Shown here: positions 1 to 34,447 of the stretch, piece after piece | How the letters are laid out: each line of letters begins with the position of its first letter | Numbering within the stretch: position 1 is the first letter of the stretch | DNA from: a virus | DNA: 34,447 nt | Strand: one strand, 5' to 3' | Virus record (IMG/VR): IMGVR_UViG_3300030389_001604 | Location: 1-34,447 of that record | Position numbers and translations under genes: made by a program | Notes under the pieces: model-generated | Told to the model about the DNA's origin: nothing | Databases searched by the model: none | The model's input: the letters and a program-made list of their open reading frames with translations, nothing else

Positions 1-194
1 GGAAAAGCCTAAAATGGGTGACAATGTCTAAAAACCCTTGCTCTGATTGTAAAAAAAGAGCTGGTGAGGTAGATACTTGGGATAACTGGGAATCTAGGGG
101 TATGCCATCTAGTGGATGGAGTATATGCAAAGAATATTGTTATTGTCAGTTAATGCCAGCAGATATGGATATTGATGATACAATTATTATATGA
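1..194 (+). CDS. MuF-like minor head protein, C-terminal part
   Basis: This is the 3' end of the gene that is complete at 33855-34319, seen again because of the terminal overlap. The visible part carries the cysteine- and tryptophan-containing C-terminal motif of Mu F/SPP1 gp7-type minor head proteins (NPCSDCKKRAG, then a GMPSSGW segment and CKEYCYC). Its protein sequence is identical to the right-hand copy over the shared part, because the two base differences here are silent. It ends in an ATGA overlap with the next gene. Confidence 0.85.
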   Translation, partial: KSLKWVTMSKNPCSDCKKRAGEVDTWDNWESRGMPSSGWSICKEYCYCQLMPADMDIDDTIII

Positions 195-322
195 AAAAAT
201 TTACATTATTAAACTGTTTTTGTTTAAACTGTCATTGGGTTTGGGAAGTATTAGGAGTTGATGTTGACAGAGAACAAGAATGTCCTGAGTGCAAATCTTT
301 TGATGTTAAAACATTTATTAAG
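1..322. repeat. Left copy of terminal overlap
   Basis: Bases 1-322 match 34126-34447 with four substitutions and no indels, at 68, 125, 202 and 228. This closes the genome into a 34,125-bp circle. The overlap spans the end of the MuF-like gene and most of the zinc-ribbon gene that follows it. Three of the four differences are at silent third codon positions. Confidence 0.95.
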
Positions 323-331
323 AAAGATTAA
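191..331 (+). CDS. Small zinc-ribbon protein
   Basis: A 46-residue ORF starts at the ATG of an ATGA overlap with the MuF-like gene and is therefore probably translationally coupled to it. It carries two cysteine pairs, CFCLNC near residues 9-14 and CPEC near residues 31-34, which fits a single zinc ribbon. It is the last gene of the rightward packaging operon and its stop codon lies 14 bp inside the 3' end of the oppositely oriented small terminase gene. The right-hand partial copy differs by one amino acid (Asn to Ser in LNCHW). Function unknown; no family recognised with confidence. Confidence 0.7.
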   Translation: MKKFTLLNCFCLNCHWVWEVLGVDVDREQECPECKSFDVKTFIKKD

Positions 332-953
332 GTGCTTTTTCTCTCTTTATAATCTTTTCTTGCCAAGCCTTTCTTTGTGCTGGTGTTTGCCTACCTTTTT
401 CTGGTTTAGCAATTCCTACAGCCTCTGCTCTTTTTCTCCAACGCCTAGCTTCTCTTCTTTTTTGATTCTTTTTATCTAGCTTTATCTGTTGGCGATTTAT
501 CTCACCTTTTGTAATTGGTTTTTCTGGCACTATAGGTCTCTGTGGCAAAACCTCAATATCATCATAATCTGCATCTACCACTTCTACTTCTTCCATATCA
601 GATGCTTGTGAACTTAAAAACTTCTCAAAAGGACTTTGGTGATTGTTTACTTCTACTCTCTTAATAAGTTTACCTGAGTGTTCCAATACCAATCTTCCAG
701 CCTGTACATTACCAGCTTCAGCCTCTCTAACCATACTGTTTAATACTGTCGGCAACCTAGAACCAAAAGTAACCATATACTTCTGATAGAACACCTCTAC
801 AAACTCTGGGTCTTTCATCCATCTGCGTAAAGTAGATACATTTACTCCTGATTTCTCAGCTACATCTATCATTTTAGCCTCTGGATCAGTAACCAACATA
901 TCTATGGCAATACCCATAGCTGGCTTTAATTTCTCTGGTAGGTTAACACTCAT
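318..953 (-). CDS. terS: Terminase small subunit-like HTH protein
   Basis: The 211-residue product has an N-terminal helix-turn-helix (roughly residues 20-50, with a SGVNVSTLRRWMKDPEF segment) resembling the DNA-recognition domain of phBC6A51-type small terminases. A helical middle could oligomerise, an acidic stretch follows near residues 115-135 (MEEVEVVDADYDD), and the tail from about residue 155 is very basic. The role would be recognition of the packaging site and presentation of DNA to the large terminase. The gene stands alone on the minus strand, away from the large terminase, and overlaps the end of the converging operon by 14 bp. No Shine-Dalgarno precedes the ATG, and a consensus -10 box ends only 8 bases upstream, so the mRNA may be leaderless. 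A CGCTC repeat array lies just upstream. Another HTH DNA-binding protein is the main alternative. Confidence 0.7.
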   Translation of the reverse strand: MSVNLPEKLKPAMGIAIDMLVTDPEAKMIDVAEKSGVNVSTLRRWMKDPEFVEVFYQKYMVTFGSRLPTVLNSMVREAEAGNVQAGRLVLEHSGKLIKRVEVNNHQSPFEKFLSSQASDMEEVEVVDADYDDIEVLPQRPIVPEKPITKGEINRQQIKLDKKNQKRREARRWRKRAEAVGIAKPEKGRQTPAQRKAWQEKIIKREKALNLS

Positions 954-961
954 TATGGTAT

Positions 962-990
962 ATTATACGGACTTTCTTACTTTGATACAA
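962..990 (-). promoter_or_regulatory. Promoter of small terminase gene
   Basis: On the minus strand TTGTAT (990-985) and a perfect TATAAT (967-962) are separated by 17 bp. The expected transcription start, about 7 bases past the -10 box, falls within one or two bases of the ATG at 953. Confidence 0.6.
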
Positions 991-1026
991 GTTTTAATGG
1001 ACTTTCTTTTGACTTTTTTTACGGAA

Positions 1027-1161
1027 CGCTCCATAAGACTTTGTTTTCGCTCATTTTGTGGGGAATACGATATATTCAAACCGCTCAAATCGCTCATCCG
1101 CCCTATACCCTAAACGCTCATAACGCTCATTTAGCTCAAAACATAAACGCTCATAACGCTC
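1027..1161. repeat. CGCTC iteron-like array, 33-bp period
   Basis: CGCTC occurs at 1027, 1048, 1082, 1091, 1115, 1124, 1148 and 1157. The last six form three doublets with exactly 9 bp between members and exactly 33 bp between doublets. The two rightmost doublets share AAACGCTCATAACGCTCA. The array lies immediately upstream of the small terminase gene, so it could be a pac/small-terminase binding site, a replication iteron set or an operator. Confidence 0.8.
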
Positions 1162-1244
1162 AGATTAAAGAAAATACTTGCTTATTTGGTGGGGTGTTTG
1201 TATATACGAATTAAATTCCATTAAATCAAGTAAAATATTTTTAG

Positions 1245-1267
1245 TTAATGAGAATGAGACTCAACAA
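1245..1267. repeat. Imperfect TGAGA-N5 inverted repeat
   Basis: TTAATGAGA, five central bases ATGAG, then ACTCAACAA. The left arm is identical to the one at 3098, while the right arm has diverged. It appears to be a degenerate fourth copy of the three sites at 3098-3226. Confidence 0.55.
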
Positions 1268-1468
1268 GAGAAAATCCTTCAGAGAAGAAAACTCATAAAA
1301 TACCCCTAAAAAGCTATAAAAAAAGTTTTTGATGTCTATATACTAGTAATTGCCTATTCATTGGATTTAGGGCGGTTTTAAGGCTTTAAAGCCTATCACA
1401 TTTTAAATGATCATTCAATTTAGAATAAAATAAAAATCTATTCTCAATAAATGAGAATAATAAAAAAA

Positions 1469-1521
1469 TGTTAAAAAATAACAATTTTTTTATTGACATC
1501 AATTTAGATTAAAACTATTTT
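1469..1521 (+). promoter_or_regulatory. Operator-like palindrome and promoter
   Basis: The palindrome TGTTAAAAAATAACA (1469-1483) lies 9 bp upstream of TTGACA (1493-1498), which is 17 bp from TATTTT (1516-1521). A perfect -35 box and optimal spacing make this one of the best promoters in the window. It should drive the three genes 1559-2769. The palindrome is a variant of the TTGTTAAAATTTAACAA element found elsewhere in the genome. Confidence 0.7.
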
Positions 1522-1558
1522 CAAATACATTATTAATTAAAAATAAAGGTAAATAACA

Positions 1559-1756
1559 ATGCTAGACCCTAAATACTATAATCAATTATCAAGTTTACAA
1601 AATGAGATCATTAGATTACAGCTAAATGACATTAAATCATTAAGTAAAAAAGATATTTTTAATATGTTTCAAAACATCATTGAAAAAATACATCAAATAA
1701 AACATGGTGAGGAGGTGTATACCAAAAATAAAGGAACAAATAACAATGAAAGATAA
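1559..1756 (+). CDS. Small hypothetical protein
   Basis: A 65-residue, probably all-helical protein (MLDPKYYNQLSSLQNEI at the start), rich in Asn, Lys and Ile, with no cysteine pair or membrane segment. It is the first gene behind the promoter at 1493-1521. Its ATG is preceded by AAAGGTAAATAACA, a leader very like those of the next two genes. Its 3' end overlaps the next gene by 11 bp. Family not recognised. Confidence 0.6.
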   Translation: MLDPKYYNQLSSLQNEIIRLQLNDIKSLSKKDIFNMFQNIIEKIHQIKHGEEVYTKNKGTNNNER

Positions 1757-2003
1757 ATTTTCATTTAAAAAAATAAAAAAATCTATTGAGATGGAAACTC
1801 ACAGAATAATACTAGAAAATTCAGAAGAATTACAAATTTTAGATGATCAAAAAAACATTGATGACTATTTGTATCAGAGGGTTTTTGAGGAGATAAAAAT
1901 TGCTATCTATATAGGGATTTCCAAGGCTATAAAGAATAATAAAGCAATGAACAAGCAAGTTAAAAAACTAAAAAACATACTAGGAGAAATAAACAATGAC
2001 TAA
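1746..2003 (+). CDS. Small helical hypothetical protein
   Basis: An 85-residue helical protein with basic ends. An in-frame ATG exists at 1704, but the start at 1746 is chosen because it follows AAAGGAACAAATAACA, matching the leaders of both neighbours, and reduces the overlap with the previous gene. The 3' end overlaps the gp88-like gene by 8 bp, so the three genes look co-translated. It may be a partner of the gp88-like protein; no family recognised. Confidence 0.6.
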   Translation: MKDKFSFKKIKKSIEMETHRIILENSEELQILDDQKNIDDYLYQRVFEEIKIAIYIGISKAIKNNKAMNKQVKKLKNILGEINND

Positions 2004-2769
2004 GCATTTCAAAGGGATTTTATTGAGTCCACCAAACATTAATTTTAAAGCATTAAAAAATATCAAGCTAAAAGTACATACTTATTTTTTAAGCCTTGCA
2101 CCTTCTGATATTTCTGGCTTTAACGTTTGCTCTTATGCTAATAGAGTCAGCATAAATGAAAATGATCCTAATAAATCTAATTGTAGTTACGTTTGTGTAG
2201 CTCATAATGGAAATGGAAGATATCCTAATGTGGTCAAATCGAGAATTAAAAAAACTAGAAGGGTTTTTCTTGATAGAGATAATTTTTTAATTGATCTAGT
2301 GAAGGATATTTACAAGGCTATAGAGTACTCTAACTTTTATGGTTTTGAACCTACATTTAGACTAAATGCATATAGTGACCTACCTTTTGAAAGAATCAAG
2401 ATAAAAGCCTTTGGCAATTGTACCATTTTAGAATTGTTTCCAGATGTCACGTTTTATGACTACTCAAAAGTACCAAACAGAAAAACATCTAATAATTATG
2501 AACTTACCTATTCTCATTATGGCAATTGGAAAACAACAGAAGACCAAATAAAAAAAGGTTACAACGTCGCAATGGTTTTTAATACAAAAAAGGCTGAAAA
2601 ACTGCCTAAAACTTTTAAGGGTCTAAAGGTAGTAGATGGAGATAAAACCGACCTTAGAACATCCAAAAATGATGGAATTAAAACCATTGTGGGATTAAGG
2701 GCGAAAATGTCAAAGGCTAAAATACAAGAGGAATTAAATAATAAAATTTCTTTTGTTGTAGACCCCTAA
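1996..2769 (+). CDS. gp88/DUF7227-like protein
   Basis: The 257-residue product resembles proteins related to mycobacteriophage gene 88 (DUF7227-type), found on phages and plasmids. Recognisable blocks are SLAPSDISGFNVCSYA near residue 35, a cysteine segment around residues 60-70, VVKSRIKKTRRVFLDRDNF around 80-100, RLNAYSDLPFE near 125, VTFYDYSKVPNRK near 155, GYNVAMVF near 190, then VVDGDKTDLR and IVGLRAK near the C terminus. No biochemical function is established for the family as far as I know; a link to DNA replication or mobility is only an inference from its plasmid and phage distribution. Here it is the third gene of a module closed by a terminator and flanked by two repeat-rich non-coding regions. 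Family call from memory of the motif pattern. Confidence 0.65.
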   Translation: MTKHFKGILLSPPNINFKALKNIKLKVHTYFLSLAPSDISGFNVCSYANRVSINENDPNKSNCSYVCVAHNGNGRYPNVVKSRIKKTRRVFLDRDNFLIDLVKDIYKAIEYSNFYGFEPTFRLNAYSDLPFERIKIKAFGNCTILELFPDVTFYDYSKVPNRKTSNNYELTYSHYGNWKTTEDQIKKGYNVAMVFNTKKAEKLPKTFKGLKVVDGDKTDLRTSKNDGIKTIVGLRAKMSKAKIQEELNNKISFVVDP

Positions 2770-2795
2770 AACATACCATAAAACAAACCCTATTT

Positions 2796-2822
2796 AAGCC
2801 CCTTCATTTAAGGGGCTTTTTA
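2796..2822 (+). terminator. Rho-independent terminator after gp88-like gene
   Basis: A 9-bp perfect stem AAGCCCCTT/AAGGGGCTT with loop CATTT, followed by T residues, lies 27 bp past the stop codon of the gp88-like gene. Confidence 0.85.
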
Positions 2823-2845
2823 GGTGACAAAAGGATTTTAAAAAT

Positions 2846-2929
2846 ATGATAATTACATTAATAGAAATATTACTAATTGCCTTTGGTTTGTTCCTTTTGA
2901 AATATTTAGGAAACAAGCTATTCAATTAA
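2846..2929 (+). CDS. 27-residue membrane micropeptide
   Basis: The ORF encodes a 27-residue peptide that is almost entirely one hydrophobic helix (core ITLIEILLIAFGLFLL) followed by a short basic/polar tail KYLGNKLFN. AAAGGA lies about 10 bases upstream of the ATG. The gene sits by itself between two strong terminators (2796-2822 and 2935-2963), with no independent promoter that I can see. Size and architecture recall single-helix toxins of type I toxin-antitoxin systems or small phage membrane effectors, but nothing in the sequence proves either. Too short for homology to be decisive. Confidence 0.5.
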   Translation: MIITLIEILLIAFGLFLLKYLGNKLFN

Positions 2930-2934
2930 ATATT

Positions 2935-2963
2935 AAACCCCTTATTAATTAGGGGTTTTTTTG
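2935..2963 (+). terminator. Rho-independent terminator after micropeptide
   Basis: An 8-bp stem AAACCCCT/AGGGGTTT with loop TATTAATT runs into a T-rich tract. It begins 5 bp after the stop codon at 2927-2929. Confidence 0.85.
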
Positions 2964-2992
2964 CTATAGTTCATTGAAAATTGATAAAAAAT

Positions 2993-3097
2993 AAGGCTTA
3001 AATTTAGCTTTTAAAGGCGTTTTTTTAGTTTAGGCAATACTTACCAAGGCTAGAAAATAAAACGTTTTTTTAAGGCATTTTTAAAGGTTTTTAAGCC
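2993..3097. repeat. AAGGC motif repeats
   Basis: AAGGC recurs at 2993, 3013, 3046 and 3072, with longer forms TTTTAAAGGC (3009-3018) and TTTTAAGGC (3068-3076), and an inverted TTTTTAAGCC at 3088-3097. TTTTAAGGC also occurs at 1376-1384 in the other non-coding region. Confidence 0.5.
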
Positions 3098-3226
3098 TTA
3101 ATGAGAATAAATCTCATTAAAAATGAATGATTAAAAATCTAGTAAATTCTTATTGAGAATCAGTCTCATTAAGCATTGATGTGGGATCGGTCTAGAAAAA
3201 ACCTTATTGAGAACGAGTCTCAATAA
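3098..3226. repeat. Three phased TGAGA-N5-TCTCA inverted repeats
   Basis: Three 23-bp sites with 9-bp arms around a 5-bp centre: 3098-3120 (TTAATGAGA/TCTCATTAA, centre ATAAA), 3150-3172 (TTATTGAGA/TCTCATTAA, centre ATCAG) and 3204-3226 (TTATTGAGA/TCTCAATAA, centre ACGAG). Start-to-start spacing is 52 and 54 bp, about five helical turns. The pattern suggests cooperative binding of a dimeric DNA-binding protein. The sites also resemble Fur boxes. Confidence 0.8.
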
Positions 3227-3341
3227 CAAAATATGTCAGTAAGAAAAAATAATATAGGAAATATGGCTATAGTAAAACATAATTTATATTTTATAATTAT
3301 ACTTTATAATTTTGCTTTATAATTATAGGGTGTAAAAAAAA

Positions 3342-3393
3342 TGTTAAAATTTAACAAAAAAAAACTTGACTCTAATTTTTATTCGTATAAAAT
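3342..3393 (+). promoter_or_regulatory. Operator-like palindrome and promoter
   Basis: The palindrome TGTTAAAATTTAACA (3342-3356) lies 9 bp upstream of TTGACT (3366-3371), with TAAAAT (3388-3393) 16 bp further on. This is the same arrangement as at 1469-1521 and should drive the gene at 3436. Its -10 box is less certain than its -35 box. Confidence 0.6.
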
Positions 3394-3435
3394 TTGCAAT
3401 AGATATTTTATTAAAAAACAAAAAGGAGAAATCAA

Positions 3436-4038
3436 ATGTCTAATCAAAATGGAAACCCTATCACAACTACTTTAAAAAAGGTAGATGACTCAGAAGTAAA
3501 GAAATTCTTTACTGAAGGCGTTCAACTTCAAAAGCTAACTAAAAAAATGACTGACTTAATTAAGCGTGATTTTTTTCACAGAGATAAAAAAACCAATACT
3601 ACAAAGTTGACAAAAGAACTGGATAGAATATTGGCAAATAAAGACCCTAGATCGCAAAAAAAGATAGCTAACGTCAAAGCATTTGTTAGAAAGCAATTGC
3701 AAACCCTTATAAAATCTAAACAAACTCAGCAAGTCTTATTAGGTGATTTAGTGACAGTAAGAAAAGTAACAATGAAAAAAGTTACTCAACCAATGATTGA
3801 TGATGTTAACAATGAAAGATTCATAGGTAAATTTGAGCAAAATGATCTAGGTAAGTTCAGAGTAGTCGAGGAGAAAAAAGAAGAGAAAAACAATGATCTT
3901 GATCTTTGGGAAGATTTATTGAAATTAATTGATAAGCATTCAGTAGATACTTCTGTTATAAGAAATACTTGTGATGATCTTGATCAAGGTATATTTTCAT
4001 ATGAACAAAAGGAGAGTAAGCATAGGAAAGTAGCATAG
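3436..4038 (+). CDS. Basic hypothetical protein, possible regulator
   Basis: The 200-residue product is strongly basic in its first two-thirds (many Lys pairs, QLQKLTKKMTDLIKRDFF near residue 30, VKAFVRKQLQTLIKSKQ near residue 85) and has an acidic cluster after residue 145 (EEKKEEKNNDLDLWEDLL). It is predicted helical, with no enzyme motif or membrane segment. A good SD (AAAAGGAG) precedes the ATG. The gene is alone between its own promoter, which carries the palindrome at 3342-3356, and a terminator at 4068-4093. Charge, position and monocistronic layout make an autoregulated DNA-binding regulator plausible, but I recognise no family and no clear HTH. Confidence 0.6.
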   Translation: MSNQNGNPITTTLKKVDDSEVKKFFTEGVQLQKLTKKMTDLIKRDFFHRDKKTNTTKLTKELDRILANKDPRSQKKIANVKAFVRKQLQTLIKSKQTQQVLLGDLVTVRKVTMKKVTQPMIDDVNNERFIGKFEQNDLGKFRVVEEKKEEKNNDLDLWEDLLKLIDKHSVDTSVIRNTCDDLDQGIFSYEQKESKHRKVA

Positions 4039-4067
4039 GCAAAGTCCTTATAATCACATATACCATT

Positions 4068-4093
4068 AAGCCGACTCATACAGTCGGCTTTTT
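4068..4093 (+). terminator. Rho-independent terminator
   Basis: A 9-bp perfect stem AAGCCGACT/AGTCGGCTT with loop CATAC is followed by TTT. It ends the transcript of the gene at 3436. The hairpin and its flank are a near-duplicate of 4389-4414. Confidence 0.85.
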
Positions 4094-4123
4094 GGGTGCA
4101 AAAACTAAAAGGAGAAAAAAACA

Positions 4124-4351
4124 ATGATGATATTAAATTATAAATCAAAAAAGCAGTTGAAGGAATCTATTGGACAACCATTAGATTATACTGAGACTTC
4201 ATTTTTTGGCAATGAATATAAACCTGATGGCACTTTTTGTGGTTGTAATAGACCTTACTCACCTGAGTATCCAAAGTTTGAACAAAGGAAAGGTCGTGAA
4301 TTTTTTGCTGAAGTAACCATGAAAAACAACAAAATACATAAGGTAAAATAA
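4124..4351 (+). CDS. Small conserved-looking phage protein
   Basis: A 75-residue product (74 if the second ATG at 4127 is used) with a compact beta-rich look: NYKSKKQLKESIGQPL at the start, SFFGNEYKPDGTFCGCNRP in the middle and EFFAEVTMKNNKIHKVK at the end. The CGC pair might bind metal. SD AAAAGGAG lies upstream. I believe similar short proteins occur in other marine phages, but no function is known to me. The gene stands alone between two duplicated terminators, so it forms an independent cassette. Confidence 0.7.
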   Translation: MMILNYKSKKQLKESIGQPLDYTETSFFGNEYKPDGTFCGCNRPYSPEYPKFEQRKGREFFAEVTMKNNKIHKVK

Positions 4352-4360
4352 AATAATAAA

Positions 4361-4377
4361 TTGTTAAAATTTAACAA
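4361..4377. promoter_or_regulatory. 17-bp palindrome TTGTTAAAATTTAACAA
   Basis: Perfect palindrome around a central A, 9 bp past the stop codon at 4349-4351 and 11 bp before the terminator at 4389. Identical to the copy at 5684-5700 and, on the other strand, to those at 12354 and 22714. Confidence 0.8.
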
Positions 4378-4388
4378 TATCCAATTAC

Positions 4389-4414
4389 AAAGCCGATTCA
4401 TATAATCGGCTTTT
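4389..4414 (+). terminator. Rho-independent terminator, duplicate
   Basis: Stem AAAGCCGATT/AATCGGCTTT with loop CATAT and a short T run. Compared with 4068-4093 one C-G pair has become T-A on both sides, so pairing is kept. The flank after the hairpin (GGGGTGAAAAAACTAAAGGA) also matches that of the first copy. Confidence 0.85.
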
Positions 4415-4440
4415 GGGGTGAAAAAACTAAAGGAAACGCA

Positions 4441-4716
4441 ATGAAAAAAGAAATAAGGGTAATAGATATAGACTGGGTTAATGATGTTAAAGAGTTAACC
4501 CAAAATAATAATCATACTGATGCTAGGTTACTTATAGCAAAATTATTAGATAGCAAGGCTTATATAAAATTTTATTCTGCTATTAAAAGCATTCAAGATT
4601 TTTACGGATATAAGCCATACCATTTAAGTCAACTTTGCAATGATATGGAGAAACCATTTATGAGGTATATTAAAAATAACGTAGAAAACTACGATGATTT
4701 TTATAATGCTTTATAA
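4441..4716 (+). CDS. Hypothetical protein
   Basis: A 91-residue, mainly helical soluble product beginning MKKEIRVIDIDWVNDVKEL, with an aromatic-rich second half (FYGYKPYHLSQLCNDMEKPFM, then YDDFYNAL at the end). The SD is AAAGGAAACGCA directly upstream. It is the first gene after the second duplicated terminator and opens a run of small accessory genes. No family recognised. Confidence 0.65.
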   Translation: MKKEIRVIDIDWVNDVKELTQNNNHTDARLLIAKLLDSKAYIKFYSAIKSIQDFYGYKPYHLSQLCNDMEKPFMRYIKNNVENYDDFYNAL

Positions 4717-4743
4717 TAATAAATAATTAAGGGAGAACTATAA

Positions 4744-4896
4744 ATGAAGAAACCAACTCAGCGACAAAAAGAAATTGAAAGAACAAAAAAAACTTTAGAT
4801 GAATTAATAAATATAAGTAATAATTTAGGTCACTCTATACCTTCAAAGATAATTTTGCATCTTGAACAAAAACTTGATAGATTAGAAATAACTTGA
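4744..4896 (+). CDS. Small helical hypothetical protein
   Basis: A 50-residue charged helical peptide (MKKPTQRQKEIERTKKTLDEL at the start, LHLEQKLDRLEIT at the end), likely a short coiled coil. It has a good SD (AAGGGAG) and lies 27 bp after the previous gene. The next gene's promoter overlaps its stop codon. No family recognised. Confidence 0.55.
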   Translation: MKKPTQRQKEIERTKKTLDELINISNNLGHSIPSKIILHLEQKLDRLEIT

Positions 4897-4919
4897 CTAT
4901 TATATTTAGTATATTTAAT
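4893..4919 (+). promoter_or_regulatory. Weak candidate promoter
   Basis: TTGACT (4893-4898) is followed 15 bp later by TTTAAT (4914-4919) in very AT-rich DNA. The spacing is short, so this is a modest candidate for transcription of the gene at 4946. Confidence 0.35.
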
Positions 4920-4945
4920 TTAAAGTTAACTAGAGGAGAAAAATA

Positions 4946-5152
4946 ATGAAATTGCAAGACAAGATACATAAAGTAGCAACTTGGATAGCATTCGATACAA
5001 GCACAGATAAAGAACTTTATGATGAAATAAAATGGTTACTAACAAGAATGTACGATCATCCAAGTTATGAAGAAAATGAGCCAAATAAAATTGATGATGA
5101 TTATGATGCAATATTATATGGTTTTTTCGGTAATGAAAAGGAGAGTAAATGA
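4946..5152 (+). CDS. Acidic hypothetical protein
   Basis: A 68-residue protein with an amphipathic helical start (KLQDKIHKVATWIAF) and an acidic second half (SYEENEPNKIDDDYDAILYGFF). SD AGAGGAG is well placed. Soluble, function unknown; size and charge are typical of early accessory phage proteins. Confidence 0.6.
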   Translation: MKLQDKIHKVATWIAFDTSTDKELYDEIKWLLTRMYDHPSYEENEPNKIDDDYDAILYGFFGNEKESK

Positions 5153-5180
5153 CTTTATTAACTAAAGGAGATAAGAAGTA

Positions 5181-5354
5181 ATGGAATTTATACTTACAAT
5201 TATACTAGGTCTTATATTTTGCTTACCTATGGTTTGGGTGGCAAAACTTAAAACAGATAACGAGATTCTTAATCATAAGCTGGATTTTTACAGAAATAAG
5301 GCTTTGGCTATGAATCGTATTTTTAAACTTAACAACATGGCAACTTGGAAATGA
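5181..5354 (+). CDS. Small single-span membrane protein
   Basis: The 57-residue product has one N-terminal hydrophobic helix (FILTIILGLIFCLPMVWVA, residues 3-21), then a charged cytoplasmic-type tail (KLKTDNEILNHKLDFYRNKA) that could form a coiled coil. SD AAAGGAGATAAGAAGTA precedes the ATG. It ends in an ATGA overlap with the metallopeptidase gene, so the two are probably translated together. Function unknown. Confidence 0.6.
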   Translation: MEFILTIILGLIFCLPMVWVAKLKTDNEILNHKLDFYRNKALAMNRIFKLNNMATWK

Positions 5355-5713
5355 AACAGTTATATCATTGGGAAATACAAAGTATTATAGATAGCTATGA
5401 TTTAGAATCTATTTATTTTATAACTGACTCGTCTCGGTTGAAAGGTCAATATATAGCAGAAGATGATGCTATTATATTGAACCCTAAACAAACTAAAAAA
5501 GAATTTACTTTATCGTTGCTTCATGAGATATGCCACGCTCTAGATTGTAAAAAACTAGGCGTAACAAAGTATCTCAAGAAATACAATCAAGCAAGTCAAA
5601 TTGCTTTGCATAATGGATTGGATTTTTACAATGATAATAAATGGGAAATACGAGCAGAGAAATTTGCTCACAGAGAATACAAATTGTTAAAATTTAACAA
5701 AAAGGAGAAGTGA
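5351..5713 (+). CDS. HExxH zinc metallopeptidase, ImmA/SprT-like
   Basis: The 120-residue product has a clear zincin motif LLHEICHALD, with HEICH at about residues 58-62, and a downstream WEIRAEKFA segment whose glutamate near residue 102 may be the third zinc ligand. The order of elements (an IILNP strand, HExxH helix, then ExxAE helix) resembles small ImmA/IrrE or SprT-like domains. ImmA proteases cleave phage-type repressors in conjugative elements and prophages; SprT-like domains act on DNA-protein crosslinks. No helix-turn-helix gene, the usual ImmA partner, is adjacent. Translation starts at the ATG overlapping the previous stop. Its last codons are built from the 17-bp palindrome at 5684-5700. 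Catalytic class fairly sure, biological role unknown. Confidence 0.65.
   Translation: MKQLYHWEIQSIIDSYDLESIYFITDSSRLKGQYIAEDDAIILNPKQTKKEFTLSLLHEICHALDCKKLGVTKYLKKYNQASQIALHNGLDFYNDNKWEIRAEKFAHREYKLLKFNKKEK
5684..5700. promoter_or_regulatory. 17-bp palindrome TTGTTAAAATTTAACAA
   Basis: Perfect palindrome lying inside the last codons of the metallopeptidase gene and running straight into the AAAGGAG ribosome binding site of the next gene. Identical to the copy at 4361-4377. Confidence 0.8.
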
Positions 5714-5949
5714 TGGTAGCAAAAAACCACAAGAAAGAAATTGACGCTCAATTAGCCGATAAAAATATTAAATTCTGTTTAAGTTGTAAACATTGCTGGG
5801 CGTACTTTTTACAATCTACGACAAAGAATTATAAAAATATATGGGTGCAGAGGTTTACAAGATATGAAGATTTTCCAAGTTATGGGAAAGAAAAGAAAAA
5901 ATGCCCTTCATGTAAAGGAGATAAAACAAGAGAAATAGTTTTTTATTAA
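5713..5949 (+). CDS. Zinc-ribbon hypothetical protein
   Basis: A 78-residue product with two cysteine pairs, CLSCKHC near residue 22 and CPSC near residue 63, separated by an aromatic segment (WAYFLQ, IWVQRFTRYEDF). This fits a single zinc ribbon. An in-frame GTG lies one codon upstream, but the ATG at 5713 is preferred because it forms a TGATG overlap with the previous stop codon and has AAAGGAGAAG before it. The overall type resembles the small zinc ribbon at 191-331. Function unknown. Confidence 0.6.
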   Translation: MVAKNHKKEIDAQLADKNIKFCLSCKHCWAYFLQSTTKNYKNIWVQRFTRYEDFPSYGKEKKKCPSCKGDKTREIVFY

Positions 5950-5970
5950 ACCAAAAGGAGAATTAATAAA

Positions 5971-6354
5971 ATGAATATAAACAATATTTCAGTAAGATTA
6001 TTAAACATAACTTATTGCGACAATGATAGTCTACCTCGCACAATAGAAGAGTTATTTTGGGAGTTAGATTGCGATATGAACGGCAACAATGGAGAAGAGT
6101 ATTTATGGGAGGATGCAAAAGCAAATGGATTTGATTGTAACTTAAGCTACATAACAAAGCTATATGAGGATAAAATGGATGATGATTGGTGGGAATGGGA
6201 TGACCATAGTCAAATAGATGATTGTATTCAACATTTTGCAGAGTTTTATCATCGTGAGGGATACAATTATTATAAACTAGGCGATGCTTATTTCGATACA
6301 AATGACAATGGTAAAACTTGGAAGATTGCAATTCCATATATAACTTATTATTAG
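5971..6354 (+). CDS. Acidic hypothetical protein
   Basis: A 127-residue soluble, very acidic protein rich in Asp, Asn, Trp and Tyr (MNINNISVRLLNITYCDND, then LYEDKMDDDWWEWDDHSQIDD near residue 70). Such charge resembles DNA-mimic and other early inhibitory phage proteins, but that is only a property match. SD AAAAGGAG is upstream. No family recognised. Confidence 0.65.
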   Translation: MNINNISVRLLNITYCDNDSLPRTIEELFWELDCDMNGNNGEEYLWEDAKANGFDCNLSYITKLYEDKMDDDWWEWDDHSQIDDCIQHFAEFYHREGYNYYKLGDAYFDTNDNGKTWKIAIPYITYY

Positions 6355-6374
6355 AAAACAAAAAGGAGAAAACA

Positions 6375-6680
6375 ATGAAACAAGTTCTTTCAGAACAACA
6401 AGAGAATAAATTAATGGAATCAGATGCTGATTTATTATATGAATTAATTTCAGAAGTATTGGAGAAATGGACTGATGCTAACAATGATGATTTAATACCA
6501 TCCACGGAATGTGTAGTTCCATTGGTGTTTCATAGGATACTTTCATATCATTATGCACATCATTTTGAATTATCAAGCAAAGGCATTAAGAGATACCTTT
6601 CCATGCTAGAAGATTCTATTTATCAACAATTTGCAAACTCCACTATTGAACATGATCATAGTATTGAAGGTCAGGCATGA
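6375..6680 (+). CDS. Acidic helical hypothetical protein
   Basis: A 101-residue helical, acidic product (LYELISEVLEKWTDANNDDL early, then FHRILSYHYAHHFELSSKGI). The ATG at 6375 follows AAAAGGAGAAAACA; a longer reading from 6318 would overlap the preceding gene and lacks an SD. It ends in an ATGA overlap with the next gene. Family not recognised. Confidence 0.6.
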   Translation: MKQVLSEQQENKLMESDADLLYELISEVLEKWTDANNDDLIPSTECVVPLVFHRILSYHYAHHFELSSKGIKRYLSMLEDSIYQQFANSTIEHDHSIEGQA

Positions 6681-6937
6681 AACAATTTATAAAAGATGGT
6701 GTTCTTACTAAATACGAAAAAGAATCTAGTAAATTGAGAATGGGTGGTGGATCGTGGACAATTAATTTAGATAAAGTTTCTCTTGACTTTTTAACAAAAG
6801 TAGTTTATATTACAAATCGGTATAGGTACAGCATTCATACAGTTGATGCCTTGAATAAAGGATGGATTAAGATTTTGGGTGGAGAAAATAAACTTATCAT
6901 ACCTTTGAGACATTGGAAAAGGGATACTATATGCTGA
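6677..6937 (+). CDS. Hypothetical protein
   Basis: An 86-residue, basic, probably beta-rich product (RMGGGSWTINLDKVSLDFL near the middle, GGENKLIIPLRHW near the end). It is coupled to both neighbours: its ATG overlaps the previous stop as ATGA and its own stop overlaps the next ATG. No recognisable family. Confidence 0.55.
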   Translation: MKQFIKDGVLTKYEKESSKLRMGGGSWTINLDKVSLDFLTKVVYITNRYRYSIHTVDALNKGWIKILGGENKLIIPLRHWKRDTIC

Positions 6938-7149
6938 GAATGAACAGAGAAAAAAACAGTCCTCAAACGGCAGTTAAGAAGCTATGTGCTAATTATAACT
7001 CAGGTTATATTTGCTCAGGTATTATAATTGACAGTCAATTAAGGCAAAGGGTAGATGGCAACCTTGCAAATAAAGTCTGTCAAATTAAAAGAGGAAAAGA
7101 TTGCAAATATTACGATAAATGCGTAAAGCCATTTGCAATATTAGATTAG
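6931..7149 (+). CDS. Cysteine-containing hypothetical protein
   Basis: A 72-residue basic protein starting at the ATG overlapping the previous gene's stop; a TTG six codons upstream is a less likely start. Cysteines lie near residues 19, 29, 50, 57 and 63, with GKDCKYYDKC near the C terminus, compatible with a metal site. It is the last gene before the structured leader of the replication initiator. Function unknown. Confidence 0.55.
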   Translation: MLRMNREKNSPQTAVKKLCANYNSGYICSGIIIDSQLRQRVDGNLANKVCQIKRGKDCKYYDKCVKPFAILD

Positions 7150-7158
7150 TTAACTAAC

Positions 7159-7212
7159 AGTTGGTGGGGAGTAATGAGGGGCAATAAAGTGGTCTATTGC
7201 TCTCTGCCAACT
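7159..7212 (+). promoter_or_regulatory. Long hairpin / possible RNA switch in initiator leader
   Basis: Bases 7159-7176 pair with 7195-7212 as a continuous 18-bp stem with some G-U pairs (ends AGTTGG and CCAACT) and an 18-base loop. A competing stem pairs 7178-7186 (GGGGCAATA) with 7195-7203 (TATTGCTCT), leaving an 8-base loop. Both use the same 3' strand, so only one can form. The structure ends 6 bases before the AAGGAG of the initiator gene and is not followed by a T tract, so it is not a simple terminator. A perfect palindrome TTAGTTAACTAA (7146-7157) sits just before it. Confidence 0.6.
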
Positions 7213-7230
7213 TATCAAAAGGAGAAATAA

Positions 7231-8025
7231 ATGAGAAGTGGTTATGTTGGATACCTACCTGTGTATATTAGGCATTCTAAAAAACTAAATCCTACCACTA
7301 AATTAGTGTACGCTGAAATTACTGCTTGCCTAGAGGATAGTGGAGTCTGCAAGAAACCAAATGTCTATTTTAGCAAGGCATTACATATTCATAAAACAAC
7401 AGTATCAGAGCAAATTACTAAACTGAGAAAGCTAAATTTTATTAACGTATATATGGAATACGAAAAAGGAACTCAAAAATTTAAAAATAGATATATCACT
7501 CTTACCTACCCCCAAATTCAGGTAGGGGTTGAGGGAGATGTGAACAATACCCATATCTATTTACAGGAAGGGGAGAGCCTCTCTAATACTACTGTAGTGC
7601 CTAAAAATGGTGTATACCCTAACTCAAAACAGGAAACATTATTAGATAATAATATTAACAAACTATATACCAATAGGCATTATAGTAATATCCCCCTAAA
7701 TAAAAAGATAAACAAGAAACAAGAAGATGCCTTAAAAAAGATTGTTTTTTATTTTTATAATGTTCAAGCAGAGAGATTGCCAAATGTTATAGATAGCGAT
7801 TGGAGAAGGGATACTGGAGCTATTAACGATAGTATCAATACATTGTATGATCTCATCAAGAAAGATGGCTTTGAGTATGATGATGTTTTAGATAGTGTTA
7901 AGTGGGCATTGTTTGACAAATTTTGGGCAACTAATTTAGTTAGTCTAAGAGTCTTGAGAGAAAAGTCAAGCAATGGTATTACTAAATTTCAAAATATATA
8001 TAAGGATTGTAAAGGAACAAGATAA
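7231..8025 (+). CDS. Replication initiator-like protein (lambda O/DnaD type)
   Basis: The 264-residue product has an N-terminal winged-helix region (YLPVYIRHSKKLNPTTKLVYAEI at residues 9-31, KTTVSEQITKLRKLNFI around 55-71), as in phage replisome organisers. A low-complexity linker (about residues 100-165) follows, then a C-terminal helical domain ending DSVKWALFDKFWATNLVSLRVLREKSSNGITKFQ, a pattern common in DnaD-like and O-like proteins. The expected role is to bind the origin and load the helicase encoded immediately downstream. The TAATG overlap with the primase-helicase gene supports that partnership. The linker DNA contains small inverted repeats and may carry the origin, as in lambda O. 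SD AAAAGGAG. Confidence 0.7.
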   Translation: MRSGYVGYLPVYIRHSKKLNPTTKLVYAEITACLEDSGVCKKPNVYFSKALHIHKTTVSEQITKLRKLNFINVYMEYEKGTQKFKNRYITLTYPQIQVGVEGDVNNTHIYLQEGESLSNTTVVPKNGVYPNSKQETLLDNNINKLYTNRHYSNIPLNKKINKKQEDALKKIVFYFYNVQAERLPNVIDSDWRRDTGAINDSINTLYDLIKKDGFEYDDVLDSVKWALFDKFWATNLVSLRVLREKSSNGITKFQNIYKDCKGTR

Positions 8026-9704
8026 TGACATTTGAGGAGCATGGCATTTATATTAATGATACATCAGGGCAATGCAAAACATTTTGTCCTAAATGTAGCA
8101 AAACTAGAAAGAAAAGTTCTGATCCTTGTTTATCAGTTAATATTGATGAGGGAGTTTGGAACTGTCATCATTGTGGGTGGAAGGGAACATTGAAAAAAGT
8201 TAAAAATTTAACAAAAGTTGAAATAGTCAGTAAACCCATACCACCCACAACTGAGATTCCTGATAATGTTTATCAATGGTTTGAGGATAGAAACATTAGT
8301 AGAGTAGTTGTGGATAGTGAAAAAATAGGTTACAGCGATAGATGGATTCATTTTCCATTTTACAAAGATGGGGAAGTAGTAAATATAAAATCAAGAACTG
8401 GAGATAAGAAGTTTAAGCAAACTAAGAACGCTGAGAAATGTTTTTATAGGTTTGATAGCATGGTTGGGATGGAAACGATTATTATAACTGAGGGCGAGAT
8501 GGATGCTTTATCTTTGGTTCAATCAGGTTTTACAAATGTTGTCTCTGTTCCTGATGGTGCACCAGCACAAGGAACAAACCCAAGTGATAAGAAGTTCAGT
8601 TACTTGATGTCAGCAGAAGAACACTTAATGAACGCTAATACTGTTATATTATGTACAGATTCTGATGGTGCTGGTAAACATCTAAGGGAAGAATTATCTA
8701 GGCGTATAGGTAGGGAAAAATGCTTCAGAGTTGTATACCCTGATGGATGTAAGGATATGAATGATGTATTGATGCAATACGGAGAAGATAAAGTCCAAGA
8801 AGTAGTAAGTGAGGCTCATCCATATCCTATTGATGGCGTAGTCATGGTGCAAGATGTAGAGGATGATGCTATTGATTTATTATTAAAGCCAGAGGTTAAG
8901 GGTTTATCTACAGGGTGGTCTTGTGTTGATCCTCATTATTTAGTTAGTCCTAGTGAGGTCACAGTTGTTACAGGAGTTCCAAACATGGGTAAATCAGAGT
9001 GGATGGATGCAGTAATGATTAATATGGTTCAATCCTATGGGTGGAAATTTGGTGTATTCTCAGCAGAGAACTTTCCTGTTAAGCATCATTTACTAAAACT
9101 TGTTGGTAAATTTACAGGGCAACCATTTTGGGGGGATGATAAAATGGATGAAGGAACAGCTAGAGCCAGCATGAAGATACTCAATGAACATATTAAATTC
9201 ATAGGCACTCAAGAAGATTCTGTGACTGTTGAGTCTATCATGGAACAAGCAAAAATACTCAACTTTAGATTTGGACTAAATGGGTTGATTATTGATCCGT
9301 GGAATACACTAGAGCATAAATTTGGGGATGGGGAGAATGAGACTTTATATGTATCGAGGGTACTTGCTCAGTTAAGTGCATTTGCCAAGTTAAATGAGTT
9401 GCATATATGGGTTGTAGCTCATCCGAGAAAAATGGAAAATGGAGTAGATCGAAAGCCTGTTGTTCCCACCCCCTATGATATATCAGGATCAGCTAATTGG
9501 TTTAATAAATGCGATAATGCAATTACTGTACATAGACACAGAAATTCAGAGGAAGATTATGCTGGTATCCATGTGCATAAGATTAGGTTTCAATACAAGA
9601 ATGGTAAGCCAAATCAAAATGATCCTGTAAAACTTAAATATGATATTGCAAGAGGAAAATATTATGAGTACATTGAAGAACCTAAAGAAAATTTATTTGG
9701 ATAG
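8025..9704 (+). CDS. Primase-helicase, T7 gp4-like
   Basis: The 559-residue product has the full layout of a bifunctional primase-helicase. A four-cysteine zinc site lies at residues 21, 24, 47 and 50 (CPKC, CHHC). A TOPRIM domain follows, with TEGEMDAL near residue 156 and CTDSDGAG near 212. A RecA-like DnaB-type helicase domain starts near residue 295, with Walker A GVPNMGKS near 316 and the Walker B strand LIIDPWN near 420. It should synthesise primers and unwind DNA at the fork. No phage DNA polymerase is visible, so the host polymerase is presumably used. Start and stop overlap the neighbouring genes, placing it in the core replication operon. Confidence 0.92.
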   Translation: MTFEEHGIYINDTSGQCKTFCPKCSKTRKKSSDPCLSVNIDEGVWNCHHCGWKGTLKKVKNLTKVEIVSKPIPPTTEIPDNVYQWFEDRNISRVVVDSEKIGYSDRWIHFPFYKDGEVVNIKSRTGDKKFKQTKNAEKCFYRFDSMVGMETIIITEGEMDALSLVQSGFTNVVSVPDGAPAQGTNPSDKKFSYLMSAEEHLMNANTVILCTDSDGAGKHLREELSRRIGREKCFRVVYPDGCKDMNDVLMQYGEDKVQEVVSEAHPYPIDGVVMVQDVEDDAIDLLLKPEVKGLSTGWSCVDPHYLVSPSEVTVVTGVPNMGKSEWMDAVMINMVQSYGWKFGVFSAENFPVKHHLLKLVGKFTGQPFWGDDKMDEGTARASMKILNEHIKFIGTQEDSVTVESIMEQAKILNFRFGLNGLIIDPWNTLEHKFGDGENETLYVSRVLAQLSAFAKLNELHIWVVAHPRKMENGVDRKPVVPTPYDISGSANWFNKCDNAITVHRHRNSEEDYAGIHVHKIRFQYKNGKPNQNDPVKLKYDIARGKYYEYIEEPKENLFG

Positions 9705-9885
9705 GTTGGATAAGATGGATCACGACAAGTGGGAGAATCATAGTCAGGAACGGCACATACGCCACATGAGGAAAAGGTATCATCAAGAGTTTGATAAAGT
9801 CTGGGTAAGGTATAATAATAAACAAGCTACATATCAAGAATGGCAAAAAGCATTAGATTTGTGGCTTAATTCGGAGTTAATATGA
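9664..9885 (+). CDS. Small basic hypothetical protein
   Basis: A 73-residue helical product rich in Lys, Arg, His and Trp (MSTLKNLKKIYLDRLDKM, HIRHMRKRYHQEFDKVW). The ATG at 9664 follows AGAGGA by a normal distance; a longer reading from 9640 would only increase the overlap with the helicase gene, which is already 41 bp. It ends in an ATGA overlap with the phosphoesterase gene. Function unknown; could be an accessory replication protein by location. Confidence 0.6.
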   Translation: MSTLKNLKKIYLDRLDKMDHDKWENHSQERHIRHMRKRYHQEFDKVWVRYNNKQATYQEWQKALDLWLNSELI

Positions 9886-10646
9886 AGGTAAAAAGATACA
9901 TAGTAACACCTGATAAACATTTTCCTATGGCTGATATGAAAGCTATAAGTGTTGTTTGTCAGGCTATAGAGATCATACAGCCTGATGGTTATATTGATCT
10001 TGGGGATACTGGAGAATGGGAATCAGTATCTCATTGGCAATGGAAAAAGAAGAAACGACCACCTTTAGAATATCAACTGCCATTTGTTAAAAAAGAAATA
10101 GCAGAGGTAAATAAAGGTATGGACATAATTGATGAATCACTAGACAGAGCAAACGTAAAGGAGAAACATTTTGTTGAAGGTAACCATGAAGATTGGCTTA
10201 ATAGATTTGTTGAAGAAAACCCCTACCTTGCTGATGATTTTTTGGTTAAAAATGCTATTCAGCTTGAAGATCGTGGTTATAAATATCACAAGCTGGGTAA
10301 GATGCTTAAGATTGGCAAACTCAACTTTTATCACGGACATCATTTCGCTGGTATTAATCATACTCGTAACCACCTCCTACGTCTTGGTGGTAATGTTATG
10401 TATGGACATCATCATGACATACAGCAATCTTCCGTGACTCATATTGATGGAGTTAAATCAGCTTGGTCAATAGGGTGTTTGAAAGATATGAGTGCTAATG
10501 CCAATCAATGGTTAGGGAATAGGCAACATAATTGGCAACACGCTTTTGCAATAGTGGACTTTTATCACTCAGGATTCTTTACAGTTCATTTAGTGCAGAT
10601 AGTCAATGGTAAAACCTCTTTGTGGGGAGAATTAATTAAGGGTTGA
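9882..10646 (+). CDS. Calcineurin-like metallophosphoesterase
   Basis: The 254-residue product shows the ordered metal-binding motifs of calcineurin-like phosphoesterases: D11-x-H13, GDTGEW at 41-46, GNHEDW near residue 100, YHGHH near 150 and GHHHD near 174. Such phage enzymes hydrolyse phosphomonoesters or phosphodiesters; the substrate here is unknown. They are common next to replication genes, where nucleic-acid processing or nucleotide salvage is possible. The gene is coupled to the preceding one by ATGA overlap, and the promoter for the next gene overlaps its stop codon. Confidence 0.85.
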   Translation: MKVKRYIVTPDKHFPMADMKAISVVCQAIEIIQPDGYIDLGDTGEWESVSHWQWKKKKRPPLEYQLPFVKKEIAEVNKGMDIIDESLDRANVKEKHFVEGNHEDWLNRFVEENPYLADDFLVKNAIQLEDRGYKYHKLGKMLKIGKLNFYHGHHFAGINHTRNHLLRLGGNVMYGHHHDIQQSSVTHIDGVKSAWSIGCLKDMSANANQWLGNRQHNWQHAFAIVDFYHSGFFTVHLVQIVNGKTSLWGELIKG

Positions 10647-10671
10647 CACATTATATTTTACTGTGTTAAAT
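10643..10671 (+). promoter_or_regulatory. Strong sigma70-like promoter
   Basis: TTGACA (10643-10648), 17 bp, TTAAAT (10666-10671). The -35 box shares bases with the stop codon of the phosphoesterase gene. The AAAAGGAG of the next gene follows within a few bases, so the leader is very short. It probably drives the second half of the early operon. Confidence 0.7.
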
Positions 10672-10684
10672 TAAAAGGAGAGAT

Positions 10685-10846
10685 ATGAAAATATTTGACA
10701 AAAAACCAACTACACCAGAAATTACTCAAGGCAAGTTTAGGGTAGAGTTTCCAGATAGCATGACTACTGAAAAGATAGAGGAAATTCGCACAATGGTTGT
10801 TAAACTTCTTGAGATGAATAATTGCAAGGTTGTTCCAGTTGATTAA
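10685..10846 (+). CDS. Small hypothetical protein
   Basis: A 53-residue product (MKIFDKKPTTPEITQGKFRV at the start, then a charged helix EKIEEIRTMVVKLLEM). It is the first gene behind the promoter at 10643-10671, with SD AAAAGGAGAGAT. Family not recognised. Confidence 0.6.
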   Translation: MKIFDKKPTTPEITQGKFRVEFPDSMTTEKIEEIRTMVVKLLEMNNCKVVPVD

Positions 10847-10859
10847 GCAAGATTTATAT

Positions 10860-11123
10860 ATGGCTACTATATCATGGGATGGTTATGTTGATGAAGATGG
10901 TAAATACCATGAAGATACAGAAGGAGAACAGATGATAGCTAGACATAGTATAGATGATCTACTTGAGGGGATAGAGGAATATATGGACAAGTTCAAAGCA
11001 CGAAATCCTTATTTGGAATGTGCTTCTATTGAAACCTATGAAGATGAGAAAGTTGCTAAGTGGAGAAAAATAACCGAATCAGTAAAAACCATATTAAAAG
11101 CAAAGGAAAAAAATGGAAAATAA
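10860..11123 (+). CDS. Acidic hypothetical protein
   Basis: An 87-residue acidic product, with a beta-like start (MATISWDGYVDEDGKYHEDTE) followed by helices (HSIDDLLEGIEEYMDKF). The ATG at 10860 is preferred to a TTG at 10830, which would run into the previous gene. No strong SD is seen, so reinitiation after the gene ending at 10846 is possible. Its 3' end overlaps the SSB-like gene by 11 bp. Function unknown. Confidence 0.55.
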   Translation: MATISWDGYVDEDGKYHEDTEGEQMIARHSIDDLLEGIEEYMDKFKARNPYLECASIETYEDEKVAKWRKITESVKTILKAKEKNGK

Positions 11124-11604
11124 AGACTCGTTTAAATTATCAAAAGATACAGATAACATTGTACAGTTGTTGTATGATGAACCAAAGCAAGGCAAGAACG
11201 CTTATGGGGATTGGTTTCTGTATGGCGTAACTAAAGATGGTCAAGAGACTAGCTTTTTTGCTACTGCCAACCTACATAAAAAGTTAAGCACTTATGGTAG
11301 AGGGGCAACAGTTAATATTAGAAAGGATGAATATGCTCCAAATAAGTTTGCATGGAATGTTATTCCTCAAGGAGATACTCAGCCTAAACCTCAAACAAGT
11401 TCTGTAGGAATGTCACAAGATGCTAGGACTCACGACATTCACAGGCAAGTCTGTTTGAAACTCGCTGTTTCTAAGATGGATACTGCTAATAAAGCGTTCA
11501 CATCTGGAGAACTTGTTGTTATTGAGGCAAATATGATGGCTTTATTAAATATACTGGAAGGTAAGTCGGTGTCTGAATCCACAGAGGATGATTCACCCTT
11601 TTAA
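11113..11604 (+). CDS. Single-stranded DNA-binding-like protein
   Basis: The 163-residue product has an N-terminal beta-rich region consistent with an OB fold (residues about 15-95: NAYGDWFLYGVTKDGQETSFF, then GRGATVNIRKDEY and FAWNVIPQ). A polar linker and helical segment follow, and the protein ends in an acidic tip EDDSPF. That ending mimics the DDDIPF C-terminal peptide through which bacterial SSB recruits partner proteins. It lies among replication and recombination genes. It would coat single-stranded DNA and dock host or phage enzymes. Overall SSB assignment is by fold pattern and tail rather than by strong sequence identity. The last codons form a hairpin with the start of the next gene. 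Confidence 0.65.
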   Translation: MENKDSFKLSKDTDNIVQLLYDEPKQGKNAYGDWFLYGVTKDGQETSFFATANLHKKLSTYGRGATVNIRKDEYAPNKFAWNVIPQGDTQPKPQTSSVGMSQDARTHDIHRQVCLKLAVSKMDTANKAFTSGELVVIEANMMALLNILEGKSVSESTEDDSPF

Positions 11605-11612
11605 TCCTCTGT
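11581..11612 (+). promoter_or_regulatory. Hairpin hiding the start of the HNH gene
   Basis: A perfect 9-bp stem ACAGAGGAT (11581-11589) / ATCCTCTGT (11604-11612) with a 14-base loop. The 3' arm contains the first two bases of the GTG start codon of the next gene, and the loop holds most of the SSB-like stop codon. No SD precedes that GTG. Confidence 0.6.
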
Positions 11613-11973
11613 GAAGAAAGCATTATCAAAGAAATTAGACAAGTTATGGTCAGACAAAGTAAAAGAATATGGAATGTGCGAATACTGCCACAAAACAAAG
11701 AATCTGAATGCTCATCACTTTTACTCACGCTCTATACGCTCTGTCCGTTGGGATATTGATAATGGTTTTTGTCTCTGTGTCGGATGCCATGTATTCTCCT
11801 CAAGTTTCTCTGCTCATAAAACCCCAGCCGAATTTGTCGAGTGGGCAGTTGAAAAGCGTGGCATCCGATGGTATAAAACAGTTAAAGAAAGAAAAAATAC
11901 AGTAGTAAAACTTACAGATGACGATTATGAGGAGATCGCATTGAAACTTAAACAAACAACATTTGACTTTTAA
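11611..11973 (+). CDS. HNH/NinG-like nuclease
   Basis: The 120-residue product carries a zinc-finger nuclease core: C23-x2-C26, then NLNAHHFYSRS (H35, H36), RWDIDNG at 46-52 and CLCVGCH at 54-60. This resembles HNH endonucleases and the NinG/Rap type of lambdoid recombination proteins that process branched DNA. Position downstream of an SSB-like gene and upstream of a NinB-like gene favours a recombination role. Translation starts at GTG without an SD, inside a hairpin, so expression likely depends on translation of the SSB-like gene. An ordinary HNH homing or packaging nuclease is the alternative. Confidence 0.7.
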   Translation: MKKALSKKLDKLWSDKVKEYGMCEYCHKTKNLNAHHFYSRSIRSVRWDIDNGFCLCVGCHVFSSSFSAHKTPAEFVEWAVEKRGIRWYKTVKERKNTVVKLTDDDYEEIALKLKQTTFDF

Positions 11974-11990
11974 TTACTAAAGGAGATAGT

Positions 11991-12215
11991 ATGAAAGACT
12001 TAGATAAGATAGCAAATAAAATTACAAACATTTGGAGTTATACAGATATGGAAATATCAGACTTTTCAACATCTGGACTAAGAAAGCACCTAGAGGCAAT
12101 TAGCGATATTGTAAATGATGTCTTATGCGACATTGAAGAATTAAAACCTTGCTCTGTATGTAACTATGAAATTTGTGAGCCATGCTTAGAAGATATGGCA
12201 GAGGAGCTAGGTTAG
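11991..12215 (+). CDS. Hypothetical protein with cysteine pairs
   Basis: A 74-residue acidic helical product ending in a cysteine-rich segment (CSVCNYEICEPC, residues about 54-65) that may bind zinc. SD AAAGGAG is well placed. Function unknown. Confidence 0.6.
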   Translation: MKDLDKIANKITNIWSYTDMEISDFSTSGLRKHLEAISDIVNDVLCDIEELKPCSVCNYEICEPCLEDMAEELG

Positions 12216-12217
12216 AT

Positions 12218-12343
12218 TTGCCTTACAAATTTGAATCTTTTTTGTCTGATTATTGCATTAAGCATAGGAAAAAAAATTCAGAACATCGCAACACTTGTTG
12301 GGTGGAAAAAGAGATGATATTTAAAATGGTTGGCTACCAGTAA
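12218..12343 (+). CDS. Possible 41-residue protein (TTG start)
   Basis: An open frame from a TTG three bases after the previous stop codon encodes a small basic peptide (MPYKFESFLSDYCIKHRKKN at the start, HRNTCWVEKEM later). AGGAG lies upstream at slightly long spacing. The amino-acid mix looks protein-like and the frame fills an otherwise empty gap, but the non-ATG start makes it tentative. Confidence 0.35.
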   Translation: MPYKFESFLSDYCIKHRKKNSEHRNTCWVEKEMIFKMVGYQ

Positions 12344-12353
12344 GGCAAAAAAT

Positions 12354-12370
12354 TTGTTAAATTTTAACAA
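12354..12370. promoter_or_regulatory. 17-bp palindrome TTGTTAAATTTTAACAA
   Basis: Reverse complement of the element at 4361 and 5684. It lies immediately upstream of the AGGAG of the first membrane microprotein gene. Confidence 0.8.
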
Positions 12371-12384
12371 AATAGGAGATAAAA

Positions 12385-12513
12385 ATGGTAATACATTACT
12401 TAACTGAAATACTACAAACACAAGCATTTGATGTTTTAATGTCTAATTTTTTTTGGGTTGTGCTATGGGGTTTAATGACTTGGAGGCTTCATAGAATAGA
12501 GGAGAAATTATGA
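12385..12513 (+). CDS. Membrane microprotein 1
   Basis: A 42-residue protein with one hydrophobic helix (VLMSNFFWVVLWGLMTW, about residues 17-33) and a charged C terminus RLHRIEEKL. SD AGGAG; the stop overlaps the next ATG. First of three consecutive tiny membrane genes. Confidence 0.6.
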   Translation: MVIHYLTEILQTQAFDVLMSNFFWVVLWGLMTWRLHRIEEKL

Positions 12514-12659
12514 TAGATGCAATTCATCACTTCATTACTCATTTTATTTGTTGTTATTACCCTAAAATAATTATGTTTTCTAGTTTAGGTGTACTAGCTA
12601 CTGCTGGATTTTACAAACAGCAAATAATATGTTTTATAAAAAAAGGAGATAAGAAATGA
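12510..12659 (+). CDS. Membrane microprotein 2
   Basis: A 49-residue protein with His- and Cys-containing start (MIDAIHHFITHFICCYYP) and a hydrophobic helix about residues 19-35 (IIMFSSLGVLATAGF), ending in a lysine-rich tail. Starts and ends in ATGA overlaps with its neighbours. Confidence 0.55.
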   Translation: MIDAIHHFITHFICCYYPKIIMFSSLGVLATAGFYKQQIICFIKKGDKK

Positions 12660-12796
12660 TTATGTTTAATATTGCTGAATGGATTGCTAACGTACTGATA
12701 CTTGGTTTAGGTGTTTTCTTTTGGGTTGTTGCTATTGGATTAGCATTTATGATTATAGATGGTTTTATAGAGAGGATGAGATATGAAAGTTCCTGA
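12656..12796 (+). CDS. Membrane microprotein 3
   Basis: A 46-residue protein with a long hydrophobic stretch (residues about 10-34, VLILGLGVFFWVVAIGLAFMI) and a basic end FIERMRYESS. AAAAGGAG precedes the ATG. Its 3' end overlaps the next gene by 14 bp. As an early-region protein a holin role is less likely than interference with the host membrane, but this is not shown. Confidence 0.55.
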   Translation: MIMFNIAEWIANVLILGLGVFFWVVAIGLAFMIIDGFIERMRYESS

Positions 12797-13148
12797 TTTT
12801 ATTAAATGGGCAGAGTCTATGCAGAAAGAAGAAAATAGACTTATGCTTGTTAAAGGTGAAGAATATACTGTGTCTGATGAAGATAAGTTTAAAAATTTTA
12901 AAAGCATTGGAGACAGAATGGAAATGAGAGCAGAACAAGTGGCTCTTATTTACTTATTAAAGCACATGGACTCAATAAGAAACTATGTTATAAATGGTAA
13001 AGAAATATCAGAAGAACCGATTATGGGTAGAATACAGGATGCACGAAATTATTTATTATTACTAGGTGGGATAATTGAAGAAAGAAAAAACGAAAGGTTT
13101 CACAAGCAAGTTACCGAAGCCTTTGATGGAAAAAAACCGAAAGTATGA
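12783..13148 (+). CDS. Nucleotide modification-associated domain protein (DUF1599-like)
   Basis: The 121-residue helical product resembles nucleotide modification-associated domain 1 proteins: KGEEYTVSDEDKFKNFKSI near residue 24, then LLKHMDSIRNYV around 58-70 and GRIQDARNYLLLLGGIIEER near 82-101. The conserved Glu/Asp and Lys-His positions fit an all-alpha NTP-pyrophosphatase-like fold. The family is associated with nucleotide modification in phages, but no partner modification enzyme is recognisable here. Family assignment is from motif pattern. Confidence 0.65.
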   Translation: MKVPDFIKWAESMQKEENRLMLVKGEEYTVSDEDKFKNFKSIGDRMEMRAEQVALIYLLKHMDSIRNYVINGKEISEEPIMGRIQDARNYLLLLGGIIEERKNERFHKQVTEAFDGKKPKV

Positions 13149-13368
13149 TTCAATTCAATGGGTCATTGATGCTCTTGACAATCCTGTTGTAGAAACAAGA
13201 TTTAGAGAAAATCATAAAACAGATGAAATTAGAGCCGATGAAGATTTATGGTGGTGTCCAGAGTGTCAAAAAAAATGGAACATCTTTGAAGGCGAAGTAT
13301 GGAGTTCAGAAGATATAAAACTATGGGATGCTAAAGTATGTCCAAACTGCGATTTCCATGTAAAATAA
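13126..13368 (+). CDS. Zinc-ribbon hypothetical protein
   Basis: An 80-residue product with CPECQKKW near residue 42 and CPNC near residue 74, fitting a zinc ribbon. The ATG at 13126 gives a short overlap with the previous gene; a TTG-initiated longer form from 13075 is possible but less likely. The last 31 bp overlap the next gene. Acidic middle part, function unknown. Confidence 0.55.
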   Translation: MEKNRKYDSIQWVIDALDNPVVETRFRENHKTDEIRADEDLWWCPECQKKWNIFEGEVWSSEDIKLWDAKVCPNCDFHVK

Positions 13369-13691
13369 AAAACGGAAAGATGTCTTTGCTTAATAGGGCA
13401 GAGTTTGATAACGCTATTTCTAAATTACAAGGCGAGTATTATATTGAACTAAAAGAAACAGGCGTACGCTCTGCCCAGCAAAATAATTATTATTGGAAGA
13501 TTGTAGGGATACTGGGAGATGAACTGGGTTATACTGAACAAGAAATGCACGCTACTATAAAAAATCATTTCAATGTAGAAAGCACAAAAACATTATCAAC
13601 AAGAGAATTTTCTCGCTTTATAGAAAGACTTATCAGGTGGTCTGCTGTTGACTTAAACATTATTATACCTGATCCTAAAACTCTTCTTTAA
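13338..13691 (+). CDS. NinB-like recombination protein
   Basis: The 117-residue product has the NinB-type signature: a beta start (CKIKNGKMSLLNRAEF), then GVRSAQQNNYYWKIVGIL around residues 42-59, ELGYTEQEMHATIKNHF about 62-78, and a helical end STREFSRFIERLIRWSAVDL with IPDP near the C terminus. NinB (lambda Orf) modulates recombination by binding single-stranded DNA and SSB, consistent with the SSB-like and NinG-like genes upstream. The start at 13338 overlaps the preceding gene; an ATG at 13380 would remove part of the first strand. The stop codon abuts that of the converging tail gene without any gap. Confidence 0.75.
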   Translation: MSKLRFPCKIKNGKMSLLNRAEFDNAISKLQGEYYIELKETGVRSAQQNNYYWKIVGILGDELGYTEQEMHATIKNHFNVESTKTLSTREFSRFIERLIRWSAVDLNIIIPDPKTLL

Positions 13692-14753
13692 TTACCAAGT
13701 TTCTATCAAATCTAAACTGGTGTTGTATATTTTATGAGCAACTTGCTCAGTAAAAAAAGTATCTTGTCCTACCCTAAACAAACCATAGTCACCTACTTCA
13801 GAAGAAGTGCTATCTATTGAAAACAAAAAAGGAGTATGTTGCCCAACTACTTTATTAAAAAAAGAATTGTGTATATTAGTTGAATCAAACCACTTTCCAT
13901 AAGTACCTTCAAAAGAACCAGCAGATTCAGCAAAAACATCTGTATCTGTTAAGTAGCTAAAATTCATTGAATGTCTCATCCTACCATGTCTTTTATTAAA
14001 TCCATAAGTTTGTTGATTACTTGTTGTTGATAATGCCCACGGAGTGGTATGATTCCAATCAGGTTGACCTAAATTAGTAGCATTAGCAAATTCTCCACCA
14101 CCTATTGATCTTTGAAGTGATACATTATCATATATAATATCTGTGTTTATACCTAAGTCTGGAGAGTTTGGAAAATCAAAATACTCACCAAATAAAATAC
14201 CACCTATAATTAAATCTTCATCAAAATTTTGACTACTAGATGATCTTTCACTAAATGTAATTCTCATATATCTATTATCTGAAGTTGCTGTATTCCAAGT
14301 AATTAATGTCCATCCATTATTTGAAGGATGTATATGAGTGGTTTGATCATCTACGTTTTGTTCTGCATTAATAATTTTATCATGCAAGCCAGATGTTGTA
14401 ACAATTGTAGCACTAGCAAAGTTTACATCATCATCTACTTTGACATTAAATGATACATCTGCATCGTGCATATTGTGATTTAAAATTGCTAAAAAACTAG
14501 TTTCAGCAAGACTATCGCTTCCAAAGCCAGTATCAATGTTTAAATAAAATCTTTTGGTATCATGTGCAATTTGTGCAAAAGTATGTGGTTTTAAGTCAAA
14601 CATATTAGCTTTAATTCCAGCATCCAAAGTAACTGCTGTGCTTCCATCGTCTTGAATAAGGGCGTAGTTGTCTAATGTTCTCCATCCTGTAGTTAATAAA
14701 TACGATAAGAGATCAACATACGCTCTTGGTGTTTTAAATCTATTATAACTCAT
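13692..14753 (-). CDS. Probable tail tip protein
   Basis: The 353-residue, beta-rich, Asp/Ser/Thr/Asn-rich product starts MSYNRFKTPRAYVDLLSYLL and has aromatic patches typical of virion surface proteins (GWTLITWNTATSDNRYMRIT in the middle, QHTPFLFSID near the end). It is the last gene of the long leftward late operon, directly after the larger tail protein, which places it at the distal tail or receptor-binding complex. No enzymatic motif seen. Family not identified; role inferred from order and composition. Confidence 0.5.
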   Translation of the reverse strand: MSYNRFKTPRAYVDLLSYLLTTGWRTLDNYALIQDDGSTAVTLDAGIKANMFDLKPHTFAQIAHDTKRFYLNIDTGFGSDSLAETSFLAILNHNMHDADVSFNVKVDDDVNFASATIVTTSGLHDKIINAEQNVDDQTTHIHPSNNGWTLITWNTATSDNRYMRITFSERSSSSQNFDEDLIIGGILFGEYFDFPNSPDLGINTDIIYDNVSLQRSIGGGEFANATNLGQPDWNHTTPWALSTTSNQQTYGFNKRHGRMRHSMNFSYLTDTDVFAESAGSFEGTYGKWFDSTNIHNSFFNKVVGQHTPFLFSIDSTSSEVGDYGLFRVGQDTFFTEQVAHKIYNTSLDLIETW

Positions 14754-14765
14754 TTCTATCCCTTT

Positions 14766-17057
14766 TTATCCAACTTGTATTACTGTTATGTCAGCACCAT
14801 TAATCATTTTAGATATAGATGTAATCATCCAATACCCAGACATAGCTGATCCAAATATTTTTATATTAGCATCCCAATTCGCAAAATCTATTATGTCTCC
14901 TATCTCTAAGGCATTGTATTTAGGTGTAACAGCTCTAAAAGATATTAAATTTTTTCTATCTTTAAATATTTCTAAATATGTATTATTAATTGCAGTAGCA
15001 GTTGTTTCATCTATTACATCTAAGTCAATTTCCATTTCTAGTGATTGATTATTTCCATTTACTGACGTTCCTTGTGATGTGGCGTTTGAAGCATTTACAG
15101 ACTCTTCAAACTGATCTCTGCCATAATTTTGACTGTAGTGAGATGTTATTTTATTCCTAACGGAGTTTAGTTTTGTTTTATAAATATTGTTTAACTGTAT
15201 GTCATAAAAATCAATAGTCTTATCAGAAGAACTATAATCATCAGACCTTCTTAAAGTTTTAATTTTAACCTTACCATCTCCACTAATAAAAACCCAAGAA
15301 AAACATTGCCTAGTTAGTCTATTTATTAAATCTCTTGAGTCAATAAATTTATATTGTGAAAATGCAAATTTAACATCTCCAACAGCATCATTTAATATAT
15401 CTCCTAAATGACCATTTGTGCTATTTCCAGATTGATCAAATAAAGCATAATCTATATTAGATGATGTCAATGCTAATTCAGTTCTTAATATATCTTCAAT
15501 TATATATATTGGATTTTCAAGTAAATTTCCTTCGTTATATCCGTTATTCCTTGAATCAGCATCTATCCAAGACATATATTCTCTACCAGCTCCAGAAAAA
15601 TAAACATAGTCTATTTCTGCTGGTGTTCTTAGTGTTTTAGTTCTTGTTGCTATTACTGTTTCTTCTACGTTATCACTTTGTTCAAATTGAGTAGATACAG
15701 AATATCCAACTATTTTTTCATGTTCTTCTTGAATTGTTTTAGAAAATATCTGACTAGGTCTAAACTCTAGCATTAAAAACATATCTTGTAATCTATATGA
15801 CATACTATTATCTCCATTAGAAGTACCAATAGTATTTCTCATGGTAATTGTAGTTGAATCAATAGAAGCAGAACTAAGCTCGTCATCAGAGTATTTACTT
15901 GTTAAATTAGCAATGTGTATTCCATCTGTTGTGATAGCTGGACTAAAACTTGTTCCACCTACAAGAGATACAGAAACTCCACTAGCATCTTGAGAAGAAA
16001 ACGTACTTGTCTTAGTAACAAGAAATATATCATTATTATCGTACAGTTCTCCAAGTTTAGGAACTGTAGGAACATTGAATGTTAGATTTCTTGTTGCTGT
16101 TCCACCTTCAGCATCTTCTAATAATGTTCCTGTATTAAAAGTAGCATAACTAGCTGTATTATCGTCTACTGCAAATGCTATGCTAGTATAGTCTGTACTA
16201 GATGTAAACGAATTTTCTAAAGGTAATCTATAGTAATAGTTTGTTCCTTTAACTTTTATAATATTGTGAGATGTTGAGCTAGGATTTGTAGTAACGCTAA
16301 CATTACTATCAACTGCTGAAAGAAACTCTCCTGATTTATTAATGTAAACATTAGTATCTCTTAAAGTATGTAGCTTTACACTACTTCCCTGATCTGTGTC
16401 TGGCAATGCTTCTAATTGACCAGAGGCATTGCATCTATTAATAATAATAGCTGGAAACCTACCATCAGCAAAAAATTGTTTATAGTAATTATCAGATGTA
16501 GTTCTGTCAAAACTACCATAGGGTATGGGTATTGGTTTACCAATATTTTTTTTAGGAGCAGAAGAATAAGTAGTTGTGTCTACAACAGATTTAGGAATTT
16601 TTTTATGATATAAGCTGTTTTTATCCAACAACAACAATTCTAATGAGTCTACGCTATATTTAATATCGCCTGATATAATACCAGTACCTATCATTCTTGT
16701 AGATGTATCAAAAGTGCTAGTTTGATTAGTGTTAAGAAATAATTCCCACTTACGATTGCTAAAATTATTACTTGCAAATAAATCAGAAAACCTAGTATTA
16801 TTAATAGATTCTTTGGTGTTAATAAGTCTAATGCTAATACTACTTGTGCTAGTCTGAAAATTAAAAAAATCTAATGACTGTGTATAGTTTCCCCAAGAAG
16901 ATACTATTCCATAATAAACATCAGAACCATCATTCCTGTGTATATCCGACACTCCTATGAAATTAGATTCATCATTATAATATAACTTTAATACCCAAAA
17001 AGCAGTAGTATTACTTATTTGTAAAGAATTGTTAAGGTCGCTATCAAAACTAAGCAT
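14766..17057 (-). CDS. Tail hub/tip structural protein
   Basis: The 763-residue product follows the tape measure gene, overlapping it by 8 bp, where siphophages encode distal tail and hub proteins. The N-terminal part (MLSFDSDLNNSLQISNTTAFWVL... to about residue 200) is beta-rich like a distal-tail domain. A PIPIPYGSFDRT segment near residue 175 recalls tail-tip proteins. The C-terminal region (VRNKITSHYSQNYGRDQF, then LEIGDIIDFANWDANI and SGYWMITSISKMI) looks like a hub domain that contacts the tail tube. Function by position and fold pattern, not by clear family match. Confidence 0.6.
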   Translation of the reverse strand: MLSFDSDLNNSLQISNTTAFWVLKLYYNDESNFIGVSDIHRNDGSDVYYGIVSSWGNYTQSLDFFNFQTSTSSISIRLINTKESINNTRFSDLFASNNFSNRKWELFLNTNQTSTFDTSTRMIGTGIISGDIKYSVDSLELLLLDKNSLYHKKIPKSVVDTTTYSSAPKKNIGKPIPIPYGSFDRTTSDNYYKQFFADGRFPAIIINRCNASGQLEALPDTDQGSSVKLHTLRDTNVYINKSGEFLSAVDSNVSVTTNPSSTSHNIIKVKGTNYYYRLPLENSFTSSTDYTSIAFAVDDNTASYATFNTGTLLEDAEGGTATRNLTFNVPTVPKLGELYDNNDIFLVTKTSTFSSQDASGVSVSLVGGTSFSPAITTDGIHIANLTSKYSDDELSSASIDSTTITMRNTIGTSNGDNSMSYRLQDMFLMLEFRPSQIFSKTIQEEHEKIVGYSVSTQFEQSDNVEETVIATRTKTLRTPAEIDYVYFSGAGREYMSWIDADSRNNGYNEGNLLENPIYIIEDILRTELALTSSNIDYALFDQSGNSTNGHLGDILNDAVGDVKFAFSQYKFIDSRDLINRLTRQCFSWVFISGDGKVKIKTLRRSDDYSSSDKTIDFYDIQLNNIYKTKLNSVRNKITSHYSQNYGRDQFEESVNASNATSQGTSVNGNNQSLEMEIDLDVIDETTATAINNTYLEIFKDRKNLISFRAVTPKYNALEIGDIIDFANWDANIKIFGSAMSGYWMITSISKMINGADITVIQVG

Positions 17058-19323
17058 TTATTTTATTTCCTAATGATGTTGCTTTATTTAGTGCTGGTAT
17101 AAGAGTGTTGTTAACATAGCTATCATCAACTACGCCACCTTGAATTGTAACATTTACAACATTGCTAGTATTTGTTTCTCCGTTGTTTAGCTTTGCTAGG
17201 CTATCTACACCCACTTGATCTACAATTTCTTTTCTAATAATAAATTCACCAGCTTGAGCCATTATAGGTACATTATCTTGACCTTGCACTTGACCCCCTG
17301 TAGCAAATTTTTGTATTCTATCATCTTGAATTAAACCACCAGTATGCCCTACTAAAAATTTTAAAAACCCACCAGTAGCTCCAGCTAACGCAGTAGGTGC
17401 AAAAAATGTACTTAATAATGCATATACACCAGCTTTAGCAATTAACTGAGTAGCTATTGCTTTTAGGCTATTTACAACAGCATCACCCATGTTTTGCCCA
17501 TTTATCATAGCACTTGCCATAGCATCGCTAAGATTTGTCATATTTTGAACAGCAAATTTTTGCTGTGTATCTAGGACACTCATTACATCAACTTGTAAAT
17601 TTGTACTTGATATATTTGCTTCTACTGCTTGAGTTAATAATAACTCTTGTGAATATAAATCTTTAGTTGCTTGCCTTAAGGCTCGCATTTGTTCTAAGGC
17701 TTCTTGATTCCTTTTATTTCTTTGCTCTGCAAGAAATTGTGTGAAATCTCTCATTTGGTTTAAAGCATCTTGATTTCTTTTATTCCTTTCTTCGCTAGAT
17801 GCTTGTGTAAATTCTTTCATTTGATCTAAAGCATCTTGATTCCTTTTATTTCTTTCTTCGCTAGAGCCTTTTGTAAAGGCTCTCATTTCATCTAAGGCTT
17901 CTTGATTTCTTTTAGTTTGTTGTATTGCAAAAAATTTATTTAAATTCTCTCTTATTTTTTGATTTTCTGATTTTTTCTTTTCTTCTTCTTCTATTGCCCT
18001 TATTTGTTCAGCTTGTTTTTTTCTAATTGCTTCTAAACGTTTTTGTTTTTCTACTTCCTGTAAATATGCTTTTTGAGTTCTTCTTAGCTCATTAATAGCA
18101 ACCTGTAAAGCAAGATAATCTTTGCTAAACATCTTTGTTGAGCTTCTTAGCTCTAGCAATTGATCTAATACTGATGCAGAAGTATCAAGTTGAATCCCTA
18201 AACTTTTTGAATACTTTTCTATTGTTTCATCTGCTTTATCTTGAGCTTCTGCGTATTCTAAATTTACAGTCTTAGTATGATTTAGTATTTGTAATAACTG
18301 AGTCATAGTAGAAAAAAGACTTGTTGCATTGCCAGCTATATCATCAAAAACAGGAGCTAAAGTCTTACCTAGTTCAGTAGCAAGATCGGCTGAAGATGCT
18401 GATAATTGATCAAATGTATCCCTAGTATTTAATGTCTCATCTCCAAGCGTTTTTACTTTTTGCCTTGCTGATGCCATCGTTTCATCAAGAAATGCCTGTT
18501 TTTTTTGAACATCAGTTAAAGCATCTACTGTAGTGTTGTTGGCTTGAGCATATCTTTCGTATGCTTCTTCTGCTTTAACGATTATACCAATATTGTCAAG
18601 CATTAACCTAGATTGCCTACCAATACCAGTAATCAATGATTCAACAGAACTAGCAGTATCTCTTCCTAATGCTCTACCTAACCTCTGTGCAATATCAAAC
18701 ATTTCAGCCATCTCATTAGAGTTTTTACTTACCCCAAGAATCATGGCATTATTAGCTTGCCTAAATAAGTCAAAAGAGGACATGGTGTTATCTGTAGCAT
18801 CTCTTAATTTTTGTAAAGTAATAGAAGAATTTTCAGTTGCCCCAGCTAATGTATCAAAAGATGTTGCCATTGATTCAACTCTTGATGCTTCTCCAACCAA
18901 TCTTCCTATTTGCCTTACACCTAAACCCAGAGCAAAATTAACTATTAAAAGTTTTGATCTTAATACAGCAAAAGTTCCACCTAATATTCTAGTTGATACA
19001 TCTGCTTTTTTCTGTTCTTGATTATATTGCTTTAATTTAAGCCTTACTTTTTCTAAATCTACAGCACTTCCTTTTAATGCACTATTCCATAGTTTTGTAG
19101 ATATTCCTATTGCTTTATAATCTAAATTTAAAGCCTCAAGTCTTACTTCAATGTTTTTAAGAGATTGGGCATTTTTTTCAGAATTAGTTTTTTGTAATTT
19201 TCCTTGTTTAACTAATTTTGCCTGAGTGTTAATTAAAGATTTTGTAGCACGATCTAATGTTTTGATTTGATCTAGTAAATCACCTTTGCCAATAAATTCT
19301 ACTTCTACTCTATTTTTTGCCAT
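17050..19323 (-). CDS. Tape measure protein
   Basis: The 757-residue product starts with a helical, lysine-rich region (MAKNRVEVEFIGKGDLLDQI), has long coiled-coil stretches, hydrophobic segments near residues 590-645 (SLKAIATQLIAKAGVYALL, TALAGATGGFLKFLVG), and the C-terminal GHTGGLIQDDRIQKFATGGQ / AQAGEFIIRKEIVDQVG pattern typical of tape measures. It sets tail length and travels inside the tube; at the usual 1.5 Angstrom per residue it predicts a tail of about 110 nm. It follows the frameshifted tail chaperones, the classic order. Four tandem 22-residue repeats lie at residues 471-558. Confidence 0.9.
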   Translation of the reverse strand: MAKNRVEVEFIGKGDLLDQIKTLDRATKSLINTQAKLVKQGKLQKTNSEKNAQSLKNIEVRLEALNLDYKAIGISTKLWNSALKGSAVDLEKVRLKLKQYNQEQKKADVSTRILGGTFAVLRSKLLIVNFALGLGVRQIGRLVGEASRVESMATSFDTLAGATENSSITLQKLRDATDNTMSSFDLFRQANNAMILGVSKNSNEMAEMFDIAQRLGRALGRDTASSVESLITGIGRQSRLMLDNIGIIVKAEEAYERYAQANNTTVDALTDVQKKQAFLDETMASARQKVKTLGDETLNTRDTFDQLSASSADLATELGKTLAPVFDDIAGNATSLFSTMTQLLQILNHTKTVNLEYAEAQDKADETIEKYSKSLGIQLDTSASVLDQLLELRSSTKMFSKDYLALQVAINELRRTQKAYLQEVEKQKRLEAIRKKQAEQIRAIEEEEKKKSENQKIRENLNKFFAIQQTKRNQEALDEMRAFTKGSSEERNKRNQDALDQMKEFTQASSEERNKRNQDALNQMRDFTQFLAEQRNKRNQEALEQMRALRQATKDLYSQELLLTQAVEANISSTNLQVDVMSVLDTQQKFAVQNMTNLSDAMASAMINGQNMGDAVVNSLKAIATQLIAKAGVYALLSTFFAPTALAGATGGFLKFLVGHTGGLIQDDRIQKFATGGQVQGQDNVPIMAQAGEFIIRKEIVDQVGVDSLAKLNNGETNTSNVVNVTIQGGVVDDSYVNNTLIPALNKATSLGNKINA
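17650..17913 (-). repeat. 66-bp tandem repeats in tape measure gene
   Basis: Four in-frame 66-bp units encode residues 471-558. Each unit starts KRNQ(E/D)AL followed by a Met-(R/K) pair, and the first three keep an (E/Q)RN end. The DNA of the inner units is very similar, so they probably arose by recent duplication. Confidence 0.85.
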
Positions 19324-19756
19324 TATTAAATGCCTTTGCTTTTTGTCTTTCTAATAAATTTGTCAAAAGAAAACTTTTTTCAATCCATTTACTAGGCTGA
19401 TCTCCATAGCTTCCTTTGTATGGAGATATTTTAAACTGTTTTGAGTACATAAACCTCGCTATATCTTTCTGTGCATTTTTATTCATTACGAAGTTAGGAC
19501 AAGCAAAAAAGGGCAGTTGAGCCATTACTGATTCAGCAATGTTAAAGTTACCACCCTCTTCATTGTGTTTTATAGTTTCTTCTTTAATTAACTCTATCAC
19601 AGACCAAATATCTTTATCTGATGTAAACATACGAGTTTCATACTTTCCCTCGATTAAGATAGGAATTTGAGCCTTATAGGGGTATTTGTGATGCCTACAC
19701 CCCTCACATCTTTTATTCAGTAAGAAGTTTGTTTCAAGAGTGAGGGATTCTATTCC
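19310..19756 (-). CDS. Tail assembly chaperone, frameshift extension (gpT-like)
   Basis: This frame is open from the G run at 19755-19759 to its stop at 19310 and lies in the -1 frame relative to the upstream chaperone gene. Its first part (IESLTLETNFLLNKRCEGCRH) has no start codon of its own and only makes sense as a read-on from the slip site; the first internal ATG is at 19630. The fusion would be 86 + 148 = 234 residues. The extension carries a CEGC pair and, later, FFACPNF, perhaps a metal site. The G/GT arrangement just before the tape measure gene is characteristic of lambda-like tails. It overlaps the tape measure gene by 14 bp. Confidence 0.75.
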   Translation of the reverse strand, partial: GIESLTLETNFLLNKRCEGCRHHKYPYKAQIPILIEGKYETRMFTSDKDIWSVIELIKEETIKHNEEGGNFNIAESVMAQLPFFACPNFVMNKNAQKDIARFMYSKQFKISPYKGSYGDQPSKWIEKSFLLTNLLERQKAKAFNNGKK

Positions 19757-19761
19757 CCCAA
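19750..19761 (-). other. Candidate -1 frameshift site
   Basis: Minus-strand codons read TTG GGG GAA TAG. The GGG codon can slip back by one base onto the preceding G, since the run has five Gs, which opens the -1 frame GGA ATA GAA. The zero-frame stop follows one codon later. The exact slip mechanics are not a textbook XXXYYYZ heptamer. Confidence 0.6.
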
Positions 19762-20013
19762 GCGTTGATGCTCTTGGATAGCTAAAGACAACTCATTTTT
19801 TTCATCTTCGGTTAAAGATTTAATAAAAGAGTCATCCGCCCCTTCTGCACCTTTTCTAATCCAAGCAGTTCTTGCTTTTGCTAGATTAGTAATTCCTACA
19901 ATCTCATTTCCTTCATATCTCATTTGAGGTAAATCATTGCAGTAATCCATATCATCTACAGACATTTCTTTTAATTTAATTTCTTTTCCAGTAGATAACT
20001 TATGTTTACTCAT
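19750..20013 (-). CDS. Tail assembly chaperone (gpG-like)
   Basis: An 87-residue acidic-basic mixed protein, MSKHKLSTGKEIKLKEMSVD at the start, then DDMDYCNDLPQMRYE and SLTEDEKNELSLAIQEHQRL. Size and position between the tail tube and tape measure genes match the short form of tail assembly chaperones, which bind the tape measure during tube assembly. It ends at a TAG two codons after a run of five G residues, where a -1 shift would produce the longer form. Confidence 0.75.
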   Translation of the reverse strand: MSKHKLSTGKEIKLKEMSVDDMDYCNDLPQMRYEGNEIVGITNLAKARTAWIRKGAEGADDSFIKSLTEDEKNELSLAIQEHQRLGE

Positions 20014-20023
20014 TGTTTATTCC

Positions 20024-21064
20024 TTATGCGTTTTTAACGTAAAATGAAGTAGAACTATCACCTCTAGCTTTAATTCCAATACTGACACCAAGATAATCAC
20101 CTTCATCCCAAGCTATCTCAGTAACTGTTCCATCAGTAATGCTAATTGCTTTACTTCCACTAGCTGGAGTTGCATTGTCAGCCATTTCAAATGCTGGTGA
20201 AGTCAATGTTTCAGATTGAACTCCATCTCCACTTCCTCTTAATTTTTCCCATAATCCAGCAACATTAGCATCGTATTTAACAACTGGATTAGCTGTTATT
20301 ATCATTTCAGGTATTGATCGAATATAAGTCTGTGGTGCTCCATCTGTTCCATTTCCACCAAATCCACCAAATACAACAGGATTTTCTATAGACAATGATA
20401 GACTTTTTAGTAATACATCTGCATCTCCAATTTGAGTATGAACGCTGTAATCACTTAAAAAAATATAATTTGCACTATATGCCCCCATTGTTGCTCCAGA
20501 TGTTGCATAAGTTGAACCGATAGCCATAGGGGTTCTTGACATAAAACTTGCTTCAAATTTCAACCTACCGCCATCTTCGTTTGGATCAGCAGTAATAGTT
20601 AAATTTGTTACCACACATCCAGCAATCTTAACACAATCATCGGTACTGCTACCAACTCCATTGTAGGCAAAAGTCAAAGTCTTGGTAAGAACAGATCCAT
20701 CATTGTGTTCAAAAGTAAAGTTAGATGTTGATGTTCCATCTACTGTATAAGAATTACTGGACTCTGCCACACCTAAAACATTTGGCATAAGAATATCCAT
20801 AAGCTCATCAGTAAGAAATCCACTTACACTTCCTTCTATTGTAGCACCTTTTCCATAGTGAAACATATCTGTAGTGGCTGTCATAATTCCTGAACTAGCA
20901 CCACCTCTTCTCTCTACTTTAATATCATTAAAAGTTGGAAAAGTTACGCTATCTGTTTCTATCTGTGTAAAAGTACCAGCAAATGGTTGACCTACATTAC
21001 TAGCATCTAAACCAACACCAACTGTTAATTCTTTTGAGGTAAAAAAACTTGCATTAATAGCCAT
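20024..21064 (-). CDS. Major tail tube protein
   Basis: The 346-residue beta-rich product (MAINASFFTSKELTVGVGLD, repeated Ser/Thr/Gly strands, IRSIPEMIITANPVVKYDA near the C terminus) lies directly upstream of the chaperone genes, where siphophages encode the tail tube. It would polymerise into hexameric rings around the tape measure. Length is above the lambda gpV size, suggesting an extra surface domain, for example the Gly/Ser-rich C-terminal third. It starts on the last base of the preceding gene's stop codon (TAATG). Confidence 0.75.
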   Translation of the reverse strand: MAINASFFTSKELTVGVGLDASNVGQPFAGTFTQIETDSVTFPTFNDIKVERRGGASSGIMTATTDMFHYGKGATIEGSVSGFLTDELMDILMPNVLGVAESSNSYTVDGTSTSNFTFEHNDGSVLTKTLTFAYNGVGSSTDDCVKIAGCVVTNLTITADPNEDGGRLKFEASFMSRTPMAIGSTYATSGATMGAYSANYIFLSDYSVHTQIGDADVLLKSLSLSIENPVVFGGFGGNGTDGAPQTYIRSIPEMIITANPVVKYDANVAGLWEKLRGSGDGVQSETLTSPAFEMADNATPASGSKAISITDGTVTEIAWDEGDYLGVSIGIKARGDSSTSFYVKNA

Positions 21065-21252
21065 TATTTATCTCCTTTTAATTTTGTTTCTTTATTTTTT
21101 ATTAACTCAACATAATTACTTAAATCTTTTGGTAAAACATCAATTTCTAATTCTTTTTCATTATTTGTAAATGCCCATATTGCTCGTTTATGAGTACCAC
21201 TGTTTCTAGGTATATCTGATACCTTAACATCTTTTTTTAATTTAACTTTCAT
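21064..21252 (-). CDS. Small late hypothetical protein
   Basis: A 62-residue basic product (MKVKLKKDVKVSDIPRNSG, then ELEIDVLPKDLSNYVEL), probably a small beta/alpha structural or assembly protein. Coupled to the tail tube gene by a TAATG overlap. No family recognised. Confidence 0.6.
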   Translation of the reverse strand: MKVKLKKDVKVSDIPRNSGTHKRAIWAFTNNEKELEIDVLPKDLSNYVELIKNKETKLKGDK

Positions 21253-21271
21253 AGTAATCCTTATTACTTTC

Positions 21272-21718
21272 CTATGTTATGTTCCCTGTGTAAGTTCCTC
21301 TCCATTCCCACCTAATTACATTCAACCCCTCAATCTCTTCCTCTTCTTCTGTCTTTTGATTAATTCGAGTTGTTTCAAATCTTCCATCGTAAAATGTATT
21401 ACCTGAACCTTTGTAGTTATCGTGAAATAGAGCTTCTATATGTGAAACTTGTCTTAAAATATGCTCCCAAGTATCTTTTTTTAATACTTTTTCTTTGAAA
21501 GTATAAGACACATCCACAATATATTCTCTAGTTTCTGCTCTAGTAGCATCAATACGAAGTAAATCACTTCCTATTGGATTAAGACGTATAGACTGATTGC
21601 CCATATCCTTAAAATTTCCTGTATATACTGGGATACTACCAGCAAACTCTTCATTAAGAAAAGAGCGTATAGTATCCAAAATTTTTGTTTCCCAGATATT
21701 GGTAAATGTAATTGCCAT
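21272..21718 (-). CDS. Tail terminator-like protein
   Basis: The 148-residue alpha/beta product (MAITFTNIWETKILDTIRSF, then IPVYTGNFKDMGNQSIRL and TREYIVDVSYTFKEK, ending IRWEWRGTYTGNIT) has the size, fold pattern and position of tail terminator/completion proteins that cap the tail tube at the head side. It lies between the connector gene and the tail tube gene. Coupled by TAATG to the connector gene. Family inferred from synteny. Confidence 0.6.
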   Translation of the reverse strand: MAITFTNIWETKILDTIRSFLNEEFAGSIPVYTGNFKDMGNQSIRLNPIGSDLLRIDATRAETREYIVDVSYTFKEKVLKKDTWEHILRQVSHIEALFHDNYKGSGNTFYDGRFETTRINQKTEEEEEIEGLNVIRWEWRGTYTGNIT

Positions 21719-22668
21719 TAGGTTCTGGTCATCCTAATTGAATATGGCATACCAGCATCATCTACTGATTCATTCTTGCCAAAAAATTCTATTTCCCATT
21801 TGTCATTCAATGTAGCTGTATCTGCTGTATCACCAGCAAATCTAACATAAACATCATTTGCTAGTGGCTGATATTGTCCATTAATTGTATCTGAATAGTC
21901 TGCTGTTTCTCCATTATTCATTCGCTCTGCACCTAAATTATCAGCATCTTTTTTCCAAACAGAGTACTTAGCTGTACCTAATGCACCAGCAGTAGTGATC
22001 TTTACTCCTACTCTATCGTAAACATCAAAGTAATGTCCTCTGGTATCTACAAGATTTACAGCACCACTTACAGAAACTTGCCTAATTACACCTTTACTTG
22101 AGTCACCTGATACTTGCCAAGATAACTTAGTACTACCATTATTGAGTGATAGGATGTTTCTCTCTGCTTCTTCAAACAAAGCATTTCCTATTTCAGATGT
22201 AGGATCGCTTGCCCTGATTAAAAAATAACAAGCAATGAGTGCAGTTGTTCTGACAATAGAATAATCGTAATTACCATCTTTATCTTTGAACTGTTTTCGG
22301 GGCAGTTTGCCATCTAACCTAGAATCAAGGTATTTTTCGGCATTAGATATATAGCGTGTTCTCAATGTATCCCAATCATCTCCAGATTCAATCAGCATAT
22401 CATTTGGATTTGTAGCACTATTGTAATAATACACTATATCGTTAGTGTCATCATAGTACCATTCACCATTTGCATTTACACTAGATACGTCTGATTGTAC
22501 TGCCCCTAAATTTTCACCATTTGCAAAAAGCTGGGTAACTAGTCCAACATTATGTGCTTTGTACCTACTTCCAGAATCTACTACAAACCCATATAAAGCA
22601 GTTTTGGTATCAAATTCGTCTATTGATGGATAAACATCTTTTAAATCTCTATTTGTGCAGTACGCCAT
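21718..22668 (-). CDS. Head-tail connector, gp6-like with insertions
   Basis: The 316-residue product starts MAYCTNRDLKDVYPSIDEFD and has RYISNAEKYLDSRLDGKLPRK near residue 105, then IVRTTALIACYFLIRA near 138, the helical framework of gp6/gp15-type head-tail adaptors. Those are usually 100-200 residues. Here about 80 residues (VVDSGSRYKAHNVGLVTQLF onward) are inserted between the first helix and the core, and a beta-rich C-terminal domain of about 110 residues follows the core. The extra domains may decorate the neck. It follows the endolysin gene after a gap holding one of the palindromes. Confidence 0.65.
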   Translation of the reverse strand: MAYCTNRDLKDVYPSIDEFDTKTALYGFVVDSGSRYKAHNVGLVTQLFANGENLGAVQSDVSSVNANGEWYYDDTNDIVYYYNSATNPNDMLIESGDDWDTLRTRYISNAEKYLDSRLDGKLPRKQFKDKDGNYDYSIVRTTALIACYFLIRASDPTSEIGNALFEEAERNILSLNNGSTKLSWQVSGDSSKGVIRQVSVSGAVNLVDTRGHYFDVYDRVGVKITTAGALGTAKYSVWKKDADNLGAERMNNGETADYSDTINGQYQPLANDVYVRFAGDTADTATLNDKWEIEFFGKNESVDDAGMPYSIRMTRT

Positions 22669-22713
22669 ATTGTTCCTAACTTAATCTTCTAATGTTTTTA
22701 ATGCAATAGTAAA

Positions 22714-22730
22714 TTGTTAAATTTTAACAA
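22714..22730. promoter_or_regulatory. 17-bp palindrome TTGTTAAATTTTAACAA in late operon
   Basis: Perfect copy, the same sequence as at 12354-12370, located 2 bp past the endolysin stop codon and 45 bp upstream of the connector start. It is the only copy in the leftward late region. Confidence 0.8.
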
Positions 22731-22732
22731 TT

Positions 22733-23113
22733 TTAATCTTTTATTTCTACATGAACTAAATCATCAAATGAATTATCTTTTGTGTCTCCATCACTATCCC
22801 AATCTCCGCCAAACCGAATATTAATACCCATTTGTTTTGCTATTCCACGAATCATGCCACCCATGTAATAAAATCCATCTCTATTTTTCCAGTCTATAGG
22901 ATAAGGAGCTAAATCAACTGCTTTTCCTTCCATGTGTTTAGAGTATTTAACTTTAGTAGCACCTTTTGCCAAAAGCTCTTCTTGGCGTTCAGCAGAACGG
23001 AGTCCTTCAATAATAGTTACATCCATCATTTTAATTAATTCATTTAATACATTTACTAACCTAGAGTCCACCCCTCTGAGTCTTTCTCGACTCCGTTTGC
23101 CAAACTTATACAT
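22733..23113 (-). CDS. Endolysin, L-Ala-D-Glu peptidase-like (M15)
   Basis: The 126-residue product is a compact peptidase M15 domain: EGLRSAERQEELLAKGAT near residues 36-53, YSKHMEGKAVDLAPYP with zinc ligands H60 and D67, and C-terminal LVHVE with H121. Such enzymes cut the peptide stems of peptidoglycan and lyse the host. No signal peptide is present, so a holin or similar is needed; small membrane proteins are encoded upstream in the same chain of overlapping genes. The ATG shares a base with the stop of the lysine-rich micropeptide gene. Confidence 0.88.
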   Translation of the reverse strand: MYKFGKRSRERLRGVDSRLVNVLNELIKMMDVTIIEGLRSAERQEELLAKGATKVKYSKHMEGKAVDLAPYPIDWKNRDGFYYMGGMIRGIAKQMGINIRFGGDWDSDGDTKDNSFDDLVHVEIKD

Positions 23114-23196
23114 TATTTCTTCTTACCTTTCTTCATCATTTTACGTTTCTTCTTTGGCTTAGCTTTTCCAAAGCCATATCCCTTTCCTTTTGGCAT
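23113..23196 (-). CDS. 27-residue lysine-rich micropeptide
   Basis: This ORF encodes MPKGKGYGFGKAKP followed by a nearly pure Lys/Arg tail: 13 Lys and 1 Arg in 27 residues. It fits exactly between two genes, sharing one base with each (TAATG at both ends), which argues strongly for a real gene. AAAGG-like bases lie upstream within the neighbour. The likely property is nucleic-acid or membrane binding. Function unknown. Confidence 0.6.
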   Translation of the reverse strand: MPKGKGYGFGKAKPKKKRKMMKKGKKK

Positions 23197-23441
23197 TATG
23201 CTCTCCTTACTCTTTTTCTTACTTTTTTACTATACTTTGCTCGTTGCTTACCTTTTGCAGATGCTTTTCTTTTTTGTCTGTTTGTATAAGCCTTTTCACT
23301 TGCACTAAGGCGTTTCCTAACTGACTTAGGTAAATAACGCCCTCTCTTACTTCTTGGTTTTTTTTCGTCACCTTTTGTAACGTACCCCCATTCTTGCTTT
23401 GTCCACTTCTTTAAACTTTTTTGTGATTTTTTTAAAGCCAC
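23196..23441 (-). CDS. Very basic conserved phage protein
   Basis: An 81-residue product, over one third Lys/Arg, with SLKKWTKQEWGYVTKGDEKK, then GRYLPKSVRKRLSASEKA and KGKQRAKYSKKVRKRVRR at the C terminus. I recall closely similar small proteins from marine T4-like cyanophages. Their function is unknown; a DNA-condensing or virion-internal role is an inference from charge. Linked by TAATG overlaps on both sides. Confidence 0.75.
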   Translation of the reverse strand: MALKKSQKSLKKWTKQEWGYVTKGDEKKPRSKRGRYLPKSVRKRLSASEKAYTNRQKRKASAKGKQRAKYSKKVRKRVRRA

Positions 23442-23626
23442 TATTTATAACCTCCCCCAGCTTTTTTATATGCACGAGCTAACATTTGAGCTTTTCTTGC
23501 TGACCATTGTCCAGCTCTACCCCCTTTACTACCAGCTTTAATGCGATAAAAAAGTCTTTTTCTAAGCATAGGTTTTGTATAGTTACCAGCTTTATTTACT
23601 GTTGACTTTTTTCTTTTTCTAGCCAT
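23441..23626 (-). CDS. Very basic conserved phage protein
   Basis: A 61-residue product with the pattern NKAGNYTKPMLRKRLFYRI then AGSKGGRAGQWSARKAQMLA and a YKKAGGGYK end, a type I recognise from cyanophages and other marine phages and bacteria (unknown function). The ATG at 23626 forms a TAATG overlap with the previous gene; a GTG two codons upstream is less likely. Probably nucleic-acid binding given its charge. Confidence 0.75.
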   Translation of the reverse strand: MARKRKKSTVNKAGNYTKPMLRKRLFYRIKAGSKGGRAGQWSARKAQMLARAYKKAGGGYK

Positions 23627-23916
23627 TACCACTTTACCTTGTTTGCCCAGTAACTGCCAGACATTTTTCCTCTTGCAATGTTTTTACGATGCCTAGCTTT
23701 AAATGATTTTCGTTTTGCTTTCATTCTAGCAGACTCACCTTTCTTTGGTTTACCTGCTGTTTTAGCACCTTGTTGCCCAAATCTAATAAGTTTGACTTTA
23801 CTACCAACCTTTGCAAGAACTACATGGGATTTTTTAGGATGACTAGGGGTACGCTTCGGCTTATTGTACCCTTTTAGTCCATACCTAGCTAATCTTGGAT
23901 CACGTTTCTTAGGCAT
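23626..23916 (-). CDS. DUF6321-like very basic protein
   Basis: A 96-residue product, MPKKRDPRLARYGLKGYNKPK, then TPSHPKKSHVVLAKVG, IRFGQQGAKTAGKPKKGESA and a KARHRKNIARGKMSGSYWAN end. This matches the DUF6321 pattern common in marine phages. No function is established. The FGQQG segment is uncharged within a very basic chain and may form a fold core. First of four consecutive highly basic products. Confidence 0.8.
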   Translation of the reverse strand: MPKKRDPRLARYGLKGYNKPKRTPSHPKKSHVVLAKVGSKVKLIRFGQQGAKTAGKPKKGESARMKAKRKSFKARHRKNIARGKMSGSYWANKVKW

Positions 23917-24140
23917 TACTTTTTAAATATACCTGCAATTAAATCCTGTACTACTTCAGCAAACTCCTTAAATAGTTCGCCTTCTTTCTCTTCTTTTACA
24001 AATGGAATGTTTATTTTATCATTCATTAACTGAGCCATTTTATCTGCAAATTCTTCTGATTGGGTATAACCTACAGCTTGTTCTTTCATTTTATCTGCTT
24101 GCTTTTCAGCCATTTCCATTAACATTTTTTTAAAATCCAT
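23916..24140 (-). CDS. Amphipathic helical late protein
   Basis: A 74-residue highly charged helical product (MDFKKMLMEMAEKQADKMKE, then EEFADKMAQLMNDKIN, ending EVVQDLIAGIFKK). No membrane segment. It lies between the holin candidate and the basic protein genes with TAATG overlaps on both sides. Might be a lysis accessory or virion protein; not recognised. Confidence 0.6.
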   Translation of the reverse strand: MDFKKMLMEMAEKQADKMKEQAVGYTQSEEFADKMAQLMNDKINIPFVKEEKEGELFKEFAEVVQDLIAGIFKK

Positions 24141-24286
24141 TATGATTCCTTTATTTTTATGATTTTATAATACAAGTAAATAATATTCATTACTGCAATA
24201 GTAATACCTAAAAAGTATGGCAGTAAATCCATAAAGACTATTGCCATACTTCCAAAACTTCCAGTTGATACTTTTAAGCTGTCCAT
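24140..24286 (-). CDS. Holin candidate, small membrane protein
   Basis: The 48-residue product has a hydrophobic centre with one transmembrane helix (about residues 21-40, LLPYFLGITIAVMNIIYLYY) preceded by a weakly hydrophobic SFGSMAIVFMD segment and followed by the basic tail KIIKIKES. Size, topology and position a few genes before the endolysin fit a small holin. Both ends share one base with the neighbouring genes. Too short to assign a holin class. Confidence 0.55.
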   Translation of the reverse strand: MDSLKVSTGSFGSMAIVFMDLLPYFLGITIAVMNIIYLYYKIIKIKES

Positions 24287-24603
24287 TAATGTTTTCCATT
24301 TATTCGTGATAGTGAGCCTTTAATTTCAGAAACCTGATTATCTAAATCATTGACTTCTTTAGTTAAGGCATCGAACTTTCTATCTAATTTATCATCTGAC
24401 TGATTCCATCTATTAATAAGTTTGATTATCATACCTTCCATATTTTCTAATGTTTCAGATTGCCCTTTATTTTCAACTTTTAAATTTTCTAATGTCTCTT
24501 GTTGTTTTGCTGATTTATTGGAAAGAGAAACTACGAGATATACAAACATTGCTCCTACAACGCCTATCATCCCAGCTTCCCCATATACTGCCATAAAATC
24601 CAC
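24286..24603 (-). CDS. Membrane-anchored coiled-coil protein, lysis candidate
   Basis: The 105-residue product has one N-terminal hydrophobic helix (GMIGVVGAMFVYLVVSLS, residues 11-28) followed by a long coiled coil (ETLENLKVENKGQ, then DDKLDRKFDALTKEVNDL). Such a layout is found in holin partners, antiholins and inner-membrane spanins. The GTG start is chosen because AAAGGGG precedes it by seven bases; an ATG three codons later lacks an SD. It begins the run of TAATG-linked genes. Confidence 0.6.
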   Translation of the reverse strand: MDFMAVYGEAGMIGVVGAMFVYLVVSLSNKSAKQQETLENLKVENKGQSETLENMEGMIIKLINRWNQSDDKLDRKFDALTKEVNDLDNQVSEIKGSLSRINGKH

Positions 24604-24620
24604 TATTTACCCCTTTAATT

Positions 24621-24698
24621 TTATTCTTCATTTATAAATTCATATTCTAATTCGTAACTGGCATCTGATACCCAATTGATATAAACTTCATAAGTCAT
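24621..24698 (-). CDS. Possible 25-residue acidic peptide
   Basis: A short frame (MTYEVYINWVSDASYELEY, then EFINEE) begins in an ATGA overlap with the previous gene's stop and has GGAAAG upstream. It fills the only gap in this part of the operon. Short length keeps confidence low. Confidence 0.4.
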   Translation of the reverse strand: MTYEVYINWVSDASYELEYEFINEE

Positions 24699-24985
24699 CT
24701 TTCCACTACCCTATTGTTTACTAATTTATGCTTTGATATGTCAATGCGACCTCGACCAGTAGATGTTTTTTTAGCAACTTCTTTTATGTACTCTTCTTCT
24801 ATTGTAACAAAAGAATCAGATCGTTTTACAATTTCACCATCAACTAAAAGAAAATATTTTTTTGAATTTGGATATTTTATTGTTGATATAGAACCATCAA
24901 CAAAAGAAATAGTCTTTGTCATTCCCTTTTTATTATTTAAGTGAATAACAACATCATAGCCTTGATCGCATTGCCTAATAATCAT
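24695..24985 (-). CDS. Hypothetical late protein
   Basis: A 96-residue mixed alpha/beta product (MIIRQCDQGYDVVIHLNNKK, strands KTISFVDGSISTI and KKYFLLVDGEIV, basic C terminus RGRIDISKHKLVNNRVVER). Its start shares a base with the preceding gene's stop. No family recognised; a small structural or regulatory protein by context. Confidence 0.6.
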   Translation of the reverse strand: MIIRQCDQGYDVVIHLNNKKGMTKTISFVDGSISTIKYPNSKKYFLLVDGEIVKRSDSFVTIEEEYIKEVAKKTSTGRGRIDISKHKLVNNRVVER

Positions 24986-25209
24986 TAATTTTCTTCTTTT
25001 TCCTCGTTCAATGATTTTCTCAACATTTCAACAAATGCTTGTTTACCAATAGTTAACTGATCTGACATAAACTGATTAGTGTTTATTTTGTTCTGTAAAT
25101 CGTTTATATGATTAAGCATTGATTTTTGTTCATCAGTCATATCTTCAATAACATATTCTTTGTCATCAAAGTTAAGAACTGGCTTTTTTTCTTTTTCTTT
25201 TTTAGCCAT
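24985..25209 (-). CDS. DUF6447-like small protein
   Basis: A 74-residue helical product: a lysine-rich start, then VLNFDDKEYVIEDMTDEQKS and MLNHINDLQNKINTNQFMSD. The pattern of a short beta hairpin followed by a coiled coil matches DUF6447-type proteins found in many marine phages, often near tail fibre or lysis genes. Function unknown. Confidence 0.6.
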   Translation of the reverse strand: MAKKEKEKKPVLNFDDKEYVIEDMTDEQKSMLNHINDLQNKINTNQFMSDQLTIGKQAFVEMLRKSLNEEKEEN

Positions 25210-25245
25210 TATCGACTCCCTGTTTGTTATTTAAATTTTTACTCT

Positions 25246-25503
25246 TTACGCAATAATTTCACCAGTTTCTGGATCAATCTTTGCATTTTGAAATTCTAAA
25301 CTAGCTAACCATTCATTTATTTCTGGCTTTGCCTCATTTAATGCTTCAGAAATATACTGTTGTGTTGTTTTTGATAATTTTAATGGTATTGATTTATCAA
25401 TTGCTAAGCGTTGATTTTCATTTGTTGTCACATTAAAACCGACAATTTTATTTTTTTCGTCATTTTCAATGTTTTTAACTGTTACTTCATATTCCATTTT
25501 CAT
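25246..25503 (-). CDS. Hypothetical late protein
   Basis: An 85-residue product (MKMEYEVTVKNIENDEKNKI, GFNVTTNENQRLAIDKSIPL, helical middle, ending NAKIDPETGEIIA). It follows the large fibre gene and may be a fibre-associated or assembly protein, by position only. Confidence 0.55.
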   Translation of the reverse strand: MKMEYEVTVKNIENDEKNKIVGFNVTTNENQRLAIDKSIPLKLSKTTQQYISEALNEAKPEINEWLASLEFQNAKIDPETGEIIA

Positions 25504-25515
25504 ATTCCTTTATTA

Positions 25516-28500
25516 TTAAGATGTTACAGAGCTACCAATTAACATAAACTTAAATGTTCTAGTACTGCCAAAACGATTTTTAAATGTTGTAGCGTGGTCA
25601 TTTGCAGACTTAATTACACAAAACTTGCCATCTGTATCAGAAGTACTATAAACGCTTAGCGGATCGGATAATAGAACTGGTGTACTGCTATAACTTAAAT
25701 GAAATACCGCTGGTCTAGCACCAGCACCCTCTGACATAATTAATAAAGCACTTGAAACACTAGATGTGATTGTTAACGTTGAGTCATCAGCCACACTAAC
25801 AAAGCTACCTCCGACATCAATATCAGCACAACCATTAGCATCTCCAGTAACTTTCAACCCACCACAATGAACTGTAGCACCACTATCTTGTGCCATATAA
25901 ACAGCAGTTACAGAAGCATTACCAAGTGTTACTGCATTATCTGCTACGCCTGTTGCACCTTCACCTATTACAATTTGATTAGTGCCATCTACTGCTGATA
26001 TATCTGAGCTTTTTCCAACTACTACATTATTTGTTCCTGATGTAATAGCATCCCCAGTTAAAGAACCTATGACTGTGTTGGATGTTCCTGTATTCATTGA
26101 AGAACCAGCTTGGTAACCCAGAGCAGTATTATGTCCATCAGCACCAGCGTTAAGAGCGAACAAAGTTTGCGTTCCGATAGCAGTATTTTTACCATGACCA
26201 TCTTCATTTTTTAATGCCTCAGAACCGAAAACTGCATTATTACTTCCCCCAGCTATTTTTAAACCAGCCTCATAGCCAAAAGCCGTATTATTGTCTCCAT
26301 CTGTAACAGCATTTAATGATTTATAACCTACTCCCGTACTTTGCCTACCAGATGTTAATGCAGTAAGGACATTATACCCAACTGCTACGCTTCCATCTGC
26401 ATCCGCACTATTTATTGATGCTAATGTAGCAGTTCCAACACCTACCAAATCAGAACTATTATGATTATTTCCAGCAGACCTTCCAATTAATACATTTTCG
26501 TCACCGCTTGTAATATTTATTCCTGTATATGAACCTATTGCTACATTTTTTGCTCCCTCTGTCAAACCACTTAATGCAAGATGTCCTATGGCGGTATTCT
26601 CATCTGCATCTGCTGTCATTGTTGCATCTGCTACTTGATGTCCTATAAAAGTATTCATTCCAGAAGAAGCATGAATCGAATTTCCTGCCTGATAACCAAA
26701 AATTGTATTGGTTGCTTCTCCACCATTATTACTAAGTGATATTCTGGAGTTGGTGTCAATAATAATTCTTTTTGTATTAACACCAGCTACCTTCACATAA
26801 AAGGCATCATCACCGTGGTCATATCCCACCCTTCCTTCTTGGTTGCCACCATCATTTCCAAAGTGGATTACTCCGTGACTTGTAGTTCCGCTTAAAATAT
26901 TGATACCAGCCATACCATTATTCTCAATGGTTAACTGTGCTTCAGAAGTAGCAGTTTGACTTGCATCTGCTTCGAAAATGTGCAATAGAGTATCTGGAGT
27001 TGCTGTTCCTATACCAGCCTTTTGGTTGTCATCCAAGACTAATGCAGTTCCTTCTGAGCCACCAGCAAGTTTTGTGACAAAATGAAGTTCAGTTCCCATC
27101 GCTCCACTTGCCCCAGCTTTTGCTTGTATTCTTGCAACTGCTCCATCATGCCTCCTGTCAAATGTCAGTTCAGAATCTCCAGCACCACCACTATCTTGGT
27201 GAATTAAAATTTTATTGTTAACCATCAATGGAACATCAGTTGTATTACTTGCAGTTCCTATTTGCAAAGAACCATTTGAAAGAAGTTTCATTCTTTGCGT
27301 AGAGCCATGATTATAAAAAACCATTGTGTCAGATGCTCCAGCTTCATCTCCTCCATTTGTCGTAAAAGATAAAACACCATCTGAATAACCTATTTCTCCA
27401 AAATTAGAATCGTCACTATCTTCAAGTTGTAAAGCTGGATGAGAACCAGAAACTTTAGCTAAATCACCATTAACTGTAAGTGTGCCAGACATTGTAACGT
27501 TACCAGCACTACTAATAGACATTCTTTCTGTAGGAGTTGTTCCACCATCGGCAGTAGTGCCAAAAACTAATTCAGTTGGTAAATCACTAGCCCCTGGTGT
27601 TCCATTTACCCTTGCAATTATTTCAGCTCCAGAACTAAATCTATTTGAACCATCTGCTCCAATAAAACCTATTCTACCTAAAATATCATTATCTTGAACA
27701 ATAGTATCTGCATTAACAGAAGTTCCTCTAGACTTACCTAATAATAAATATGGAGGATGTGCATCATTTGAATTTCTAAAAGCACTAATAGAAGATGTGC
27801 TTGCATTCGTTCCCTCGACTTGTAAGCGAGGAGTAATATTAAATGGCGTTTCTAATGTTGAAATACCAATACCAATTCCAGTTGAACTCATTCGCATCAT
27901 TTCAGTAGTACCAGCCTCAAATGCTAATTTTGCCACTCCTTCTGGTGCAAAGATTCTTGCATCTTGAGTTGATCCATCATCTTGCATAAATTTAATTTGA
28001 GATGATTGACCACTAGCTGGTACAAAAGATTGTGTAGTTGCACCACTTGCTTTTGATAGTTTTACATCACCAGCAAACGTGGTAACTTGTCCAACATCAA
28101 TCGTTATTACAGTTCCACCACCATGATCAATTTTAAAGTTATCAGAATCATCTCCATAGACTCCAATAGTAGCTTGTCTTGCATCATTTTTAAAATCTAA
28201 CTTTGCAATTCCATCTGAACTTGTATCTTCTATTCTTGCATTAGCAGTATCGGATAATTTTATGTGAAAATTTACTTCTGGCGTATTGCCTAACCCAACT
28301 CGTGTATTCGTTGTATCTACAATAAAGACATCTCCACTATCTGAGTCTTTTCTGACCAGTAATGCCTCTGTATTATTTACATCTATTGTAGATGTACCTT
28401 GTAAAACCTCGTTTAATGTAAGTGATATACCACCTGATACAGTAAGATCACCAGTAATAGTGACATCACCATCCATTGTTCCACCATTGCCAAGATTCTT

Positions 28501-28530
28501 GACATTGGTTTGCCCCATTGATCCAAACAT
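25516..28530 (-). CDS. Large tail fibre/adhesin-like protein
   Basis: The 1004-residue product has beta-repeat N-terminal and middle regions (GDVTITGDLTVSGGISLTL near residue 20, repeated NRVGLGN/GIGIGI-type strands). Residues about 600-870 contain many repeats of the form N-T-A-(I/V/F)-G-x-x-(A/S)-(G/L), as in the heads of trimeric autotransporter adhesins such as YadA. This implies a trimeric fibre that reads a host surface ligand. The last 100 residues are a separate Ser-rich beta domain. It lies between capsid-decoration and small late genes rather than at the tail-tip end of the operon, which is unusual. Confidence 0.75.
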   Translation of the reverse strand: MFGSMGQTNVKNLGNGGTMDGDVTITGDLTVSGGISLTLNEVLQGTSTIDVNNTEALLVRKDSDSGDVFIVDTTNTRVGLGNTPEVNFHIKLSDTANARIEDTSSDGIAKLDFKNDARQATIGVYGDDSDNFKIDHGGGTVITIDVGQVTTFAGDVKLSKASGATTQSFVPASGQSSQIKFMQDDGSTQDARIFAPEGVAKLAFEAGTTEMMRMSSTGIGIGISTLETPFNITPRLQVEGTNASTSSISAFRNSNDAHPPYLLLGKSRGTSVNADTIVQDNDILGRIGFIGADGSNRFSSGAEIIARVNGTPGASDLPTELVFGTTADGGTTPTERMSISSAGNVTMSGTLTVNGDLAKVSGSHPALQLEDSDDSNFGEIGYSDGVLSFTTNGGDEAGASDTMVFYNHGSTQRMKLLSNGSLQIGTASNTTDVPLMVNNKILIHQDSGGAGDSELTFDRRHDGAVARIQAKAGASGAMGTELHFVTKLAGGSEGTALVLDDNQKAGIGTATPDTLLHIFEADASQTATSEAQLTIENNGMAGINILSGTTSHGVIHFGNDGGNQEGRVGYDHGDDAFYVKVAGVNTKRIIIDTNSRISLSNNGGEATNTIFGYQAGNSIHASSGMNTFIGHQVADATMTADADENTAIGHLALSGLTEGAKNVAIGSYTGINITSGDENVLIGRSAGNNHNSSDLVGVGTATLASINSADADGSVAVGYNVLTALTSGRQSTGVGYKSLNAVTDGDNNTAFGYEAGLKIAGGSNNAVFGSEALKNEDGHGKNTAIGTQTLFALNAGADGHNTALGYQAGSSMNTGTSNTVIGSLTGDAITSGTNNVVVGKSSDISAVDGTNQIVIGEGATGVADNAVTLGNASVTAVYMAQDSGATVHCGGLKVTGDANGCADIDVGGSFVSVADDSTLTITSSVSSALLIMSEGAGARPAVFHLSYSSTPVLLSDPLSVYSTSDTDGKFCVIKSANDHATTFKNRFGSTRTFKFMLIGSSVTS

Positions 28531-28531
28531 A

Positions 28532-28876
28532 TTAAATCTCCACTACTCTTACTGCACCAGTTGTAGTGCTAGTAGAGTTATGATTAAAATATATAGTATT
28601 ACCTAACCCTCTAGGTACTGTAATAAAAAATTGCGTGTTTGCTGGTATAATTAAATCATCACTAGCGTTAACATTAGTTTCAGATGTAGTAAAATTATAA
28701 TATATCTCTACTGCTGAATAGACACCTATTGTAGATGTGCTACCTAATAATAATTTATGTTTTGTGTTCGATACGCTGGCTGAACTGCCTGTTGTAACTG
28801 CTGATGATACTGTCCATTTACCACCAACTGTAGCGTTTACTGCTTCTTGTACTGAATGTGTATGTAAGTCTGCCAT
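28532..28876 (-). CDS. Probable capsid decoration protein
   Basis: A 114-residue beta-rich Ser/Thr/Val product (MADLHTHSVQEAVNATVGGK, GVYSAVEIYYNFTTSETN, ending GAVRVVEI) encoded soon after the major capsid protein. Size and composition are typical of head-decoration or fibre-base proteins; a link to the following fibre gene is also possible since they are 1 bp apart. No family certain. Confidence 0.5.
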   Translation of the reverse strand: MADLHTHSVQEAVNATVGGKWTVSSAVTTGSSASVSNTKHKLLLGSTSTIGVYSAVEIYYNFTTSETNVNASDDLIIPANTQFFITVPRGLGNTIYFNHNSTSTTTGAVRVVEI

Positions 28877-28931
28877 TTTTCTACCTCTCTAAGCTATGAC
28901 ACAAGCGTGAACGAGACTTGTGATTATTTAT

Positions 28932-29105
28932 TTATTCTTCTTCTGAAGATTCCTCAACTGATTCTTTGTATGGAGTCCAATCATCTTCTCCATTTACTTG
29001 TTCATAATCTTTTTTGAGTTCTTCTAATTTCTCAGGATGATTAAAAACAACTGTAGCTTCGATTCTTTCAACCTTTCCTGATTTTTTATGTTTCCAATAT
29101 TGCAT
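28932..29105 (-). CDS. Small acidic late protein
   Basis: A 57-residue product (MQYWKHKKSGKVERIEATVV, then FNHPEKLEELKKDYEQ, ending in an acidic SVEESSEEE tail). GAGG lies upstream of its ATG. It sits just after the hairpin that follows the capsid gene. Too short for assignment; could be a head-associated peptide. Confidence 0.6.
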   Translation of the reverse strand: MQYWKHKKSGKVERIEATVVFNHPEKLEELKKDYEQVNGEDDWTPYKESVEESSEEE

Positions 29106-29119
29106 ATTAACCTCGTGTT

Positions 29120-29148
29120 ATTGGGGGCATAAAAAATACACCCCCAAT
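29120..29148 (-). terminator. Hairpin after capsid gene
   Basis: An 8-bp perfect stem ATTGGGGG/CCCCCAAT with a 13-base A/T-rich loop, 16 bp after the capsid stop codon. No T tract follows on the minus strand, so it is more likely a partial terminator or an RNA-stabilising hairpin that raises capsid mRNA over downstream genes. Confidence 0.55.
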
Positions 29149-29164
29149 ATTTTAAGAATACTAA

Positions 29165-30070
29165 TTAAGCGTTACGGATTTTAAGACCTTTCTTATTATC
29201 TGTATCGTCTATTCTTTTCACACCATAAAGCAAATCTGCGACCACTTTAGTACCTAAAGCATCAATCGAATATTCGCTTTGCACCCTAACATCTTGCTGA
29301 GAAGCAAAAGCTACGGCTGACTTATGAAAGATAGCTCCACTAATTGTATTAGTTCCAGCTCCACCTTCATTTGCTGTATCTACAGTATTTGACATATATA
29401 CGTCAATTCCATAAAGTGATCCAACAAGTCCTGTTCGCAATCCTCTGTTTCCTTCACCAACTGCATCATTTCTAATAAAGTATTGTGCAATACCAGCAGA
29501 AGGATTCAAGATGTCAGCAAATAGTGTTGGATTAACAACCATTGCACACTCTCCATCCATATAAGGAATATCTGCTTCACCTAAAGTTGCAAGAGCTTCT
29601 TCAAATTTACCAGCAGTTAGAGTATCATCATCAGCTAAAAGCAATGAATCTTCTAAACTTTGTAACTCAGTCCATATATCAGCATCTACTTGACGACTAA
29701 GAGCTTCACCCATCATTCTAGCATATTTTTCTACTAAATCTGCTTCTGATTGGATCATTGTCAAATCTTCAAATAACTTTGCGACATATTTGTGTTTATT
29801 AACTGTTAACTGTGTTTCTGTTGTTGCTGTTGCATCATAAGAAACATCTGCTCCAGCATCTTTATCTGATGCACTAATTAAGCTCATTTCTGGAATATGA
29901 AGAACATCTCCATAACCTTTTCCAGCAAAAAGAGCAGAATAATCATCAACTAATCCACGAAATACAGACTTTCTTTCAAAATACTTATATATACCATCTG
30001 CCCAAATTTCAGGAATAAAGTGTTGATCAGTAGTATTGGTTACGGCACTACCTTGATAATGTTTTGACAT
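29165..30070 (-). CDS. Major capsid protein
   Basis: The 301-residue product has the layout of an HK97-fold coat protein: N-terminal FIPEIWADGIYKYFERKSVF, the E-loop region VLHIPEMSLISASDKDA, then ADIWTELQSLEDSLLLADDD, MVVNPTLFADILNP, and the P-domain/C-terminal FHKSAVAFASQQDVRV followed by YGVKRID. It follows the scaffold gene, as usual, and is followed by a hairpin that may boost its relative expression. Confidence 0.88.
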   Translation of the reverse strand: MSKHYQGSAVTNTTDQHFIPEIWADGIYKYFERKSVFRGLVDDYSALFAGKGYGDVLHIPEMSLISASDKDAGADVSYDATATTETQLTVNKHKYVAKLFEDLTMIQSEADLVEKYARMMGEALSRQVDADIWTELQSLEDSLLLADDDTLTAGKFEEALATLGEADIPYMDGECAMVVNPTLFADILNPSAGIAQYFIRNDAVGEGNRGLRTGLVGSLYGIDVYMSNTVDTANEGGAGTNTISGAIFHKSAVAFASQQDVRVQSEYSIDALGTKVVADLLYGVKRIDDTDNKKGLKIRNA

Positions 30071-30075
30071 TTATT

Positions 30076-30579
30076 TTACCTTTTCATGTATGACTCCAAT
30101 ATCGTACCCCAGTTCTTTCTTCTTTCTTCACTAGACATAGAAGTCCAATCTCCAATTTGTTCAGTTGGGATTGTTCCTTTTGTGTCAGGTGGGTTTACTT
30201 TTTCTTTTTCTGTAAACTCCTCAACGATGTTTAAAAGAACTTCAGTATCGACATTGGCAAATTTTTCTCTTTTAGACTCAGGAAGTTGAGCTAAAGCACC
30301 TTCACGAAGTTTTTTATCCATTGAATCCCATTTTTCCTTATAAGGTTTGTAAGAATCAACTTGTTTAACAAGTTCTGCGTTCAGTTCTTGCCATTTTTCT
30401 TCTTCTTGAAGTTTTGCTCTTTTGCTATCTTCCTCTTTAGTTTTAAATGACTCAAGCAGTTCACGAAGCTCATTTCTTTCGGAAATAACTTCATTTAATC
30501 TTGAAATCGGTACATTGTTTTCGTCTTTAGTGACGCTTTCCTGTTTTACATCTGGCTCGATGACTTTTTCTTCGGACAT
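30076..30579 (-). CDS. Capsid scaffolding protein
   Basis: The 167-residue product is acidic, helical and coiled-coil rich (RLNEVISERNELRELLESF, then EEKWQELNAELVKQVDSY and a basic C terminus RKNWGTILESYMKR), the pattern of gp20/DUF4355-type scaffolds that guide capsid assembly and leave before packaging. It is the first gene of the leftward late operon, 5 bp before the capsid gene, and divergent from the large terminase gene. Confidence 0.8.
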   Translation of the reverse strand: MSEEKVIEPDVKQESVTKDENNVPISRLNEVISERNELRELLESFKTKEEDSKRAKLQEEEKWQELNAELVKQVDSYKPYKEKWDSMDKKLREGALAQLPESKREKFANVDTEVLLNIVEEFTEKEKVNPPDTKGTIPTEQIGDWTSMSSEERRKNWGTILESYMKR

Positions 30580-30606
30580 TTTTACCTCTTAAGTGAGTTG
30601 TTAATA

Positions 30607-30644
30607 AATGCAAGAATACCCTTGCATTAAAGATATGCTATAAT
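30607..30644 (+). promoter_or_regulatory. Inverted repeat and extended -10 promoter of terminase
   Basis: AATGCAAG (30607-30614) and CTTGCATT (30621-30628) form an 8-bp inverted repeat around six bases. It sits where a -35 box would be for the extended -10 promoter TGCTATAAT (30636-30644), which lacks a recognisable -35. This suggests an activator or repressor site controlling the packaging operon and perhaps the divergent late operon. Confidence 0.6.
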
Positions 30645-30665
30645 GTAAGTTAGTAAAGTAATCTA

Positions 30666-31979
30666 ATGCAAGAAAAAAATTACGAATTTAAGAAAAAATG
30701 GTTTGATTATTTAGGTTACAAACCACATAGGGGTCAAATCCCCTTACACTATCCTAAAAAACAGGATGCGAGGTTTCAAGTGGTTGTTTGTGGTCGTAGA
30801 TTTGGTAAGACTTGGGCAAGTGCTATGGAAGCTACTTATGTAGCATCGCAACCTAACAAAAGGATATGGGTGGTTGGTATGTCTTATAAGAAAGCCAGAT
30901 TAATATTTCGTGAAATATGGCAACGAATGGTTATTGGACACGCAGAAGATGTTGACAAAGCCTCTGAAAAAGATATGTTTATTCGGTTTAAGTGGGGAAC
31001 TATTGTAGAGGGTATGTCAGCAGATAACCCATCAAGCCTAGTGGGAGAGGGTCTTGATTTATTAGTAATAGATGAAGTTGCCAAGATGAATAAAAAAATT
31101 TGGGATATGTATTTATCTCCAACTGTAGCTGGAAGAAAGGGAAAAGTTATTTTTATAACAACGCCAGAGGGCAGAAACTGGATATACGATTTATTTAAAC
31201 TAGGCTCAGATGATCCAATGTGGGAGAGTCATACGTCTCCATCTTGGGTTAATGAGCATGAATTTCCTCTAGGTATTAATGATCCAGCTATAATAGAAAG
31301 AAAACGAAATATGTCAAAAGAGTTATTTGGTCAAGAGTTCGGAGCAGAATTTTCTGTATTTGAAGGAAAGGTTTGGAGCTTTAATAGAGAGCTAGACGTA
31401 GGAAACTTTCCCTATGACTCCAACTTACCCACCTACTGTTCAATAGACTTCGGCTATCGTATGCCAGCAGTTTTATTTATTCAAACTTTTTGGGATGGCG
31501 AGTTTGAACATATCAGAATATTTGATACAATCTTACATAAAGAAAATATTAAAACAGAAGATTTAATTAAAATGATTAAAACCAAAGGCTATCCTATTAT
31601 GTCTTATTATGGCGATCCAGCAGGCAGTAACGTTCAAGGTCAAAGTGGTGCTGGGGATATGGAGATTTTTAGACGTAGTGGGATTAGGATTATCTCTGCT
31701 AGAGACAGAATGAGTAGGAATATAGTTTCTAGCGTAGCATACGCAAGAGGATTTTTTGAAAGCGTAGATGGCGTAAGACGAGTTCATGTAGATAACAAAT
31801 GTGTTGACATGATAGAAGATTTTGAAGAATATAGATACCCAGAAGCAGAGGATGGTAAGCCAATTAAAGAAGAACCATTTAAAGATGGTAGGCATGATCA
31901 CGGAAACGATGCCTTTAGATATTTTATAACAAATAGATTTCCAATGAGAAACAACGAAATGAAGAGGATACAACGATGA
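30666..31979 (+). CDS. terL: Terminase large subunit
   Basis: The 437-residue product is the packaging motor: ATPase Walker A CGRRFGKT at residues 42-49, Walker B LLVIDE near 133-138, a coupling-motif TTPEG near 165, and a C-terminal RNase H-like nuclease with CSIDFGY near 260 and DGRHDHGNDAF near 407. It cuts concatemeric DNA and pumps it through the portal encoded next (4-bp overlap). The ATG has no clear SD and the predicted transcript leader is only about 15 bases. Its small partner is encoded separately, at the other end of this operon and on the other strand. Confidence 0.93.
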   Translation: MQEKNYEFKKKWFDYLGYKPHRGQIPLHYPKKQDARFQVVVCGRRFGKTWASAMEATYVASQPNKRIWVVGMSYKKARLIFREIWQRMVIGHAEDVDKASEKDMFIRFKWGTIVEGMSADNPSSLVGEGLDLLVIDEVAKMNKKIWDMYLSPTVAGRKGKVIFITTPEGRNWIYDLFKLGSDDPMWESHTSPSWVNEHEFPLGINDPAIIERKRNMSKELFGQEFGAEFSVFEGKVWSFNRELDVGNFPYDSNLPTYCSIDFGYRMPAVLFIQTFWDGEFEHIRIFDTILHKENIKTEDLIKMIKTKGYPIMSYYGDPAGSNVQGQSGAGDMEIFRRSGIRIISARDRMSRNIVSSVAYARGFFESVDGVRRVHVDNKCVDMIEDFEEYRYPEAEDGKPIKEEPFKDGRHDHGNDAFRYFITNRFPMRNNEMKRIQR

Positions 31980-33274
31980 TTCAAAGAGTATTAAAGGATA
32001 AGCTGTTAGAGACAAAGCTGATGATCTCTCATGCTAGAAGAAATGAAATAAGAAAGCATTTAGATTATTACTCAGGCACTTCTACAGAGCAATATATAAC
32101 TAATTACTTTAACGGAGATGCTTTCAGAGAGATACCACCAAGCATTACAAACTTTACTAGAAAATTTATTAACAAAATTAGTAGGATATACAGTTTAGGT
32201 GCAAAAAGAAATTCAAACGAAAGATACAATGAATTAATACCAACAAAAGATGTCAGGATGAAACACTCAGAAAGAATGACTCGTTTGCTTGGAACTGTTG
32301 CCAACAGAGTTCATTGGAGAGATGGTTTTTTTGACTATAGACCTATTTATTATTTTGAGGCATATTTTGACGATGATCCTTTTGTACCTACTGCAATAGT
32401 GTATCCACTACTCAACAAAACATCAGACCTCTCCAATACAGACAATATGCAATGGGAATATTGGGATAGTGAAAAATATGGACTTATGGATGAAGAGGGT
32501 AAGATGCTAAGTGAAGTTCCTAACCCTTATGGCATTATACCTTTTGTTTTTACTCATAGAGAAGATCAGATAGATTCTTTTTTTGTTGAGGGAGCATCTG
32601 ATATTGTAAATTGCAATGAGCAAGTCAATATTGCCTTAACTGAGATGAACTTAGGAATGAGGTTTAATATGTTTGGTCAGCCGTGGGTTACAGGACTTAG
32701 AGCAGATCAGAGTATGTTAAGAGCTGGCTCAAATACTATACTTGATATGGGAGAGGATGGAGCATACAATATTACTAGTCCTCAAGGCAATGTAATGGAG
32801 GCTATTGAAAATATTAAATTTCAAATGGAGCTTATTGCTATTAACAATCATTTATGGATTCAGTTTGCAGAGTCAGGTGGAGAAGTGCCTAGTGGTATTT
32901 CATTAATGATTAAAGATATGGAAAGAAAAGAAGATTACTACGATGACATTGCTTTATGGAGAATGTACGAAAGAGAATTTTATGATGTAGAGCGTGTTAT
33001 CGCAAGTTACAATGGCATAGAACTCCCAGAAGAGTTTGGAGTAGATTTTGAAGAAATTGAATACCCCAAAACAGTACAGGATCAAATTCTTAAAGATCAA
33101 TTTGATATTCAAAACAACCTAACTACCAGAGCTAAAATAATGGTTCGTGACAACAAAGACCTAACGATTAGCCAAGCACAAGAAATTATAAACGAAAATA
33201 GGGGAGTTAATGAGCAAGAAGGTACTCAGTCAATCTTTGAGAGATTCCGTCAGGAAACTGGACAAGATCAATAA
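31976..33274 (+). CDS. Portal protein
   Basis: The 432-residue product has the organisation of SPP1 gp6-type portals: N-terminal HLDYYSGTSTEQYITNYF, FTRKFINKISRIYSLGAK near residue 60, a wing region with PTAIVYPLL and YWDSEKYGLMDEEGKML, then NPYGIIPFVFTHRE, GASDIVNCNEQVNIALTEMN near 225, and a helical C-terminal crown. It forms the dodecameric channel for DNA entry. Overlaps the terminase gene by 4 bp and the next gene by 65 bp. Confidence 0.85.
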   Translation: MIQRVLKDKLLETKLMISHARRNEIRKHLDYYSGTSTEQYITNYFNGDAFREIPPSITNFTRKFINKISRIYSLGAKRNSNERYNELIPTKDVRMKHSERMTRLLGTVANRVHWRDGFFDYRPIYYFEAYFDDDPFVPTAIVYPLLNKTSDLSNTDNMQWEYWDSEKYGLMDEEGKMLSEVPNPYGIIPFVFTHREDQIDSFFVEGASDIVNCNEQVNIALTEMNLGMRFNMFGQPWVTGLRADQSMLRAGSNTILDMGEDGAYNITSPQGNVMEAIENIKFQMELIAINNHLWIQFAESGGEVPSGISLMIKDMERKEDYYDDIALWRMYEREFYDVERVIASYNGIELPEEFGVDFEEIEYPKTVQDQILKDQFDIQNNLTTRAKIMVRDNKDLTISQAQEIINENRGVNEQEGTQSIFERFRQETGQDQ

Positions 33275-33437
33275 CGTAGAATTTGAATTTACTGGCACTT
33301 TACAAGATGTGATGGATGATCCTATCAAATGGGCAAACGCACAAGTAGAAAGAGCTGTGTATGAAAATCTAAACAAATACTTAGATGCTAAAGCACTAGG
33401 AGAAAGTTTTTGGGATGAAGTTAAAAATAACAACTAA
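33210..33437 (+). CDS. Small head-module protein
   Basis: A 75-residue helical product (MSKKVLSQSLRDSVRKLDKI, TGTLQDVMDDPIKWANAQVE, ending KALGESFWDEVKNNN). It overlaps the portal gene by 65 bp and the next gene by 23 bp, with GGGAGTTA before its ATG. Overlaps of this length are unusual for this genome. Probably a head-assembly accessory; not recognised. Confidence 0.6.
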   Translation: MSKKVLSQSLRDSVRKLDKINNVEFEFTGTLQDVMDDPIKWANAQVERAVYENLNKYLDAKALGESFWDEVKNNN

Positions 33438-33819
33438 TTTTGATTTTAGTAAACTATCTAATAAAATGAATGGTTTAATAAAAGAATATATGAATGGCTA
33501 TACTGAACAAGTAGAGAAAGGCACAAAACAAAATATTAATCGCTCTGTTGATGCTGATGGCGATCCATTAACCCTAGATGAAAAATCTTATAGAGCTGGT
33601 CAAAAACCATTAGTGCGTACTGGCAAATTCCTAGACAGTATAAAAGCTAAAGGTGGCAAATTAACAATGTTAAAATATGGTAAGAAACATAACTTTGGAG
33701 AGTGGGATCATCTGCTAAAAGGTACATATACTGCAAATTTTATAGGCACTACTGATAAAAATAAACAAAGAATTGATAAAAAATTTCTCAATAATATCAA
33801 CAAAGCATTAAAAAAATAA
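33415..33819 (+). CDS. Virion morphogenesis protein, Mu gpG-like
   Basis: The 134-residue product has the family-type segment KPLVRTGKFLDSIKA near residues 65-80, preceded by a helical start (LSNKMNGLIKEYMNGYTEQV) and followed by KKHNFGEWDHLL. This pattern occurs in phage virion morphogenesis and HK97 gp10-like tail-completion proteins that act at the head-tail joint. It lies between the portal and MuF-like genes, a common location. Confidence 0.6.
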   Translation: MKLKITTNFDFSKLSNKMNGLIKEYMNGYTEQVEKGTKQNINRSVDADGDPLTLDEKSYRAGQKPLVRTGKFLDSIKAKGGKLTMLKYGKKHNFGEWDHLLKGTYTANFIGTTDKNKQRIDKKFLNNINKALKK

Positions 33820-33854
33820 TAAACATTGTATTAAAAGACATACAGGATTACATT

Positions 33855-34319
33855 ATGGCAAAGAAACGAGAATTAGATGAACAAGATAGACGATTACTTA
33901 CTGAGATTATTGCTGGAATGTCTTTCGACTCACGAATCTTCGCTGAGAGACTTGGACAAGAAATTAACAGACTTACAAGAAGTGGTGTTGATGAACAATC
34001 AATTATTGGCGTTCTTAGCCAAGACTTTAATACCAATGGAAGGATATTCGGAGAACTCAAAAATGCCATTAAGCGAGGAGTTGTGGGAGGAATTAATCAG
34101 GCTTTCCGTAGAGCTGGAGAAATGGGGAAAAGCCTAAAATGGGTGACAATGTCTAAAAACCCTTGCTCTGATTGTAAAAAAAGAGCTGGTGAAGTAGATA
34201 CTTGGGATAACTGGGAATCTAGGGGTATGCCATCTAGTGGATGGAGTATCTGCAAAGAATATTGTTATTGTCAGTTAATGCCAGCAGATATGGATATTGA
34301 TGATACAATTATTATATGA
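33855..34319 (+). CDS. MuF-like minor head protein
   Basis: The 154-residue product is the complete copy of the gene cut at the left end. The helical N-terminal half (ELDEQDRRLLTEIIAGMSFD) is followed by the C-terminal MuF motif: KWVTMSKNPCSDCKKRAGEV near residue 93, GMPSSGW and CKEYCYCQLMPADMDID. MuF/SPP1 gp7 proteins bind the portal and are packaged or guide DNA ejection. Family members are typically longer (200-400 residues), so this is a short version missing the usual N-terminal extension. ATGA overlap with the zinc-ribbon gene. Confidence 0.75.
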   Translation: MAKKRELDEQDRRLLTEIIAGMSFDSRIFAERLGQEINRLTRSGVDEQSIIGVLSQDFNTNGRIFGELKNAIKRGVVGGINQAFRRAGEMGKSLKWVTMSKNPCSDCKKRAGEVDTWDNWESRGMPSSGWSICKEYCYCQLMPADMDIDDTIII

Positions 34320-34447
34320 AAAAATTCACATTATTAAACTGTTTTTGTTTAAGCTGTCATTGGGTTTGGGAAGTATTAGGAGTTGATGTTGACAGAGAAC
34401 AAGAATGTCCTGAGTGCAAATCTTTTGATGTTAAAACATTTATTAAG
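34126..34447. repeat. Right copy of terminal overlap
   Basis: Matches 1-322 with substitutions at 34193, 34250, 34327 and 34353. The duplicated piece includes only the ends of two genes and no packaging motif that I can see. Confidence 0.95.
34316..34447 (+). CDS. Small zinc-ribbon protein, cut by window end
   Basis: First 44 codons of the gene that is complete at 191-331. Residue 13 is Ser here and Asn in the left copy, the only amino-acid difference in the overlap. Both cysteine pairs are intact. Confidence 0.7.
   Translation, partial: MKKFTLLNCFCLSCHWVWEVLGVDVDREQECPECKSFDVKTFIK

Follow-up and report, generated by a model that had tools for sequence, protein, structure and literature searches.

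The DNA analysed here is a 34,447-nucleotide virus record from IMG/VR (IMGVR_UViG_3300030389_001604), referred to as the window. A 17-bp palindrome (TTGTTAAAATTTAACAA or its complement) is repeated perfectly at 4361, 5684, 12354 and 22714 when both strands are scanned, which raises the question of whether these copies are the dispersed operators of a regulator, and which protein would read them. Positions 1-300 and 34126-34425 are 99% identical over 300 bp and form a terminal repeat of the record; the assembly is therefore circular or terminally redundant. Besides the perfect copies, site 3341 shows one mismatch to the 17-mer and site 1468 shows three, and a one-base-longer form (GTTAAAAATTTAAC) is located inside the primase gene at 8199-8212. 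Scanning of the window with up to three mismatches gave 11 matches against 1.6 expected, and 0/100 dinucleotide shuffles reached 11. The perfect 17-mer, with four copies in the window, appeared zero times across 500 dinucleotide shuffles. The looser dyad GTTAA-N3..5-TTAAC was found 7 times (shuffle mean 0.3 and maximum 3 in 500 dinucleotide shuffles). One of these 7 dyads (GTTAAAGAGTTAAC at 4486) is intragenic and asymmetric, and is probably a chance product.

The positions of the copies and of the associated features are shown in Table 1. The site at 12354 is directly upstream of a ribosome binding site, and the site at 22714 lies 47 nt upstream of the start of the adjoining late gene. The initial annotation had claimed the four perfect copies, a 15-bp core at 3342-3356, a variant at 1469-1483, a longer form in the primase gene, and a chance expectation far below one. 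All of these held in the pattern scan and the shuffles: the core and the variant carry one and three mismatches to the 17-mer, the primase copy is a 14-bp form, and none of the 500 shuffles contained a perfect copy. The claim that perfect copies adjoin gene ends, ribosome binding sites or terminators in both early and late regions also held. Two copies had been described as just upstream of promoters, and this was confirmed for the imperfect ones (3341 and 1469), 9-10 bp 5' of a TTGACA-like -35; the proposed controller's own promoter does carry a copy, the 3341 site. Neither the shuffled sequences, which do not reach the observed counts, nor the relatives, in which the element is present at syntenic places, refuted the claim. 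Other repeats were also noted in the window. Three alike intergenic terminator-like hairpins with common flanks (AAGCC...GGCTTTT) are located at 2796-2837, 4068-4109 and 4390-4431, and a tape-measure-like gene contains four tandem 66-bp repeats (17671-17934).

Table 1. Proposed operator copies and associated features of the window.
Feature	Position	Strand	Remarks
Degenerate copy ATGTTAAAAAATAACAA	1468..1484	.	9 bp upstream of the TTGACA-17-TATTTT promoter-like site
Promoter-like site TTGACA-17-TATTTT, 3' of the 1469 copy	1493..1521	+	
Proposed operator copy ATGTTAAAATTTAACAA	3341..3357	.	One mismatch; 10 bp upstream of the -35 of the promoter of the 200-aa gene
Sigma-70-like promoter TTGACT-16-TAAAAT of the 200-aa gene	3366..3393	+	Layout matched in most relatives
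Gene of the 200-aa protein, proposed to recognise the sites	3436..4038	+	Proposed autoregulated DNA-binding regulator; phyletic match, covariation of residues 85 and 94
Codon of residue 85 (Arg)	3688..3690	+	Predicted to set the outer bases (R = TGTTAA)
Codon of residue 94 (Ser)	3715..3717	+	Predicted to set the inner base
Proposed operator copy, perfect	4361..4377	.	Between the stop codon at 4351 and the terminator-like hairpin at 4390
Proposed operator copy, perfect	5684..5700	.	Directly upstream of the ribosome binding site of the gene at 5713
Proposed operator copy, 14 bp, in the primase-helicase gene	8199..8212	.	174 nt from the gene start
Proposed operator copy, perfect	12354..12370	.	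Small membrane-protein ORF with its start codon 16 nt downstream; slot shared by relatives
Proposed operator copy, perfect	22714..22730	.	Between the endolysin (22733-23113) and the next late gene (start 22668)

TerL and primase searches of IMG/VR gave 80 related loci each, and 47 relative contigs were examined, whole or as available fragments. The exact 17-mer is rare in these relatives; the general dyad GTTAA...TTAAC with 3, 4 or 5 bases between is common. Most relatives with a gene for the 200-aa protein (3436-4038) contain 4-9 copies of the dyad, and most relatives without the gene contain none. With four fragmentary or ambiguous contigs left out, the 27 relatives with a homologue have 136 GTTAA-type sites (9.2 expected), whereas the 17 relatives without have one (4.6 expected). 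Every ORF of 50 aa or longer was assigned to a cluster, and the clusters were compared across genomes whose early region was readable (27 with sites, 13 without); the product of 3436-4038 was the sole ORF family that matched the sites exactly (27/27 vs 0/13). Three genomes (G014-G016) were counted as site-bearing here; their variant GTTAAACATCTAAC escaped the first pattern and was verified after the count. On the TerL tree, the presence of gene and sites switches about five times. For example, G002 lacks both and is placed among carriers; G021, L251 and L253 have both and are placed among non-carriers. Contigs chosen by protein similarity alone bear sites in 13 of 14 cases, a few of these contigs being near-identical to genomes already used. 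The exception (L070) encodes the protein and has no intact site, only a degenerate copy, and its contig ends about 1 kb past the gene.

These results bear on the explanation that an AT-rich genome has produced the palindromes by chance, or that a host protein binds them. The window has a GC content of 33%, and single dyads do arise by chance, for example at 4486. However, the shuffles, the absence of sites from relatives that lack the gene and are equally AT-rich, and the covariation with two residues of a phage protein (see below) speak against this explanation, which is all but excluded. TATATA/ATATAT dyads in relatives without the protein were rejected as sites; they form one local AT repeat and are not dispersed. 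The computational evidence shows that the sites are non-random, syntenic, symmetric as DNA, and confined to genomes with the protein. The phage family is uncultured, with about five to nine palindromic sites of 13-15 bp per complete genome at gene borders. No match was found by protein or DNA in the collections of cultured phages searched, none of which contained the 200-aa protein, and the patterns used revealed no relative of the regulator or of TerL in GTDB bacterial contigs. The literature searched on stoperators and marine dispersed operators contained nothing on this phage group. These phages appear to be largely marine, as judged informally from the contigs and from general background.

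The placement of the sites is conserved as well. Upstream of the regulator operon, 20 of the 22 early-promoter copies end 8-15 bp before a TTG -35-like hexamer, and the remaining two end 16 and 30 bp before it. Many relatives have a site again at about +1.0-1.2 kb from the start of the regulator gene, as with the window copy at 4361. A conserved CATATATAAGG.GTA element, as yet unexplained, was observed a few bases upstream of the operator and the -35 in ten genomes (G005, G007, G008, G019, G025, G026, G046, L258, L264 and L274). Sites 11-25 nt upstream of start codons are also enriched (44/131, 34%, vs 2.7% at random; p=2e-35). This p-value is nominal, because sites common by descent are not independent. 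A site before the start codon of the same gene occurs in 23 genomes. The slot between the endolysin and the next late gene is filled in most genomes with the protein, and no site was found there in the fully readable genomes without it.

The spacing at the early promoters might suggest another role: bound at about -50, the protein would activate early promoters or act on them as a dual regulator, and the other copies would be decoys or secondary promoters. In favour of this, almost every early-operon promoter has its site a fixed 8-15 bp ahead of the -35, the second promoter-like site of the window (1493) shows a similar placement, and it is possible that a site upstream of the -35 activates instead of represses. 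However, a good promoter match downstream on the + strand was found for just 3 of the 143 sites outside the early promoters, and the copies in the primase gene and before ribosome binding sites leave no room for a promoter. This role is considered unlikely.

The copy in the primase gene is kept at a fixed place in the family-bearing relatives, and is spelled in the dialect of each genome. The upstream gene overlaps the primase gene, and therefore no intergenic gap is available. A 13-bp site in this primase frame would read GTT AAA ATT TAA, which is a stop. Four genomes (G000, G021, G028 and G046) have mostly 13-bp sites elsewhere, yet a 14-bp copy in the primase gene. The additional base of the primase copy is attributed to this frame, because a 13-bp copy would stop translation.

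The generalised site is a dyad of two half-sites, W-G/T-TTAA-R, with 1-3 bp between them. The half-site is taken as 7 bp because the dyad symmetry extends to the flanking base and the sixth base. Nearly all half-sites of a genome have one common spelling (identity at variable positions 0.86 vs 0.59 shuffled). Five dialects were found: TGTTAAA (the window), TGTTAAG, AGTTAAA, AGTTAAG and TTTTAAG. An unbiased search for dyads revealed the TTTTAAG dialect, which among 48 genomes occurs only in G013 and G026. The spacing of 1 to 3 bp is mixed even within a single genome; such variation is unusual for a rigid dimer and counts against the operator reading. In some genomes the late-slot copies have a dialect unlike that of the early sites (G006 at 29918 and G013 at 3139, records oriented by primase), which probably reflects recent recombination of the late module.

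The spelling of the sites shifts in concert, and two residues of the 200-aa protein predict it; both are shown computationally. In 21 representatives, residue 85 corresponds one-to-one to the outer bases (R = TGTTAA, K = AGTTAA and G = TTTTAA), with a normalised mutual information of 1.0; the next column reached 0.36, and the maximum of 2000 permutations was 0.50. Residue 94 is the best column for the inner base (A/S = A and E/T = G; p=0.0005 family-wise). Together, the two residues match the dialect completely in all 21. The nearest pair, the window and G001 (86% identical), differ as the rule says: S94 with A, and T94 with mostly G. Ten held-out contigs were scored by the rule, and 9/9 with sites agreed in the commonest half-site; six of these nine have clearly distinct proteins. 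Moreover, Thr90, which is nearly invariant, is replaced by Val in G014-G016 alone, and a G at the fifth base, seen in one half of most of their sites, is likewise confined to these three genomes. A link between the two is possible, and it would rest on a single event.

The residue-dialect permutations ignore relatedness. On a motif-masked regulator tree, residue 85 and the outer bases have 5 changes each, and the class of residue 94 and the inner base likewise. The independent-pairs sign test had just 2 supported pairs, so significance was unreachable. In a partial Mantel test, regulator distance correlated with site distance given primase (r=0.25, p=0.002), and the reverse was not significant. 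The product of 3436-4038 had been guessed to be the controller in the initial annotation, and this guess is supported because the phyletic match is exact and residues 85 and 94 predict the site variant, with no binding data. Its description as basic is right for the window protein (charge +11) but does not extend to every relative (-1 for the G026 homologue), so basicity is not the key feature. The reading as a dispersed operator/stoperator system is also supported; repression or transcription block remains inferred.

It was also considered that the sites are RNA hairpins by ribosome binding sites, with the 200-aa protein as an RNA-binding translational repressor and the spacer variation as variation in loop length. 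About one site in three ends 11-25 nt before a start codon, and such close grouping ahead of ribosome binding sites would be compatible with RNA as the target. A hairpin would tolerate loops of 3-5 nt, and several spacers occur in a single genome. However, the inner bases are complementary in 95% of the 14-bp sites vs 51% expected. A hairpin cannot close a 2-nt loop, yet the inner pair is symmetric in 95%, and therefore duplex DNA is the likely target. Moreover, the promoter copies are upstream of the -35 and so would not be part of the RNA made from there, the copy in the primase gene lies 174 nt into it, and the stems would be short and AU-rich. An RNA target is therefore unlikely. No tRNA, Rfam RNA or other known RNA element was found.

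The AlphaFold2 model of the 200-aa protein has a confident core (residues 10-150, mean pLDDT 93), in which a long helix is followed by three further helices (57-66, 71-93 and 95-107) and then a two-stranded sheet. Helix 71-93 presents residue 85 and the invariant Q89 and K93 along one of its faces, and residue 94 forms a one-residue break ahead of helix 95-107. This predicted layout of residues 85, 89, 93 and 94 is as expected of a DNA-reading element, in the absence of binding data. No known DNA-binding domain was detectable by sequence or fold. The window protein matched no Pfam family at E<=0.01, and 21 family members gave no credible Pfam match; Pfam, PHROGs and NCBIfam gave scattered weak matches only, common to few members. 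The family sequence profile had no match in the PDB at E<=10. Foldseek and VIA-align searches with full-length and core models revealed no credible fold match, and a shared or known fold is not excluded. The sole match in BFVD was an identical unnamed entry (A0A516M4L5).

The closest systems in working principle are those of the Cluster A mycobacteriophages (L5 gp71, Bxb1 and TipsytheTRex), in which an immunity repressor acts on operators and stoperators (PMC9283540, PMC6550527). The L5 sites are 13 bp, asymmetric and oriented with transcription, with more than 20 per genome (PMC9283540). The L5-type repressor is a monomer with an N-terminal HTH and a Stoperator domain (PMC9283540, PMC6550527). 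Its binding stops transcript elongation and confers superinfection immunity, effects that for the present protein could be proposed only by analogy. In both cases a single phage repressor (here proposed) would serve many sites, most of them in short gaps between genes, in early as well as late regions; the motif is genome-specific and correlates with repressor distance, and the repressors are of similar size (183 residues in Cluster A vs 200 here). However, the sites here are about 5-9, palindromic and variable in spacing, with one at a fixed place inside a coding region; the protein has no sequence similarity to any solved repressor, and neither integrase nor ParA was detectable. Membership of Cluster A is not claimed because the symmetry and number of the sites differ and homology has not been shown. 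The lambda CI/Cro operators are palindromic, are bound by dimers near the regulator's own promoter, and have their specificity set by recognition-helix residues. The present system is alike in its palindromic sites by the regulator's own promoter and in its inferred specificity-setting residues; the sites here are dispersed, whereas lambda has only a few operators, grouped at two promoters. HTH_3 (XRE) never scored above the cut-off in 30 genomes.

In the phage-plasmid N15, a few inverted repeats dispersed over the phage genome are bound by SopB. By analogy, the sites might be partition (centromere-like) or genome-architecture sites, and the protein a centromere or nucleoid protein. Low-number dispersed palindromes with a single proposed binding protein (binding being inferred) are common to both systems, and most sites are without a clear promoter. 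However, a ParA-type ATPase (AAA_31) was absent from 30 genomes, with the control positive in 14/14. The sites also follow gene borders, start codons and the regulator's own promoter, none of which is needed for partition. This explanation is thus also unlikely.

The reading that is likely is that the sites are dispersed, stoperator-like operators of a phage-encoded, autoregulated 200-aa DNA-binding protein, with binding deduced from covariation, and with repression or roadblock as a further inference. A dimer of the protein would bind two W-G/T-TTAA-R half-sites across the flexible 1-3 bp gap. The half-site reader would be the C-terminal part of helix 71-93 (residues 85, 89 and 93) together with residue 94; the outer bases would be read by residue 85 and the inner base by residue 94. 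The regulator would be made early, and by binding immediately 5' of the -35 at the promoter of its own operon it would be autoregulated. It would also bind the copies that lie between genes in the early and late units, as well as the one in the first part of the primase gene; at these places it would probably act as a roadblock that damps or silences replication and late genes. Genome-specific dialects would direct this regulation to self, and not to related phages.

Tyrosine and serine integrases (PF00589, PF00239) were absent from 30 records, with positive controls, and these records may be incomplete. Integrase, XRE repressor and ParA were not found in the 30 records, and therefore a lysogeny-like state, lytic timing and co-infection exclusion are all left open; the dialects fit lytic-cycle timing or exclusion of co-infecting relatives as well as a lysogeny-like state. 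A bolder reading is that an undescribed DNA-binding family, with a compact two-residue recognition code, gives non-integrating phages a dispersed operator system that is immunity-like and separates self from non-self; the dialects, of which five or more coexist, would be heteroimmunity groups under co-infection selection. This reading is judged less likely than not. If the operator reading is true, sequence-specific DNA recognition would be assigned to a protein family of abundant uncultured phages that has no name, Pfam, PHROG, NCBIfam or known fold, and the base read by each of two residues could be predicted from the sequence. The findings further suggest that phages without an apparent integrase acquired dispersed operator control and diversified its specificity independently of the mycobacteriophages, in which both are known, and that a regulatory site can persist inside primase coding sequence while its spelling tracks the regulator.

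Two other features of the early region were observed. A gene that looks peptidase-like on inspection, with Cys and His-Asp motifs conserved (G007 7141-7650, G022 1192-1737, and equivalents), is present in 25/27 family-bearing genomes, in most directly downstream of the regulator; it is missing from the window, G001 and all 13 site-lacking genomes. A second palindrome family, TGAGA-N5-TCTCA, forms a tandem cluster at 3097-3235 just upstream of the early operon of the window, and also occurs at 1245 and 1441. It was set aside as part of this system, as it occurs with and without the 200-aa protein. Clusters of 3-6 copies are present in G001, G028, G032 and G033, with fewer copies in others, and they could be origin iterons or a separate operator.
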